From the NCBI RefSeq assembly GCF_004136315.1, contig NZ_CP029562.1, positions 62,001-126,000 on the forward strand: DNA of 64,000 nucleotides. Direction: 5' to 3'. Every line of letters begins with the position of its first letter. Positions within the stretch are counted from its first letter, which is position 1. Position numbers and translations under genes: made by a program. The notes under the pieces were generated by a model, which was not told the origin of the DNA, searched no databases, and worked only from the letters and a program-made list of their open reading frames with translations. Origin of the DNA: Mesorhizobium sp. Pch-S. Its GTDB lineage: Bacteria; Pseudomonadota; Alphaproteobacteria; Rhizobiales; Rhizobiaceae. This document shows, piece by piece, positions 1 through 64,000 of this stretch.

Positions 1-1
1 C

Positions 2-415
2 CGCATGATCGAAGGCAAGCGTGTGGTGCTGGTCGACGATTCGATCGTGCGTGGCACCACGTCGCAGAAGATTGTGCAGATGGTGCGCGATGCCGGCGCC
101 AAGGAAGTGCATATGCGCATCGCTTCGCCGCCGACCCGTGCGTCCTGTTTCTACGGCGTCGATACGCCGGAGAAGTCGAAGCTGCTCGCTTCACGCATGT
201 CGGTGCAGGAAATGGCGGAATTCATCCGTGTCGACACGCTCGGTTTCCTCACCATCGAGGGGCTCTATCGCGCGGTCGGCGAGGCCGGCCGCAATGAAGA
301 GCAGCCGCAGTTCTGCGACGCCTGCTTCACCGGCCAGTATCCGACGCGCCTGCTCGACCATGAAGGCGCCGACAATGTGCGCACGCTGTCGCTGCTGGCG
401 AGCGGCGGTCAGTAA
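2..415 (+). CDS. purF: Amidophosphoribosyltransferase, C-terminal part (5' truncated by window edge)
   Basis: C-terminal 137 or so residues of glutamine PRPP amidotransferase, the first committed enzyme of purine synthesis, which makes 5-phosphoribosylamine from PRPP and glutamine. The PRPP-binding signature VVLVDDSIVRGTT lies at the very start, and the tail with CDACFTGQYP is typical of the family. The N-terminal glutaminase half lies outside the window, so the true start cannot be seen. The reading frame is open from base 2. Identification is by the strong family motif; nothing unusual is visible. Confidence 0.95.
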   Translation, partial: RMIEGKRVVLVDDSIVRGTTSQKIVQMVRDAGAKEVHMRIASPPTRASCFYGVDTPEKSKLLASRMSVQEMAEFIRVDTLGFLTIEGLYRAVGEAGRNEEQPQFCDACFTGQYPTRLLDHEGADNVRTLSLLASGGQ

Positions 416-432
416 GTCGAGTGGCTTTCGCG

Positions 433-855
433 TCAGTTCGTGGAAGCCTCCGATCCCTTCCACAGAGTACCCTGGCGCAATGTCAGCCGCTCACCCGGGC
501 CGTGAACCGCGGCGTAAAGCAGCCCTGCGAAAAAGGTGAAGTGGTCGACAAAGAAGCCGAATTCGGCCTGGTTCGCCTGCCAGTGCGACGGGCCGTGGAA
601 CGAGAGCGCCAGGAAGATCACATAGGCAGCTGCCAGCAAGGCTGCTTCCGAAAAGAAGGCGCCGCTCAGGAAGGCCAGCACCAGCGCGACCTCGAAGATC
701 GCCGCCAGCCAGGCCAGCAGCAGCGGAACCGGGAAACCCGCCGCCGCGATGTAAGCGGCCGTATTGGCCATCCCCGCAAACTTGAACGTTGCGGCCATGG
801 CGAAGACACCGGCAAAAATCAGTCTTGCGGTGAGAATTGCAGCAGTCCGGCCCAT
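433..855 (-). CDS. DoxX family membrane protein
   Basis: Small integral membrane protein of about 140 residues with four hydrophobic segments and the DoxX-like opening RLIFAGVFAMAATFKFAG. DoxX proteins are linked to quinol or thiol redox chemistry in some bacteria, but most members have no proven role. An internal ATG was chosen because it sits 5 bases behind a strong AAAGGAGG ribosome binding site; the longer frame upstream lacks one. It points away from the neighbouring SDR gene, so the two probably share a 185 bp divergent promoter region. Function is unassigned beyond the family. Confidence 0.8.
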   Translation of the reverse strand: MGRTAAILTARLIFAGVFAMAATFKFAGMANTAAYIAAAGFPVPLLLAWLAAIFEVALVLAFLSGAFFSEAALLAAAYVIFLALSFHGPSHWQANQAEFGFFVDHFTFFAGLLYAAVHGPGERLTLRQGTLWKGSEASTN

Positions 856-1040
856 CTTGTCCTCCTTTGCAAGCCGTGTTCGCTTCAAGGACGTCTGGAC
901 GTCGACTTTCCCGACATGCCCCGCGAAAATGCTGCGACCATTCGTCGAACCGGCCGTCGGCCGGGGCCGGCGGGGTTTCGTTTGCGTGGATTTCGTCCTA
1001 TCTGGTCGCGCTGACCGTTCTCGTCATATTGGATGACCGC

Positions 1041-1802
1041 ATGACTGCTACTCCAGACCTCACCGGCCGCCTCGCGGTCGTCACCGGCGCTTCGCGCGGT
1101 ATCGGCTACTTCATCGCGAAGCAGATGGCGGCCGCCGGCGCACATGTCATCGCAGTTGCGCGTACCGTTGGCGGATTGGAGGAACTGGACGACGAGATCA
1201 AGGCGGAGCACGCCAGGACCGGCAAGGGCGAAGCGACGCTGGTGCCGCTCGACCTCACCGACATGGCCGGCATCGACCGGCTGGGCGGCGCGATCCATGA
1301 ACGGTGGGGCAAGCTCGATATCCTGGTCGCCAATGCGGGCGTGCTCGGCGTGATTGCCCCGATCGGCCACGTCGAAGCCAAGACCTTTGAGAAAGTGATC
1401 AACGTCAACGTCACCTCGACGTGGCGATTGATCCGCTCGGTCGACCCCCTGCTCAGGCTTTCCGATGCAGGCCGGGCCATCCTGCTCTCGTCGGGCGCAG
1501 CACACTCGGCACGCGCTTTCTGGGGTCCTTACGCCGCCTCCAAGGCCGCGGTGGAAGCAATGGGGCGCTCCTGGGCGGACGAGACCCGCAATTCGCCGCT
1601 GCGCGTCAACATGGTCGATCCCGGCGCCACCCGTACCGCCATGCGCGCGCAGGCAGTGCCAGGCGAGAATCCGGACACCTTGCCGCACCCTTCCGAAATT
1701 GCAGCGCGCATCGTGCCGCTTGCCGGCCAGTCGGTCACCGAGACCGGCATGATCTTCCAGGCCAAGCCCAATCGCTGGGTCTCGTACCAGATGCCCGCCT
1801 AA
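1041..1802 (+). CDS. Short-chain dehydrogenase/reductase (SDR family)
   Basis: 253-residue classical SDR oxidoreductase. The Rossmann dinucleotide motif TGASRGIG is at residues 15-22, the NAG structural motif follows in LVANAGVLG, and the catalytic Tyr and Lys are in YAASK at about 164-168, preceded by an SS pair for the catalytic Ser. The substrate cannot be read from sequence; the family covers sugars, steroids and acyl chains. The start was placed at the ATG giving MTATPDL just before the Rossmann strand. It stands alone, divergent from the DoxX gene. Confidence 0.88.
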   Translation: MTATPDLTGRLAVVTGASRGIGYFIAKQMAAAGAHVIAVARTVGGLEELDDEIKAEHARTGKGEATLVPLDLTDMAGIDRLGGAIHERWGKLDILVANAGVLGVIAPIGHVEAKTFEKVINVNVTSTWRLIRSVDPLLRLSDAGRAILLSSGAAHSARAFWGPYAASKAAVEAMGRSWADETRNSPLRVNMVDPGATRTAMRAQAVPGENPDTLPHPSEIAARIVPLAGQSVTETGMIFQAKPNRWVSYQMPA

Positions 1803-1894
1803 GTCACGGGATCCGCAACGGGCATGGTTGCAGGATGAATTGCCCTCCCGGTATCGTTGCTCCTGGCAGGGGCATCAAATCGGGAGGAGTTTCC

Positions 1895-2524
1895 ATGCGC
1901 AAACTGCTTTTCTTCTCCGCAACCGTGGCACTGATTCTTGCCGGATCCGCTCACGCCCAGGACAAAACGATGAGCTTCTTCGTCACCAGCGCTGGTTCCG
2001 GCAAGGGCGCGGATCTCGGCGGACTGGCTGGCGCCGATGCCCATTGCGGCAAGCTGGCCGAAGCTGCCGGTGTGACCGGCAAGACCTGGCACGCCTACCT
2101 TTCTAGCAAAGATGCGGACGCACGCGACCGAATCGGCAAGGGCCCATGGTTCAATGCCAAGGGCGAAAAGATAGCGGATGATGTCGCGTCACTGCACAGC
2201 GACAAGAACAACCTCACCAAGCAGACCGCGCTCAACGAAAAAGGTGAAGTGATCAATGGACGCGGCGACAAGCCGAACCGGCACGATATCCTGACCGGCT
2301 CCAACCCGGACGGCACCAGGGCTGCCGACAAGACCTGTGGCGACTGGACGCAGAGCGGTGCCGAAGGCGTCGCGCTGATGGGGCACTCCGATCGCACCGG
2401 GCTGGACGATTCGGCAGCGGCCAAATCCTGGAATTCGTCGCACGGCTCGCGCGGCGGCTGCAGCCAGGACGCGCTGAAAGGCACCGGCGGCGACGGGCTG
2501 TTCTATTGTTTCGCGGCGGAGTGA
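1895..2524 (+). CDS. Secreted lectin-like (endostatin-like fold) protein
   Basis: 209-residue exported protein. The start follows a good GGGAGGAG site by 5 bases and opens with a signal peptide ending near AHAQD. The mature part has four cysteines that could form two disulfides, and the pattern FFVTS..G.GADLGGL.GADAHC followed by KTWHAYLS is familiar from bacterial lectin-like domains related to the collagen NC10/endostatin fold. No catalytic motif is visible. A periplasmic or extracellular binding role is inferred; the ligand is unknown. It is monocistronic. Confidence 0.75.
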   Translation: MRKLLFFSATVALILAGSAHAQDKTMSFFVTSAGSGKGADLGGLAGADAHCGKLAEAAGVTGKTWHAYLSSKDADARDRIGKGPWFNAKGEKIADDVASLHSDKNNLTKQTALNEKGEVINGRGDKPNRHDILTGSNPDGTRAADKTCGDWTQSGAEGVALMGHSDRTGLDDSAAAKSWNSSHGSRGGCSQDALKGTGGDGLFYCFAAE

Positions 2525-2721
2525 GCGAACCCGTGGCAACCGTCTGATCCAAGCCACACTTAAATCCAAGTTCGGTTGCTCTGTTCACTTTTGAAGGCAG
2601 CTGGCTCCGAAGGTTGATTCAGCTTTCGGGGCCATGCGTCATGGGCGCGCTTTCACGCGCGGCCAAGACTTGCTAGGTTCCGTCAACTCATTCATTCCCA
2701 ATCCCAAAGTGAGGACTTTCC

Positions 2722-2973
2722 ATGTCATCGACCGTTGCTCTGGTCTGGTATCTCGTGGTTGCCGGCCCGCAAGGCGGCATGGTCGTGCTGCCCAGCACCT
2801 TCGACAATCGCGAGCAGTGCGCGGGCGCCATCACCGAATTCCAGAAACAGCAGCCCGCACCGACCGGCTGGACGGTCCAGTGCGTGCCGAGCGCCTCGCC
2901 TTACGCCGACATGGGCGATGACGAGCCCGGCGCCGAACAGCAGCAGCAACAGCCGGCGGCACCGGCTCAGTAA
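2722..2973 (+). CDS. Small hypothetical protein with Gln/Pro/Ala-rich tail
   Basis: 83 residues. A short hydrophobic N-terminal stretch (ALVWYLVVAGP) may be an uncleaved signal or membrane anchor. The middle has two cysteines (EQC, VQC) with a possible disulfide, and the C-terminus is a low-complexity run of Gln then Pro/Ala. A GAGGA ribosome binding site lies 6 bases before the ATG, which supports real translation. I do not recognise a family. It is followed by a RIME-like repeat and is probably monocistronic. Confidence 0.6.
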   Translation: MSSTVALVWYLVVAGPQGGMVVLPSTFDNREQCAGAITEFQKQQPAPTGWTVQCVPSASPYADMGDDEPGAEQQQQQPAAPAQ

Positions 2974-2994
2974 GCCCGGCACGTTCAGGCGCCA

Positions 2995-3088
2995 AGCAAT
3001 TCCAGCAAAAGTGTACAACGGTTTTCCGTCGGGAATTGCGTAGGCAAAAGCTGGAGTGTTTCTGCGTTTCCGTGAAAAACGGAAACGT
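2995..3088. repeat. RIME-like palindromic intergenic element, copy 1
   Basis: About 94 bp with two palindromes: a longer one bounded by CAATTCC and GGAATTG with an inner AAAA/TTTTCC arm, and a second hairpin with arms TTTCCGT and ACGGAAA. The same arrangement occurs at 9771, 21336, 28003 and 50865. It resembles the rhizobial intergenic mosaic elements (RIMEs) known from Rhizobiales. It lies between a small hypothetical gene and the frameshifted transporter. Confidence 0.75.
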
Positions 3089-3224
3089 GCCGAAACTGCG
3101 CCAACGCAAGCATTTGTCTGGCTCAGCAGCGCTGAGGCAGCCTCTCGTGTAGCTTGACAGCTACGGAGGGGCCTGGACCAATGACGATCCTGGCTCGGCC
3201 GTGCATTCCGCAACCGAGCCCACA

Positions 3225-4114
3225 ATGACGGACGTCATTCTTTCCGATACGCGTGAAAAGGTGCTGGCAGGCATTCTGCTGACCAGCCTGGCCTATCTGC
3301 TGTTTTCGCTGCAGGACGCCTCGATCAAATTGCTGGTGACGGCTGCCACGGTCTGGCAGATCCTGTTCATTCGCAGCGCCACGATCCTGGTTGGCTGCCT
3401 TGCAACCGGCGGTCGGCGGCTGGTCGTCGATTCGGCACGCTCGCCGATCCTCAAATCCATGCTCCTGCGCAGCTTCCTCATCCTTGCGGCCTGGCTTTGC
3501 TACTACACGGCCGCCAAGACCTGCAGCTCGCCGAGCTCACCACCATCTATTTCGCCGCACCGATCATCGTGACGGCGCTGTCGATCGTGATCCTGAAGGA
3601 GCAAGTCCCGCTGCTGCGCTGGGTGGCCGTCCTGATGGGCTTCGGCGGCGTCTTCGTCGCCTGTGACCCGGCCAGCCTCGGCTTTTCACTGCCTGTTCTG
3701 CTGGTATTGGCCGCGGCCGGCTTCTGGGGGCTCTCCATCGTGTTGCTGAGCAAGGTCGCCACACAGGAGCGCACCACAGTGCAGCTCGTGCTCAACAATG
3801 CATTCTTTCTGGTGATCGCCGGAGTTCCACTGCTGTGGACCTGGCAGACACCGAGCTGGCAGGAGCTTCTCCTGATGATCGCCGTCGGTGTTCTCGGCGG
3901 CCTCGGCCAGTATTTCCTGTTCGAGGGCATGAAGCGGGCACCGATCTCCATCATCGCTCCGTTCGAATACACAGCCCTGCTCTGGGCCTTCGCGCTTGGT
4001 TTCCTGATCTGGGGCGACGTGCCGCGCGACGCCGTGTTTGTCGGCGCGGCCATCATCGTGCTTGCCGGTCTTGTCGTCGTCGCCAGCGAACGTTTCCGCA
4101 AGCCTGCAGCCTGA
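3225..4114 (+). pseudogene. EamA/DMT family transporter, interrupted by a frameshift
   Basis: Two overlapping reading frames together give one normal EamA drug/metabolite transporter of roughly 296 residues with about ten membrane helices. The first frame (from ATG 3225, MTDVILSD) runs to CYYTAAKT; the second resumes at LQLAELTTIYFAAP. Restoring one C in the run at 3520-3521 joins them exactly in a conserved helix, so a single base deletion explains the break. It is either a recent pseudogene or a sequencing error. The next gene is a second, intact EamA transporter, so a functional paralogue is present. Confidence 0.8.
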
Positions 4115-4180
4115 AGGACCGGTTTCCTGCCAGAAGGCTGTCAGTAGCCCGCAGCTAGTATGATCGGCACGGAGGGGCTG

Positions 4181-5089
4181 ATGGCACAGGCGAATGAGGC
4201 TGAAAGGAACCGCGCACTCGGCATCCTGCTGGTGGCAGCATCGGCAATCGTCTTCGGCCTCAGCGGTGTGCTGACCAAATCGATCACTGCCGACGCGCTG
4301 ACGGTTACGTGCTGGCGCGGATTTGTCGGCTTCCTGTTGATCGGAGTCTATGTGCGCTGGCGACCCGGGCAGACCGGGAAGCGGCCTGACATGCGGCTCG
4401 GCTGGCGTGGATGGCTCCTGGCCGTCGAAGGGGCCGCTGCCAGCATCGCTTTTATCGCGGCCTTCAAGTTCACCTATGTCGCCAATGTCGCGGTCATCTA
4501 TGCAACGGCGCCATTCGTAACCGCCCTGCTCGCCTGGATACTGGTACGCGAACCTTTCCGGCTGCCAACCATGGCAGCGGCCATACTGTCGCTGTGCGGC
4601 GTCGCCGTCATGGTGCATTCCGGCCTCGGTACCGGCAATCTATTCGGCGACGGGCTGGCACTGCTGATGACCATCGGCAGTTCGCTCTACATGATCATGG
4701 TCCGTGGCTTTCGCGACACTCCCGTGGTCTGGGCCGGTGCGGTTTCCTCGTTGCTACTGTTCCTGTTCGGCTGGTTCGTCACGGATCCGTTGGCCATCAG
4801 CCGCCAGGATATCCTCCTGCTTGCGGTTTTCGGCACCTCCTTCGCGGTCGCCTCGGTGCTGTGGACCGAAGGCAGCAGACTGATCCCCGCCCCGGAGGCA
4901 GCGCTGCTCGGTGCCGCCGAGATTCCTGCCGCCGCGTTGTTCGCCTGGCTTTTCCTGTCCGAGTTCCCTCCCTATGCCAGTCTGGCAGGCGGAGCCGTTG
5001 TCCTCTGCGCGGTCCTCGCACACGGTTGGCATGACTGGAGTTCCGCGCAACGCCTGATGCAACTTTCCACAGGCAAGGCTGTAAAATAA
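4181..5089 (+). CDS. EamA/DMT family transporter
   Basis: Integral inner-membrane protein of about 302 residues with around ten hydrophobic helices in two EamA repeats, for example VYATAPFVTALLAWILVREP closing the first repeat. Members export or import small metabolites, and the substrate cannot be inferred. The start at 4181 was preferred to an in-frame ATG at 4160 because GGAGGGG precedes it by a few bases. It lies 66 bp after the frameshifted EamA gene, and the pair looks like adjacent diverged paralogues. A strong hairpin terminator follows at 5181. Confidence 0.85.
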   Translation: MAQANEAERNRALGILLVAASAIVFGLSGVLTKSITADALTVTCWRGFVGFLLIGVYVRWRPGQTGKRPDMRLGWRGWLLAVEGAAASIAFIAAFKFTYVANVAVIYATAPFVTALLAWILVREPFRLPTMAAAILSLCGVAVMVHSGLGTGNLFGDGLALLMTIGSSLYMIMVRGFRDTPVVWAGAVSSLLLFLFGWFVTDPLAISRQDILLLAVFGTSFAVASVLWTEGSRLIPAPEAALLGAAEIPAAALFAWLFLSEFPPYASLAGGAVVLCAVLAHGWHDWSSAQRLMQLSTGKAVK

Positions 5090-5112
5090 TTGCGCTGTCA
5101 TGGAACCATCAC

Positions 5113-5148
5113 AGAGCCCGCGCATTATTTTGGTGCGGGCCATGCTCT
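5113..5148. repeat. Short palindromic element with AGAGC/GCTCT ends
   Basis: A 36 bp segment bounded by AGAGC and GCTCT, with an inner hairpin GCCCGC / GCGGGC. The same terminal pentamers bound the longer element at 43416 and recur in the RIME-like copies, so it may be a remnant of that repeat class. Confidence 0.45.
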
Positions 5149-5180
5149 AGTCCCCCCAACCCCTCGGCCCGCCCCCCTCC

Positions 5181-5208
5181 AGCCGACCTCATGGTCGGCT
5201 TTTTCTTT
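5181..5208 (+). terminator. Rho-independent terminator after the EamA gene
   Basis: Perfect 8 bp stem AGCCGACC / GGTCGGCT with a 4-base loop followed directly by TTTTCTTT. A weaker stem with nearly the same sequence, CGACC / GGTCG followed by GTTTT, lies at 5218-5236, so this looks like a duplicated terminator. It would end transcription from the EamA transporter. Confidence 0.8.
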
Positions 5209-5376
5209 GCACCCAGTCGACCTGACGGTCGGTTTTCCCCATACGTGCGCTCTCCCGTTTCGCATTGACCTTGATGTCACTTTCGATAGGGTCTGCGCGG
5301 TGCGGCCGGTGATCGGAGCGCACGAAGCGTCCGCAGGGACGCGCGACACCCTGAACTGCATTGGGAGTGACGCGGT

Positions 5377-7596
5377 ATGATTCTCGGCGTTGGCCTGTTT
5401 GCCGCTGTCGCGATTGCCTGGCTGCTGATTGCGGCGATCGAGAAAGTGCGCCTCGGCCTCAGCTTCGCCCAGGCATTCCTGTACACGCCGTTCAAACTTG
5501 CCTACCGGATCACCGATCACAATCTCAGGACCATCCGCGACGCCAACGCGCCAGTGATCTATGCGATCGTTCACCAGTCGAAACTCGATCCGGCGCTGAT
5601 GCTGTCGCTGTTGCCGGAGAACACGCTCCATATCCTCGACGAGGCCTCCGCACGATCCTTCTGGCTGGAACCCTGGCGCGAGCTCGCCCGCACCATCGCC
5701 TTCAACGCCGAACATGTTTTCGTCAGCCGGCGTCTGGTGCGCGTCCTGAAAGGGCGAGGTCGCCTCGCGGTCTATTTCCCGGATGCCGTCGAGCCGGACG
5801 TGAAATCGTTCCGGCTCTACCGCGCGGTGTCGCGCATCGCCTTGCAGGCGGATGCCCGTATCGTGCCGATCTTCGTCGGTGGCGCCCGCTGGCTTCCCAG
5901 CTCGCTGACCCCCGCAGAGCTGGCCCCTCGCAGGCTGTTCCCCAGACTCGTGGTCAGCGTGCTGCCCCCGATGACACTTGAGCAACTGGCTGCGCGAGAT
6001 GGCGAACCGGCGCGAAATCGCGGCAATGCGCTGTTCGACTATGTTGCGGAAGCACGCTTCGGCGCCACCGATCTCAGCCGCGGCCTGTTCCAGTCGATCC
6101 GCGATGCTTCCGATCGTTTCGGCGCTTCCCATCCCGTCATTGAAGACGTGGTGAGCGGAACGCTCAGCTACAGAACACTTTTTGCCGGCGCCCGCGTCTT
6201 CGGTCAGCGCGTCGAAGCACGCACGGCCCCCGGCGAGGCCGTCGGCGTGCTTCTGCCCAATACCAACGCCATGGTGATCTCATTGCTTGGAATGTGGTCA
6301 TCCGGCCGGGTCGCAGCGATGATCAACTACACGGCAGGCCCGGCCAATGTGACTTCCGCCGTGCGCACGGCGGTGATCCGCACCGTCGTCTCCTCGCGCG
6401 CCTTCATCGAAAAGGCGTCGCTTGCCGATGTCGTCACCGCTGCCGAAGAAGGTGGCGCGAAGTTCCTTTGGCTCGAGGACATTCGCGAGACCACGTCCGG
6501 CCTCGAAAAGCTTGCCGCGGCAGCCTGCTGGCGCTGGCCGCTGCAGCCGCAGGACGCACAGAAGCCGGCAGTGATCCTGTTCACGTCAGGCTCGGAGGGC
6601 CACCCGAAAGCCGTCGTGCTCTCGAATAGAAACCTTGTGGCCAATGCCATGCAGGCCGAGGCACGGCTCACGATTTCGCCCAGGGATATCCTGTTCAATG
6701 TGCTGCCTGCCTTTCATTCATTCGGCCTGACCTGCGGCACCATCCTGCCGCTTGTGAGCGGGATGCGGGCGTTTCTCTATCCCTCCCCTCTCCACTACAA
6801 GATCATTCCCGAGATTGCGGGCAAAAAGCACCCTACCGTGATGATCGGTACCGATACCTTCCTGGCAAACTATGCGCGCCACGCGGGCGATGGTGATTTC
6901 GCCAGCCTGCGGTTCATCGTGGCAGGTGCCGAACCGGTGAAGGCAGAGACACGCCGTATCTACCGTGACCGGTTTCAGGCCGAGATCGTCGAGGGTTTCG
7001 GCCTGACGGAGGCCGCCCCGGTCGTCGCCGTCAACACCGCGATCCACAGCCGCGAAGGTACCGTCGGCAGGCTGCTGCCAGCCATCCGCATGCGGCTCGA
7101 TGCCGTCGAAGGCATCAAGGATGGCGGCAGGCTATGGCTCGCCGGACCGAACATGATGATGGGCTACATGACCGCAGACCGGCCAGGAGAGCTGCAGCAG
7201 CTGGAGAACTGGCACGATACCGGCGACATCGTTTCAGCCGATCGGGATGGTTTCATCACCATCCGCGGCCGAGCCAAGCGTTTTGCCAAGATTGCCGGCG
7301 AGATGGTTTCCCTGGGTGCAGTCGAAATGATGGTGCGGTCGCTTTGGCCGGAAGACAATCACGCCGCTGTCGCGGTGCCCGACAAACGACGGGGCGAACG
7401 CATCGTGCTGGTGACCACTGCCGACGATGCCGACCCTGAAGATCTGCGCAAGTTCAGCAAGCAGCATGGCGCGGCCGAACTGATGGTGCCGCACGATATC
7501 GTCAAGGTCGACACACTCCCGGTTCTGGGATCCGGCAAAACCGACTATGTCGCCACGAAAAAGCTGGCGATGGAGCAGCTCGGGCTAACCGTCTGA
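5377..7596 (+). CDS. Fused acyltransferase (PlsC-like) and acyl-CoA/ACP synthetase, Aas-like
   Basis: 739 residues in two parts. The first 200 or so form a PlsC-type glycerophospholipid acyltransferase with the HX4D motif HQSKLD at about residues 66-71. The rest is an AMP-binding acyl-activating enzyme, with the P-loop-like FTSGSEGHPKAV near residue 400 and GFGLTEAAPV further on. This layout matches Aas of Escherichia coli, which reacylates lysophospholipids, but without the transporter (LplT) part. It lies next to the convergent psd-pssA phospholipid genes, which fits membrane lipid remodelling. The exact acyl donor is inferred. Confidence 0.85.
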   Translation: MILGVGLFAAVAIAWLLIAAIEKVRLGLSFAQAFLYTPFKLAYRITDHNLRTIRDANAPVIYAIVHQSKLDPALMLSLLPENTLHILDEASARSFWLEPWRELARTIAFNAEHVFVSRRLVRVLKGRGRLAVYFPDAVEPDVKSFRLYRAVSRIALQADARIVPIFVGGARWLPSSLTPAELAPRRLFPRLVVSVLPPMTLEQLAARDGEPARNRGNALFDYVAEARFGATDLSRGLFQSIRDASDRFGASHPVIEDVVSGTLSYRTLFAGARVFGQRVEARTAPGEAVGVLLPNTNAMVISLLGMWSSGRVAAMINYTAGPANVTSAVRTAVIRTVVSSRAFIEKASLADVVTAAEEGGAKFLWLEDIRETTSGLEKLAAAACWRWPLQPQDAQKPAVILFTSGSEGHPKAVVLSNRNLVANAMQAEARLTISPRDILFNVLPAFHSFGLTCGTILPLVSGMRAFLYPSPLHYKIIPEIAGKKHPTVMIGTDTFLANYARHAGDGDFASLRFIVAGAEPVKAETRRIYRDRFQAEIVEGFGLTEAAPVVAVNTAIHSREGTVGRLLPAIRMRLDAVEGIKDGGRLWLAGPNMMMGYMTADRPGELQQLENWHDTGDIVSADRDGFITIRGRAKRFAKIAGEMVSLGAVEMMVRSLWPEDNHAAVAVPDKRRGERIVLVTTADDADPEDLRKFSKQHGAAELMVPHDIVKVDTLPVLGSGKTDYVATKKLAMEQLGLTV

Positions 7597-7633
7597 CGCT
7601 CCGGAAAATTTACTCGGACGCGGGAAACGCCAC

Positions 7634-8467
7634 TCAGCTTTCGCTTTCGATCCCCTTGTGGTCGACGTCCGGCGGCAGGATCGCCTCGCCTTCCTTCTTG
7701 GCGCGACGCGAATAGGCCCGCACGCTGAAGGGCAGGAAGATCAGATAGGCTGCCACCGATGCCGTGAGCGTATGCCAAGGGTAGCTGACCAGGAGCAGCA
7801 CATAGAGCACGACCGCAAGGATCACCGGCAGCACGCGGTCTCCGGGAATTTTGAGGCTCTTGCCGGAGTAGACCGGCAACCGGCTGACCAGCAGGAAAGC
7901 AATCAGCACGGTGAAGGCGACCCCAGCGAATGCGATCGGCCGTGTCGGCTGCATGCCGAGGAAAGCCAGATAGAGCGGCAGCAGGACAAGGACGGCGCCC
8001 GCAGGAGCAGGCACGCCAACGAAATAGTCGGCCTGCCAGGCCGGCCGATCCGTTTGCTCGTCGAGCACGTTGAAGCGCGCCAGGCGCATACCGCAGGCGA
8101 TGGCGAACAGCAAAGCGGCGATCCAGCCGGGCGATCCAGCCCTGTCAAGCAGATAGGCGTAGAGGACCAGTGCAGGTGCGACACCGAAATTGACGATGTC
8201 GGCCAGCGAATCCATCTGTGCGCCGAACTTGGATGTTGCCTTGAGCAGCCGCGCCAGACGTCCATCGATGCCGTCGAGGAATGCCGCAAGCAGCACCATC
8301 ACCACCGCCGTCTCGAAACGGTTTTCGAAAGCGAAGCGAATACCGGAGAGGCCGGCGCAGATCGCCAGGACGGTCACCAGGTTCGGAAGAACCATGCGCA
8401 GCGGGATCTCGGTGATGCGCGGTCCGCCGTGACCATGCGGCTCGAATTTCTTGAAAGGAGCGCCCAT
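7634..8467 (-). CDS. pssA: CDP-diacylglycerol-serine O-phosphatidyltransferase
   Basis: 277-residue membrane enzyme that makes phosphatidylserine from CDP-diacylglycerol and serine. The CDP-alcohol phosphatidyltransferase signature DG-x2-AR-x8-G-x3-D-x3-D is complete in DGRLARLLKATSKFGAQMD plus the following SLAD. About eight hydrophobic helices follow the usual type II layout. The start at MGAPFKKF lies 10 bases after the end of psd, so the two genes form an operon in which the product of this enzyme is the substrate of the other. Confidence 0.93.
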   Translation of the reverse strand: MGAPFKKFEPHGHGGPRITEIPLRMVLPNLVTVLAICAGLSGIRFAFENRFETAVVMVLLAAFLDGIDGRLARLLKATSKFGAQMDSLADIVNFGVAPALVLYAYLLDRAGSPGWIAALLFAIACGMRLARFNVLDEQTDRPAWQADYFVGVPAPAGAVLVLLPLYLAFLGMQPTRPIAFAGVAFTVLIAFLLVSRLPVYSGKSLKIPGDRVLPVILAVVLYVLLLVSYPWHTLTASVAAYLIFLPFSVRAYSRRAKKEGEAILPPDVDHKGIESES

Positions 8468-8477
8468 CGCGCCGTCC

Positions 8478-9176
8478 TTACGAGATGCGCACAAGTGGCG
8501 CCGCCTGCGCGCCACCGAACTCGGCAATGATGGTTTCGCCGGCAACCGCCGTCTGGCCAACGGCGACGCGCGGAGCGGCATTGGCAGGCAGGAAGACATC
8601 GACACGTGAGCCGAAACGGATCAGCCCGAAACGCTCGCCAACCGCCAGTGTGCCGCCGGCGTCAGCCCAGCAGACGATACGCCGCGCGACAAGGCCGGCG
8701 ATCTGCACCGCTGCGACCGTGCCGTTCGGGCTTTCGATGACGAGGCCGTTGCGCTCGTTTTCCTGGCTCGCCTTGTCGAGTTCGGCATTGAGAAACTTTC
8801 CCGGCCGATGCTCGATACGTGTGATGCGGCCGCGCACGGGAGAGCGATTCACGTGGCAGGAGAACACGTCCATGAACACCGAGATGCGTGTCATCTCGGT
8901 TGTGCCGAGACCAAGCTCACGCGGCGGCACCGCTGGGCCTACCGCCGAGACGACGCCATCGGCAGGGCTGACGACCAGGCGATCATCAACAGGCGTCACA
9001 CGCTCCGGATCCCGGAAGAAATAGGCGCACCAGGCGGTGAGGATCAGGCCGATCCAGAACAGTGTCGACGAAAAATAGCCGAGCAGCAGCGTCGCCGCGG
9101 CAAAGCCCGCGATGAACGGATAGCCTTCGCGGTGGATCGGAACGAACGCGTTCTTGACCGTGTCGACAAGATTCAT
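8478..9176 (-). CDS. psd: Phosphatidylserine decarboxylase
   Basis: 232-residue proenzyme of the short Psd class that turns phosphatidylserine into phosphatidylethanolamine. The self-cleavage site that makes the pyruvoyl group is G189-S190 in IRFGSRVD, and the SPADG motif is at about residues 70-74. One or two N-terminal hydrophobic segments anchor it to the inner membrane. The start at [11 protein letters not shown] is typical of the family; a longer frame upstream has no homology-like sequence. First gene of the psd-pssA operon. Confidence 0.94.
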
Positions 9177-9332
9177 CGGGCTGGGGGCGGCTCCGTTTCG
9201 GATGCGCCTCTCTACCGGAAAGCGCCCGCCATCGCAACGCGCCAAAGCCGCGCGGGCGGCAGCCAACGCATAGACGCAGCCGCGGACGCTCCGATGTCCG
9301 GCGACTCATCTGGCTAAGGGATTGAGATCCCT

Positions 9333-9722
9333 CTAACTTTCCTCGACTTGCGTAACCGGGAACGGAACACCCGGCAAATAGACCGGAACAGGACGGATCT
9401 CATAGACTGCGGTCGGATTGGCGCTGCGGAGGCTGCGTGCGGCCTCGACGGCTTCCTCGCGGGTCGCACAGTCGATGACATAGAAGCCAAGCAACTGTTC
9501 CTTGGTCTCGGCGAACGGTCCGTCGATGACCATGCCGGCTCCCGGTCCCCTCAGGGTGAAGGCACCTTCGGTCGGCCCGAGGCGTGCGGCAGGACCCAGC
9601 TTGCCCTCCGCAAGCAGTCTGTCGCGCACAATGGCGAGATCCGCCATCACTGCGGCGTCCTCGTCCGGTGTCCAGGATTCGACCACGCCCGAGGCGTGGT
9701 AAGCAAGAATGGCGTAGAGCAT
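9333..9722 (-). CDS. YCII-related (YciI-like) domain protein
   Basis: 129 residues with the DGPFAETKEQLLGFYVI motif of the YCII family of dimeric alpha-beta barrel proteins. Members often sit near ECF sigma factors or stress genes, and few have a proven activity. The start MLYAILAYHA was taken as the natural first strand; the upstream frame runs into a RIME-like element and is unlikely to be translated. No operon partner is evident. Confidence 0.8.
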   Translation of the reverse strand: MLYAILAYHASGVVESWTPDEDAAVMADLAIVRDRLLAEGKLGPAARLGPTEGAFTLRGPGAGMVIDGPFAETKEQLLGFYVIDCATREEAVEAARSLRSANPTAVYEIRPVPVYLPGVPFPVTQVEES

Positions 9723-9770
9723 CGGTTCCCCGGCTTTTGTGTAGCGAACGTCCCTGCCCCTGACGCACGT

Positions 9771-9865
9771 TAGAGCAATTCCAGGAAGAGTGCGTAGCGG
9801 TTTTCCGTCCGGAATTACGCAAAAACAGAAAGATTGGAGCGTTTCCTTAAAAGGCGGAAACGCTT
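9771..9865. repeat. RIME-like palindromic intergenic element, copy 2
   Basis: About 95 bp beginning AGAGCAATTCCAGG, with the GGTTTTCCGTCCGGAATT arm and a terminal hairpin GCGTTTCC / GGAAACGC. Same family and orientation as the copies at 2995 and 50865. It separates the YCII gene from the ABC exporter operon end. Confidence 0.8.
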
Positions 9866-9901
9866 CAGCCCGGCCGTTGATGTAATGCAGATGCGTGTTG
9901 C

Positions 9902-11791
9902 TTACGACACTTCTTCCGTGCGCCTGCGAACGACGACGCCAAGATCGTCCGTTTCGCGGGCAATGCGCAGGCGTTCTTCCGCTTCCGTCGCTTCGCGCTG
10001 GCGGTCCCACATCGACGCATAGAGACCATTCTGGCGAAGCAGATCGCCATGCTTGCCACGCTCGGCAATCTGACCATCCTTCAGGACAATGATCTCGTCC
10101 GCCGAAATCACGGTCGACAGGCGGTGCGCGATGACGATCGTGGTGCGGTCCTTTGAAACCAGGTCGAGTGCCGCCTGGATTTCCTGCTCGGTATGGCTGT
10201 CCAGTGCTGACGTGGCTTCGTCGAGGATCAGGATCGGCGGTGCCTTGAGGATCGTTCTGGCGATGGCCACGCGCTGCTTCTCGCCACCCGAGAGCTTGAG
10301 GCCGCGCTCGCCGACCATGGTGGCATACCCCTCCGGCAGACGCTCGATGAAAGGGCCGATCTGGGCCAGCTCCGCTGCGCGGCGGACTTCATCCTCGCTG
10401 GCGTCCATGCGGCCATAGCGAATGTTGTAGGCGACGGTATCGTTGAAGAGCACTGTATCCTGCGGCACCATGCCTATGGCCGAGCGCAGGCTTTCCTGCG
10501 TGACGTCGCGGACATCCTGCCCGTCGATCAGCACCGCGCCCGACTGCACGTCGTAGAAGCGGAACAACAGCCGCGAGATCGTCGATTTTCCGGCGCCTGA
10601 AGGCCCGACGATGGCGACGGTCTTGCCGGCCGGGACCTCGAAGCTGACGCCCTTCAGGATCTTGCGGTTGGGATCATAGGAAAAATGCACATCGCGAAAT
10701 TCGACATTCCCGCTGCCGATGGCGAGCGGCTTGGCGCTCGGCTTGTCGACCACCTCCTGCTTGACGCCGAGCAGGTCGAACATGTGTTCGATGTCGGTCA
10801 GGCCCTGACGGATTTCGCGATAGATGAAGCCGATGAAATTGAGCGGCACCGAGAGCTGGATCAGCATGGCGTTGATGAACACGAAGTCGCCGATGGTCTG
10901 TGTCTTGTTCATCACCTCATAGGCAGACATGCACATGACGACCGTGGTGCCGAGGCCGTAGATGACGCCCTGGCCGAAGTTCAGCCAGCCGAGCGACGTC
11001 CAGATGCGGGTAGCCGCGGTTTCATAACGCGCCATCGACCGATCGAAACGCTGGGCCTCCATCGCCTCGTTGCCGAAATATTTGACCGTTTCGAAATTGA
11101 GCAGCGAATCGATCGCCTTGGTGTTGGCGTCGGTGTCGCTGTCGTTCATGTCGCGGCGGATGCCGATGCGCCAGTCACTCGCCCTTACCGTGAACCAGAC
11201 GTAGAGCGCGACGGTGACCGCGACGACGGCGACGTATTTCCAGCCGTAGGTGAAGGCGAAGATGCCGGCCGTCAGCGCAAACTCGAGCACGGTCGGCGCC
11301 GTGTTGAGCATGATGAAGCGCACGATGGTTTCAATGCCCTTCGTACCGCGTTCGATGATGCGCGACAGACCGCCGGTGCGACGCTCCAGATGGAAGCGCA
11401 ACGACAGCTGATGCATGTGCACGAAAGTGCGAAATGCCAGCTGACGCACCGCGTGCTGGCCGACCCGTGCGAACAGCGCATCGCGCAACTGGTTGAAACC
11501 AAGCTGTACGAGGCGCAGAAAATTGTAAGCAATCACGAGCGCGATCGGCGCCAGCAGGATGTCCGGCAGCGGCGGATGATATTGCCCGGTACCGGCAAGG
11601 GCGTCGGTTGCCCATTTGAAGAAATAGGGACCTGCCACCAGCACCAGTTTGGCAATCACCAGCAGCAACGTCGCCCAGGTGACGCGCCAGCGCAGGTCGG
11701 GCCGGTCGGCCGGATACATGTAAGGCCACAGATTGCGCAGCGTTTGGAAAGTGGTGCCGGTATCGGCAGCGGAAACGGTCTTTTCGGCCAC
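9902..11791 (-). CDS. ABC transporter, ATM1/HMT1-type (fused membrane and ATPase domains)
   Basis: 629 residues: an N-terminal six-helix exporter domain (to about residue 340) and a C-terminal ATPase with Walker A GPSGAGKST, signature LSGGEKQR and Walker B ILILDEATSALD. The N-terminal YFFKWATDALAG and the overall form match the ATM1 class, which in alphaproteobacteria exports glutathione conjugates and metal-thiol complexes. It lies 10 bp downstream of an ArsR-type metal-sensor-like regulator, which suggests metal or thiol-stress control. Substrate is inferred, not shown. Confidence 0.88.
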   Translation of the reverse strand: MAEKTVSAADTGTTFQTLRNLWPYMYPADRPDLRWRVTWATLLLVIAKLVLVAGPYFFKWATDALAGTGQYHPPLPDILLAPIALVIAYNFLRLVQLGFNQLRDALFARVGQHAVRQLAFRTFVHMHQLSLRFHLERRTGGLSRIIERGTKGIETIVRFIMLNTAPTVLEFALTAGIFAFTYGWKYVAVVAVTVALYVWFTVRASDWRIGIRRDMNDSDTDANTKAIDSLLNFETVKYFGNEAMEAQRFDRSMARYETAATRIWTSLGWLNFGQGVIYGLGTTVVMCMSAYEVMNKTQTIGDFVFINAMLIQLSVPLNFIGFIYREIRQGLTDIEHMFDLLGVKQEVVDKPSAKPLAIGSGNVEFRDVHFSYDPNRKILKGVSFEVPAGKTVAIVGPSGAGKSTISRLLFRFYDVQSGAVLIDGQDVRDVTQESLRSAIGMVPQDTVLFNDTVAYNIRYGRMDASEDEVRRAAELAQIGPFIERLPEGYATMVGERGLKLSGGEKQRVAIARTILKAPPILILDEATSALDSHTEQEIQAALDLVSKDRTTIVIAHRLSTVISADEIIVLKDGQIAERGKHGDLLRQNGLYASMWDRQREATEAEERLRIARETDDLGVVVRRRTEEVS

Positions 11792-11801
11792 TGTTCTTGC
11801 C

Positions 11802-12143
11802 TTATGAAATCAATTCGGCCGTGCGACGGCAGGCGTCGACCAGCGCGACGACAGATGCTGAGACAGCAGCAAGCGCCTTTTGGTCAACCTCGTAGCGCGA
11901 ACGCTGCCGGTCGGGCGTGAAGCGGACCAATCCTGCTTCGACAAGGATCTTCAGATGCTGTGAAACCGTCGACTGCGCGAGGTCGAGATGATCCACCACC
12001 TCGCCGCAGCAGCAGGAACGGCTGGCGGACAGGCACTTCAGGATCTCGATCCGCGCAGGATGCGACAGCGCCGCAAACTTTGCGGCGACTGCGCGCGTAT
12101 CGATGGGGTGGCCGGCGCCACAAAGTTCAAGTGGAGAGTCCAT
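11802..12143 (-). CDS. ArsR family transcriptional regulator
   Basis: 113-residue winged-helix repressor. The helix-turn-helix reads DLAQSTVSQHLKIL, and just before it SCCCGEVV is reminiscent of the CxC metal site of ArsR/SmtB sensors. Two further cysteines lie in the N- and C-terminal parts. It precedes the ATM1-type exporter by 10 bp, forming a regulator-transporter operon. A perfect 11 bp inverted repeat begins at its own start codon (12143-12170) and is a natural autorepression site. The inducer (metal, arsenical or thiol) is not determined by sequence. Confidence 0.87.
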   Translation of the reverse strand: MDSPLELCGAGHPIDTRAVAAKFAALSHPARIEILKCLSASRSCCCGEVVDHLDLAQSTVSQHLKILVEAGLVRFTPDRQRSRYEVDQKALAAVSASVVALVDACRRTAELIS

Positions 12144-12170
12144 GGTTCATCGTCGATAAACGATGAACCA
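12143..12170. promoter_or_regulatory. Inverted repeat at arsR start, probable ArsR operator
   Basis: TGGTTCATCGT and its exact complement ACGATGAACCA flank a 6-base spacer. The repeat abuts the arsR start codon. Position and symmetry fit a repressor operator; it could also form an mRNA hairpin. Confidence 0.65.
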
Positions 12171-12206
12171 ATTTTGCGCAACCTGGCCAGATGGACGAAA
12201 CGAATT

Positions 12207-13541
12207 CTATTCAGTGACGGTTGCCTGGTCGCCCAATGTCTTCATGTCGGCGGTTTCGCCTTCCTTCGACTTCTGCGGCACCTTGAAGACCTGGCCCGGC
12301 CAGATGCGATCCGGATTGCTGATCTGCTGCTGGTTGGCAAGGTAGATCGTCGAATAACGCACGCCGTGCCCGTAAACCCGACGCGAGATGCGCCACAGTG
12401 AATCGCCGCGACGGATGATGACGGCGTGGTCGACCTGCTCGAGCTTCGGCGCGACGGTGGTCGGAGCCTTGTCTGCCGACGCGGTTTCCTGCTGAGGCAC
12501 GGTCGGAACCGCTTCGGAAGCCGAAGGCGCGACCGCGGCGACGGCTTCGCCGGGCTCACGCTGGAACGGAACCGTCGCACGGGCAAGCACCTTGGAGCCG
12601 TCGGCATCCAGAAGATCGACCCGAACGGTGTAGTCGCCGACCGGCAGATCGCGGGTCGCCTCGACAAGGAACTGTCCCTTTTCGGATGCCACGGCCTCGC
12701 CGAGCAGGATCTCGTTGGCATAGGCGCGAACCTTGCGGCCTGCATCGGCGGTACCGGCGACAAAGATCTTGCCGCCGTCGATTTCGACAGCGCCGACCGA
12801 GACCTTCGGTGCCCCAGCCGCAGGCTGAGCTGCAGGTTCGGCAGGCTGAGCCGCGGAAGCCGTCGGCTGTGGCGAGGTAGCCTGTGCGCCGGCAGGTGCG
12901 GAGGCTGACTGCTGTGGGCTGGTTTCACCAGCCTTCTCTTCAACCTTCGGCACCGAGAGCAAGGTTGCGGCCTTGCCCGGTTCCTCGACCAGGGCCAGCA
13001 CCTGACCGTTCGACTTCTCGGGAATAGCGACGACGGCGGTCTGCGCGGAAGGTACGACAGCGTTGGATGGAGCGGTCGAACGCAGCTGCAACTGGTAGTT
13101 TCCAGGCTTCAGCGGATCGTTCAGAACGATTGCAAAGTCGCCATCGGGACCGGCCGTCGTGGTTCCGAATACGGTTGCGCCCTGCACGACATCAACCTTT
13201 GCATTCGGGGCGGCCTTGCCGGCGACAACGACAGAGCCATCGCCTTCGGCACGCACAACGTCGAACGTCGGCGTGACAGGGCCAGACGCTGGCGCCGGTG
13301 CGGCCGGCTTCTCCGGCGTCTGTGTCACGGCGGCCTGCTGCTCAGCCGGCTGCTGCGACGCCGCGGGCTGCTGCACCGCTGGCTGTTGCGTCGACGGCGC
13401 AGGTGGCTGAACGGCGGCGATCTGCGCGGGTGGAGTGGATTTCAGGTAAGGGTCGAGCGCACCGGAGATATACGCAACCCCGGCAACCGCTGCTGCGCCG
13501 CCTCCCGCAAATAGCAATGCCCTGACAAGCGCTGTTGTCAT
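12207..13541 (-). CDS. LysM domain cell-envelope protein with Ig-like repeats
   Basis: 444 residues. The N-terminus is a hydrophobic signal or anchor (VRALLFAGGGAAAVAGVAYI). Long Pro/Ala/Gln-rich linkers separate two beta-rich Ig-like segments (about 95-170 and 245-330). The C-terminus holds one LysM module, starting IIRRGDSLWRISRRVYG and ending IWPGQVFKVP, which binds peptidoglycan N-acetylglucosamine. Similar proteins are common in Rhizobiales and their role is unclear; anchoring to peptidoglycan in the periplasm is the likely job. It diverges from the LOG-family gene. Confidence 0.85.
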   Translation of the reverse strand: MTTALVRALLFAGGGAAAVAGVAYISGALDPYLKSTPPAQIAAVQPPAPSTQQPAVQQPAASQQPAEQQAAVTQTPEKPAAPAPASGPVTPTFDVVRAEGDGSVVVAGKAAPNAKVDVVQGATVFGTTTAGPDGDFAIVLNDPLKPGNYQLQLRSTAPSNAVVPSAQTAVVAIPEKSNGQVLALVEEPGKAATLLSVPKVEEKAGETSPQQSASAPAGAQATSPQPTASAAQPAEPAAQPAAGAPKVSVGAVEIDGGKIFVAGTADAGRKVRAYANEILLGEAVASEKGQFLVEATRDLPVGDYTVRVDLLDADGSKVLARATVPFQREPGEAVAAVAPSASEAVPTVPQQETASADKAPTTVAPKLEQVDHAVIIRRGDSLWRISRRVYGHGVRYSTIYLANQQQISNPDRIWPGQVFKVPQKSKEGETADMKTLGDQATVTE

Positions 13542-13657
13542 ATTCTGTTAGCCCCCTTAGCCACCTATAGTCGGTCTAGCTGCTTTTCTCAGAGCCGACA
13601 AGAAAAAGCCCGCCTTCAGGCTTGACCAGGCCTGCAGACGGCATCACCAATCCAATC

Positions 13658-14269
13658 ATGAACACGATTCGATCCGTCTGCGTTTATTGCGGCTCGTCAC
13701 CTGGCCGCGATGGCATCTATCTTGAAGCCGGTCGCCAGCTCGGTCATTCCCTCGCCCGTTCAGGCCTGCGCCTGGTCTATGGTGGTGGCACCAAGGGTAT
13801 CATGGGCGCGGTTGCCGAAGGCACCATGCGCGCGGGCGGCAAGGTCATGGGCATCATACCACGCTTCCTGATGAACAGGGAGGCGACGGAGAGCGCGCTC
13901 GATCGACTGCATGAGCTGGTCGTCACCGACAACATGCACCAGCGCAAGCACAGGATGTTCGAAGAATCCGATGCTTTCGTGGCGCTGCCGGGCGGTATCG
14001 GCACGGTCGAGGAAATCGTCGAGATCATGACCTGGGCGCAGCTCGGCCATCATCGCAAACCGATCGTGTTCGCCAACATAAAAGGTTTCTGGGACCCGAT
14101 GCTGGCATTGATCGATCATATGGCGGCTGAAGGCTTCATCCACACGGCTCACAATGTGAAGCCCCTGGTGGTCGAGGATCCCGACAAGATCGTTGCGACC
14201 ATTCTCGCGACAGGCGCTGCCGTCGACGCCCCGACCGGCGGCGTCTCCTCCGTCATCGACAAGATGTGA
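13658..14269 (+). CDS. LOG family protein (TIGR00730, Rossmann fold nucleotide-binding)
   Basis: About 203 residues with the family signature PGGIGTVEE near residue 111 and the conserved GGGTKGIMG and arginine/lysine-bearing HQRKH segment. Characterised LOG proteins are cytokinin riboside 5'-monophosphate phosphoribohydrolases or AMP/IMP nucleosidases. Start MNTIRSVCVYCGSS is the standard N-terminus; a TTG start 36 bases upstream is possible but adds nonconserved residues. Monocistronic, divergent from the LysM gene. Activity is inferred from family. Confidence 0.88.
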   Translation: MNTIRSVCVYCGSSPGRDGIYLEAGRQLGHSLARSGLRLVYGGGTKGIMGAVAEGTMRAGGKVMGIIPRFLMNREATESALDRLHELVVTDNMHQRKHRMFEESDAFVALPGGIGTVEEIVEIMTWAQLGHHRKPIVFANIKGFWDPMLALIDHMAAEGFIHTAHNVKPLVVEDPDKIVATILATGAAVDAPTGGVSSVIDKM

Positions 14270-14369
14270 TGCCGATGACGGCGGACCGCTTTCCTTCCGA
14301 CCGCTGAACTCTTTAATTCTTCTGGGCAAATCCAGGGACGCAAAACCTGCGTACCATACCTGGATTGCC

Positions 14370-15278
14370 TCAGCCGCGCCGGCTCGCGGCCAGCATCGAC
14401 CACGTATAGATCGCCAGCGCAGCCCAGATCAGACCGAAGGCGATCGCTTTCGTCGTGTCGAACGGCTCGCCAAAAACGAAGACGGCGATCAGGAACACGA
14501 TGGTCGGCGCAATGTACTGCATGATGCCGATGGTCGAGAGGCGAAGCAGCTTGGCGCCGAAGGCAAAAAGCAGCAGCGGCACGGCGGTGACGATGCCACT
14601 GCCCATGAAAAGCAGCGTATCCGTCGTGTTGCCTGTCGCGAAATGTCCCTCCCCCTTCAAAGCCAGCCAGACGACATAGGCAAGTGACGGGATGGAAAGG
14701 AGGAGCACTTCCAGCAGGAACCCCTGGCTCGGACCGATCGGCAAGGTCTTGCGGAAGAAGCCATAGGCCGCGAAAGAGAAAGCCAGGGCCAGCGAAACCC
14801 AGGGCAAGGTGCCGCTTTCGACGGTGAGCACGACCACCGCGACTGCCGCCAGCGCGACAGCCACGATCTGCAGGCGGTTCAGGCGTTCGCCAAGCAGAAG
14901 CGCGCCGACCAGGACGTTGACGAGCGGATTGATGTAGTAGCCGAGCGCAGTCTCCACAGTACGATCGACCGCAATCGCCCAGACATAGATGCTCCAGTTG
15001 ACCGTGATCAATGTCGCCGTCAGCGCGGCCATCGCCAACATGCGTGGCGAACGCAGCGCGACCTTGAAATCGGCGGTCCGCCCGAGCCAGATCAGCACGG
15101 CCGCGGCGATCGGCACCGACCAGATGATGCGATGGGCAATGACCTCCGCCAGCGGCAGATGGGCCACTGCCTTCATGTAGAAAGGCAGGAGCCCCCACAG
15201 GAGATAAGCGCCAAGGGCCAGGAGAAAGCCGCGACGCGCGCCGGAATCAGTTTCCATTGGTACAGTCTGGGTGGTCAT
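14370..15278 (-). CDS. rarD: EamA family transporter RarD
   Basis: 302-residue membrane protein with about ten helices. The N-terminal AYLLWGLLPFYMK, the HRIIWSVP segment and NWSIYVWA are characteristic of RarD, the DMT-superfamily branch first named from chloramphenicol-sensitive mutants. The substrate of RarD proteins is not known. It is followed by nothing on the same strand within 100 bp except the convergent LOG gene, so it is probably monocistronic. Confidence 0.88.
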   Translation of the reverse strand: MTTQTVPMETDSGARRGFLLALGAYLLWGLLPFYMKAVAHLPLAEVIAHRIIWSVPIAAAVLIWLGRTADFKVALRSPRMLAMAALTATLITVNWSIYVWAIAVDRTVETALGYYINPLVNVLVGALLLGERLNRLQIVAVALAAVAVVVLTVESGTLPWVSLALAFSFAAYGFFRKTLPIGPSQGFLLEVLLLSIPSLAYVVWLALKGEGHFATGNTTDTLLFMGSGIVTAVPLLLFAFGAKLLRLSTIGIMQYIAPTIVFLIAVFVFGEPFDTTKAIAFGLIWAALAIYTWSMLAASRRG

Positions 15279-15383
15279 GGCCCAAAGCTATGCGCCAGCG
15301 GCTACGCCAAGACCATCAACTAATTCTGATGCATCATGGACTTTCGCTGATGAATTGCTTGAGGTCGTGGCTCCTTCCGGGCT

Positions 15384-18428
<3,045 letters not shown>

Positions 18429-18432
<4 letters not shown>

Positions 18433-18920
18433 GATATGTCCTCCGGGGGCCAGGTTGCGGTGTCGTGATCGGGATGCTGGTGGTTCACCATCGAGGCGAT
18501 GAACGGGACGGAGGCGGGGTCATCCTCGGTTACGCCGCCGGGCAATGAGGGAATGTCATCCACATAAGGCAGCTTGGCCTCGATGCCCCACTGGACCGTG
18601 GGTGGAATTTCTTCCGGATGATCGAAGGCTGCGATGGCGAGCGCGATGCCATGGGGATCGCCGAAGGTCAGCGGCGTGCCGCATTCCGGGCAAAAACCGC
18701 GCTTGGCGAAACTGGACGACTGAAAAAACTTCGGCTCGGCACGCGTCCATGTCAGCTTGGCGCCGGCGATAGAGACCAGCGGCTGGTAAAAATTGCCGCT
18801 CGCCTTCTGGCACATGCGGCAATGGCAGATCGAGGCATCACCGAGCACGCCTTCGACGCGAAAACGCACCGCGCCGCATTGGCATCCGCCGGTATAAATG
18901 GGTTTGTTATCGAGGCTCAT
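18429..18920 (-). CDS. GFA family protein, copy 2
   Basis: 163 residues from MSLDNKPIY, with the same cysteine set (GGCQCGAVRF, CHCRMCQK, CPECGTP) as the adjacent paralogue and the same C-terminal HQHPDHDTATWP motif seen there as FQHPDHETENWP. The start was chosen because its ATG shares a base with the stop of the preceding VOC gene (TGATG). Zinc binding is well supported; substrate is unknown. Fourth most likely a thiol-adduct enzyme given the VOC partner, which is inference. Confidence 0.84.
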
Positions 18921-19303
18921 CACGCCGGCCCATGGCAAACGGCTTCGATGTTGTTGCCGTCGGGGTCGAAGACGAAAGCCGCGTAATAATGCTCGTGATA
19001 GTGCGGGCGCAGCCCCGGAGCCCCGTTGTCCCTGCCGCCCGCAACGACCGCCGCCTTGTGGAAAGCATCGACATCGGCCCGGCTGTTGGCAGCGAAAGCA
19101 TAGTGACGGCCCGGCGCCGACGTCCTTGTCTCGTGGAGCCAGAACACCGGCCGGTCACGGCCGTAACCACCAACCTTGGCTCCACCGGTATATTGTTCGG
19201 GCACCATGTAGAGCAGCGAGGCGCCAAGTGGCGCCATCGCCTTGTCATAGAACGTCTTCGCCGCCTCGAAATCGACGACGGAAATGCCGGTATGGTCGAT
19301 CAT
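18920..19303 (-). CDS. VOC family protein (glyoxalase-like)
   Basis: 127 residues with the paired beta-alpha-beta modules of the vicinal oxygen chelate fold: it opens [20 protein letters not shown] and ends with [15 protein letters not shown], where the first His and last Glu are the usual metal ligands. Family members include glyoxalase I, dioxygenases and thiol transferases. The substrate is not evident. It overlaps cysS by 4 bases and the GFA gene by one, within the same operon. Confidence 0.85.
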
Positions 19304-20736
19304 CTTTTCACCTCCCAGGTCGTCACCCGCTCCCCTGTCACCGGATCCTTGCCGTCCTTCAACTGGATACCTTGTGCCAGCAGTGCGTCACGGACACGAT
19401 CCGCCTCTGCCCAGTTCCTGGCTGCAATGAAGGCGAGGCGCTCCGCTATGGTGTTCGAAACAGCCTGCTCGTCGACGACTGCAGTAGCAAGACTGAAACC
19501 GAGGAACTGCAGCGCCGCCTTGAGGCCGGCGGCCGCGTCATTTCCTTCGGCGGCATCCGCTGCAAGTTGTGTCAGCACCTGGAAAGCCTGGTAGGTGGCG
19601 AGATCGTCCGACAGCGCCTCGATGATGGCTTGTGGAACGTCAGCAGCTTCCCCGGCAGCCAGATCAGCGCCACGCTTCCACTTGCGCAGCGTATTCTCGG
19701 CTTCTTCCAGCTTGCGGACCGAAAAATCGATCGGCTCGCGATAGTGCGTCATCAGCATGGCCAGGCGCAGCACCTCGCCCGGCCATTTGCGGCCGCCGAA
19801 AGTCTCCGTCTCGAGCAGTTCGTTGATCGAGTAGAAGTTGCCCAGGCTCTTGGACATCTTCTGGCCTTCGACCTGCAGGAAACCGTTGTGCATCCAGACA
19901 TTGGCCATCACGGCGGTGCCGTGGGCGCAGCGCGATTGCGCGATCTCGTTCTCGTGGTGCGGAAAGATCAGATCCAGGCCGCCGCCATGAATGTCGAAGA
20001 CTTCACCGAGATAGGCCGCACTCATTGCCGAGCACTCGATGTGCCAGCCGGGCCGTCCCCGGCCCCATGGGCTCTGCCAGCCAGGCTCTTCCGCGGATGA
20101 AAGCTTCCACAGGACAAAATCGCCAGGGTTCTTCTTGTGCGCGTCGACAGCGACGCGCGCGCCGGCCTGCTGTTCGTCCAGGGGACGCTTGGAGAGTTCG
20201 CCATAATCCGGCATCGACGCGGTATCGAACAGTACCTCGCCTTCCGCCGCATAGGCATGGCCGCGGTCGATCAGCTGGTGGATCAGACCGATCATATCAG
20301 TCTTTCCGTCGGCACGCGGTTCCACGAACTCGGTGGCGCGCGGCTCGTAGGTCGGCTCAAGGCAGCCCAGCGTGGCGACATCCTTGTGGAACTGGTCCGC
20401 CGTCTTTTCGGTTACGCGCCGGATTGCTTCGTTGAGCGACAGCTTGCCGGAGGCGATATCGTTGCCGAAATCACGCAGCGCGCGCGCGTTGATCTTGTCG
20501 TCGAGGTCGGTGATGTTCCGCACATAGGTGATGTGCTCGGCGCCATAGACGTGACGAAGCAGCCGGAACAGCACGTCGAAAACGATCACCGGCCGGGCGT
20601 TGCCGATGTGGGCGAAGTCGTAAACGGTCGGGCCGCAGACATACATGCGCACATTGTCGGGATCGATGGGGACAAAATCCTCCTTCGCCCTGCTCAACGT
20701 GTTGTAGAGGCGCAAGCCGTTCGAACCCTCAGACAT
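19300..20736 (-). CDS. cysS: Cysteine-tRNA ligase
   Basis: 478 residues. Class I aminoacyl-tRNA synthetase that charges tRNA-Cys. The zinc-binding Cys and HIGH-like motif are in [16 protein letters not shown], the KMSKS loop is intact (KMSKSLGNF), and WHIECSAMS provides the other zinc-site residues. It is the first gene of an unusual operon in which the following five genes overlap by 1-4 bases and encode VOC, two GFA proteins, Pip and CimA. Confidence 0.96.
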
Positions 20737-21124
20737 TCATCCCCTTCCCGACCGGTCCCGGCCGCCGCGCATTTTCGCGCACAATCAAACCCCAGCCTGC
20801 TGGCCGGGGCGTTGTCCACTCAGAGAGAAAGTTGAGGCGAAAACGTCCAGACCAGCGCGAGCGCTAGCCAATAATGCAAATGCCACAAATGGCGAAAGAC
20901 GTTCTCATGGGCGGCTTTATCGCGCCCGCCCGTGTTGCCGTCAAGTCGCAACTTTCAGCATCAGGTCGCCCTGACGGGCGTAAACCATTTGAAGAAACTT
21001 TTTCTTAAGCATGTGCGTTCAGTGCTATAATATTTGTCGGCTCACGTGGAAAACGCCACGATTTGGTCGGAATCGACCATCAAATGCAGCGCCTTCCAGT
21101 GACCTTGACCTTGGGGAAGTCGAA
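20737..21124. other. Intergenic region upstream of cysS and a small ORF
   Basis: 388 bp with no convincing gene. It must hold the leftward cysS promoter and a rightward promoter. A small hairpin (CGCCC / GGGCG) lies at 20967-20980 and is followed by an AT-rich tract with a TATAAT at 21026-21031, a possible -10 box for the small ORF at 21125; no good -35 is visible. Confidence 0.4.
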
Positions 21125-21280
21125 ATGCCACGCAGCAAGCAGGAAGCCAGTCGAGCGAAACAACCGACACTCGCCAGCCAATACCGGGCAATCGGCCCGG
21201 CGGCAGTGGTGGCGGCCTTGCTCCACACGGCTAAGAAGAAAAAGCCCGCGCACAAGATCACTTCGCCACGCGCGGCCTGA
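21125..21280 (+). CDS. Small basic hypothetical protein
   Basis: 51 residues, rich in Lys, Arg and Ala, with a KKKK cluster (HTAKKKKPAHK) and a short hydrophobic middle (IGPAAVVAALL). GGGGAAG precedes the ATG by 5 bases, and a TATAAT box lies about 95 bases upstream, so expression is plausible. The composition would suit nucleic acid binding, but no family is recognised. It could be a chance frame; codon usage over such a length is not decisive. Confidence 0.5.
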   Translation: MPRSKQEASRAKQPTLASQYRAIGPAAVVAALLHTAKKKKPAHKITSPRAA

Positions 21281-21335
21281 ACAAACGGTCTGTGGGCGCA
21301 GGCCGTCGCTGACGAGCCGATGCTCGTTCAGAGGC

Positions 21336-21435
21336 AGAGCGTTTCCGTTTTTCACGGAAACGCGGGACGCCCTGAGTTTTTGTTTTTACGCAATTCCGGA
21401 CGCAAAACCGCTACACACTTTTCCTGGGATTGCGC
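21336..21435. repeat. RIME-like palindromic intergenic element, copy 3 (inverted)
   Basis: About 100 bp starting with the hairpin GCGTTTCCGT / ACGGAAACGC and ending with the GCAATTCCGGAC ... TTTTCCTGGGATTGCG pair. It is the reverse orientation of the copies at 2995, 9771 and 50865. Lies immediately downstream of the SRAP gene. Confidence 0.8.
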
Positions 21436-21441
21436 GAGAGA

Positions 21442-22227
21442 CTAGAATAGCGACATCTGATCAGCATCGTCGCCTCCGGGTTTCTTGCGCGCTGGTTTGG
21501 CCGATGCTTGTTCGACCGCCAGGTCGTCGGGCGACGCGACAAACCTCTCCTGGATCTCCGGACCCGAATTGGCGACCTTGTTGACGAGGTCCGAGACCGG
21601 AATCGCCTCGAAAAACCCCTCCTCGACCGGACGCAGAAGATCGGCCACGGCACGCGGCTCCTGGCGCCGGCAATCCAGCCAGCGCGAAAAATCCTCGCGA
21701 TGGATGACGACCGGCATGCGGTCGTGGATATGGGCGATGTCGGCATTTGCCGACGTGGTCATGATGGCGCCCGTATCCATCTCGGAGCCACCGGGCTCGG
21801 CGTATGTTTCCATGAGCCCCGCAAAGGCAACGATGCCGCCGTTTTTCGGACGCACCCAATAGGCCTGCCCCTTCCTGCTGCCCGCCTGGCGCCATTCATA
21901 GAAGCCGCTGGCCGGCACCAAGGCGCGGCGATGGCGCATGGCGGTACGGAAAGAGGCTTTCTCGGCTGCGCTCTCGGATCGGGCATTGATGAGAAGCGGG
22001 AACTGGCGCGTGTCCTTGACCCAGGTTGGTATCAGCCCCCACCGAACCAGCATGGAGCTCCGGTCGGAACGGTTCGAACCAGGCGCCTGCGGAGCACCCG
22101 AAAGCACCATCGTGATGGGTTGTGTCGGCGCAATGTTGTAGCGCGCTGGAAAAGGCTCGATATCGTCCAGCCCCAGGAATGTGGTGACCTGGTCGGGCGT
22201 GGCTGTCAGGGCAAAACGTCCACACAT
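21442..22227 (-). CDS. SOS response-associated peptidase (SRAP/HMCES/YedK family)
   Basis: 261 residues. The start is fixed by the catalytic Cys2 of MCGRF, which after Met removal forms a thiazolidine crosslink with abasic sites in single-stranded DNA. Other conserved parts are ARYNIAPTQ, NARSESAAEKASF, PASGFYEW (active-site Glu) and the HDRMPVVI histidine. The role is protection of abasic sites during replication. It is divergent from a Nudix hydrolase 130 bp away. Confidence 0.93.
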   Translation of the reverse strand: MCGRFALTATPDQVTTFLGLDDIEPFPARYNIAPTQPITMVLSGAPQAPGSNRSDRSSMLVRWGLIPTWVKDTRQFPLLINARSESAAEKASFRTAMRHRRALVPASGFYEWRQAGSRKGQAYWVRPKNGGIVAFAGLMETYAEPGGSEMDTGAIMTTSANADIAHIHDRMPVVIHREDFSRWLDCRRQEPRAVADLLRPVEEGFFEAIPVSDLVNKVANSGPEIQERFVASPDDLAVEQASAKPARKKPGGDDADQMSLF

Positions 22228-22358
22228 GGCGCAATCTCTTCTCTGTCTGGCCCCGAAAGTGGTGGTGGAAGCGCGTGGCTGCAACCGCTAAAGCTTGATT
22301 TGGAAGTGCGATCCACAGCCATCGCGCGGTCTGGCAAACAACGGAAAGACACAGCGAA

Positions 22359-22784
22359 ATGACGCGCAGGCAAACCATACCGTCGGTTTCCGTGGCGGTG
22401 GTGCGCGGCGACACAGTGCTTCTGGTGAAGCGAGCCAGGCCGCCCTCCCAGGGCGTCTATGCCTTCCCGGGCGGCAAGGTAGAGGCCGACGAAAGCCTGG
22501 AAAGCGCAGCCAAACGGGAGCTTCTCGAGGAGACGGGCCTCGACGCTGCCGACCTGCGTCAGCTGATCGAGATCTTCATCGACGGCTCCGCTGAGGGCCA
22601 TCCGGTCGACTATCGCCTGACGGTGTTCGGCGCCCGCTACATCGGCGGCGAAGCCAAAGCCGACGATGATGCCGAAACGGCCGCCTTCTACACGCTTGCC
22701 GAGATGGAAACGATGCCCCTGGCCGGTTCGGTCTTTTCCGTCGCCATTGATCTGTTGAGACCGGATAAAAAGCCGTTGGGCTAA
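22359..22784 (+). CDS. Nudix hydrolase
   Basis: 141 residues with a complete Nudix box (G-x5-E-x7-RE-x2-EE-x-G) starting at GGKVEADE and ending RELLEETGLD. The family hydrolyses nucleoside diphosphates linked to another group; similar small proteins act on ADP-ribose, NADH or oxidised nucleotides. The exact substrate is not evident. It lies divergent from the SRAP gene, but a shared role in genome care is only a guess. Confidence 0.88.
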   Translation: MTRRQTIPSVSVAVVRGDTVLLVKRARPPSQGVYAFPGGKVEADESLESAAKRELLEETGLDAADLRQLIEIFIDGSAEGHPVDYRLTVFGARYIGGEAKADDDAETAAFYTLAEMETMPLAGSVFSVAIDLLRPDKKPLG

Positions 22785-22831
22785 GTCAGTGAGCGCCTTG
22801 CAGGAGACAAATTGTTTCTTCACAAAAGCTT

Positions 22832-23209
22832 ATGATCCGCGCGCTCGCCTCTTTCATGCTTGGCATTGCCATATTCGCGACGGCTCCGGCGCGCCCGACG
22901 GCGGCCGCCGAGGCCCCGTTCGAGCCCGGGCTGATGCGACTGGCCGAGGTTCTGGGGTCCCTGCATTTCCTGCGCAACCTGTGCGGTGAAAAGGGAGACC
23001 AGTGGCGCGGCGAGATGGAGAAGCTGCTGGAATCCGAGAACCCCGATCCGGAGCGGCGCGCACGTTTCATTGCGGCCTTCAACAGGGGCTACCGCTCGTT
23101 CGGCAGCACCTACACACAGTGCACATCTTCTGCCAGCGAGGCGATCAGCAGGTACATGAAAGAGGGCGAGAAGCTCTCGCGCGACATCGCGTCGCGCTAC
23201 GGCAATTAG
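22832..23209 (+). CDS. TIGR02301 family exported protein
   Basis: 125 residues with an N-terminal signal peptide (LGIAIFATAPARPTAAA) and a helical mature region with two cysteines, in FLRNLCGEKG and YTQCTSSA. This matches TIGR02301, a family of unknown function restricted largely to alphaproteobacteria. Expected in the periplasm. It follows the Nudix gene by 47 bp on the same strand and may be co-transcribed. Confidence 0.75.
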   Translation: MIRALASFMLGIAIFATAPARPTAAAEAPFEPGLMRLAEVLGSLHFLRNLCGEKGDQWRGEMEKLLESENPDPERRARFIAAFNRGYRSFGSTYTQCTSSASEAISRYMKEGEKLSRDIASRYGN

Positions 23210-23348
23210 CGAGCTGTTAACTTTTTCACCATTGTGGCAGCACAGCACCAAAGTCCTGTGGTAGGAACCTTAATGGGACATTAAAGGGACGGGTCAAGTT
23301 TGATCCTCATTTGAAGGATCGCCGCTTGAACAAGGGTGGTAGTTGCGT

Positions 23349-23606
23349 ATGGGACACACAGCCAACGATATCGATGCCCTCGTCAGGGAAGAAAAACGCC
23401 TGACGGCCGTCGAAAGCCATAGCGAAGCATGGGCGGAAGGGCTTTCTGCGGGTATCGAGCCAGATATCATCGCCGAGGCGGCACTGGAAACCGCATTTTG
23501 CGAGATGCTGCGCGCCAATGGCGAAACCGCGGCCCTTGCCCTGCTCGACAGGATGCGTGAAAAGGTAATTGCCGGGGCGTTCGAGCCCGACCAAGTGCGG
23601 CACTGA
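23349..23606 (+). CDS. Small conserved hypothetical protein
   Basis: 85 residues, acidic and mostly helical by composition, with no cysteine pair or export signal: it opens MGHTANDIDAL and ends in LLDRMREKVIAGAFE. An AAGGGTGG stretch precedes; an in-frame TTG 6 bases before the ATG is an equally placed alternative start. I do not recognise a function. The regular amphipathic helix pattern argues for a folded cytoplasmic protein. Confidence 0.6.
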   Translation: MGHTANDIDALVREEKRLTAVESHSEAWAEGLSAGIEPDIIAEAALETAFCEMLRANGETAALALLDRMREKVIAGAFEPDQVRH

Positions 23607-23697
23607 ACCGACGCCCGGCGCCGCGCCGGCGGAATAGCCTTTCCGCCGCGCGGCGGCATACCGACCGGGCAAGCCCGGCAGCATGGAGAGGCGGCCG

Positions 23698-24507
23698 TTG
23701 AAATTCTCGTCCTTCGACAGACCCCGCGGCCTGGCGTTCGGCGCTGGTTTCCTCGCACTGACACTTGCGACACCTTCGGCCCTGCTCACGACAGCCCGGC
23801 CGGCCGCCGCACTCAGCGAAATCAAGCACGATGACGTACAGGTCCCCGGCAAGCGTCCGCAAATGGGACCGGAAGCGCCAAAACCGGGTACCGTGCCACT
23901 GCCGGATCCCATCCAGACCATTCCGCCGGCCCAGAAAGCAACGCCGCCGGGCCAGGACGAGCCGGAACAGGTCGAACCCGCCAAGCCCGGAGAGGGTACA
24001 GGCAACCTCGCGCGGCCGCAGATTGATCCGACCGCGTCGTTGCCGCCGGTTCAATATGACCTGGCCAAACTGCCGGAACCGGTACGGCGCATGCGCGACC
24101 TGATCATCGAAGCCTGCAAGAGCGGTGATATCGAGAAGCTCCGCCCATTGATCGGCATCGGCGATTCGCTGACACAGCTTTCGCTGACCGATATCGAAGG
24201 CGATCCGATCGCCTTCCTCAAGGGACTGTCAGGCGATACCGAGGGTCAGGAAATCCTGGCCATCCTGCAGGAGGTTCTGGACGCGGGTTACGTGCAGCTC
24301 GACCCCGGTACACCCCAGGAACTTTACGTCTGGCCCTACTTTTTCGCCTATCCGCTGGCCAAGCTCGACGCCAAGCAGCGAGTGGAGCTCTTCAAGATCG
24401 TCACCGCCGGCGACTACGAGGACATGAAGCAGTACGGCACCTACATCTTCTATCGGGTCGGCATCACGCCGCAGGGCCGCTGGACCTTCTTCGTCGCCGG
24501 CGATTGA
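23698..24507 (+). CDS. Exported hypothetical protein with proline-rich linker
   Basis: About 269 residues. Signal peptide (AFGAGFLALTLATPSALL), then roughly 90 residues of Pro/Glu-rich linker, then a folded C-terminal domain from about residue 120 (LPEPVRRMRDLIIEACKSGD) to the end. The TTG start was preferred because GGAGAGG lies 6 bases before it; an ATG at 23683 is the alternative and has no ribosome site. The C-terminal domain seems conserved in Rhizobiales but has no assigned role. A periplasmic location is likely. Confidence 0.7.
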   Translation: MKFSSFDRPRGLAFGAGFLALTLATPSALLTTARPAAALSEIKHDDVQVPGKRPQMGPEAPKPGTVPLPDPIQTIPPAQKATPPGQDEPEQVEPAKPGEGTGNLARPQIDPTASLPPVQYDLAKLPEPVRRMRDLIIEACKSGDIEKLRPLIGIGDSLTQLSLTDIEGDPIAFLKGLSGDTEGQEILAILQEVLDAGYVQLDPGTPQELYVWPYFFAYPLAKLDAKQRVELFKIVTAGDYEDMKQYGTYIFYRVGITPQGRWTFFVAGD

Positions 24508-24584
24508 GGTCGCGATCCGCTTTTCAGGACGAGACCTGCTGCCAAAGAGGGAGCCGGCGGGACAGTATGCCCGCCAGACGGTCC

Positions 24585-24914
24585 TTAGTATCCGCGGCGG
24601 CGGTAGTAGCGTTCGTCGCACGGCGCGGTGAAGATGCGGCCGTAGCGATCCTGATAACGGCACATCTCCCGACCACGGTCGCGCGGTTGCGGACCGCCAG
24701 AGGTTGCCAGAACCGCGCCGAGCAGCGCGCCGGCACCAGCGCCGATCAGGGTGCTCTCCGTATTGCCGCCAATCGCCTGGCCGACCAGCGCGCCACCAGC
24801 TGCGCCAAGGGCGGCACCACCAGTTGCCCGCTGCTGTTGTGCCGTCTGCGAGCATGCGGCAAGGCCAAACGTCATCACCAGGGCCGTGGCGGTGGCGAAT
24901 TTCATCAGATTCAT
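24585..24914 (-). CDS. Glycine-zipper lipoprotein
   Basis: 109 residues with a lipobox LAACSQ at about 18-23, so lipidated at Cys after signal peptidase II cleavage. The middle is a glycine-zipper (GGAALGAAGGALVGQAIGG then GAGAGALLGAVL) that can insert in membranes, and the tail RYQDRYGRIF with two cysteines is typical of OmpA-associated 17 kDa-like antigens. Likely an outer-membrane lipoprotein; no specific function known. Convergent with the preceding gene. Confidence 0.82.
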   Translation of the reverse strand: MNLMKFATATALVMTFGLAACSQTAQQQRATGGAALGAAGGALVGQAIGGNTESTLIGAGAGALLGAVLATSGGPQPRDRGREMCRYQDRYGRIFTAPCDERYYRRRGY

Positions 24915-25109
24915 CAGGACTTTCTCCGTTGGGTCCGTGCGGACGTCAACGCGACCTTAGCGATCCAACATGAACGCAGCCTGTCTAAATCTCAGCACGA
25001 TCCGCTGCAGAACCTGTTCGCCGCCATGACGCCCAAAGTCGGGAAAACCACGACGTTGACCAGATAAATCAACAGCAATACCGGCCAGGCGGCCGATGCA
25101 GTCGACCGA

Positions 25110-26441
25110 CTAGCTGACAAAAGCTTCCGAGAATTCGACCGCCCTGCCCTGCGATGGCGTGACGATCTCACCTTCCCACATGACGCGAGTGCCACGCACG
25201 ATGGTGCCAACCGGCCAGCCGGTGACCTCTTTGCCGTCATACGGCGTCCAGCCTGCCCGCGAGCCCGCCTGCGCATTGGTGATGGTCTCGCGCCGCTTCA
25301 TGTCCACGACGGTGAAATCGGCATCGTAGCCGGCGGCGATACGTCCCTTGCGCGCCATGCCGAAGATGCGGTTCGGACCATGGCTGGAAAGATCGACGAA
25401 GCGCTCCAGCGTGAGCCGACCGGCATTGACGTGATCGAGCATGATCGGCACCAGTGTCTGCACTCCGGTCATGCCCGAGGGCGAAGCCGGATAGGTTTTT
25501 GCCTTCTCGGCCAGCGTATGGGGAGCGTGGTCCGAGCCGAGCACATCGACAATGCCCTGGCTGATGCCATGCCAGATGCCGTCGCGATGGCGAGGCGCAC
25601 GCACCGGCGGGTTCATCTGCAGAAGCGTACCGAGGCGGCCATAGTCATCAGAACTCATGGTCAGATGATGCGGCGTCGCCTCGCAGGTGGCGACATCCTT
25701 GTGCTGCTGAAGGAAAGTGATCTCCTCAGCCGTCGAGATATGCAGCACATGGATGCGCGCCCGGGTCTGACGCGCAATGCGTACCAGGCGCTCCGTGCAC
25801 TGCAGCGCAGCGATCTCGTCGCGCCACACAGGGTGCGAAGACGGGTCGTTCTCGACCCGCAAGCCAAGACGCTCGCGCAGGCGGAATTCGTCCTCCGAGT
25901 GGAATGCCGCGCGGCGACGGGTGTTGCGCAGGATGGAGGCCACGCCTTCGTCATCCTCCACCAGCAGATCACCGGTGGACGACCCCATGAACACCTTGAT
26001 TCCGGCCGCTCCCGGCAGCCGCTCCAGTTCGGCCACATCACCGGCGTTGTCGCGCGTGCCGCCGACCCAGAAGGCGAAGTCGCAATGCATGCGCCCGGTG
26101 GCCCGCCCGATCTTGTCGGCGAGCGTCGCTTCGCTGGTCGTCAGTGGATTGGTGTTGGGCATCTCGAATACGGCGGTGACTCCGCCCAGAACCGCAGCGC
26201 GGGAGCCGGTTTCAAGATCTTCCTTGTGCTCGAGGCCCGGCTCGCGGAAATGCACCTGGCTGTCGACGACGCCAGGCAGCACGTGCAGGCCGCGACAATC
26301 AATGGTTTCTCCGGTGGAAGCGGAACCAAGATCGCCGATTGCGGCAATCCTGCCACCATTCACACCAACGTCGCGCTGGCCGATGCCGTCATGATTGACG
26401 ACGATGCCGCCCTTGAGGATGAGGTCGTAGGTCACAGCCAT
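25110..26441 (-). CDS. Dihydroorotase-like cyclic amidohydrolase
   Basis: 443 residues of the amidohydrolase superfamily, closest in pattern to class I dihydroorotase, which closes carbamoyl aspartate to dihydroorotate in pyrimidine synthesis. Metal-site elements seen are the Lys of GIKVFMGSS, HSEDE, HVLHIST and the Asp of GSDHAPHT. The first metal motif is DSQVHFREPG where dihydroorotases usually have HxH, so one histidine ligand is replaced by Gln. No pyrB is adjacent. It is probably a pyrC-type gene, but a different hydrolase or an altered metal centre is possible. Confidence 0.8.
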   Translation of the reverse strand: MAVTYDLILKGGIVVNHDGIGQRDVGVNGGRIAAIGDLGSASTGETIDCRGLHVLPGVVDSQVHFREPGLEHKEDLETGSRAAVLGGVTAVFEMPNTNPLTTSEATLADKIGRATGRMHCDFAFWVGGTRDNAGDVAELERLPGAAGIKVFMGSSTGDLLVEDDEGVASILRNTRRRAAFHSEDEFRLRERLGLRVENDPSSHPVWRDEIAALQCTERLVRIARQTRARIHVLHISTAEEITFLQQHKDVATCEATPHHLTMSSDDYGRLGTLLQMNPPVRAPRHRDGIWHGISQGIVDVLGSDHAPHTLAEKAKTYPASPSGMTGVQTLVPIMLDHVNAGRLTLERFVDLSSHGPNRIFGMARKGRIAAGYDADFTVVDMKRRETITNAQAGSRAGWTPYDGKEVTGWPVGTIVRGTRVMWEGEIVTPSQGRAVEFSEAFVS

Positions 26442-26511
26442 CCACTCCGGCCCTTGTGTGGGAATTGCCTGCGGCTTACGTAATGGCTCTTCGAAATGCA
26501 AGATCAGGCCC

Positions 26512-27396
26512 ATGCCGACAACTCTTATTGCAGACCGCGCCCTCGTCTCCGTTTCCGGCCCTGAGGCCGAGCACTTCTTGCAGAATATCCTCACCGTCGA
26601 TCTCGATCCGCTTGGTCAAGGCGAGGCCAAGCCGGGTGCCCTGCTGGCGCCGCAAGGCAAGATCCTCTTCGATTTCCTGGTCTCCCGCACCGGTGAAAAT
26701 GCCTTTCGGCTGGAGTGCCGTTCCGACATTGCCGATGATTTCATCAAGCGGCTGATGTTTTACCGGTTGCGCGCAAAGGTCGATATTTCCAAGCAGGAAC
26801 AGGATGTTGTCGCCGTTTGGTGGCAGGCTGATTCAAATGCCTCGCAAAATGATTCCGCGACCTCAACCAGTGAATCAAATGCCGGCGTGCGCGACAGCCG
26901 TTTCAGCTCTCCGGTCCTGCGCTTCTACCAAGCGCCATTGCCTGCAACAAACGCCACGCAAGCCGAATGGGATGCCTTTCGCTTTTCACAGGGCGTCGCT
27001 GAAAGCGGTCCCGACTACGGCCTGAACGATGCCTTCCCGCACGACGTCCTGCTCGATCAACTGGACGGCGTCGGTTTCAAGAAGGGCTGTTTCATCGGCC
27101 AGGAGGTTGTTTCGCGCATGCAGCATCGCGGCACAGCGCGTCGGCGTGTGCTGCTGGTGGAGGCTGCAAGTACCCTGCCCGCTTCCGGTACCGAGCTGAC
27201 CGTCAATGGTCGCCCTGTCGGTACTCTGGGCTCGGTGTCAGGTACGCACGGTCTGGCCATTGCGCGCATAGACCGCGTCAAGGCTGCAATGGACGCTGGC
27301 CAGGACATCAGCGCCGAAGGCATCTCTGTTTCGCTGACCATTCCAGGCTGGGCACGCTTCACATTCCCCGAAACCGCCAGTGCGGAAGACGCCTGA
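26512..27396 (+). CDS. ygfZ: Folate-binding protein YgfZ
   Basis: 294 residues related to GcvT. YgfZ uses folate and a conserved cysteine to help iron-sulfur enzyme maturation. The diagnostic K-G-C-x-x-G-Q-E motif is present as KKGCFIGQEVV near residues 190-199. The start at MPTTLIADRALV is the usual N-terminus. Its stop overlaps the next gene by one base, so it is co-transcribed with an HD-domain phosphohydrolase. A low-complexity Ser/Asn segment near residue 110 is unusual. Confidence 0.9.
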   Translation: MPTTLIADRALVSVSGPEAEHFLQNILTVDLDPLGQGEAKPGALLAPQGKILFDFLVSRTGENAFRLECRSDIADDFIKRLMFYRLRAKVDISKQEQDVVAVWWQADSNASQNDSATSTSESNAGVRDSRFSSPVLRFYQAPLPATNATQAEWDAFRFSQGVAESGPDYGLNDAFPHDVLLDQLDGVGFKKGCFIGQEVVSRMQHRGTARRRVLLVEAASTLPASGTELTVNGRPVGTLGSVSGTHGLAIARIDRVKAAMDAGQDISAEGISVSLTIPGWARFTFPETASAEDA

Positions 27397-28004
27397 TGGC
27401 AGACCGTGTCGGCGCGCCGCCACGAGCCTGGCAGCGCATGCTGTCGGGACGCAGGCTCGACCTGCTCGACCCTTCCCCGCTCGACATCGAAATCGGCGAC
27501 ATTGCGCATGGCCTTGCCCGCGTCGCGCGCTGGAACGGCCAGACTTCCGGCGATCATGCGTTTTCCGTGGCACAGCACTCGTTGCTGGTCGAAGAGATAT
27601 TCCGGGCCATCGTGCCATCAGCGTCGCCCGCCGCGCAATTGACGGCCTTGCTGCACGATGCGCCGGAATATGTCATCGGCGACATGATCTCGCCGTTCAA
27701 ATCGGTGGTCGGTGGCGGCTACAAGTCCTGCGAGGAGCGGCTGCAGCATGCCATTCACCTGCGCTATGGGTTGCCCGCTTCGGCAAGCCAAAGCCTGAAA
27801 AAGGACATCAAGCGTGCCGACCAGATCGCTGCCTATTTCGAGGCGACGACGCTGGCAGGTTTCGGACTGGCGGAGGCAGCGGAATTTTTCGGCCGCCCAC
27901 GCGGACTGTCCGCCGATCAATTCGACCTCACACCCAAGCCTGCGAAGCAGGTGGAAAGGGCATTCACGGCCCGGTTCCACAAGATCGAAGCCGATCTGCG
28001 CTAG
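27396..28004 (+). CDS. HD-domain phosphohydrolase (YfbR-like)
   Basis: 202 residues. Metal-binding HD residues are in VAQHSLLV, LLHDAPE and a downstream KRADQIA aspartate, as in YfbR 5'-nucleotidases. The N-terminal segment GRRLDLLDPSP is typical of the alphaproteobacterial group. It starts inside the stop of ygfZ (TGATG), which implies translational coupling. Likely acts on nucleoside monophosphates; this is inferred. Confidence 0.85.
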   Translation: MADRVGAPPRAWQRMLSGRRLDLLDPSPLDIEIGDIAHGLARVARWNGQTSGDHAFSVAQHSLLVEEIFRAIVPSASPAAQLTALLHDAPEYVIGDMISPFKSVVGGGYKSCEERLQHAIHLRYGLPASASQSLKKDIKRADQIAAYFEATTLAGFGLAEAAEFFGRPRGLSADQFDLTPKPAKQVERAFTARFHKIEADLR

Positions 28005-28101
28005 AGCGTCTCCGTTTTTCACGGAAACGCAGAGACACTCCAACTCCTTGTGTCAGCGCAATTACGGGCGGAAACCGCTATGCACTTTCCCTGAGATTGC
28101 G
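28003..28101. repeat. RIME-like palindromic intergenic element, copy 4 (inverted)
   Basis: About 99 bp beginning AGAGCGTCTCCGTTTTTCACGG and ending with GGAAACCGC ... TTTCCCTGAGATTGCG. Same orientation as copy 3. It lies between the convergent HD-domain and SugE genes and could act as a bidirectional transcript end. Confidence 0.78.
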
Positions 28102-28106
28102 TCAGG

Positions 28107-28424
28107 TCACCCTTCGACGAAGCGTAGACCGACCACGCCGACAATGATGAGCGCGATGCAGCCAAGCCTCAGTGGCGTCGCCGGATCGCCAAACAGCACG
28201 ATGCCGAGCGTCGCGATACCAACAGCGCCGATACCCGTCCAAACTGCATAAGCGGTGCCGGCCGGCAGGTGTCGCATGGCGAATGTCAGCACAAAGACGC
28301 TGAGCAGCGCGAAAAAAATACCGCCGACGCTCGGCCAGAACCGTGTCCAGCCCTCGGCATATTTCAGCGAAACGCCCATCGCGATCTCGATGACACTCGC
28401 GACAAGAAGCAGCAACCAAGCCAT
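28107..28424 (-). CDS. Small multidrug resistance family transporter, SugE/Gdx type
   Basis: 105 residues, four transmembrane helices. The essential Glu13 lies in SVIEIAMG and the family signature GTAYAVWTGIGAVG is complete. SugE/Gdx members export guanidinium or quaternary ammonium compounds. It is divergent from an HxlR regulator with a 92 bp shared region that contains a palindrome, a common arrangement for locally controlled efflux genes. Single SMR genes like this work as dual-topology dimers. Confidence 0.9.
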   Translation of the reverse strand: MAWLLLLVASVIEIAMGVSLKYAEGWTRFWPSVGGIFFALLSVFVLTFAMRHLPAGTAYAVWTGIGAVGIATLGIVLFGDPATPLRLGCIALIIVGVVGLRFVEG

Positions 28425-28489
28425 CCCGGCCCTCCTTTGGTGTTCTGATGCAGGCTCATGTGTGATAACAGGAACCAAAGGGCAATTAC

Positions 28490-28503
28490 GCACCTTTTGG
28501 TGC
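28490..28503. promoter_or_regulatory. Palindrome upstream of the HxlR gene, probable operator
   Basis: GCACC and GGTGC flank TTTT, 13 bases before the regulator start and 65 bases from the sugE start. The position between a divergent regulator and efflux gene suggests binding of the HxlR protein. Confidence 0.55.
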
Positions 28504-28516
28504 CTACGGGTTTTCG

Positions 28517-28888
28517 ATGGCCGCGCCAAACGTCTACGATTCTGGCTGTTCCGCACGGGATGCACTGGAACTTATCGCGTCCAAATGGGCGATGCTGATC
28601 CTGCCGGCTCTATCTGGAGGGCCAATGCGCAACAGCGCGCTGCTCCGGAAAATTGGCGGCATTTCGCAGAAGATGCTCACCCAGACGCTGAAAGACCTGG
28701 AGCGTAACGGGCTGGTGATCCGCCAGGACATGCAGACAGTGCCGCCGCATGTCGAATACAGGCTGAGCGCTCTCGGCAGCTCACTCAGCGAAGCCCTGAT
28801 CACGCTCGACCGCTGGGCGGAACGTCATTCCGGCGATCTCGATGCCGCCCGCGAGCGCTTCGACGCTGACCGAAAGTCTCTTGATTAG
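28517..28888 (+). CDS. HxlR family transcriptional regulator
   Basis: 123-residue winged-helix regulator. Cys11 in SGCSARDALELI is the residue that HxlR/DUF24 proteins often use to sense electrophiles or oxidants, and the recognition helix region GISQKMLTQTLKDLERNGLV is standard. It probably controls the divergent SugE gene and itself through the palindrome at 28490. Its end overlaps the convergent ATP-grasp gene by 4 bases. Confidence 0.87.
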   Translation: MAAPNVYDSGCSARDALELIASKWAMLILPALSGGPMRNSALLRKIGGISQKMLTQTLKDLERNGLVIRQDMQTVPPHVEYRLSALGSSLSEALITLDRWAERHSGDLDAARERFDADRKSLD

Positions 28889-30348
28889 CGCCCCTGGCGC
28901 TCCAGACGATCCAGGAACCACTGTGTCAGCCGCACCCAGACTTCGTCTTTCTCGCCGGTGTCCTCACAGCCGTGGTCGAGGTTGGGATTGTCGTTGACCT
29001 CGATGACGAAGACGCCATCCCTGGTTTCCTTCAAGTCAACTCCGTACAAGCCATCACCAATGCAGCGGGCTGCCTTGACTGCTGTCTGGACCGCATGTGC
29101 CGGAGCATCCTTCAGGGTGAAGGTCTTGAAGCCGCCTTCATCTGGTTTGCCGGCGCGATCGTGATTGACGATCTGCCAGTGCTGTTTGGCCATCAGATAC
29201 TGCACGGCAAAGAGCGGCTCGCCACCCAGCACGCCGATGCGCCAGTCGTAGTCGGTGGGAATGAACTTCTGCGCAACGAGCAGGTCGGAATCCTCCAACC
29301 ACTCGGTCGCCAGTTTCTTCAACTCGCCAAAATCCTTGCACTTCTTGACGCCGCGCGAGAAAGCGCTGTCGGGGATCTTGAGGACCAGCGGGAATCCGAG
29401 CGTGTCTGCCGCCACTTCCAGGTCTGAGGGACCGGCGATCATCACGGTGGGCGGAACCGGTACGTCGTTGAAGGCCATCAACTCGTTCAGATAGACCTTG
29501 TTGGTGCAGCGGATCATCGACAGGGGATCGTCGATCACCGGCATGCCTTCCTGCTGGGCCCGGCGGGCAAACCGATAAGTGTGGTTGGAAATCGAGGTCG
29601 TCTCTCGAATGAACAAGGCGTCGTAGTTGGCAACCCTGGCCAGGTCTTTTTTGGTGATCGGCTCGACCTCCACGCCCATCTTCTCGGCTATGCGCGCCCA
29701 ATAACGCAGCGAGGAGATCGCCGAAGGCGGCAATTGCTCATGCGGATCGACCAGGGTCGCGAATGTGTAACGCGCCGGGATGCGTGCTTTGCTGTCTCGC
29801 CATTCGCGGCCGGTGTAGACATCGAGGCACTCGAGAAAACGCTTCTCTTCCACCTCGGTCATCCGCGCCAACGGATAGAAGCCTATCTTGCGGATCGTCG
29901 CCCACTCGCCGGCGTCGGCTATCGCCACTTCCAGTGCTGGTGCACGGAACCAGTCGAACAGGAGTTTGGCGAAACGATCCCAGGCCTTGCCGGGACCGAT
30001 ACCGAAGAAGATGTGAACCTTGGCTGGGAAAGTGCCGCCGAGATCCTTGCGGCACTTGTTAAGCGCCAGCTCCAGTTCCGGCAGCGCATGCTCGTAGAGC
30101 TTGCGCTCGGAGAGGTCGATCATCGTCTCGACGGTCGGAATGACCTTGTGGCCGCGCGAACTCGCCAGCAGCGAGGCGTAGTAGCCGCGGCTCTGATAGT
30201 CATAACGGTTGGAAAGGTTGATCACCTTCGGGCGTTGGCCGCGAAACAGGCCCGGATGGGCCAGATAGTCTCGATTGGTAATGACTTTGTGCGGCGTTGC
30301 CACCTGGTCGAGATCGTTCTGCCTGCCTGTGAGGATGACCCAGGTCAT
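28885..30348 (-). CDS. RimK-like ATP-grasp ligase with N-terminal RLAN-type domain
   Basis: 487 residues. The C-terminal half is an ATP-grasp amide-bond ligase of the RimK type: PLVLKIPDSAFSRGVK is the ATP lysine and loop, WRIGVLGGEPLFAVQY follows, and the metal-binding end is FVIEVNDNPNLDHG. The N-terminal 250 residues (NLSNRYDYQSRGYYASLLA at about 45-63) fit the RLAN domain found only with this ligase group. Its start overlaps the stop of the GNAT-peptidase gene by 4 bases, so the two proteins are made together. Such ligases add amino acids or peptides to carboxylates; the substrate here is unknown. Confidence 0.85.
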   Translation of the reverse strand: MTWVILTGRQNDLDQVATPHKVITNRDYLAHPGLFRGQRPKVINLSNRYDYQSRGYYASLLASSRGHKVIPTVETMIDLSERKLYEHALPELELALNKCRKDLGGTFPAKVHIFFGIGPGKAWDRFAKLLFDWFRAPALEVAIADAGEWATIRKIGFYPLARMTEVEEKRFLECLDVYTGREWRDSKARIPARYTFATLVDPHEQLPPSAISSLRYWARIAEKMGVEVEPITKKDLARVANYDALFIRETTSISNHTYRFARRAQQEGMPVIDDPLSMIRCTNKVYLNELMAFNDVPVPPTVMIAGPSDLEVAADTLGFPLVLKIPDSAFSRGVKKCKDFGELKKLATEWLEDSDLLVAQKFIPTDYDWRIGVLGGEPLFAVQYLMAKQHWQIVNHDRAGKPDEGGFKTFTLKDAPAHAVQTAVKAARCIGDGLYGVDLKETRDGVFVIEVNDNPNLDHGCEDTGEKDEVWVRLTQWFLDRLERQGR

Positions 30349-31451
30349 TGTTTCGCGCGCGCTCCAAGAATGATGGCGGCACGCAGTCCGTCGCGGCCGA
30401 ACTGCGCCATGGAAATGAAGATGTCGTACGGCACCGGAATGTTGGCGGCATCCACCTGCGTTTCTTCCCGCTCGTCCTCGACCCATGGGTCGTGAATGAG
30501 GATATGGTCGCCGTCGTCGCCGATCGCCAGAACCCAGTGCGGGACTTTCTTGCCGAACATCAGGAAGCCGCTGATCAGGACAACAACCAGCTTGCCGGCG
30601 GCGATCGCGGCGCGGATGTCTTCAATGGAGAAGGCATTGTAGCGCACCGGGATGCCATACTCTCTGGCGCGACGCTGGAAATCGATCTGTGCCAGTTCCA
30701 TGACACGGCGTTTCTCGACACTGCGGACCGATTGCAGGAACAGCGGCCCGTCGAACGAAACGAAAATCTCGGCCGAAAGTCCGTATTCATAGGCAGCCAC
30801 CGCCAATCCGAACGGCTCGCAGCCGCCGGGCCCTGACATCATGAAAACTGTGGTTGCCTCCCGCCACAGCCGCACTTCCATGACCGGGTCTGGCCTGAAC
30901 CCGGTGTCGAAATGCGCCATGGTCATCATCAGGCAGCAGGGACCGCAGGTAAAATCGCAGGTCTGCTCATAGAACGGGACCGAGGTAGCGACTGGCACGT
31001 GGCCGCGCAGCATTTTCTCGTAACGCAGCGCGGGCGCACCATCCTCGTAATAGTCGCTCTCGCGGCCAATCTTGCGATAGCCGGATTGTTCATAGATGCG
31101 GATCGCGCGCGCGTTGTCCTCGCGCACTTCCAGGCGCAACATCATGCGATCGTGTTCGAAAGCGGTGTCCTCCGCCGCCTCCAGCAACAGGCGGCCAACG
31201 CCGCGCCCACCGAAATCAGGGCCTGTGGCCAGCGAATAGAGCCGTGCGACGCGGCTGCCCTTGCGAAAAAGGATGATCGCATAACCCGCGATGTTGCCGG
31301 CGCTCTCAGCGATCAGGGTCTCGGCCGTTTCCCGCTCGATGAGCTGGCGGAAAGAACGGCGCGAAATACGATCGGTTGCAAAGACGGCGTTCTCGATGGC
31401 GGCGAGAGCATCGACGTCGGAAGCGCGGGCCGTGCGGACTTCGGCAGGCAT
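30345..31451 (-). CDS. GNAT acetyltransferase fused to C39-like cysteine peptidase
   Basis: 368 residues in two domains. Residues 1-150 are a RimI-like GNAT fold with the acyl-CoA loop GGRGVGRLL and the ending AIRIYEQSGYRKIG. Residues 155-368 are a papain-like domain of the DUF3335/C39 kind, with oxyanion Gln and catalytic Cys in YEQTCDFTCGPCC, His in KVPHWVLAIG and Asp in ILIHDPW, so the triad looks complete. It is the first gene of a pair with the ATP-grasp ligase. A peptide acyl-transfer and cleavage role is inferred from the domains. Confidence 0.85.
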   Translation of the reverse strand: MPAEVRTARASDVDALAAIENAVFATDRISRRSFRQLIERETAETLIAESAGNIAGYAIILFRKGSRVARLYSLATGPDFGGRGVGRLLLEAAEDTAFEHDRMMLRLEVREDNARAIRIYEQSGYRKIGRESDYYEDGAPALRYEKMLRGHVPVATSVPFYEQTCDFTCGPCCLMMTMAHFDTGFRPDPVMEVRLWREATTVFMMSGPGGCEPFGLAVAAYEYGLSAEIFVSFDGPLFLQSVRSVEKRRVMELAQIDFQRRAREYGIPVRYNAFSIEDIRAAIAAGKLVVVLISGFLMFGKKVPHWVLAIGDDGDHILIHDPWVEDEREETQVDAANIPVPYDIFISMAQFGRDGLRAAIILGARAKQ

Positions 31452-31728
31452 GAAGGCTTGAAAAACCTCGGTGCGTGGCAGAAAACAGGCCTATCGAAAC
31501 ATCGAAGACGCCGACGGGGAAAGCCGACCCGTATCCAGCGTTTCGCGCTTCGATTTCGGCTGAATTGTGACAGATTCGACTTGCTTGCCAAGACGTCCAA
31601 CAACTTCCGTCACCGGACATATCTGAGGAGTGGACCTCAGACGACAGTCGCGGACAGGTCTCTGGCAGGTGATACGAAAAACACAGAAAAAGGCTTTGCT
31701 GTCAGCCGGAGCCGTGCAACCAAAGGGC

Positions 31729-32097
31729 ATGATCCGTACCGAACGACAACAGTTCCTGCGCCCCTGGCCGAAATGGCTCGGATGGGTCGGCATTGCCATC
31801 CTCGTTGCGGCTATCCCGGCAGCATTGGCTGCAATGACGGTGCCGGCGAATGAATACAAAGCCTGGGGCGTGGAGGCGGTCGATTGTGACGGGCCGATCT
31901 CGGTCTATCTGTTTGCGATCCCCACGCTGCTGATCTACGGCACCGGTGCGATCGTGAACGGCCGCTATTTTCGCAACCGGCTGAACCTGGTCTTCGCGGT
32001 CTTCTCTGCCCTGCTCTGCGTCCTGATAGCCGCCAATGTCGCCAGTGCAGTGAGGGAACAGGTGCATCTGGAGCGCGATCTCCGGGCCTGTCTATAA
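31729..32097 (+). CDS. Small membrane protein of unknown function
   Basis: 122 residues with three hydrophobic segments (GWVGIAILVAAIPAALAAM, VYLFAIPTLLIYGTGAIV and LVFAVFSALLCVLIAANVA). One cysteine pair may form in VDCDG and the terminal RACL. The start is uncertain: AAAGGG is only 2 bases from this ATG, and GTG 31714 or TTG 31696 are in frame. No family is recognised. It diverges from the GNAT-peptidase gene and converges on the anti-sigma gene. Confidence 0.6.
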   Translation: MIRTERQQFLRPWPKWLGWVGIAILVAAIPAALAAMTVPANEYKAWGVEAVDCDGPISVYLFAIPTLLIYGTGAIVNGRYFRNRLNLVFAVFSALLCVLIAANVASAVREQVHLERDLRACL

Positions 32098-32118
32098 GCC
32101 GGACGGCTGACAGCTCCC

Positions 32119-32910
32119 TCAGACCTTGCTTTCGGCGCCTTCGATCAACTGGCGATAGGCATTGCGGGCAACGCTGGCGAGCCGTTCCTGCGGCAGGACG
32201 CCGACAACGGCACAACCATAGCCTTTGTCGAGCCAGTAGATCGCCGCCGGGCCATTCTTCTCGGCATAGGTGCCCTTGGCATAGCTGCCTGCTTCCGAAG
32301 TCACGAAAAGCGAGATGCGATTGCCCTCGGCATCCTCATAGAGCAGCATTGCTGCCTTGCCGGTGCCAGAAGGCAGCAGCCGGCCACCGACCAGCTGGAA
32401 TCCGTCGGCCGTGAGATCCGGGGTCACCAGTCGCAAGCCGATCCGCGCCGACAGCCAATTGCGCATATGCTCCCCGTCCGAGGCGGGTACCTCGACGGCA
32501 TGACGCTTCTCGGCAGCATAGACGATGTAGGCAGCGACAGCCTCCTCGGCGAACCTGTCGGCCGAAACGTCTTCCGAGCCGATACCGCGTGAACCGACGA
32601 CGTAACCTCCTGTGCCACCCATTGCCAGCAGGACCGCTGCCGCAGCGGCTTGCCACCAGCGGGAACGCAGCAGCGGCCGGCGGCCGCTATCACCGGCAAC
32701 CAGCTTGGTGAAGCGCGCCGGAACCGGTTCATCAAGAGTGGCCGACAAAGCGCTGCGCAAAGTTTCGCGATCGGCACTGAACCGATTGCTCCTGGCATTC
32801 ATCTCCGGATTGCTCTCGAGCCATGTCTCGAAGGCAGCACGTTCTTCATCGGGCAATTCACCGTCGAGTGCCAGATGGATGTCGCGTTCTGTGAAATCGC
32901 GCGTGGTCAT
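32119..32910 (-). CDS. Anti-sigma factor (transmembrane)
   Basis: 263 residues. The N-terminal 70 residues form an anti-sigma domain of the zinc-less type (ERDIHLALDGELPDEE), followed by a single transmembrane helix at about 86-106 (AAAAAVLLAMGGTGGYVVG) and a periplasmic domain. The gene starts inside the stop of the ECF sigma gene (ATGA), the standard arrangement for a sigma/anti-sigma pair. The periplasmic part would sense an envelope or redox signal and hold the sigma factor at the membrane until then. Confidence 0.85.
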   Translation of the reverse strand: MTTRDFTERDIHLALDGELPDEERAAFETWLESNPEMNARSNRFSADRETLRSALSATLDEPVPARFTKLVAGDSGRRPLLRSRWWQAAAAAVLLAMGGTGGYVVGSRGIGSEDVSADRFAEEAVAAYIVYAAEKRHAVEVPASDGEHMRNWLSARIGLRLVTPDLTADGFQLVGGRLLPSGTGKAAMLLYEDAEGNRISLFVTSEAGSYAKGTYAEKNGPAAIYWLDKGYGCAVVGVLPQERLASVARNAYRQLIEGAESKV

Positions 32911-33425
32911 TTTTCGACCACCTTCAGCGAACGGCGCCGCGCGCGATCGTCGAGCAGTGCACGCAGATCCTCCCGGCCGCGCGAAATCCGCGACATCAGC
33001 GTCCCTGCGGGGATGCCGAGAATGTTGGCTGCTTCAGCGTAGGAGAAACCTTCGATGGCAACGGTTACGATCGCCGCGCGGCGCTCTGGCGCGATCGCCT
33101 GCAAGGCATCGAGGATTTCCCTGGAGGCGATGCTCTCGACCTGGATCGATGGCACTGTCAGCGCCTCATCACCGTCCAGCGGCAGCATCGCCATTTCGCC
33201 GCGGCGGCTCGCCTTGCGCATCTGGTCGATGAAAAGGTGGTGCATGATCGTGAACAGCCATTTTCTCGGGCTTTCGCCGGTTTGCCAGTTGTCCAGCCTG
33301 GCCAAGGCGCGCTCGAGACAATCCTGGACAAGGTCGTCCGCGGAATCGCGATTGCGCAGGAGCGCGCGCGCATAGCGGCGCAAGCGCGGAATCTCGCCAA
33401 GGATCGCAGCCTTCCTGTCGTCCAT
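32907..33425 (-). CDS. ECF RNA polymerase sigma factor
   Basis: 172 residues with sigma region 2 (DSADDLVQDCLERAL and WLFTIMHHLFIDQMRK) and region 4 (VAIEGFSYAEAANILGIPAGTLMSR). This is an extracytoplasmic function sigma factor that directs transcription of a stress or envelope regulon, normally including itself. A candidate ECF promoter lies at 33529-33555. Co-transcribed with the membrane anti-sigma factor. Confidence 0.92.
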   Translation of the reverse strand: MDDRKAAILGEIPRLRRYARALLRNRDSADDLVQDCLERALARLDNWQTGESPRKWLFTIMHHLFIDQMRKASRRGEMAMLPLDGDEALTVPSIQVESIASREILDALQAIAPERRAAIVTVAIEGFSYAEAANILGIPAGTLMSRISRGREDLRALLDDRARRRSLKVVEK

Positions 33426-33528
33426 GGGTGGCGGTTCGCCAATCTTTCCCGTTGCCCTGGCGATTGAACGCGCCTTCGCCGGCTAGCGCAAGCGGCGCCA
33501 ATGCCCGCTCTGTTGCCTTCAGGAACAG

Positions 33529-33555
33529 AACGAAGCCAGCGAAGGGATTATTCCC
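33529..33555 (-). promoter_or_regulatory. Candidate ECF sigma promoter for the sigma/anti-sigma operon
   Basis: On the minus strand GGGAATAA is followed after 15 bases by CGTTCT. GGGAATA with a CGT-type -10 is a known form of ECF autoregulated promoter in alphaproteobacteria. The -10 lies about 104 bases before the sigma gene start, leaving room for a leader. Confidence 0.55.
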
Positions 33556-33572
33556 AGCTCAATTGGCGGGGT

Positions 33573-33609
33573 AAAAAAAATAACGCCGCCAGCTCGGGGA
33601 GCCAGCGGC
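33573..33609 (-). terminator. Rho-independent terminator after the outer-membrane barrel gene
   Basis: Minus-strand 11 bp stem GCCGCTGGCTC / GAGCTGGCGGC (two G-U pairs) with a 3-base loop, then GTTATTTTTTTT. It ends the transcript of the outer membrane protein gene just upstream of the sigma operon promoter. Confidence 0.85.
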
Positions 33610-33627
33610 GCTGGAGAGCGATAGATA

Positions 33628-34251
33628 TCAGAACCGGTAGTTGAGACCCATCTTGACGGTGTGGCTCTTCAGGTCGTCCGAGCGCTTGGCGCCGTTGCGC
33701 AACGTGTAGTCCACGTCACCATAATTTACATAGTTGTATTCAACCTTGGCCGAAATGTTGCCGGCGAATGCCTGCTCGATACCACCACCGAGCAGATAGC
33801 CGCCCTCCCACTTGCCACCCGAGGCAACGGTGCCGCCCGGCTTGACCTTGGTCATCGAATAGCCAGCCGTGCCGTAGACCAGCGTCCTGTCGAAGGAGAC
33901 ACCTGCACGGACCTTGGCGGCACCGGTCCAGGTACGCTTCAGCTCGGCACCGTCATCCAGCTTGTGCTTGGTGCCCTTGGAGTAGGTGCCGTCCAGTTCC
34001 GCGCCGTAAACGAAAGGGCCGCTCTGGAAGTTGGTGCCGACCTGGCCGCCGAATTGCCAGCCGCTCTTGCTCGAAAACGGGTTGGGAAAGCCCGAGGACG
34101 ATGCACCCAACTGGCCGCCAATATAGCTGCCCGACCAGTTGTAGGCGGGATCCGAATAGGTCTGGTCGGACACGAGGTCGGCCGCCACGGCCGGCACGGC
34201 GAAAGGTGCAAGGCCAGCGAACATGACGAGAAACAGATTTCGCTTGGACAT
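33628..34251 (-). CDS. Outer-membrane beta-barrel protein (Omp25/RopB type)
   Basis: 207 residues. Signal peptide ends at VAADLVSD; the mature part begins with YNWSGSYIGGQLGAS, the usual start of small rhizobial and Brucella barrels, and ends with GLNYRF, the C-terminal aromatic needed for BamA insertion. About eight strands are expected. A GGAG site precedes the ATG, and a long hairpin lies in the leader at 34276-34300. Monocistronic, ended by the terminator at 33573. Confidence 0.88.
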   Translation of the reverse strand: MSKRNLFLVMFAGLAPFAVPAVAADLVSDQTYSDPAYNWSGSYIGGQLGASSSGFPNPFSSKSGWQFGGQVGTNFQSGPFVYGAELDGTYSKGTKHKLDDGAELKRTWTGAAKVRAGVSFDRTLVYGTAGYSMTKVKPGGTVASGGKWEGGYLLGGGIEQAFAGNISAKVEYNYVNYGDVDYTLRNGAKRSDDLKSHTVKMGLNYRF

Positions 34252-34275
34252 GGTTTTAGCTCCGAAAATGATTGA

Positions 34276-34300
34276 GCTGCGGAGCATTTAGCTCCGCAGC
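34276..34300 (-). promoter_or_regulatory. Hairpin in the leader of the outer-membrane barrel mRNA
   Basis: Perfect 10 bp inverted repeat GCTGCGGAGC / GCTCCGCAGC around a 5-base loop, about 25 bases before the start codon. The stem contains a second copy of the GGAGCTAAA stretch that forms the ribosome binding site, so it may influence translation or mRNA stability. Confidence 0.55.
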
Positions 34301-34488
34301 CCGTTGACGGGGCTGACGGCCGGTCGGCGACTGGGGAAGCAATCCGCCGGCTGGGCCCCGTGCACCAGCGCGCTGGTTGCATGGGGACAATGGCCGGCAT
34401 GGATTACGCCAACATTGCGCAAAGTTTAGCGAAAACAAATATTTATGGGTAATATTTCAGTAAGATTCCTTAAGCGTTCCTGAAGGCG

Positions 34489-37211
34489 CTACCCTTGCCT
34501 TGGCGCCCGCGACAACAGTCGCTGATAGAACAATCCAATGCCGATGAGCACCGCGCCCAGGCCGATGAAGGAAAGCGCCCGCAACACGCCTTCCAGTTCC
34601 GACATGTCGAACAGGAAGACCTTCAGCACGGCGATCGCAATCAACGCTGCCGAAGCGACACGCAGCACATAAGAGCCGAACCGGACACCAACCACGAGCA
34701 GCACAACGCCGAGCAGTAGCCACAGGGCGGAGTAACTGTAGGTCTCAATCTGCTCCATGCCGCTCCACAGGCCGATGAACTCCCCCTTGAAGAAGCGCCG
34801 CACCGACAGGGTTGCGTAGGCAAAAGCCAGCAGCGCCCCGATCAGCGCAAGCATGGCGGAATACCATTTAGGGCGTTTGCCGCGCGCGTAATAGGCCAAT
34901 GCCCCAGCTGCGACGGCCGGCAACAGATAGGCCAGGAAAAGCAGATTGAAGACCGGGATTCCGCCCGTCGACTCGTCCGTGAAGAGCGGATTGAGGACGA
35001 CAAAATGCTGGCCGACGATGGTGAGCGCTGAAACGACACCGACGATGAGCGAACCATAACGCAGCACCGAACTGGGCGAACGCATGTCGATGCTGATGAG
35101 GATAGCGCCCGCACCGAGGGTTATCAGCGTATAGATCGCCTGTTCGGCAAGCGACACCCGTCCGTCGTCGATGACGCCACCATGCATGGCATGGCGCACC
35201 AGCATGGCCACGCAGAGCAAGGCAAACAGCGCCGCTCCGGCTTCCATGGCTAGGCGTGGGCGGCCGTTGGTGGTGCGCGCCAATTGCCAGGCGGCAAAGC
35301 CGAAGCCAAGCGCCGGCACACCGTAACCGGCCAACAGCCAGTTGAAGACTGGTGTCCTGGACAGGAACTCCGCACCGACGATGGTCGGATCGAAGGCTAT
35401 GCGAGCAAGAACGGCCACGACAGCACCGACCGAAAGCCAACCGAGAACAGGATAACTGCGCCAACGCGTGGCCAGGGCAGGCACGACGGCTGCTGCGCCC
35501 AACAGAACCGTGGTCAGGCCTGAACCAAAGGCCATATGCAGCAGCAGCAAGGCTGCGAGCCCCGCGCCAGACAACACGAAGGAAACGGCCAAACCGCCGA
35601 TGAGCGGAGGTTGTTCGGCACGCGCGATCCATTCGCCACCAAAAACCAGGACGGCGAGCAACAGTAAGGTGAGCGCAGCATAGACGAAGTCCCGATCGAT
35701 ATCGCCGAACGTCACCCAAAGCGACAGCACGATCACGAGAGGCACAGCCGCAGCCCATGCAGCCCACGAAGCCGATTGGGCGGGGCTTGTCCCGACATGT
35801 CGCCTGGCACTCCACAGGCCCGCACCCAGGAACAGCAAGCCAAGCACGATGCCGATGCGGACCATCGCGGCGTCTGCAACGACGGTCACTGGCGTCGTGT
35901 CGAAGGTGGCGTAGCCTGAAAGATCGATGGACGCTTCAGCCAACGGCGTGACCTTGAGATAGGCAAGGAGGGTCGTCAGAGCGGCTCCGTACAGAACAGG
36001 CAGGGCCTGCGGCCGAAACACGACGGTACCGATCATCGCAGCGACGATCAGGGTTGCAGGCCAGGCACCACCAAGATCGGCGAAACGCGGCTCCGCAAAC
36101 AACACCAGGCTTGCCGCCGCGACGAAGATCGCGGGGGCGATCGAAGTTGGGTCGAAGCCTATCCTTGCTTCGGCTGGGCTTGGCTCCGAGCCGGTCCAGA
36201 CAAAGCCAAGGATGACCAGCACAACGAGATTGATGAAGACGAGGACGCCGAACCCAGGCATCGGCGCTTCGACCATAAGAGCACGACCCACAAACCGACG
36301 CCGGCAAAGGCCGCCGCCATCAGCAGCGACCAGCGGCGGATGCGCGCGATGAAACCGGTCGCCGCGAGGACGATTGCCAGATAGCCGAACAAGGCCCAGG
36401 GGTTGGGGGATTGGGAAGAGACCAGCATCGGGGTCGCCAGCGCACCGAGCAGTCCGACGCCGGCGAGCGCCTGGCCGTGCACGAGCGCAGCAGCGATCGT
36501 CGCGATGCCGATCAGCCCAAGCAGCGTGAAAGCCACCGAGGGGCCGATGAAGCCGTAGATGCCGTGTGCGGCATAAACGGTACCGAACAATGTGAAGGCT
36601 CCGGCCGCGGTGAGAATCGCCGGGATGAAGGCGCCGGCTGCACCCTGCACAGGCACCTTGAAGCCGGTGCGGCGGATGAATTCACCGCCGCCGGTCAGAA
36701 CCAGGCCAAGGATTGCCGCCATGGTGAGCCGTACACCCGGCCCAAAAATACCCGCCTCGATGCTGTAGCGCACGAGGAAGAGCCCCCCAAGGGCCAGTGC
36801 AACGCCACCGACCCATACCGCCCATCGTGTGCCGAGCGCGGTTTCGATATCCGGCTTCTTCGTCGCCTCTTCCGGTTTCGCAGCACCGTCTTCGCCCTTC
36901 GGCTCGGAAACAGCTTCCTCATCCCGTGCCGGGCTTCCCCAGGGACCAGCTGCCGCAATATCCTGCACATCCCCCGGTTCGGAACTCTGAGCAACATCGT
37001 CGGGCCTGCCCTCAAGCAAGGTTTCGCTTGAGTTCCGCGGCGATGGCTCGGTCGCGAGCGCCTCCGCGGGCTTCAAGGTCGATCCGGCGGCACCCGGAAT
37101 GACCAGTTTGCGTACTTCGCCAAGCTCGCGTTCAATCCTGCCGAGCTGCGAGCGCTGTCGAGCCACGATAACAAGCAGAATGACAAAACCGACAATGCTG
37201 AAAACATCCAC
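34489..37211 (-). pseudogene. DUF2339 family multi-spanning membrane protein, frameshifted
   Basis: Two overlapping frames together make one large DUF2339 protein of about 900 residues. The 5' part starts at GTG 37211 (VDVFSIVGFVILLVIV), continues through a charged linker and runs of hydrophobic helices to GLWVVLL, then goes out of frame; the 3' part resumes at LMVEAPMPGFGVLVF and carries about 20 more helices to 34489. A one-base change near 36270-36285 would rejoin them. Real loss and sequencing error are both possible. The family is found widely in the inner membrane and has no known function. Confidence 0.75.
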
Positions 37212-37257
37212 CGAGGCATCCCCCTGAAGCCGCGTTCCACCGTGTCGCCCGAATCGC

Positions 37258-37776
37258 CTATCGGGCCGCCAGATTGGCCACCGAGAAGATCGAACAGGTT
37301 TCGGTACCGAAAGCCAGTAGCCTGCCTGCACTGTCCTTCAGGGTCGCTTCCGATACGGCCAAGGTGCGCCCTTTGTGCATGATCTTGCCCTCGCACACCA
37401 CCTCGCCGATGTTCGCCGTAATGGGTCGCATCAGGTTCACCTTGAATTCCGCCGTCGCATAGGCTTCGCCCTTGGCCAGCAAGGTCTGCACGACGCAGCC
37501 GAGCGCCGAATCGAGGATGGTTGCGGCCCAGCCGCCGTGTACCCCGCCCATCGGATTGAGGTGCTTTTCGTTGGGCATGCCGCGAAAGACGACGCGCCCC
37601 TCCTCCGCCTCGGTGAGGGCGAAGCTCAACTGATACGCCATAGGCGGCGCTGGATAGCGCCCGTCGATGACCCGCTGCAGCAGCTCCAGTCCCGAATAGG
37701 TCAGCATGTCGGCATGCGGGATGGTGCCGACGCCCATGGGCGAAATCCGGCCGGGATAGAGTTCAACAGCACTCAT
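37258..37776 (-). CDS. PaaI family hotdog-fold thioesterase
   Basis: 172 residues with the PaaI-type core [18 protein letters not shown], in which the Gly-rich turn and following Asp form the acyl-thioester active site of hotdog thioesterases. It is likely a hydrolase of CoA thioesters with unknown acyl group. Its start codon overlaps the stop of recO by 4 bases, so it is expressed downstream of recO. Confidence 0.87.
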
Positions 37777-38534
37777 GCAGCGGTGTCTCCCTTGCTCGTG
37801 CCATGAACAGCGTGGTGCTTGCGCAAGGCGGCGATGAAGCCGGAGCGGGCATCAGGTGGTTCGACGCCACGCGGCTCATAGACATGACGGGTGAAAAAGA
37901 ACGACGTCAGCCTGAAGGCTTGCTCCACTGCGAAAAGATCCGCGTTCAGCGCCGCGCCTCGCTGCAGGAACATAGGCAACGCCAGCATCTTGTCGTGCCA
38001 GGGTTCGCCCGCTTGGCGCGACACCGCCCTGCCCGACTTCGGCGAGACATAGACCAGGTTCTCCCTGGTTCCGGTAGCAGCGCACTCGGAAAGGTCGAGG
38101 CCGAAGCCGAGTTCGTCGAGGACCATGAGCTCAAACCGCGCAACCAGCCCGCCTGCGACCTCGGCGTCCTCCAGATGTGCGATGATGAGGGCCAGTGTCT
38201 CATAAAGCGCATCATGCGGATCGCGCTCTGGCAGAAGACGCAGATTCGCGGCCAACAGTTGCAAGCCGTAAACGGCGATCGCGCTGTCCATCAAACGCGC
38301 AGCATTCATTTCGATGGCTTCAGCCTGAAACGTTCCAAGATGTTCGTCGAGGCGAGCGTGCCAGATCAGGTCGACCCGGTTTCCGGCCTGCAAAACCGGC
38401 TGCATCTTGCGGGCGCGGCCACCGCGTACCAGACCGAGATGCCGGCCATGCGCGCGTGTCATCACCTCGAGGATGGCGCTGGTTTCGCCATGCTTGCGGG
38501 TGCCGAGTATGATTCCCTCGTCGCGCCATTCCAT
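37773..38534 (-). CDS. recO: DNA repair protein RecO
   Basis: 253 residues. RecO loads RecA with RecR at gaps. The N-terminal OB fold [20 protein letters not shown] and the RGGRARK region are characteristic, with the helical middle carrying [15 protein letters not shown]. In many Rhizobiales recO follows era directly; here a porin and a DUF2384-like gene lie between the two. The alphaproteobacterial form lacks the usual zinc cysteines, as here. Confidence 0.9.
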
Positions 38535-38603
38535 GGCGGGAGATTTGACGCCTTCTGCTGCGAAATCAAGAAGCAGACAGGACAGCCGGCAAAGCCTCCC
38601 GCC

Positions 38604-38637
38604 AAAACAAACGGCCCGCGGCGAGTGCCGCGGGCCG
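38604..38637 (-). terminator. Rho-independent terminator after porin 1
   Basis: Minus-strand perfect 11 bp stem CGGCCCGCGGC / GCCGCGGGCCG with a 4-base loop, followed by TTTGTTTT. A strong end for an abundant transcript. Confidence 0.9.
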
Positions 38638-38659
38638 CAAGAGATCGACTGGAGGTCGA

Positions 38660-39805
38660 TTAGAAGTTGCGCTGGAAGCGGATGATGCCGCCGAAGCTGT
38701 TCTTCTTGTCAGCCCTGGTCCAGCTGCCGAGGTAGCCGGCCTTGCCGTAACGGCCTTCATTGACGAAGTCCACTTCGGGGGTGATCACGAAGCCAGGAAC
38801 GATTTCGTAGGCAACGTTGGCCGCGATCGCGAGGGTGCGGTTGTCGTCATACGAGACCTGGGCATTGAACTTGGTCTTGGAGTCAAACTTGTAGGTACCA
38901 CCACCCCAGACAGCCCAGTTGCCGCCCCAAGGCTTGTACTGGTTGCGGTCGATGTTGTCGTCGGTGCCGTAGCCAGCCATCACGAAGAGGGTGAGGTCGC
39001 TGGTCGCGTTGACATCGAGGCGAACCTTGCCAGCCCATTCTTCGAAAGCGCTGTTGTAGGCGGCGACGCCGGTGATCGAACCCCAGTCGCCCTTGTACTT
39101 CAGACCGCCGACCACATGCGGAACGTAGCTGTCGATGGTGTTGTCGGCGCTGCCCCAGGTGTCGCCGACGCGCTTGAAGCGGGAGTAGCTGCCCGAACCC
39201 TGTTCCAGCGACACGATCGCCGAGAGGCCGTTGCCGGCGTCGAAGGTATAGCTGATCAGGTTGGTGTCCTTGCCACCGTAGGGGATCAACGTGTCCTGGA
39301 TCACGTTACCGGCGTAGCCGATGAACGAATCGAACGCCGTTTCGTCCTTACCGACGCGCAGGCCGCCAAGCTGGATCCAGGCGAAGTTCAGCGAAACGTT
39401 CTTGTTGATGGCGTCGCCGGCGGTCGGCGTGTTGCCGAACTGGAAACGGGTCTCGGTGAAGGTCTTCAGGGTGCCGAGTTCGGTCTCCTGGCCGGTCCAG
39501 GTACGCAGAGCGAAACGTGCGTTCTTGGCGTAGGTATGATTGCGGTCGCCGTCCAGGCGATCGGTGGCGACGGAACCATCGAAGGTACCGATATCACCGA
39601 AACCGGCGTCATAGCGGATGTAACCACCAACGCGCAGGCAGGTCTCGGTGCCCGGGATGTAGAAATAGCCGGCGCCGTACACGTCGCAGATCTTGACGTA
39701 TTCAGCGGGTTCCGGCTCGGCGACCACAACAGCGTCGGCGGCGCGCGCACCGGAAACTGCGAGCAGTGCCGCAGCCGAGCCGAGAAGGAGGCTCTTGATG
39801 TTCAT
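38660..39805 (-). CDS. Porin (rhizobial general porin family), copy 1
   Basis: 381 residues. Signal peptide [20 protein letters not shown] ending at ARA-AD, then the family start [20 protein letters not shown] with two conserved cysteines, and a C-terminal [11 protein letters not shown] with the final Phe needed for outer-membrane assembly. A 16-stranded trimeric porin for small hydrophilic solutes is expected. It is a paralogue of the two porins near 57-59 kb. Its ribosome site sits in a hairpin loop like theirs. Lies between recO and era. Confidence 0.93.
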
Positions 39806-40145
39806 TTTTGACCTCTCCAGTCAATTTTCAAAAATATGTTTTCAGATTTCTGGCTGAAGGCCATTGCCACCAACCGCCACTCGAAAGGCGACGCCCGAGC
39901 GCCCCTTTCTGCCGGGACAATACCCATCGAGTTTCCACTTTCAACGAATATTGCACTGCACAATGAGCAGACAGGACATTCGCCTGCGGCTTGTTGTATA
40001 TTTACAACTAAGATATTGATATTAAACGATTTTTGGCACATACGGCACATCGACAGAAAACTGTCACAAAAGCCCAATCATTCGTCGAATAACTTTTCGC
40101 CGGCCAATCAAAAATCGAAAAGCGGAACCAGGGACCCGAAGGCTG
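39806..40145. other. AT-rich intergenic region upstream of porin 1
   Basis: 340 bp, clearly richer in A and T than its surroundings, with no convincing gene. It holds the porin leader (hairpin at 39808-39824) and a palindrome GTTGTA-TATT-TACAAC at 39993-40008 that could bind a regulator. High AT content is common upstream of strongly expressed rhizobial porins. Confidence 0.5.
39993..40008. promoter_or_regulatory. Palindrome upstream of porin 1
   Basis: Six-base perfect arms GTTGTA and TACAAC around TATT, about 190 bp before the porin start. A candidate binding site for a dimeric regulator; no matching regulator is identified in the window. Confidence 0.4.
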
Positions 40146-40928
40146 TCAGGCGGCTTCAGTGGGCCGGCCAGGACTTACCGAAAGGGCCTCGGCGGCGCGA
40201 ATGACATCGTGGGCCTGGTCCCTGATCAGCAGGGTAAGTGGAGCTTCGCCGCCAAACTCCGATGCCGGCCGCACCAGCCACGACCATGCGGCTCTGGGAT
40301 GGCCGACAAGTCCGAGCACTTCACGAATCCCTGGCACAGGTCGCCCGTCGACAAATTGCGCGAGCGGGAAAACATGCTTCCTACCGCCGGTACGCAGGGC
40401 AATGACTTCGCCTCGACGCTGCCAACGATGCAGGGTCGAGCGCGGGATGCGCAAGGTCTCTTCCAGATACGTTGAACCCGCCACCGGGCCTGCCCATTCT
40501 TCAACCAGAACAGACGTCAGACCGTTGCGTTGCGGCGCAAGACGCTCCGAAGCTGGTTCAGACAGCGGGCTTTCCAGCAAGGAAGCGCCACCTTGTGCCT
40601 GCAGCGTCCCTTCCGATGCCTGAGCGGCATCGACCAGCAAGATTTTGACAATATTGGCAGCAAGCTTGGATTGGTCCTTGAGCCACCGGTCAAGTGCCCG
40701 GTGCTGGCGCGGAGAGAGATTGACGATAGCCGTGGCGATGCTGCCACCGACAAATGCGGCAGCTCCAATGGCATCCTCACTCGAGGGATCAACGCCGCTC
40801 CGCAAGACACGCTCAAGCTCAGCTACCGTAGCGCGCTCGAGGTCAAGCCGAGACAAGCCGCCCGTGGTACGGGTATGTCCATTCATGCGCATCATTCCGC
40901 CGTAGCCCCGGCGCAGAACGAACGCCAT
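40146..40928 (-). CDS. MbcA/ParS/Xre-like antitoxin-type DNA-binding protein, orphan
   Basis: 260 residues. The C-terminal 60 residues (HPRAAWSWLVRPASEFGGEAPL) match the toxin-binding DUF2384 domain of Xre/MbcA/ParS antitoxins, and RIPRSTLHRWQRRGEVIAL before it is a helix-turn-helix. The N-terminal 130 residues have no recognised domain. Antitoxins of this class normally pair with a RES-domain toxin, but none is beside it. A start at an internal Met (MNGHTRTT) is possible. Two direct repeats upstream suggest self-regulation. Confidence 0.7.
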   Translation of the reverse strand: MAFVLRRGYGGMMRMNGHTRTTGGLSRLDLERATVAELERVLRSGVDPSSEDAIGAAAFVGGSIATAIVNLSPRQHRALDRWLKDQSKLAANIVKILLVDAAQASEGTLQAQGGASLLESPLSEPASERLAPQRNGLTSVLVEEWAGPVAGSTYLEETLRIPRSTLHRWQRRGEVIALRTGGRKHVFPLAQFVDGRPVPGIREVLGLVGHPRAAWSWLVRPASEFGGEAPLTLLIRDQAHDVIRAAEALSVSPGRPTEAA

Positions 40929-40957
40929 CGGGACACCGATGGCTATAGGTGCGGCAC

Positions 40958-40989
40958 ATGACAGTTACGTGACGAACCGATGACAGTTA
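40958..40989 (-). promoter_or_regulatory. Direct repeats upstream of the MbcA-like gene
   Basis: TAACTGTCAT (minus strand) occurs twice, starting 22 bp apart, or two helical turns, between the era end and the gene start. Spacing on one DNA face fits cooperative binding, plausibly by the gene's own product. Confidence 0.5.
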
Positions 40990-41011
40990 TGCGGCAGGTG
41001 GACAACCCCGT

Positions 41012-41926
41012 TCAATGCGGGAAATCCAGTCCCATCTGGCGATAGCGCTCAGGGTCGTCCCCCCAGTTCTCGCGCACTTTCACAAACAGGAAGAGATGGG
41101 CCTTCTGCTCCAGGATTTCGCCGATCTCCTTGCGCGCGGCTTCGCCGATCGCGCGGATGGTCTCGCCCTTGTGGCCCAGCACGATCTTTTTCTGGCTGTC
41201 GCGCTCGACATAGATCACCTGTTCGATTCGTACCGAACCGTCCTTCTTTTCCTCCCATTTCTCGGTTTCGACATGGGAGGAGTAAGGCAGTTCCTGATGC
41301 AGGCGCAGGTACAGCTTCTCGCGCGTGATCTCGGCGGCGAGCTGGCGCATGGGCAAGTCGGAGATCTGATCTTCGGGATAAAACCAGGGACCGACCGGCA
41401 GAGCTTCGCCGAGATAGTCGAGCAAATCCTTGCAACCGGAACCGGTCAACGCAGAAACCATGAAGGTGCGCTCGAACGCAACGCGTTCATTGGCAGTCTT
41501 CGTCAGCGTCAGCAGCATTTCAGGTTTCACACGATCGACCTTGTTCAGGACCAGTATCTTCGGCTGGCGCACTTCGGCCAGCTTGTCGAGGATCGCATCG
41601 GCATCGCCCCTGATACCGCGTTCAGCATCGATCAGCACCAAAACCAGATCAGCATCCTTGGCACCACCCCATGCGGTCGTGACCATCGCCGTGTCGAGCC
41701 GCCGCTTCGGCTTGAAGATGCCCGGTGTATCGACCAGCACGATCTGAGCGGTTCCATGGGTGGCAATCCCGCGCACCAGAGCACGGGTTGTCTGGACCTT
41801 GTGGGTGACGATCGACACTTTGGTGCCGACGAGTTGGTTGATGAGCGTCGACTTACCTGCGTTGGGCGCGCCAATCAGCGCGACAAAACCGGAATGCGTC
41901 GTCTCTGCATTCATGTCAGCCGTCAT
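41012..41926 (-). CDS. era: GTPase Era
   Basis: 304 residues. G motifs are GAPNAGKST (G1), DTPG (G3) and NKVD (G4); the C-terminal KH domain carries the IVLGHKGETIRAIG loop that binds 16S rRNA. Era assists 30S assembly. The start MTADMNAETTH was chosen because its ATG overlaps the rnc stop by 4 bases. Third gene of lepB-rnc-era. Confidence 0.95.
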   Translation of the reverse strand: MTADMNAETTHSGFVALIGAPNAGKSTLINQLVGTKVSIVTHKVQTTRALVRGIATHGTAQIVLVDTPGIFKPKRRLDTAMVTTAWGGAKDADLVLVLIDAERGIRGDADAILDKLAEVRQPKILVLNKVDRVKPEMLLTLTKTANERVAFERTFMVSALTGSGCKDLLDYLGEALPVGPWFYPEDQISDLPMRQLAAEITREKLYLRLHQELPYSSHVETEKWEEKKDGSVRIEQVIYVERDSQKKIVLGHKGETIRAIGEAARKEIGEILEQKAHLFLFVKVRENWGDDPERYRQMGLDFPH

Positions 41927-42651
41927 CGTGTATTGTCTCCTTCGACGGCCCAAATGCCCTCACGGACCAGAAGCGCCGTGGCGGCGGCCTGTTCCGCTTC
42001 ACGCTTGGAGCGGCCGGTGCCCGAAGCCGATTCCTTGGAGGCAACGCTCACCGTCACCGTGAAAAGCGGGTCGTGATCAGGCCCCTCCCGGCTATCGATG
42101 CGATACTCGGGCGTGGCGGCTGCCGCCTGATGCGCCCATTCCTGCAATTCGGTCTTTGGATCGCGTCTTGCTGCACCAGCGGCTTTGGCGCGCGGTCTCC
42201 AATATGCGTGGATAAAGCGCCTGGCCGCGTCGAGACCGTCATCGAGATAGATGACGGCAATCAGCGATTCCAGTGCATCGGCGCGCAAATTGACCCGCTT
42301 GCGTTCGGCGAGGTTCCGGACCTCGCTGCCCGCGCGGATCAAATCGGCCAGTCCGATCTCGTCGGCAATTTGTGCCAAGGTTTCGGCGTTGACCAACGCA
42401 TTCAGCCGCACCGACAGCTCGCCTTCGGGCGCGTCCGGAAAGTCGGCCAGCAGCATATCGGCGACAGCAAGACCGAGTACCCGGTCGCCCAGGAATTCAA
42501 AGCGCTCATAGTCGACCCCGGCATGGCTACCGCGAGCGCTGGCATGTGTCAGCGCACGCTGCAGACGTTTGGGATCGCGGAAACTATGACCGGTTCGACT
42601 TTCCAGGACAGCGGCCAACGCCTCGGGAGTTAAACGCTTGGGCGCCGTCAT
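41923..42651 (-). CDS. rnc: Ribonuclease III
   Basis: 242 residues with the catalytic signature ERFEFLGDRVLGL and the second acidic cluster DALESLIAVIYLD, followed by a C-terminal double-stranded RNA-binding domain ending SKREAEQAAATALL. Processes rRNA precursors and structured mRNAs. It lies 3 bp after lepB and overlaps era, in the operon order usual for Rhizobiales. Confidence 0.95.
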   Translation of the reverse strand: MTAPKRLTPEALAAVLESRTGHSFRDPKRLQRALTHASARGSHAGVDYERFEFLGDRVLGLAVADMLLADFPDAPEGELSVRLNALVNAETLAQIADEIGLADLIRAGSEVRNLAERKRVNLRADALESLIAVIYLDDGLDAARRFIHAYWRPRAKAAGAARRDPKTELQEWAHQAAAATPEYRIDSREGPDHDPLFTVTVSVASKESASGTGRSKREAEQAAATALLVREGIWAVEGDNTR

Positions 42652-42654
42652 CTG

Positions 42655-43404
42655 TCAGTGGACAAAAGTAAAGAGGCGCGACGGACGCATCTCGGACGGC
42701 CACTTCCAGATCTCAAGCGGGCTGGCACCGCCGGCGATGGAGAAGAAGATGATGTTGGCGCGGCCGACAAGATTGTCCGCAGGCACATACCCGACACTGA
42801 ACCGGCTGTCGCTGGAGTTGTCGCGGTTGTCACCCATCATGAAATAGTGGCCTTCCGGCACGACGAATTCGCGTGTGTCATCGCCGATGCCGTTTGGCGT
42901 CAGGTCGAGCGTGTCGTAGCTCACCCCGTTAGGCAGCGTCTCGCGATAGACGTCGACCGGCCCGTTCTGCTCGGTGATATCGGGGTTGTCGATCTGGCCA
43001 ACCTTGGTGCGCGGCACGCCAACGCCATTGATGAAGAGCTGGCCGCCCTTCATCTGAATCTTGTCGCCCGGAAGGCCGACTACCCTCTTGATGTAGTCGA
43101 CGGACGGATCCGGCGGGAACTTGAAGACGGCGACGTCGCCGCGGTTTGGTTCCGAGCCCCAGATGCGACCCGAGAACAAATCTGGCCCGAATGGCAGCGA
43201 GTAGCGCGAATAACCGTAGGCCCACTTGGTGACAAAGAGATAGTCGCCCTCCAGCAAAGTCGGCCGCATCGAACCGGAAGGAATCGAAAAAGGCTGGAAG
43301 AACAAGGTACGAATGACAAGCGCCAGAAGCAGAGCCTGCACGATAACGCTTACGGTTTCGCCAAGTCCGCCGCTTTTCTTATCGGATTTGTCAGCCACGC
43401 TCAT
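42655..43404 (-). CDS. lepB: Signal peptidase I
   Basis: 249 residues. The membrane anchor is near the N-terminus (VIVQALLLALVIRTLFF), the catalytic Ser is in IPSGSMRPTL and the catalytic Lys in YIKRVVGLPGDKI; the GDNRDNSSDSR box closes the active site. Cleaves the signal peptides of exported proteins, including the porins in this window. Start MSVADKSDKKSG was preferred. First gene of lepB-rnc-era. Confidence 0.95.
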   Translation of the reverse strand: MSVADKSDKKSGGLGETVSVIVQALLLALVIRTLFFQPFSIPSGSMRPTLLEGDYLFVTKWAYGYSRYSLPFGPDLFSGRIWGSEPNRGDVAVFKFPPDPSVDYIKRVVGLPGDKIQMKGGQLFINGVGVPRTKVGQIDNPDITEQNGPVDVYRETLPNGVSYDTLDLTPNGIGDDTREFVVPEGHYFMMGDNRDNSSDSRFSVGYVPADNLVGRANIIFFSIAGGASPLEIWKWPSEMRPSRLFTFVH

Positions 43405-43415
43405 CTCATCCTCAC

Positions 43416-43520
43416 TAGAGCACCGCGCGTTTGTTCGGACGCACATGGAACGCTCTAAAATTTTATCTACACATCCTTCTGGCCGAAAATCGATTCCGAC
43501 TTTCAGGCCGATGCATTGTC
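43416..43520. repeat. Rhizobial palindromic element with TAGAGC/GCTCTA ends
   Basis: The first 42 bp (43416-43457) are bounded by TAGAGC and GCTCTA and contain the GTTCCATGTGCGTCCG block (minus strand) familiar from Rhizobiales intergenic repeats. It is followed by a second stem, GGCC ... GGCC, around GAAAATCGATTCCGAC at 43482-43509. It separates acpS from lepB within an otherwise compact gene block. Confidence 0.65.
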
Positions 43521-43601
43521 CCGCCGATCATATACGGGGTCGCTGGCTGCCGGGCAACGCCGTTGTCTTGCCAGGCAACGCCAATAGCCCTCCAGCCTCC
43601 A

Positions 43602-44015
43602 TCACTGTGGCGCTTCTGCGACCGGCAGTGCCTCGATGATCACAAAGGCTTGAGCGAGCGGAAAATCATCGGTGATCGTAAGATGGATCACAGCGTGATG
43701 CCCGGGCGGCAGAAGCTTCTGGAGCTGGACTGCTGCACCACCTGTCAAAACCATGGTCGGCTTGCCGCTCGGCAGGTTGGCTACGCCCATGTCACGCCAG
43801 TAGACGCCCTGCGCGATGCCCGTTCCCAGCGCCTTGGCGCAGGCTTCCTTGGCGGCAAATCGCTTGGCGTAGGAGGCTGCCCGGGCTCTACGGCCTTCCG
43901 ACCGGGCCTGCTCGACGTCGGTATAGACCCGCATGACGAAACGCTCACCATGTCGCTCGAGCGACTTCTCGATGCGACGGATGTCGATCAGGTCGGAACC
44001 GATGCCGATGATCAT
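43602..44015 (-). CDS. acpS: Holo-[acyl-carrier-protein] synthase
   Basis: 137 residues. Transfers 4'-phosphopantetheine from CoA to acyl carrier protein. Conserved motifs are [13 protein letters not shown] at the N-terminus and [14 protein letters not shown], with the magnesium-binding acidic residues. Its ATG overlaps the stop of the DUF2062 gene by 4 bases. Usual member of the rsh-lepB cluster. Confidence 0.94.
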
Positions 44016-44602
44016 CGTGTCGCCGAACCCAAGGCATCAGGGCCGGATACCCGGTGATGCGCGGCCCTTTCGGCAAGCCGCCGGCGTCGACGTTCCCGAA
44101 ACACCGTCATACCCCAACGCGTGAGCCCGTAAGCGACAACGCCGGTCAAAAGACCAAGCGGAACCGCGCCGATCGTCATCGGCTTCAGCACCGGCTCCCA
44201 AAGCTGCGACAGGCTGAGATGCTCCATCATGGCACCGAGATGCTCCGGCACACCCTTGCGTGGCAGGTGCTGGTGCAAAATAAGCTTGCCGGTCTCCCAG
44301 GACGCTCCCCACAGGAACGGCATGGTCAGCGGATTTCCGAGCGCGGTGCCGATGGCAGCAGCGACCAGATTGCCGGCGACCAGCCAGCATACGGCCGCGG
44401 CAACGACGAAATGCAGTCCAAGCGGAAAGAAAGAGGCAAACACGCCCGCCGCCACCCCGGCGGCGACGGCATGTGGCGACGCCTCCAGCCGCACGATACG
44501 CCTGGCATAATAACGCAACGATCGCGACAACGAGCGGCGTGGCCATAGCCACACCCTCAGGCGTTCACCAAGACTTTCCGCTTTTCTGCGCTTGAACAAC
44601 AT
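44012..44602 (-). CDS. DUF2062 domain membrane protein
   Basis: 196 residues with a basic N-terminus, then the DUF2062 core of about three to four membrane helices, including [18 protein letters not shown] and [17 protein letters not shown]. Proteins of this family are widespread and uncharacterised. It lies between pyrE and acpS in an overlapping gene run, a position often kept in Rhizobiales. Confidence 0.8.
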
Positions 44603-44631
44603 GTCGATCAGGTCAAACCGGCCCGGGCCAC

Positions 44632-45210
44632 TCAGAGCGTGCGACTGCCCGGCTTCACCGGCGGAATGGCGGCCAGCTCAGGCGGCAACTGATCGGCAGG
44701 ATACGCCGGAACCTCATACTGCGCGAGTGCAATCAACGGCACGCCGACGTCGGTCTTGCCGGCTGAACGATCGATGATGCAGGCCGCCGCCAGCACCTCG
44801 GCACCGAGACCATGCAGGCATTCGATCGTCTCGCGGATGGACAGGCCCGTCGTGACGATGTCTTCCACGATGACGACGCGCGCACCCTTCTCGATGTCGA
44901 ACCGCCGCAGTCTGAATACACCCTGTTCGCGCTCGACCCAGATCGCCGGCACGCCAAGATGGCGCGACGTCTCATAGGCAGGGATCAGGCCACCTACGGC
45001 AGGACCGACGACATAGTCGATCGGTTCCCTTACCTCGGCGCGGATTTTTTCGGCCAACGCCTTGCAGAGTCGCTCAGTCTTGTCCGCATGCATGAACACG
45101 CGTGCCTTCTGCAGGAAAGTCGGGCTGCGCAGGCCAGAGGTCAGGATGAAATGACCCTCGAGCACCGCGCCCGCAGAGCGAAAGATATCAAGCACTTCAG
45201 CCGTGTTCAT
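44632..45210 (-). CDS. pyrE: Orotate phosphoribosyltransferase
   Basis: 192 residues. Adds PRPP to orotate to make OMP in pyrimidine synthesis. The PRPP loop [16 protein letters not shown] is complete, and the N-terminal [14 protein letters not shown] binds orotate. The start [10 protein letters not shown] was preferred to a Met five codons upstream. It begins 15 bp after the end of rsh and is probably co-transcribed. Confidence 0.94.
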
Positions 45211-45225
45211 GCCTTGCGGCTCCAA

Positions 45226-47457
45226 TCATCCGTTAACACGCCGCGCATCGCTGACGCTCGAGTTTTCCTTGAGCTGCGACAGCAGCCGGTTCAAGTGCTT
45301 CAGATCCCAGACTTCCAGATCGACCAGCATTTCTGTGAAGTCGGGCGCCGTGCGTACCATCGACAGCGTGTGGATGTTGGCGTCGTTCGAAGCAACGACC
45401 TGTGCGATATCAGCAAGAGAACCCGGCGCATTGATGGCCGTTACCGAAATGCGTGCCGGAAAGCGCTCGCGGTTGTTCTCGTCGATATCCCAGCGCACGT
45501 CGATCCAGCGCTCCGGCTGATCGTCGAAAGCAGTCAGCGACGGCGACTGGATCGGATAGATGGTGATGCCGGAGCCCGGCTGGATGATGCCGACAATGCG
45601 ATCCCCGGGAACCGCACCTTCCGGCGCGAAGCGCACCGGCAGATCACCACGCACGCCACGGATCGGCACCGCAGCATCGTCCCGCGGCTGTGTCTTGTCG
45701 CGGCGAGCGGCACGCCCCGGCATCTGGAACAGCATGCCGGCTGCATTGCGGATGCGTGACCATCCTTCCTCGCGCTGCTTCGGCGGCGCCACCGTGACGC
45801 GCTCGTCCTTGTAGTCGGGAAAAACCGCCTTCAAGACATCTGCCGAAGCGAGTTCGCCACGCCCGACGGCCGCCAGAACGTCCTCGATATCCTTGCGTGC
45901 CAGCCGGTGCAGCACCGACTTCAGGTTTTCCTTCGAGAAGGTTTTGCCGCCACGTTCGAAAGCGCGCTCGAGGATACGCAGGCCAAGTCCTGAATATTGC
46001 TTGCGGATAGCGTTCTTGGTGGCGCGGCGAATCGCGGCGCGCGCCTTCCCCGTGACCACGATCGATTCCCAGGCTGCCGGCGGCACCTGCGCCTTCGAGC
46101 GGATGATCTCGACCTCGTCGCCATTCTTCAATTCGGTCATCAGCGGCATGACGCGACCGTTGACCTTGGCGCCGACGCAGGTGTCCCCGACATCGGTGTG
46201 AACCGCATAGGCGAAATCGATCGGCGTCGCGCCACGCGGCAGCGCGATCAGCATGCCCTTCGGGGTGAAACAGAACACCTGGTCCTGGAACAGCTCCAGC
46301 TTGGTGTTCTCCAGGAAATCTTCCGGATTGTCGCCTTCGGCCAGCTGCTCGATGGTACGGCGCAGCCACGCATAGGCGTTGGTCTCCTTGGAGATGATGT
46401 GGGTGCCGCCATTGGCCTTGCCGGCGGCATCCTTGTAGATCGAATGGGCAGCAACGCCGTATTCCGCGATCTTGTTCATCTCACGCGTGCGGATCTGCAA
46501 TTCGACACGCTGGCGCGAAGGACCAACGATGGTGGTGTGGATCGATCGGTAATCGTTCTGCTTCGGCGTCGAGATGTAATCCTTGAAGCGTCCCGGCACC
46601 ATTGACCAGGTGGTATGGATCAGGCCAAGCGCGCGGTAGCAGTCCTCGACCGTGTCCATGACGACACGAAAGCCGAAGATGTCGGACAATTGCTCGAAGG
46701 ACAGCGCTTTGGCTTCCATCTTGCGGAATACCGACCATGGCTTCTTCTGGCGGCTTTTGACGCTGGCCTTCATTGCGTGCTTGTCGAACAATGCGGAAAG
46801 CGCGTTCTCGATCTCGGTCAGCACACCCTTGTTGCGCTCCGAGATTTCGGCGAGCCGCGCGGTTACCGTGCGATAGGCCTCCGGATTGATATAGCGGAAC
46901 GCGATCTCCTCGAGCTCCTCGCGCATACCCTGCATGCCCATGCGCCCGGCCAGCGGCGCATAGATTTCCATTGTCTCCTCGGCAATGCGCAGACGCTTGT
47001 CCTCGCGCATGTGATCGAGCGTGCGCATGTTGTGCAGGCGATCGGCGAGCTTGACGAGAAGAACGCGCACATCCTCGGAAATCGCCAACAGCAGCTTGCG
47101 CAGGTTTTCGGCCTGCTCGGCCTTCTTGGAGACGAGATCGAGCTTTTTCAGCTTGGTCAGGCCCTCGACCAGCTTGCCCATGTCGGGGCCGAAGAGTTCA
47201 TCGATCTCGGCACGAGTGGCCGTGGTGTCCTCGATCGTGTCATGCAGCAGGGCAACGGCAATGGTTGCCTCATCCAGATGCATGTCGGTGAGGATGGCTG
47301 CGACTTCGAGCGGGTGCGAAAAATAGGGATCGCCGGAAGCACGCTTCTGGTGGCCATGCTTCTGCATGGCGTAGACATAGGCCTTGTTGAGCAGCGCCTC
47401 GTTGACGTCCGGCTTGTAGCGCTGGACGCGCTCGACAAGCTCATACTGACGCATCAT
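45226..47457 (-). CDS. rsh: Bifunctional (p)ppGpp synthetase/hydrolase (RelA/SpoT homologue)
   Basis: About 743 residues. N-terminal HD hydrolase domain (PYFSHPLEVAAIL, LLHDTIED, LADRLHNMRT), synthetase domain (EQLSDIFGFRVVM, DYRSIHTTIVG), then TGS (FCFTPKGMLIALPRGATPIDF) and a C-terminal ACT domain. Both active sites look intact, as in the single long Rsh of alphaproteobacteria, which sets the stringent response. The start was placed at MMRQYELVERV, the family N-terminus; a longer frame upstream is not conserved. Lies downstream of rpoZ. Confidence 0.94.
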   Translation of the reverse strand: MMRQYELVERVQRYKPDVNEALLNKAYVYAMQKHGHQKRASGDPYFSHPLEVAAILTDMHLDEATIAVALLHDTIEDTTATRAEIDELFGPDMGKLVEGLTKLKKLDLVSKKAEQAENLRKLLLAISEDVRVLLVKLADRLHNMRTLDHMREDKRLRIAEETMEIYAPLAGRMGMQGMREELEEIAFRYINPEAYRTVTARLAEISERNKGVLTEIENALSALFDKHAMKASVKSRQKKPWSVFRKMEAKALSFEQLSDIFGFRVVMDTVEDCYRALGLIHTTWSMVPGRFKDYISTPKQNDYRSIHTTIVGPSRQRVELQIRTREMNKIAEYGVAAHSIYKDAAGKANGGTHIISKETNAYAWLRRTIEQLAEGDNPEDFLENTKLELFQDQVFCFTPKGMLIALPRGATPIDFAYAVHTDVGDTCVGAKVNGRVMPLMTELKNGDEVEIIRSKAQVPPAAWESIVVTGKARAAIRRATKNAIRKQYSGLGLRILERAFERGGKTFSKENLKSVLHRLARKDIEDVLAAVGRGELASADVLKAVFPDYKDERVTVAPPKQREEGWSRIRNAAGMLFQMPGRAARRDKTQPRDDAAVPIRGVRGDLPVRFAPEGAVPGDRIVGIIQPGSGITIYPIQSPSLTAFDDQPERWIDVRWDIDENNRERFPARISVTAINAPGSLADIAQVVASNDANIHTLSMVRTAPDFTEMLVDLEVWDLKHLNRLLSQLKENSSVSDARRVNG

Positions 47458-47566
47458 GGGCGGATTCTCGCAACGCTGAAATGAATCATGCGCCGCTCGC
47501 CGAGCGACGCATGTCACAAATAGCCACGAAAACTATGGCGCGAAAGGGCTTAGGCCCCGCCGGCTA

Positions 47567-47968
47567 TCAATAATCGTCGTTCTTTTCCGGTGCCACCAGG
47601 CCTTCGATACCGGCCAGCAGATCCTCTTCCGACATGCGATCGAAAGTGATGTTCTCTTCCGGCTCGTCGGCGTCGACAGCAACAGCGGTACCGGTCTGAT
47701 CGGTGATCGCCTCGGCTTCCGGTGCTTCCGGCTCGTCGACCTCGACATGCTTCTGCAGCGAATGGATCAGGTCTTCCTTGAGGTCGCCGGGCGAAAGCGT
47801 CTCATCGGCGATCTCGCGCAGCGCCACGACCGGGTTCTTGTCGTTGTCGCGCGGCACGGTGATCATCGCACCCTGGCTGATCTGGCGGGCGCGGTGACCG
47901 GCCAACAGCACCAGCTCGAAGCGGTTGTCGACCTTGTCGATGCAATCTTCAACGGTTACGCGGGCCAT
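47567..47968 (-). CDS. rpoZ: RNA polymerase omega subunit
   Basis: 133 residues. N-terminal [20 protein letters not shown] is the standard omega start, with RARQISQGA following, and the acidic C-terminal tail is typical of alphaproteobacteria. Omega aids polymerase assembly and mediates ppGpp binding. It precedes rsh by about 110 bp, an ancient conserved neighbour pair. Confidence 0.95.
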
Positions 47969-48226
47969 TCGATGCCCCTTTCATGCTCTTGATCTATTGG
48001 AAATCTGGCGGGCTCCATAGCCCGAACCGGCCCGGAATACAAGCGCGGCGCGCCTCAAGCACCCGCCAGGCCTGTCTCCGATCACAATTTCTTGCTCAAT
48101 CCCTGCCCACCCTTGGAATGCCATCATCCGGGCGTTATTTCCAAAACAATATGGGCTTGGCGGTTTTCTTTAGAAACCTTGCCAGACGTACTTATCGCAT
48201 TGCCTATTTTCAAGAAGGATATTGCC

Positions 48227-48817
48227 ATGTTCGACCCACGCGAAAAGATCGCTCTTTTCATCGACGGCGCCAATCTTTACGCCACTTCCCGTTCCCTCGG
48301 CTTCGACATCGACTACCGTAAACTTCTGGCCAGCTTCCAGAAGCGCGGCTATCTCCTGCGCGCTTATTACTACACCGCGCTGGTCGAGGACCAGGAATAC
48401 TCCTCGATCCGGCCCCTGATCGATTGGCTCGACTACAACGGTTTCAAGGTTGTGACCAAGCCGGCCAAGGAATTCACCGACGCTGCCGGTCGCCGCAAGA
48501 TCAAGGGCAACATGGACATAGAACTGACAGTGGATGCGCTGGAACTTGCCGATGTCGTCGACCACTATGTTCTCTTTTCCGGTGATGGAGACTTCCGCAC
48601 CCTGGTGGAAGCCTTGCAGCGACGTGGCCGCAAGGTCTCGATCGTCTCGACCATGGCATCACAACCACCAATGATCTCGGATGACCTGCGCCGGCAGGCC
48701 GACCATTTCATCGACCTGATGACCTTGAAGAACGAGGTTGGCCGCGATCCGACCGATCGTCCGGTCCGGCGTCCCGAACCGGCGGCCGCCCAGGATGAAG
48801 ACGACGACCAGTATTGA
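48227..48817 (+). CDS. NYN domain (LabA/DUF88-like) protein
   Basis: 196 residues of the PIN-like NYN fold. Acidic active-site residues are in ALFIDGANLY, the NMDIELTVD segment and SGDGDFRTLV. NYN proteins are predicted or proven ribonucleases acting on structured or modified RNA. A GAAGGAT site precedes the chosen ATG. The position next to rpoZ, in divergent orientation, is commonly kept in Rhizobiales. Substrate not known. Confidence 0.87.
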   Translation: MFDPREKIALFIDGANLYATSRSLGFDIDYRKLLASFQKRGYLLRAYYYTALVEDQEYSSIRPLIDWLDYNGFKVVTKPAKEFTDAAGRRKIKGNMDIELTVDALELADVVDHYVLFSGDGDFRTLVEALQRRGRKVSIVSTMASQPPMISDDLRRQADHFIDLMTLKNEVGRDPTDRPVRRPEPAAAQDEDDDQY

Positions 48818-48863
48818 TGGACCTGTATTGATGACGGGGGCCGGCAGATGGTAGCACCCGAGC

Positions 48864-49526
48864 ATGCTTGTCTCCGCCGAACCCGATCACGACTGCCCGC
48901 TTTGCCCGCGCCTGCACGACTTCATTGCCGGTTGGCGTGAACGCGAGCCTGGCTGGTTCAACGGTCCCGTACCGGCATTCCTGCCCAAGGGCAGTGCCCC
49001 AGGCCGGGAAGACAGCGTCCGCCTGCTGATCGTCGGGCTGGCACCTGGCCTGCGCGGCGCCAACCGGACCGGCCGGCCCTTTACCGGCGATTATGCCGGC
49101 GACCTGCTCTATTCGACGCTGATTGCCCATGGTTTCGCCCGTGGACGCTTCGAGGCGCGACCGGACGACAGCCTGGAACTTGTCGACACAGCCATCGTCA
49201 ACGCGGTGCGGTGCGTGCCACCGGAGAACAAGCCGACCGGTCCGGAGATCGCAACCTGCCGAACCTTCCTGGTCCCGACGATAGCGCGTTTTCCGAATCT
49301 GCGCGCCATTCTGACGCTGGGGGCGATTGCGCATCAATCGACCGTTCGAGCTCTTGGCCTCCGGGTCGCAGCCTTCCCGTTCAAGCATGGCGGCAGCTAT
49401 GACACTGGCAAGATCCAGCTGTTCTCCAGCTATCATTGCTCGCGCTACAACACGAACACCGGCGTGCTCACGACGGAGATGTTCGTGAAGGTATTCGCAA
49501 ATATCGCCGAATTTCTCCGCAAGTAG
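48864..49526 (+). CDS. Uracil-DNA glycosylase, type 5 (UDGb)-like
   Basis: 220 residues. The first active-site motif GLAPGLRGANRTGRPFTGD and the second, YHCSRYNTNTG, are of the UDGb type, which lacks the catalytic Asp of family 1 and removes uracil and deaminated purines. Four cysteines (CPLC near residue 11, VRCVPP, and TCRTF) are placed to bind a 4Fe-4S cluster, as in families 4 and 5. It follows the NYN gene by 46 bp on the same strand. Confidence 0.88.
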   Translation: MLVSAEPDHDCPLCPRLHDFIAGWREREPGWFNGPVPAFLPKGSAPGREDSVRLLIVGLAPGLRGANRTGRPFTGDYAGDLLYSTLIAHGFARGRFEARPDDSLELVDTAIVNAVRCVPPENKPTGPEIATCRTFLVPTIARFPNLRAILTLGAIAHQSTVRALGLRVAAFPFKHGGSYDTGKIQLFSSYHCSRYNTNTGVLTTEMFVKVFANIAEFLRK

Positions 49527-49530
49527 ACTG

Positions 49531-50232
49531 CTATCGCACCAGCTCGATCAATCTGGATGGCGTGCCCTGCAACACATTGAGGTCGACCGGACCTTCAATA
49601 CCATCGACGCTGCCACGATTGTGATACTGCCAATAGACCCACTTCTCATGGCCCGGGTGAAGCACCAGTGACCGCACCCAGCGTTCGCGCACTGGCATGA
49701 CCGCGTCGTAGAAATCCATGGCCTCACCGATCAGGTAGATGATCGCAGGTTTGCCGAATTGAGCCTCGACCGGTTGCAAAAATGCGTCGAGCTCCGAGCG
49801 CAGTTCGTCCGGGGTCAGGCGACGTGGGCAATTTCCACCGAACTCGATGTCGACCACGGGCGGCAGCATTGGCTGGACGCGCGGGACAACGGTCAGGAAA
49901 TTCTGCGCCTGCTCCGCTCCAGGGCGACAGAAGGTGAAAAAGTGATAGGCCCCCACGGCAAGGCCGGCGGCACGGGCCTCATTCAGATTGGTCGCAAAAG
50001 TATCGTCGACATGATCGCCGCCTTCCGTCGCCTTTATGACGGCAAAGGCCACGTCATCCGCCGCGACGCGACGCCAGTCGATCTTTCCCTGATGATGGGA
50101 AACATCGATTCCGCGCACAGGATACCTCTGCCGATCAGGCGAGAAAGCCGTGAAATACAAGTAGCCTGCAGCAGCGAAGGCGCCTGAGATGATCAAGCCA
50201 GCAGCAACCCAGCGCCGCAGCCGACTTGCCAT
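49531..50232 (-). CDS. Glycoside hydrolase family 25 lysozyme (muramidase)
   Basis: 233 residues with an N-terminal membrane anchor (RWVAAGLIISGAFAAAGYLY). The GH25 barrel begins RGIDVSHHQGKIDW, continues with FAVIKATEGG and reaches the catalytic acidic pair in PPVVDIEFG. It would cut peptidoglycan between MurNAc and GlcNAc in the periplasm. Convergent with the UDG gene and upstream of smpB on the opposite-sense side, close to another peptidoglycan enzyme at 52131. Confidence 0.9.
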   Translation of the reverse strand: MASRLRRWVAAGLIISGAFAAAGYLYFTAFSPDRQRYPVRGIDVSHHQGKIDWRRVAADDVAFAVIKATEGGDHVDDTFATNLNEARAAGLAVGAYHFFTFCRPGAEQAQNFLTVVPRVQPMLPPVVDIEFGGNCPRRLTPDELRSELDAFLQPVEAQFGKPAIIYLIGEAMDFYDAVMPVRERWVRSLVLHPGHEKWVYWQYHNRGSVDGIEGPVDLNVLQGTPSRLIELVR

Positions 50233-50286
50233 GTCAGCTTCGCCGCACGTTGGCGGCTCCTCGCGGACAGGACCGGCGCTTTCGGC

Positions 50287-50766
50287 TCATCCCCTCTCCT
50301 TCAACAGCCTGCCCTTTTCCCGGGCCCAATCGCGCTGCTTTTCGGTCTCGCGCTTGTCATGCAACTTCTTGCCGCGCGCCAGGCCGAGCAGGAGCTTGGC
50401 CCTGCCCTTGTCGTTGAAATAGATCTTGAGCGGCACCAAGGTCATTCCGTCGCGCGCGACGCCCTGCCCCAGTTTGGCGATCTCACGCTTGTTGAGCAGC
50501 AGTTTTCTACGTCGCCGCGGCTCGTGGTTGAAACGGTTGCCCTGCAGATATTCCGGCAGATAGGAATTGATCAGCCAGATGCCGCCATCCTCCACGGAAG
50601 CGTAGGATTCCTGGATATTGGCCTGGCCCTGACGCAGCGATTTCACCTCGGTGCCAGTCAGCACCAAGCCAGCCTCGACCGTATCGAGCACTTCATAGGA
50701 AAAACGCGCCTTGCGGTTTTCCGCGGCGGTCTTGTTGTTGGGGTCGGCCTTCTTCACCTGGTTCAT
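50287..50766 (-). CDS. smpB: SsrA-binding protein SmpB
   Basis: 159 residues. Partner of tmRNA in rescue of stalled ribosomes. The conserved beta-barrel parts [18 protein letters not shown] and [17 protein letters not shown] are present, and the C-terminal basic helix [17 protein letters not shown] enters the mRNA channel. The start [11 protein letters not shown] was preferred to a Met five codons upstream. A RIME-like element lies between it and dapA. The tmRNA gene is not in this window. Confidence 0.95.
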
Positions 50767-50864
50767 GGCATTCAATTTCAATCAAACTGTCGACGCGCCA
50801 TGGCTTCGCCACCCGGCGCGCCGGAAAAGAAGCCATCACATGGCAATGCGGGCCGAATTCCGCA

Positions 50865-50966
50865 AGAGCAATTCCAGGAAAAGTGTGTAACGGCTTTCCG
50901 TCCGGAATTGTGAAAAAACAAAGAGTTAGAGCATTTCAACGTTTCCGCGAAAGCCGGAAACGCTCC
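50865..50966. repeat. RIME-like palindromic intergenic element, copy 5
   Basis: About 102 bp beginning AGAGCAATTCCAGGAAAAGTG and ending GCCGGAAACGCTCC. It is the most complete copy in the window, with both palindromes intact, and fills the gap between smpB and dapA. Confidence 0.82.
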
Positions 50967-50980
50967 AAACCTATAACAGC

Positions 50981-51862
50981 TCAGTTCAAAAGACCTGCAA
51001 ACTTCATCGCCGCGTCGATCTTGGCAGCAGTGCTTTCTTCCACCGTCATGAGCGGCGAGCGCACTGCATTCTCGACACGGCCGAGTCGCGAGAGCGCATA
51101 TTTGGCGCCCGAAACGCCTGGCTCGACAAAGATCGCCTTGTGCAGAGGCAGCAACCGGTCCTGCAACTCCAGCGCGCGCTCCTTGTCGTTGGCAAGCGTG
51201 GCTTCCTGGAACTCGGAGCACAGGCGTGGCGCAACATTGGACGTGACCGAGATGCAGCCAACGCCGCCATGCGCATTGAAGCCGAGCGCCGTCGCATCCT
51301 CGCCGGAAAGCTGGATGAAATCCTTGCCGCAGGTAGCGCGCTGTTCAGACACGCGCTCGATCTTGCCGGTGGCGTCCTTCACGCCAACGATGTTCTTGAA
51401 ATCATTGGCCAACTGACCCATCGTCTCCGGCATCATATCGATCACCGAGCGCGGCGGGATGTTGTAGATGATGATCGGCAACCTTGTGGCCTTAGCGACG
51501 GCAGCGAAATGCTGATAGAGGCCGCGCTGTGTCGGCCTGTTGTAGTAGGGTGTCACCACGAGGGCAGCGTCGGCACCGGCCTGTTCGGCGAACTGCACCA
51601 GACCGACCGCCTCTTCGGTGTTGTTGGAACCGGCACCCGCCACCACCGGCACTCGGCCCTTGGCGACTTCGATGCAGGTCTTCACAACATGACGATGTTC
51701 TTCATGCGACAGCGTCGGAGATTCGCCGGTTGTGCCGACCGGAACCAGCCCGCGGGTCCCTTCTTCGATCTGCCAGGCAACAAGCGCGCGAAAGGCTTTC
51801 TCGTCGAAGCGCCCGCTCTTTTCGAACGGTGTCACGAGCGCAGTCAGCGAGCCTCTCAGCAT
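50981..51862 (-). CDS. dapA: 4-hydroxy-tetrahydrodipicolinate synthase
   Basis: 293 residues. Condenses pyruvate with aspartate semialdehyde in lysine and diaminopimelate synthesis. The TIM-barrel motifs [10 protein letters not shown] (substrate loop), YYNRP (proton relay Tyr) and [11 protein letters not shown] (Schiff-base Lys) are all present. Start [13 protein letters not shown] is the family N-terminus. It lies upstream of smpB and divergent from the lytic transglycosylase gene, as usual in Rhizobiales. Confidence 0.95.
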
Positions 51863-52030
51863 GTCTTCAAACTCCACGGAACCCAACGGTTTCCAAGCTT
51901 CTTTTTCAGGGTATCGATCGAGCCAGGCCGATCCTGAACGGCTCTAGCCCATCGAAAGGCCGGGCACCATAGTCTCGACACTGTTCTGGGGCAAGTAGAG
52001 CCGGCGCGGAAGACGGCAAAGGAAACGGAA

Positions 52031-52052
52031 CCGATAACCTTTCTTTTATCGG
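52031..52052. other. Small inverted repeat between dapA and the transglycosylase gene
   Basis: CCGATAA and TTATCGG with an 8-base spacer, in the divergent promoter region about 80 bp before the transglycosylase start. It may be a regulator site or a chance palindrome. Confidence 0.35.
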
Positions 52053-52130
52053 CTTTGCGCTAGCGACTGCTGGGGTTTCCGCAATCCCAACCTATTTGTA
52101 GCGCGTAGACACCTTGAACAGACCGGAATT

Positions 52131-54158
52131 ATGACCGCCAGACGGCTCTATCGTTTTGCTATCCTGGGAGCGATCGTGGTGCTGGCGCCGGCGATCGCCA
52201 TTGGCAGCGGCGTCGACAAGCGCCTGTCCGGAGCGCTGCCGATGTTTCCCGTGCCGAGCAAGCAGGATCTGCCGGCTTTCAATCCTTTGCAATTGAAGAT
52301 CGGGCTCGACGCGCTTGCCACCAAGGATTTTGACGGCGCGCGCGCAGCCCGCGACAACTTGCCTGTGTCCTCGCTCGACCATCATATCCTGGCTTGGGCC
52401 ATCGCACTTTATGGCGGCGACAGGGTGCCATCCGGCGAAATCGCAGCGGCCGCAGAGCTGCTCCCCGGCTGGCCCGGCATGGCAACGCTGCGCAGGAACA
52501 GCGAGCGCGCCCTCGTCCGGGAAAACCCCGGCGCCGACATCGTCATCAAGGCTTTCGGTGGCAGTCAGCCGCAGACGGCAGAAGGCATCATCGCACTCTC
52601 CCGCGCCTATGTCGCCAAAGGCGACGTTAAAGCGGCGCAATCCGTGCTTTCCCCATTCTGGCGCACGGAAAAACTGGAAGCCAAGGACGAAACGGCGATC
52701 ATCAACGAGTTCGGCCCGATCATTCCAACGGCGGATCATCGTTATCGCATGGAGCGCATGTTCTATGCCGACCGGGTCGGCTCGGCTCAGCGTGTCGCCA
52801 TGCTGGCCGGCGCCAAAGAACTGGCTGACGCTTGGGCTGCGGTCTCGGAAGGTGACAAGAACACACCGAAACTGCTGGCTGCGGTTCCGACGGAGCAACG
52901 CTCCGCAGGCTACCTCTTTGCCGAAGCGGAATATCTGCGCAAGCGCAAGAAATTCGGCGACGCCGCGGCCTTGATCCTGAAGGCCCCCACCGACCGCACC
53001 GCACTCGTCGACCCCGACGCATGGTGGGTCGAACGGCGCGTGCTTTCGCGCGAACTGGTCGACAAGGGCGACATGAAGACGGCCTACCGGATCGTCTCGA
53101 CACACATGGCGGAAAGTCCGACCAACGCCGCCGACGCCGAGTTCCACGCCGGTTGGTATGCCTTGCGCGGCCTGAAAGACCCGGCCAAGGCGGCCGAGCA
53201 TTTTTCTCGTATCGCCAATCTCGCCCAGGGCAACCTTTCGCTATCGCGCGCCTACTACTGGCTTGGCCGCGCCGCCGAAGCCGGCGGGCCTGGCGACGCC
53301 AAGGAATATTTCACGAAAGCCTCGGCATTCGGCACGACCTTCTATGGCCAATTGGCCGGCGAGCGCGTCGGCAGCCGCACACTCAACATTGCATCTCCAC
53401 AACCCAGCGACGTCGACCGGCAAAGTTTTTCGAAACGGGAGGCGGTTTCCGCTATCGGCCGACTGCAGGAAGCAGGCTATGAGCGCTATGCGAATACGCT
53501 CTACGTCGATCTGGCTGGTCAGTTGACCAGCCCTGGCGAGGTGGCTTTGCTTGCCGAAATGGCTGAAAAACGGGGCAATCATTTCCTTGCGTTGAGAATC
53601 GGCAAGATTGCAGCGGCGAATGGCGTCAATGTCGGGGCGTTGTCGCACCCGATCGGGGTCATTCCAGAAACCGCCAACATTTCCGGATCCGGCAAGGCCC
53701 TTGCTTATGCCATTGCGCGTCAGGAAAGCGAGTTCAACGTCAGTGCGGTGTCTCGTGTTGGCGCGCTCGGCCTGCTGCAATTGATGCCGAGCACGGCCGA
53801 ACAGCTGGCGAAAAAGGCCGGCATGGCATTTTCACAAACCAAGCTGACCACCGACGCAGGCTACAACGCCACATTGGGTGCGGCCTTTCTCGGCCAGCAG
53901 CTTGATCGCTACAACGGCTCCTATGTGCTGACCTTTGCAGGCTACAATGCCGGACCGCGCCGGGCCGACCAGTGGATCAAGCGCTACGGCGACCCGCGCG
54001 GAAAGGACATCGACACCGTCGTCGACTGGATCGAGCGGATTCCCTACGCCGAAACAAGAAGTTATATCCAGCGCGTTATGGAAAACTACGAGGTCTACAA
54101 GATGCGGATCTCAGGCGAATTCGATATCGTTGGCGATCTCGTCAACGGACGGAAATAG
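52131..54158 (+). CDS. Soluble lytic murein transglycosylase
   Basis: 675 residues. N-terminal signal peptide or anchor (RFAILGAIVVLAPAIAIG), a long helical superhelix (about 60-480) and a C-terminal SLT domain with the catalytic Glu in ARQESEFNVSAVSRVGALGL, then LMPSTA and AGYNAGP. It cleaves peptidoglycan with formation of 1,6-anhydroMurNAc in the periplasm, as Slt70 does. Divergent from dapA. Confidence 0.92.
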   Translation: MTARRLYRFAILGAIVVLAPAIAIGSGVDKRLSGALPMFPVPSKQDLPAFNPLQLKIGLDALATKDFDGARAARDNLPVSSLDHHILAWAIALYGGDRVPSGEIAAAAELLPGWPGMATLRRNSERALVRENPGADIVIKAFGGSQPQTAEGIIALSRAYVAKGDVKAAQSVLSPFWRTEKLEAKDETAIINEFGPIIPTADHRYRMERMFYADRVGSAQRVAMLAGAKELADAWAAVSEGDKNTPKLLAAVPTEQRSAGYLFAEAEYLRKRKKFGDAAALILKAPTDRTALVDPDAWWVERRVLSRELVDKGDMKTAYRIVSTHMAESPTNAADAEFHAGWYALRGLKDPAKAAEHFSRIANLAQGNLSLSRAYYWLGRAAEAGGPGDAKEYFTKASAFGTTFYGQLAGERVGSRTLNIASPQPSDVDRQSFSKREAVSAIGRLQEAGYERYANTLYVDLAGQLTSPGEVALLAEMAEKRGNHFLALRIGKIAAANGVNVGALSHPIGVIPETANISGSGKALAYAIARQESEFNVSAVSRVGALGLLQLMPSTAEQLAKKAGMAFSQTKLTTDAGYNATLGAAFLGQQLDRYNGSYVLTFAGYNAGPRRADQWIKRYGDPRGKDIDTVVDWIERIPYAETRSYIQRVMENYEVYKMRISGEFDIVGDLVNGRK

Positions 54159-54269
54159 GCGGTAAAGCCGTATCGGCGGTCCTCCGCTTCCATTCACGGG
54201 CACCCGATTTGACGCCGCTCGTCCTCGCCTGTAGCCCTTGTAAAGCAGCACTGAGGGAAGGAGCCGGGC

Positions 54270-55184
54270 GTGACGGCAGGTTTTTCCGATTTTTTCTATT
54301 CTTCTCCGGATGGTTTGAAACTGCACGCCAGAATCTATGGCGAACGCAACCACGCCGGCCTGCCGGTCGTGTGCCTGCCGGGCCTGACGCGAAACGCGCG
54401 GGATTTCCACGAACTGGCGCTCTATCTCTCCAACGAGGCCAGGCCACAACGCAAGGTTGTTTCATTCGACTATCGCGGGCGCGGCCAATCCGCCTATGAC
54501 AGCAATGTCGCCAACTATACGGTGGGCGTCGAAGCCAACGACATCCTGGCAGGTCTCGATCAATTGGAGATCAAGCAAGCCGCCTTCATCGGCACCTCGC
54601 GTGGTGGCCTGATCATCCACGTTCTGGGGATGTTGAGACCCACGATCCTGAAGGCGATCGTGCTCAACGATGTCGGACCGGCGCTCGAGATCTCGGGGCT
54701 GGCCCATATCAAATCCTACCTCGAGAAGGCGCCGAGGCCGCAGAACCTGGCGGAAGCTGTCGAGGCTCAGAAGGCCGCTCACGGCCAGGATTTTCCTGCC
54801 CTGACCGATGCAGACTGGCAGCGCATGGTCGCCGCCATCTATCGGGAGGAAGATGGCAAACTCGTTCCGGACTTTGATGCAAAACTGGTAGAGACGTTGG
54901 CAGCCGTCGACCTGTCGAAACCGCTGCCAACGCTCTGGCCGCAGTTCGAGGCGCTTGGCAAGGTACCGACACTGGTGGTTCGCGGCGCCAACTCAAGGTT
55001 GTTGTCGAAAGAAACCCTGCAAGAAATGGCGCGGCGTCACCCCAAGCTGCAAACCGTGACCGCGGCAGGCCAAGGTCACGCTCCATTCCTGGAAAGTGGC
55101 GAGTTGCCCGGAATGATAGCCAGCTTCATCAACGCTGCGGAAAAGCAGCAATCGCAGGAAGAATCAGTTCACCAACGCTCTTAG
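54270..55184 (+). CDS. Alpha/beta hydrolase
   Basis: 304 residues. Nucleophile elbow GTSRGG, oxyanion region CLPGLTRNARDFHELA and C-terminal His in GQGHAPFLE define a classic alpha/beta hydrolase; the Asp is probably in the strand before. The overall form resembles peroxidase or epoxide-hydrolase relatives, but the substrate is not clear. It converges on the recombinase gene with only about 20 bases between the stop codons. Confidence 0.85.
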   Translation: MTAGFSDFFYSSPDGLKLHARIYGERNHAGLPVVCLPGLTRNARDFHELALYLSNEARPQRKVVSFDYRGRGQSAYDSNVANYTVGVEANDILAGLDQLEIKQAAFIGTSRGGLIIHVLGMLRPTILKAIVLNDVGPALEISGLAHIKSYLEKAPRPQNLAEAVEAQKAAHGQDFPALTDADWQRMVAAIYREEDGKLVPDFDAKLVETLAAVDLSKPLPTLWPQFEALGKVPTLVVRGANSRLLSKETLQEMARRHPKLQTVTAAGQGHAPFLESGELPGMIASFINAAEKQQSQEESVHQRS

Positions 55185-55206
55185 GACGAACGGGCATCGA
55201 ACCCAT

Positions 55207-56256
55207 TCAGGCGCGTTTCTTGTCCTCGGCCTTGGCTGAAGCCGGATTCTTCTTTGCCCGCTGCTTGCGCGGCTTGGCTGCAACGCTCTCCAGAGGTGAC
55301 AGGTTCGCTCCGCCAGCGGCCTCCGTGGGCCGGGTTTCCAGCACGACAACGCAGCTATCGAGATCATTGGTCGCGAGGTGCGCATAGCGCATCGTCATCT
55401 GCAAGGTCTGGTGGCCGAGCCACATCTGCACGCGGCGGATGTCGATACCCCCCTGGACAAGCCGGGAGGCGCAAGTGTGACGCAAGATATGCGGCACCAC
55501 CTGCTCGTCGGCGCCGAGACCGACTTCCATCTTCGCCTCGTTCCAGATCTGGCGGAACTGCGGTTGGTTCAGCATGGCGAACGGACCCTTCGGTCGCCGG
55601 CCTTCGCCTGAAAAAGCCACGACTTCCCGCGCACGCAGCGTCAATGGAATGGTGCGGCTGCGCCCCGATTTGGTAATCCAGAAGCTGACACGTGTCGGCT
55701 GCAGGTCGTTCCAGATGAGCCCGAGAGCCTCGCCGAGTCGACAACCCGTATCGACCAGGAAGATGGAGAGCCTATAGGCGTCCTCGCTGCGGCTGCGAAT
55801 GGCCGCGAACAACCGCGCCTCCTCGTCCTTTTCGAGGAAACGGATTCGCCCTGCCCGCTCCTTCTGGCGGCGGAACTCGGGCAAGCTGTGGATATCCCCC
55901 ATCTTGTGAGCCTTGCGCAGCAGTTTGCTCAGTGCAGCCATCTTGCGATTGATGGTTGCGTTGCTGTTGCCGCGTTGGCGCAGGGTGCCGACCAGATTAT
56001 CCAGGGTGCTTTGATCGAAAGCGCTGAAGCGCTCGCCAAGCAAAATCTCGTCTATCTCGCCGATGAACGAGCTCACATTGTATTTGTGCCGCCCATCATC
56101 CCACAATATGTCGCGATAGGCCGAAAACAGCTCACTGATCCGATAGGATTTTACCTCTCGTATATTGCCGGTACTGTATTTTATCCGGACGTTCTGAGAC
56201 GTAAATGCAGCGAATCGATCGGAGAGCATGCTCTCCTGCAGCGCGTCTTGAGACAT
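55207..56256 (-). CDS. Tyrosine recombinase (phage-type integrase)
   Basis: 349 residues. N-terminal SAM-like DNA-binding region (about 60-115) and a catalytic domain with all residues present: Arg in DTGCRLGEALGL, His and Arg in HILRHTCAS, His in WLGHQTLQ and Tyr in MRYAHLATN. The C-terminus is a lysine/alanine-rich tail. No other phage or island genes adjoin it, so it is either the remnant of an element or a chromosomal recombinase. Its end abuts a tRNA T-arm-like sequence. Confidence 0.88.
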   Translation of the reverse strand: MSQDALQESMLSDRFAAFTSQNVRIKYSTGNIREVKSYRISELFSAYRDILWDDGRHKYNVSSFIGEIDEILLGERFSAFDQSTLDNLVGTLRQRGNSNATINRKMAALSKLLRKAHKMGDIHSLPEFRRQKERAGRIRFLEKDEEARLFAAIRSRSEDAYRLSIFLVDTGCRLGEALGLIWNDLQPTRVSFWITKSGRSRTIPLTLRAREVVAFSGEGRRPKGPFAMLNQPQFRQIWNEAKMEVGLGADEQVVPHILRHTCASRLVQGGIDIRRVQMWLGHQTLQMTMRYAHLATNDLDSCVVVLETRPTEAAGGANLSPLESVAAKPRKQRAKKNPASAKAEDKKRA

Positions 56257-56437
56257 CTTTTTGCCACACCCCCCTGTGGATGCACCAAGGCATACTCACA
56301 AGGAGACATCCTTTCAAGAGAGCAATTTGTGATCGCCTCATCCCGGAATGATCGGGATCCCTTCGAGACCATCGCCAAACTTGCTTCCAGTTACCGTTCC
56401 ACCCCCTGTTTCCTTTGTTGTTCCCAAGCCCAACGCT

Positions 56438-56472
56438 AAACAAAAGAACCCGGGCGCAGGACGCCCGGGTTC
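56438..56472 (-). terminator. Rho-independent terminator after porin 2
   Basis: Minus-strand perfect 11 bp stem GAACCCGGGCG / CGCCCGGGTTC with a 5-base loop, then TTTTGTTT. Comparable in strength to the terminators of the other two porins. Confidence 0.9.
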
Positions 56473-56499
56473 GATAGATGCTTAAAGAGACAGCATCTC

Positions 56500-57579
56500 T
56501 TAGAAGTCGCGCTGGAAGCGCAGGATGCCGCCGACGCCGTCGTCCTTGACAGTGCGCCAGTTGCTGACAGCCTTGTTGTAGTAGTCAACTTCAGCCGTGA
56601 TGGTGAAGCCTGGGACCAGCTGGTGAGCGACGTTGGCAGCCAGACCGAAGGTCTTGCCTTCGTCATACGATGCCTGGATGTTGAACGAGGTCTTCTCGTT
56701 GAACTTGTAGGTACCGCCACCCCAGATGGCCCAGTTGCCATCCCAGAGCTTGTAGAAGTTGCGCGGGCTGTTGTCGTCGGAACCCCAGCCGCCCATGATG
56801 AACAGGTCGATCTGGTCGGTTGCCTTGACATCCAAACGGAGCTTGCCGGCCCACTCTTCGCGAGAGCTCTCATAGGCGACGACGCCAGTGATGCCACCCC
56901 AGCCAGCGGTGTACTTGGCACCACCAACGACGTTCGGCACATAGCTGTCGATCGTGTAGACACCCGAGCCCTGCTCCAGCGAGACGATCGCCGAGAAGCC
57001 ATTGCCGGCGTCGAAGGTGTAGCTGATCAGGTTGGTGTCGAATTCGCCATAAGGAACGATCGTATCGTCGATGACGTTGCCGGCATAACCCGAGAAGGTG
57101 TCGAAAGCCGACTCGTCCTTACCGACGCGGAGACCACCGAGCTGGATCCAGGCGAAGTTCAGCGAAACGCCCTTGTTGCTGGCCACGTTGAAACCACCGA
57201 CGTTGCCGCTGTCGAAGTTGAAGCGGGTCTCGGTGTAGGTCTTCAGGGTGCCGAGTTCGGTTTCCTGACCGGTCCAGGTCTTCAGAGCGAAGCGGCCGCG
57301 CTTGAAATAGGTGTCGTTGCGGTCGGTCGGGTTCAGGACATCGATGACATCCGTCGTGCCTTCACGATCACCAACGCCGATGTCGTAACGGACATAGCCG
57401 CCGATGCGCAGGCAGGTCTCGGTGCCTGGGATGTAGAAGTAGCCAGCGCCGTAGACGTCGCAGATCTTGACGTATTCAGCGGGTTCCGGCTCGGCGACGA
57501 CGACTGCGTCGGCGGCGCGCGCACCGGAAACTGCGAGCAGTGCCGCAGCCGAGCCGAGGAGAAGGCTCTTAATGTTCAT
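56500..57579 (-). CDS. Porin (rhizobial general porin family), copy 2
   Basis: 359 residues with the same signal peptide and first 60 residues as the other two porins, and a C-terminal GGILRFQRDF. The loop regions differ most from copy 3, for example NPTDRNDTYFKRG in an early extracellular loop. The ATG is preceded by GGAGG within a hairpin loop. It points away from copy 3, with tRNA-Ser in the gap between them. Outer-membrane channel for small solutes expected. Confidence 0.93.
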   Translation of the reverse strand: MNIKSLLLGSAAALLAVSGARAADAVVVAEPEPAEYVKICDVYGAGYFYIPGTETCLRIGGYVRYDIGVGDREGTTDVIDVLNPTDRNDTYFKRGRFALKTWTGQETELGTLKTYTETRFNFDSGNVGGFNVASNKGVSLNFAWIQLGGLRVGKDESAFDTFSGYAGNVIDDTIVPYGEFDTNLISYTFDAGNGFSAIVSLEQGSGVYTIDSYVPNVVGGAKYTAGWGGITGVVAYESSREEWAGKLRLDVKATDQIDLFIMGGWGSDDNSPRNFYKLWDGNWAIWGGGTYKFNEKTSFNIQASYDEGKTFGLAANVAHQLVPGFTITAEVDYYNKAVSNWRTVKDDGVGGILRFQRDF

Positions 57580-57580
57580 T

Positions 57581-57599
57581 TTCTGACCTCCAGTCAGAA
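57581..57599 (-). promoter_or_regulatory. Ribosome-binding-site hairpin of porin 2
   Basis: Minus strand TTCTGAC and GTCAGAA, a 7 bp perfect stem around TGGAG, one base before the ATG. The Shine-Dalgarno core therefore sits in the loop. The same structure with changed but pairing bases occurs at porins 1 and 3. Confidence 0.65.
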
Positions 57600-57782
57600 T
57601 CGAACATATTCGCGAAAGGATTCGCGCCCCGAATGCCTCAAAGTGCTGTTATTGTTCATCTTTCTGGAGAACGGCGGCTACGCCGCGATGGGAGCCACGC
57701 TCTTCGCGATGCAAAAATAGCCGTCGCGAAACGCCGGAGCTGCCCGTTTGAGGCGGTTAAAAACACGGGAAGGGTGAGGAAC

Positions 57783-57873
57783 TGGCGGAGAGGATGGGAT
57801 TCGAACCCACGAGACCCTTTTGAGGTCTACTCCCTTAGCAGGGGAGCGCCTTCGACCACTCGGCCACCTCTCC
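57783..57873 (-). tRNA. tRNA-Ser (anticodon GCU)
   Basis: Minus strand, 91 bases including a genomically encoded CCA. The acceptor stem GGAGAGG / CCTCTCC, the D-arm GTGGCCGAGTGGTCGAAGG, the anticodon loop CTGCTAA, a long variable arm and the T-arm GTGGGTTCGAATCCCAT all fit a class II serine tRNA. It reads AGC and AGU codons. It lies between two divergent porin genes. Confidence 0.95.
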
Positions 57874-58289
57874 GTTGCGGCGCTGGATAAAGAAAAGGGC
57901 CGGCACAATCAATAAGCCAGCGCATATGACCCCATAAAAAAGACAGCGAGAGATAAAGAAGTCTGTTCCCAGGTCGGTATTGCACCGTGATTCTGCGCAG
58001 AATGGGCCAAAAGGCTGCGTTGCAAGGGCCGGTTGGAACCACATGGTTAACGAGAGCTTTCGACCATGGGCAAAATCGTGTCATTTGTGCAACAACGCTA
58101 TCCGATAGCACCCGGGCATCGCTTTTGCCGGTACGTTCCTTGTTGAACCGGACAGCCCGATGGGTAATGTCGACATCGAAGAAGCGGCGCGCAGCGCATC
58201 TTTTTCAGTAAGGGGATGGGGCAGGGAACGCTGTCCTTCAGCAAAAAATACCCAGACCCGTTTTTAAACTTTTGACTGGAGGTCAGAAA
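57874..58289. other. Intergenic region between tRNA-Ser and porin 3
   Basis: 416 bp with no convincing gene. It must hold the leftward tRNA promoter and the rightward porin promoter. A perfect 12-base palindrome AACCA-CA-TGGTT lies at 58037-58048, and the porin leader hairpin is at the right end. Confidence 0.45.
58270..58288 (+). promoter_or_regulatory. Ribosome-binding-site hairpin of porin 3
   Basis: TTTTGAC and GTCAGAA pair around TGGAG, with one U-G pair replacing the C-G seen at porin 2. One base separates the stem from the ATG. Confidence 0.6.
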
Positions 58290-59441
58290 ATGAACATTAA
58301 GAGCCTTCTCCTCGGCTCGGCTGCGGCACTGCTCGCAGTTTCCGGTGCGCGCGCCGCCGACGCAGTCGTCGTCGCCGAGCCGGAACCCGCTGAATACGTC
58401 AAGATCTGCGACGTCTACGGCGCTGGCTACTTCTACATCCCAGGCACCGAGACCTGCCTGCGCATCGGCGGTTACATCCGTTACGACGCCGGCTTCGGTG
58501 ACGTTGGTTCCTTCGACGGTGCTCGCACCACCGATCGTCTGAATCCTAGCAAGGAACAGGATACCTGGTCGAAGAAGGGCCGTTTTGCTCTCAAGACCTG
58601 GACCGGTCAGGAAACCGAACTCGGCACCCTGAAGACCTACACCGAGACCCGCTTCAACTTCGGCAATGGCCAGGGTGGCAGCGCTACCAACAGCTTCTCG
58701 CTGAACTTCGCCTGGATCCAGCTCGGTGGCCTGCGCGTCGGTAAGGACGAATCGGCTTACGACACCTTCTCGGGCTACGCCGGCAACGTGATCCAGGATA
58801 CCCTGGTTCCTTACGGTGAGTTCGACACCAACCTGATCAGCTACACCTTCGATGCCGGCAATGGCTTCTCGGCGATCGTCTCGCTTGAACAGGGTTCGGG
58901 TGGCTACAACACCTTCGTCAAGGACGGCGCTGGCAACTGGGTTGCCGCTACGACCAACAACACAATCGACAGCTACGTTCCGAACGTCGTTGGCGGCGTG
59001 AAGTACACCGCTGGCTGGGGTGGCATCACCGGCGTCGTCGCCTACGATTCGTCGTGGGAAGAGTGGGCCGGCAAGGTTCGCCTGGACGTGAACGCAACCG
59101 ACCAGATCTCGCTGTTCGTCATGGGCGGCTACGGCACCGACGACAATGTCGCTCGCAGCTTCTACAAGCCATGGGGCGGCAACTGGGCCATCTGGGGCGG
59201 CGGCACCTACAAGTTCAACGAGAAGACCTCTTTGAACGCGCAGGTTTCGTATGATGACGCCAGCACCCTCGGTGTGGCTGTCAACGTTGCTCACCAGCTG
59301 GTTCCGGGCTTCACCGTCACGGCCGAAGTTGACTACGTCAACGAAGGTGACTACGGCAAAGCCAACTACATGGGCGGCTGGACCGGCGCTACGGACAAGA
59401 GCAGCCTCGGCGGCCTGATCCGCTTCCAGCGCGACTTCTAA
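58290..59441 (+). CDS. Porin (rhizobial general porin family), copy 3
   Basis: 383 residues, same family start (ending [17 protein letters not shown]) and a C-terminal LGGLIRFQRDF. The first 180 or so bases of the gene and its ribosome site are nearly identical to those of copy 2, which is in the opposite orientation, so the two form a long inverted repeat. Internal loops include NPSKEQDTWSKKG and a longer NTFVKDGAGNWVAATT insertion. Monocistronic with a strong terminator. Confidence 0.93.
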   Translation: MNIKSLLLGSAAALLAVSGARAADAVVVAEPEPAEYVKICDVYGAGYFYIPGTETCLRIGGYIRYDAGFGDVGSFDGARTTDRLNPSKEQDTWSKKGRFALKTWTGQETELGTLKTYTETRFNFGNGQGGSATNSFSLNFAWIQLGGLRVGKDESAYDTFSGYAGNVIQDTLVPYGEFDTNLISYTFDAGNGFSAIVSLEQGSGGYNTFVKDGAGNWVAATTNNTIDSYVPNVVGGVKYTAGWGGITGVVAYDSSWEEWAGKVRLDVNATDQISLFVMGGYGTDDNVARSFYKPWGGNWAIWGGGTYKFNEKTSLNAQVSYDDASTLGVAVNVAHQLVPGFTVTAEVDYVNEGDYGKANYMGGWTGATDKSSLGGLIRFQRDF

Positions 59442-59466
59442 GAGAAAGTCTCTTCCGACTTTCAAG

Positions 59467-59498
59467 AACCCGGCGGGCAACCGCCGGGTTTTTTGTTT
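59467..59498 (+). terminator. Rho-independent terminator after porin 3
   Basis: Perfect 10 bp stem AACCCGGCGG / CCGCCGGGTT with a GCAA tetraloop, followed by TTTTGTTT. Confidence 0.92.
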
Positions 59499-59650
59499 GT
59501 GAAACGACGGCAAGAGAGATTCTGCCAGCCACAGAATCGGAGGGCACGTGAAAGGCTGATCCAGACGCCGTCGCACGGAAGCAATCTCAATGCTTGCGCG
59601 GGCCGGCACCTCGCTGTAGCCAGAACCGGAATACAATCCGGGTTTCGTCC

Positions 59651-60763
59651 ATGCCAAAACTCCCACCGCTTTCGCCCATCGTCGCAGCGCTGCCGGCCAC
59701 GGTGCCGTTCGTCGGTCCCGAGGCGCAGGAGCGCGATCGCGGCAGGCCGTTCCGTGCACGTCTCGGTGCCAATGAGAGCAGCTTCGGCCCCTCTCCTCGC
59801 GTGGTCGAGCGCATGCAGGCCATCGCCGGCGACATGTGGATGTATTGCGACCCGGACAACCACGACCTCAGGCAGGCGGCCGCCGTGCATCTCGGCATCT
59901 CGGCCGACAATGTCGTGGTCGGAGAAGGCATTGACGGCCTGCTCGGCCTGCTCGCCCGCATGTATGCCGGACCGAACGATCCGGTGGTGACCTCGCTCGG
60001 CGCCTATCCGACCTTCAATTTCCATGTCGCAGGCACTGGCGGACGGCTGGTGACGGTGCCTTATGAGAACGACCGCGAGAACCTCGATGGCCTGCTCGCC
60101 GCCGTAAAACGCGAGAACGCGCCGCTGGTCTATCTCTCCAATCCCGACAATCCGATGGGAAGCTGGTGGGAAGCGGACGACATCAACGGGTTCATGGAAG
60201 CCTTGCCGGAAACGACAATGCTGGTGCTGGACGAAGCCTATGGCGAACTCGGACCGACCTCGGCCTCGCCATCGGTCGATGTGACGCGGCCGAATCTTAT
60301 TCGCATGCGAACTTTCTCCAAGGCCTATGGGCTGGCGGGCATCCGGCTGGGTTATGCCTTTGGTGAAAGGCAGGTGATCAGCGACTTCGAGAAGATCCGC
60401 AACCACTATGGCGTGAGCCGCATGGCACAGGAGGCCGGCGTCGCGGCGCTGGCCGATCAACCATGGCTGCAGAACGTCGTGACCAAGGTCGATGCGGGGC
60501 GCCAGCGAATCGCGACAATTGCTCGCGACAACGGGCTTGTTCCCCTGCCCTCGGCAACCAATTTCGTTACCGTCGACTGTGGTGGCGATGGCGCTTTTGC
60601 AGGAAAGATCCTGCAAGCGCTGCTGTCGCGCGACGTTTTCATCCGCAAACCGATGGCAGCGGGACTGGATCGCTGCATCCGCATCAGCGTGGGGCTCGAC
60701 CACGAGCTCGACATTCTGGCCGAAGAATTGCCTGGTGCCGTGGCCGCAGCCAGGGGCAACTGA
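59651..60763 (+). CDS. HisC-like pyridoxal-phosphate aminotransferase
   Basis: 370 residues of fold-type I aminotransferase. The PLP Lys is in FSKAYGLAGIRLGYAF, and LGANESSFGPSP, YLSNPDNPMGS and LDEAYGEL are the usual histidinol-phosphate aminotransferase landmarks. In Rhizobiales several such paralogues exist, so this may be a second HisC or an aromatic aminotransferase. No histidine genes are next to it. The start MPKLPPLSP was chosen within a longer open frame. Confidence 0.85.
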   Translation: MPKLPPLSPIVAALPATVPFVGPEAQERDRGRPFRARLGANESSFGPSPRVVERMQAIAGDMWMYCDPDNHDLRQAAAVHLGISADNVVVGEGIDGLLGLLARMYAGPNDPVVTSLGAYPTFNFHVAGTGGRLVTVPYENDRENLDGLLAAVKRENAPLVYLSNPDNPMGSWWEADDINGFMEALPETTMLVLDEAYGELGPTSASPSVDVTRPNLIRMRTFSKAYGLAGIRLGYAFGERQVISDFEKIRNHYGVSRMAQEAGVAALADQPWLQNVVTKVDAGRQRIATIARDNGLVPLPSATNFVTVDCGGDGAFAGKILQALLSRDVFIRKPMAAGLDRCIRISVGLDHELDILAEELPGAVAAARGN

Positions 60764-60804
60764 GCCACTGTCCTGGCAACCGGCCGACAATCAGGCGGCG
60801 CAAA

Positions 60805-61389
60805 TTAGCGACGTTGAGCCTTAAGCGCTGTCACCCCGCTTGCCCGCAGTTGCCAGCGGATGCCGTCGCTGCGGAAATCGGCGAGGCTAAGGGGTTCGAC
60901 ATCGATGAACCGGAAGCCAGTGAGCGGCGCCTTCAGGACATGCAGGATCGCCGCCCGGATCACGGCCGGATGTGTGACAGCGATCGTATGGCCAGGTTCC
61001 GCCTTCTGCTCGTCGAACAGAGCGCCTATGCGAGCGGCAACGCTCTTGAAATTCTCACCATCCGGCGGTGTCGTGCCAGGATCTACTAGCCAGGCGCTTG
61101 CCGCTTCCGGCTGGGTACGCTGGACGTCCTCGAAAGCCCTGCCTGCCCAGGCGCCGAACTCCTGATCCTTCAACGCAGGCACATCTGCTGCCTGCAAGCC
61201 TAAGGCGTCAGCTGTCTGGCGGGCGCGAAGCGCAGGGCTTGTCCAGATACGTGTTGCCGTATCCAGCTTTTCAGCCAGCGCGGGAATACCGGCAAGCGCC
61301 CTGTCTTCGAGTGGTTCGTCGGCAGGAAAGAAGCCGCGCCGGCTGGTTGCGGTCAACCCGCAGCAGATCATGGTGAGACGGACAAGCAT
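60805..61389 (-). CDS. Histidine phosphatase superfamily protein with altered active site
   Basis: 194 residues with the phosphoglycerate-mutase fold: a first strand MLVRLTMICCGLTA, the TSPALRARQTADALG segment, EFGAWAGR and the second catalytic His in IAVTHPAVIRAA. The RHG or CHG motif that carries the phosphorylated His is here CCG, so the nucleophile is replaced by Cys. The protein may be a non-catalytic relative or have a different activity. It diverges from a fatty acid hydroxylase gene. Confidence 0.75.
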   Translation of the reverse strand: MLVRLTMICCGLTATSRRGFFPADEPLEDRALAGIPALAEKLDTATRIWTSPALRARQTADALGLQAADVPALKDQEFGAWAGRAFEDVQRTQPEAASAWLVDPGTTPPDGENFKSVAARIGALFDEQKAEPGHTIAVTHPAVIRAAILHVLKAPLTGFRFIDVEPLSLADFRSDGIRWQLRASGVTALKAQRR

Positions 61390-61611
61390 GCGGAATCGCG
61401 ACCCTCGTGTGCCAGAGAAGCTAGCACGGACACAGATCAGCGCCGCAGGATGAATGCGAGCTGCAAAAAGCTGCACAAGCATCGACGGGTCGATGATGAA
61501 CTAGCCAGGCGCCGCTGAAATTTTCGTCGCCGAATCGCAATAGAATGCAACGTTGACGCAATCTCTCGGGCATAGTGCGCCTGCAGCGACAGACTGGACC
61601 GGAAAGACTGA

Positions 61612-62571
61612 ATGCAGGCGTTTCGCTTCAACCGTGAAAGCGTGCCCTATAGGGCTTTGTCGGTCAGCCTCTGGCCGCTGATTTTTGCCGCAAGCATGAC
61701 CGGAAGCCATTTCGCATTCGAAAGTAGCCACCCCATTTTCTGGTTCAACGTCGTCTACCTGGCGACCATTGCTGTGATCGCCTTGTTCGAGCGCATCATG
61801 CCTTATGAACGAAGCTGGCTGGAACCTGATGGCGAGACCTTCAACAATGTCGCGCACACGCTGGTCACCAAAGGCCTGACCCAGATCGCGGCAGCTGTGA
61901 CAACCTCCTTTCCAATGCTGTTCGCAACAGTCGCGCAGCCCGCGCTGCAGCATTCCCATGCATTCTGGCCGAGCGAAGCGCCGATGGTCGTGCAGGCGAT
62001 TCTCGGCCTGGTCATCGCCGAGTTCGGTCTCTATTTCGCGCATCGTCTCAGCCATGAGCGCCTGCTGCTCTGGCGCTTCCATGCCCTGCATCACAGCGTC
62101 GAGCGGCTCTGGGTGCTCAACACCGGGCGTTTCCACTTCGTCGATTCGCTGATCAAGATGCTGCTCGGCCAGTTGCCGCTTTATCTGCTCGGCGCGCCGC
62201 TGCCGGTGTTTCTCTGGCTCGGCGCGGCGTCAGTGTTCATCGGACTTTTGACCCATTGCAACATCGATATGCGCACCGGCCTGCTCGACCGGATCTTCAC
62301 CACGCCGTGCATCCATCGTTGGCACCATTCGCGCGACCTGCGCGAAGGCAACACCAACTATTGCGAAAACATCGTCATCTGGGATCAGGTGTTCGGTACC
62401 TATCACAATCCCGCACGCCCCTCCTCGACCGACATCGGCATCAGCGGAACGATCGACAGAAGTTTCTTCGATCAGATCATACAGCCCTTTTCCAAAGCCG
62501 GTGTACGACGCATCCTCGGCAGGCCGCCACGGAAAACAAGTCGGGACGAATCCGAGCGCCAGGAAACCTAG
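61612..62571 (+). CDS. Sterol desaturase/fatty acid hydroxylase family protein
   Basis: 319 residues, multi-spanning membrane di-iron enzyme. The histidine clusters are HRLSH, HALHHS and HRWHH, which ligate the metals; four to five hydrophobic helices surround them. The family hydroxylates or desaturates lipids such as carotenoids, sterols or acyl chains. In Rhizobiales, products might be hydroxylated lipids, which is inference. Possible operon partner is not evident. Confidence 0.85.
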   Translation: MQAFRFNRESVPYRALSVSLWPLIFAASMTGSHFAFESSHPIFWFNVVYLATIAVIALFERIMPYERSWLEPDGETFNNVAHTLVTKGLTQIAAAVTTSFPMLFATVAQPALQHSHAFWPSEAPMVVQAILGLVIAEFGLYFAHRLSHERLLLWRFHALHHSVERLWVLNTGRFHFVDSLIKMLLGQLPLYLLGAPLPVFLWLGAASVFIGLLTHCNIDMRTGLLDRIFTTPCIHRWHHSRDLREGNTNYCENIVIWDQVFGTYHNPARPSSTDIGISGTIDRSFFDQIIQPFSKAGVRRILGRPPRKTSRDESERQET

Positions 62572-62685
62572 ACCGGCTGTGACGCCTGCCAGTGTCACGG
62601 CGGTCTCAGGCACCATCCGCTGGACCATTGACATTTTCTTTCGTCGAACCCTCGTGAATTGAAACCTTCCGCACTTGAATTAATT

Positions 62686-62693
62686 GAACGTTC
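62686..62693. promoter_or_regulatory. Palindrome upstream of the TetR gene, candidate operator
   Basis: GAACGTTC, a perfect 8-base palindrome within an AT-rich block TTAATTGAACGTTCGTTTTA, 31 bases before the TetR start. A likely autoregulatory site. Confidence 0.45.
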
Positions 62694-62724
62694 GTTTTAT
62701 TCCTATCTTCGCGGAGAGAGGACA

Positions 62725-63357
62725 ATGGCCAGAACGACAGGTTCGGACGGCGAACGGACGGAAGCGGCGATCCGCGACGCGGCGCTGCTGCTGATCGCGC
62801 GTCATGGCTACGAGGCGGTTTCAATGCGCCAGCTGGCTGCGGAAGTGGGCGTGCAGGCTGCCGCGCTTTATCGCTATTTCCCGACCAAGGAAGACCTGCT
62901 CTACACACTGATGCAGGATCATATGGCGGGACTGCTGGCGGCGTGGCAGGTCGCTCGCCCTGACACAGCCAGCCCGGCGGTGCGTCTCGCGGCTTATGTC
63001 GAAAACCATATTGCCTTCCACATCGAGCGCCGATCATCGACGCATGTCTCCAACATGGAACTACGCAGCCTCGCACCGGAGCGGCTGACCCATATCCTGA
63101 AGCTCCGCACGGCCTATGAGAAGGAACTACGCTCAATCCTGCGCGACGGCGCCGAAGCTGGTGTCTTCGCTGTTGACGACATTGGCCTCACTGCCATGGC
63201 GCTGATCCAGATGATGACTGGCGTCATCGTCTGGTACCGGCCCGGCGAGCGCCTGTCGATCGGCGGCGTCACTGAAACTTATCTGTCCATGACCATGCGC
63301 CTTGTCGGGGCGCCACAGCCTGCTGGGGAGCAAAGGCATGTACACGAACACGCTTAA
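62725..63357 (+). CDS. TetR/AcrR family transcriptional regulator
   Basis: 210 residues. N-terminal helix-turn-helix ([25 protein letters not shown] and [19 protein letters not shown] in two parts) and a helical ligand domain. The start follows GAGAGGAC. The isovaleryl-CoA dehydrogenase gene begins inside its last 20 bases, so it probably controls a leucine catabolism cluster that continues beyond the window. Ligand is probably an acyl-CoA, which is inferred. Confidence 0.88.
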
Positions 63358-64000
63358 TTTCGGGCTCGGCGAGGATATCGAAGCGTTGCGCGATCTCACC
63401 CGCCGCTTCGCCCAGGACAAGATCGCGCCGCTGGCAGCGGAAATCGACGCCAGCAATGAATTTCCACCGCATCTGTGGCCCGAACTCGGCGCGCTTGGCC
63501 TGCTCGGCATGACAGCCGATCCCGATTATGGCGGCTCGGGCATGGGCTATCTGGCGCATGTGGTGGCGATGGAGGAGATCAGCCGTGCGTCGGCTTCTGT
63601 CGGCCTTTCCTATGGCGCGCATTCCAATCTTTGCGTCAACCAGATCAACCGCTGGGCGACGCCGGCGCAGAAGGAAAAATACCTGCCCCAGCTCTGTTCG
63701 GGCGAACATGTCGGCGCACTCGCCATGTCGGAACCCGGCGCCGGCTCGGACGTGGTATCGCTGCGTCTGCGCGCTGAAAAGAAAAATGACCGTTATGTCC
63801 TGAACGGCACCAAGATGTGGATCACCAACGGTCCCGATGCCGAGACCATGGTGGTCTATGCAAAGACCGACCCGGAGCGGCATTCGCGCGGCATCACCGC
63901 CTTCATCATCGAGCGCAGCTTCAAGGGCTTTTCGGTGGCGCAGAAGCTCGACAAGCTCGGCATGCGCGGCTCCAACACCGGCGAACTGGTGTTCGAAGAT
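63338..64000 (+). CDS. Isovaleryl-CoA dehydrogenase, N-terminal part (3' truncated by window edge)
   Basis: First 221 residues of an acyl-CoA dehydrogenase; the frame is open to the last base. [19 protein letters not shown] at the start, the FAD/substrate region [19 protein letters not shown] and [19 protein letters not shown] fit isovaleryl-CoA dehydrogenase of leucine breakdown. It overlaps the TetR gene by 20 bases, with GGGGAG before the ATG. The catalytic Glu lies beyond the window. Confidence 0.88.

Follow-up and report, generated by a model that had tools for sequence, protein, structure and literature searches.

The window analyzed here, a 64,000-nucleotide stretch of DNA from Mesorhizobium sp. 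Pch-S, carries on its reverse strand two genes whose stop and start codons overlap. The upstream gene encodes a GNAT domain fused to a papain-like domain of the C39 type, and the downstream gene encodes an ATP-grasp ligase with an RLAN domain at its N terminus. The features are as follows.

30345..31451, minus strand: GNAT-DUF3335 (C39 papain-like) fusion protein, 368 aa (ORF, Pfam, AlphaFold2 model)
31002..31451, minus strand: GNAT domain, residues 1-150; E108 and Y120 align with Glu103 and Tyr115 of RimI
30366..30980, minus strand: DUF3335 / Peptidase C39-like domain, residues 158-362 (Pfam, 257.8 bits), with C169, H305, and D321
30345..30348, minus strand: ATGA, overlap of the ligase start codon and the GNAT-C39 stop codon (sequence)
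28885..30348, minus strand: RLAN + RimK/LysX-like ATP-grasp ligase, 487 aa (ORF, Pfam, homologue lengths, model)
29833..30273, minus strand: RLAN N-terminal domain of the ligase, residues 26-172 (PF14401)
28897..29769, minus strand: pre-ATP-grasp and ATP-grasp module of the ligase, residues about 194-484

The extent given for the ligase assumes that translation starts at the ATG within the ATGA overlap. The open frame extends further, up to 30486, and among the 120 close homologues listed the length is 483-489 aa in nearly all and 502-508 aa in a few. Profile searches of the window's genome return one RLAN match and one DUF3335 match. The ligase is at most 87% identical to the best named loci, which are from Mesorhizobium (best 80 of 582); two other genomes of the window's genus are nearer, with 98% identity in one of them (locus L080).

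Both parts of the fusion protein score over their Pfam cut-offs (DUF3335, PF11814, as above; Acetyltransf_1, 61.6 bits). Across 59 aligned GNAT-C39 proteins, the Cys and His of the papain-type set are found in 59 of 59, and the third residue varies between Asp (54 proteins) and Glu (5 proteins). The C39 part is thus a member of the DUF3335 C39-like family, with its Cys-His-Asp set in place, as a reading of the sequence without database searches had described it. Its putative chemistry could be acyl transfer as well as hydrolysis, the one being as possible as the other. In the GNAT domain, Glu108 is invariant in the same 59 proteins, and Tyr occupies position 120 in 51 of them, with Phe in 7 and Val in 1; standalone GNAT partners of the ligase keep both Glu and Tyr (13 of 13). 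By sequence alignment these two positions match Glu103 and Tyr115 of RimI, whose roles are described in the excerpted text of PMC3347575.

The AlphaFold2 model of the fusion protein is of high confidence (mean pLDDT 91.4, pTM 0.82). Its fold-match lists were filled by matches to the GNAT domain, the best being RimI and other N-terminal acetyltransferases (RimI/Ard1/Nat). For the C39 domain, a sequence profile returned weak matches, to the PCAT C39 protease (E 0.0018) and to BtrH-like proteins (E 0.088). Against the curated model for the RimI S18-alanine acetyltransferase (TIGR01575), the window's protein scores 80.0 of the 86.4 bits required, just under the cut-off; five standalone GNAT partners score 64.3-85.0 bits, and one GNAT fused to the ligase (locus L078) scores 73.0.

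The ligase scores over the Pfam cut-offs for RLAN (PF14401, 127.6 bits; cut-off 25), RimK (PF08443, 38.1 bits; cut-off 21), and R2K_3 (31.1 bits; cut-off 26.3). The ATP-grasp residues K284, K324, R370, E450, N452, and N454 are kept in 70 of 70 aligned ligases, and 19 of the tabulated conserved positions are invariant in these 70 (the twentieth, D403, varies). The protein therefore belongs to the RLAN-domain RimK-like ATP-grasp proteins. In its model (mean pLDDT 92.0) the arrangement of the domains is less sure, given a pTM of 0.64. All of the listed fold matches covered the ATP-grasp module, and the closest were LysX, ArgX, and RimK. The sequence falls below the curated NCBIfam cut-offs for RimK (NF007764, 27.7 of 331 bits; TIGR00768, 85.4 of 143.4 bits) and below the curated cut-off for LysX.

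How consistently the two genes travel together was evaluated in overlapping samples. In a first survey (398 Pseudomonadota genomes, profile search for RLAN and DUF3335), RLAN was found in 72 genomes and DUF3335 in 58; 57 genomes had both, 15 had only RLAN, and 1 had only DUF3335. Such co-occurrence is not due to chance (Fisher p about 1e-53, a value that ignores shared ancestry). All nine sampled genomes of the window's genus have RLAN. At the 70 of 75 RLAN places that were read, the partner is a GNAT-C39 protein in 48, a GNAT alone in 18, and a GNAT fused to the ligase in 3, and neither is present in 1. Among the named loci, which are biased toward close relatives because they are the best 80 of 582, GNAT adjoins the ligase in 80 of 80, with C39 in 50 and without it in 30. 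In a second survey of 369 genomes from the class to which genome G228 belongs, presumably Gammaproteobacteria, RLAN occurs in 81, and the 75 newly read loci comprise 49 with GNAT-C39, 6 with GNAT, 14 with a GCS2 protein (described below), and 6 with neither. Overall, a GNAT of the same clade lies within 3 kb of the ligase, or is fused to it, in 204 of the 227 loci read, a count that is not one of independent loci because the samples share genomes.

The arrangement of the two genes varies: the GNAT may be upstream on the same strand, divergent, downstream, or fused. Three loci of one genus within the window's class (L078, L084, and L091) encode GNAT, RLAN, and ATP-grasp in a single frame of 656-667 aa, each adjoined by a separate GNAT-C39 gene. 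A natural fusion of this kind indicates that GNAT and ligase form the core of the unit. Neither partner was found in the stretch read at eight loci, one of which (L257, described below) has a C39-like gene. At L200, L230, and L245 the stretch runs into contig ends, at L267 a GNAT of another kind lies 240 bases upstream, and the genome of L037 has its GNAT-C39 gene on another contig (L098); at L192 (P. aeruginosa) no partner lies within 5 kb of the RLAN gene, and L238 likewise has neither partner in the stretch read. RLAN was absent from all 14 control genomes outside Pseudomonadota. In the same set, DUF3335 was seen once, in Methanosarcina acetivorans.

The sequence-only reading had taken the two genes to be coupled, and the surveys bear this out: over a wide range the genes are not mostly apart and the catalytic residues are not lost in most orthologues, these being the two outcomes that it had named as counting against it. 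Its description of the four-base overlap between the fusion gene and an RLAN-bearing RimK-like ligase also stands.

The peptidase draws the eye, yet it is the part most often missing. C39 is absent at 48 of 149 labelled loci, and 15 of the 72 first-survey genomes with RLAN have no such domain anywhere in the genome; tblastn found no C39 remnants at any of the 48 loci. On a quick tree of 150 rows, C39 switches between present and absent 16 times, with starred branches forcing at least 13 of the switches, and a larger tree gives 17. At two loci (L272 and L273), the C39 gene sits between GNAT and ligase on the opposite strand, with Cys, His, and Asp kept. C39 is therefore an accessory, and the GNAT domain is the steady partner of the ligase. 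It follows that the proposal that one protein acylates and cleaves while the other ligates holds in part: the genes are coupled and their residues are kept, but the peptidase is not a steady partner, so "acylates and cleaves" is not general.

DUF3335 genes away from the ligase offer a further view of this domain. The window's family includes 73 DUF3335 genomes among 247, of which four with a lower-scoring or second copy were examined. Three of eight unlinked DUF3335 genes adjoin oligopeptide ABC transporter genes, two of them together with an AstE/AspA-type deacylase (L101 and L270) and one without it (L271). Among the other five, the annotated neighbors are an amidohydrolase (L100) and, for another gene in L101, a different solute-binding protein; the remaining three genes lie in L098, L099, and L102. 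Three unlinked paralogues, from two genomes of the window's genus, have lost both catalytic positions of the GNAT (Glu and Tyr), and in a fourth protein the GNAT domain is missing altogether; the Glu is kept in every aligned partner of the ligase family (all 59 fused and 13 standalone). The position of three of these genes beside oligopeptide transporters suggests that C39 may act on small peptides.

A second form of the unit initially came to light in a record from Legionella adelaidensis. Here, and in 14 of 75 second-survey loci, a GCS2 carboxylate-amine ligase takes the place of GNAT. A gene for an N-formylglutamate-amidohydrolase-like protein (FGase) adjoins in 14 of the 15 GCS2 loci, and there was no GCS2 or FGase match at any of the 204 GNAT loci. 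The GCS2-type ligases form one clade (SH-aLRT 100), and the exchange is a single switch on a quick tree of the ligase. The two clades share the invariant ligase residues: in a comparison of 16 with 202 rows, no alignment column separates them at 85%/85%, and at 48 columns conservation is 99% or higher in each. DUF3335 was not found over its cut-off in any of the 15 genomes of the clade, with one weak match (G401). One locus inside the clade (L257) lacks GCS2 and has a standalone C39-like gene that overlaps the ligase. The three GCS2 proteins examined fall below the curated YbdK and GshA cut-offs; going by the family, the cap is presumably of gamma-glutamyl type. Glutathione itself was considered as the product at these loci and is unlikely, because 12 of the 15 genomes of the clade have a separate GshB over cut-off (as does the window's genome). 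Judging by fold and precedent, GNAT and GCS2 would do equivalent jobs, each acylating an amine, and the ligase would make another amide bond. The unit is real and conserved, and is better understood as GNAT plus ligase; the peptidase is optional, and GCS2/FGase is an alternative form.

We also searched the neighborhoods for further components. Among ORFs of at least 70 aa within 7.5 kb of the 70 first-survey loci, there is no widely conserved third gene (second-survey loci were checked for GNAT, C39, GCS2, FGase, and DUF4332). The largest cluster, GGDEF/EAL proteins, covers 16 loci. Other annotated clusters (OmpR-type regulators, kinases, sulfotransferase, LysR, AMP-binding) lie at scattered distances, DUF2817 and DUF155 clusters (10 loci each) are lineage-bound and mostly from one family, and a further small cluster, from 6 loci in three families, matches nothing in Pfam. 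No retropepsin (PF05618, the RimABK / Rlo-type partner) was found among the annotated clusters. A survey of neighborhoods for co-occurrence and for a conserved third partner, as earlier suggested, thus finds the former and, at the GNAT-type loci checked, not the latter. Similarly, when the 4166 ORFs of 20-69 aa lying no more than 1.5 kb from the pair (150 loci of the first two samples) were clustered, no conserved precursor was seen among the first 15 clusters listed; these are limited to close relatives, except for one of 3 loci, and most resemble, by eye, out-of-frame shadows of neighboring genes. This does not contradict the earlier impression that no precursor peptide is obvious near the pair.

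The genes flanking the pair are the same at most of the Mesorhizobium loci checked, as they would be for a core gene. Carriage as mobile cargo was considered and set aside, as 20 phage records match only 41-45% of the query. At least 80% of the query is covered by 11 of 32 plasmid records, 7 of these 11 being from Azospirillum. It may be noted that the RLAN gene of L192 can be equated with PA1345 by gene order beside pagP (PA1343). For PA1345, the accessible portion of PMC12802237 reports a predicted CpxR motif and no DAP-seq peak.

We propose, giving it about an even chance of being correct, that the two-gene module builds a small N-capped peptide. The RimI-like GNAT would acetylate an amino acid or short peptide on its amino group. 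The RLAN/ATP-grasp ligase, judging the kind of reaction from its fold, would join an ATP-activated carboxylate to the amine of another amino acid, with substrates that we can only conjecture. C39, where present, might cleave or trim the product. In the other clade the GCS2 protein would supply the cap, presumably gamma-glutamyl, and the N-formylglutamate-amidohydrolase-like protein may trim the product in place of C39. A general protein had been raised as a possible target; the exchange of partners and the transporter-adjacent DUF3335 paralogues lead us to lean toward a small peptide instead. Counting against the proposal are the nearest folds of the two enzymes, both belonging to proteins that act on protein ends, and the eight loci with neither partner, three of them at contig ends; gene neighborhoods by themselves also do not point to a particular substrate.

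The main alternative, which we consider less likely, is that GNAT acetylates a protein N terminus and the ligase adds amino acids to a carboxylate of that protein, as RimI and RimK do on ribosomal proteins, with C39 or the amidohydrolase-like protein removing the tag. The closest folds (RimI/Ard1/Nat and LysX/ArgX/RimK) are of enzymes that act on protein ends, the RimI catalytic positions are kept, and there is a precedent for tag removal in the peptidase RimB, which trims the glutamate tail that RimK adds to RpsF (PMC12239564, in the available text). However, the two proteins score below the curated RimI and RimK cut-offs, respectively, the 70 clustered loci have no widely conserved target gene nearby, and exchange with the GCS2 and FGase families would better match small-molecule chemistry. 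It is improbable that the unit instead serves to detoxify or salvage a small peptide, of foreign or cellular origin, by acetylation and cleavage, with the ligase rebuilding a useful one: oligopeptide importer genes beside three of eight unlinked DUF3335 genes, and resistance-type acetyltransferases among the weak, below-cut-off matches, would fit such a role, but no transporter is conserved beside the RLAN pair in the annotated clusters, and the neighbors shared by most of the Mesorhizobium loci checked are like those of a core gene. Finally, RiPP pathways are known to employ enzymes of all three kinds (ATP-grasp, GNAT, and C39), so a ribosomal precursor, possibly encoded elsewhere, might be modified by ligase and GNAT and cleaved by C39, but the many loci without C39 and the narrow range of the short-ORF clusters make this very improbable.

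The small N-capped peptide may belong to a widespread, so far unrecognized class of such peptides in Pseudomonadota, made by one conserved ligase with an interchangeable cap (acetyl or gamma-glutamyl) and matching hydrolases (C39 or N-formylglutamate-amidohydrolase-like); we put this forward tentatively, at somewhat less than an even chance. RLAN was found in 72/398 and 81/369 sampled genomes, and if the exchange of partners does reflect one pathway with two caps, the search for a product could be aimed at a concrete class, and the common annotation "RimK family protein" would become solvable.

Part of this picture was probably predicted in 2009, when Iyer et al. reportedly linked ATP-grasp, GNAT, and papain-like peptidase. 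The available text of PMC10318531, citing that study, places DUF3335 among the papain-like families and describes its frequent fusion to GNAT. Our literature search found no experimental study of the GNAT/ligase unit and no paper naming both "N-formylglutamate amidohydrolase" and "RimK", and any claim of novelty holds only relative to the literature searched.

Compared with RimK, LysX, and ArgX, the window's ligase has an extra RLAN domain and is coupled to GNAT or GCS2. The GNAT shares with RimI and other N-terminal acetyltransferases the fold and the catalytic Glu/Tyr positions, and differs in being fused to C39 or paired with a ligase. Glutathione is made by a GCS followed by an ATP-grasp enzyme (GshB), and GCS2-type loci have the same kinds of enzyme. 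For GNAT-linked R2K families, it has been proposed that the ATP-grasp enzyme makes a peptide, which the linked GNAT then caps (PMC4431377); the window's ligase is also over the R2K_3 cut-off, although these are other ATP-grasp families and the available portion of that paper does not mention RLAN or DUF3335. Neither protein is over the cut-off for N-acetylglutaminylglutamine synthetase (Ngg, TIGR03103; GNAT-C39 22.9 of 569 bits, the ligase not among the matches listed), nor is anything in the window's genome, and the window's proteins carry RLAN and C39 domains, so the likeness is one of domain logic only. Nonetheless, Ngg N-acetylates one glutamine and joins a second, with GNAT and ATP-grasp acting together (PMC8070244, as far as its accessible text goes), and the two are in one chain both in the TIGR03103 model and in L078, L084, and L091. 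By analogy, we regard N-acetylglutaminylglutamine synthetase as the nearest working precedent for the pair.

The pair, a GNAT-C39 fusion gene and an RLAN/ATP-grasp ligase gene, is flanked in the window by two sets of genes:

28107-28888, HxlR regulator (+ strand) and SugE-like SMR transporter
32119-33425, ECF sigma factor and anti-sigma factor

The ends of the HxlR and ligase genes overlap by 4 bases. Among 25 other loci checked, the HxlR and SugE-like SMR genes adjoin the pair only in those of the two closest relatives. The ECF sigma and anti-sigma factor genes lie close to it in most of the Mesorhizobium loci examined.

The pair is retained in two Bartonella loci (L142 and L143), one of them on a 2.48-Mb contig. 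In the ligase tree, two RLAN loci labelled as Acidobacteria MAGs (L168 and L179) sit within the Hyphomonas group, and are perhaps misbinned contigs. An RLAN ligase locus also occurs on the Pseudomonas aeruginosa plasmid pZYPA1927 (L192:4902-6491), within a chromosome-like segment that comprises a glutamate transporter, pagP, an SDR and the ligase; no GNAT was found within 5 kb of this ligase.

In some loci the C39 domain is encoded separately. It lies between the GNAT and ligase genes, on the opposite strand and with Cys-His-Asp retained, at L272:7829-8467 and L273:8180-8767, and a standalone Peptidase_C39_2 gene (L257:6893-7636) overlaps the gene for a ligase of the GCS2-type clade. Elsewhere, DUF3335 paralogues with no recognisable GNAT domain adjoin genes of an oligopeptide ABC transporter as well as a gene for an AstE/AspA-type deacylase (L101:6716-14397 and L270:985-8758), and at L271:3164-10583 oligopeptide transporter genes are followed immediately by a gene for a DUF3335 protein and then by an ArdC-like antirestriction gene.
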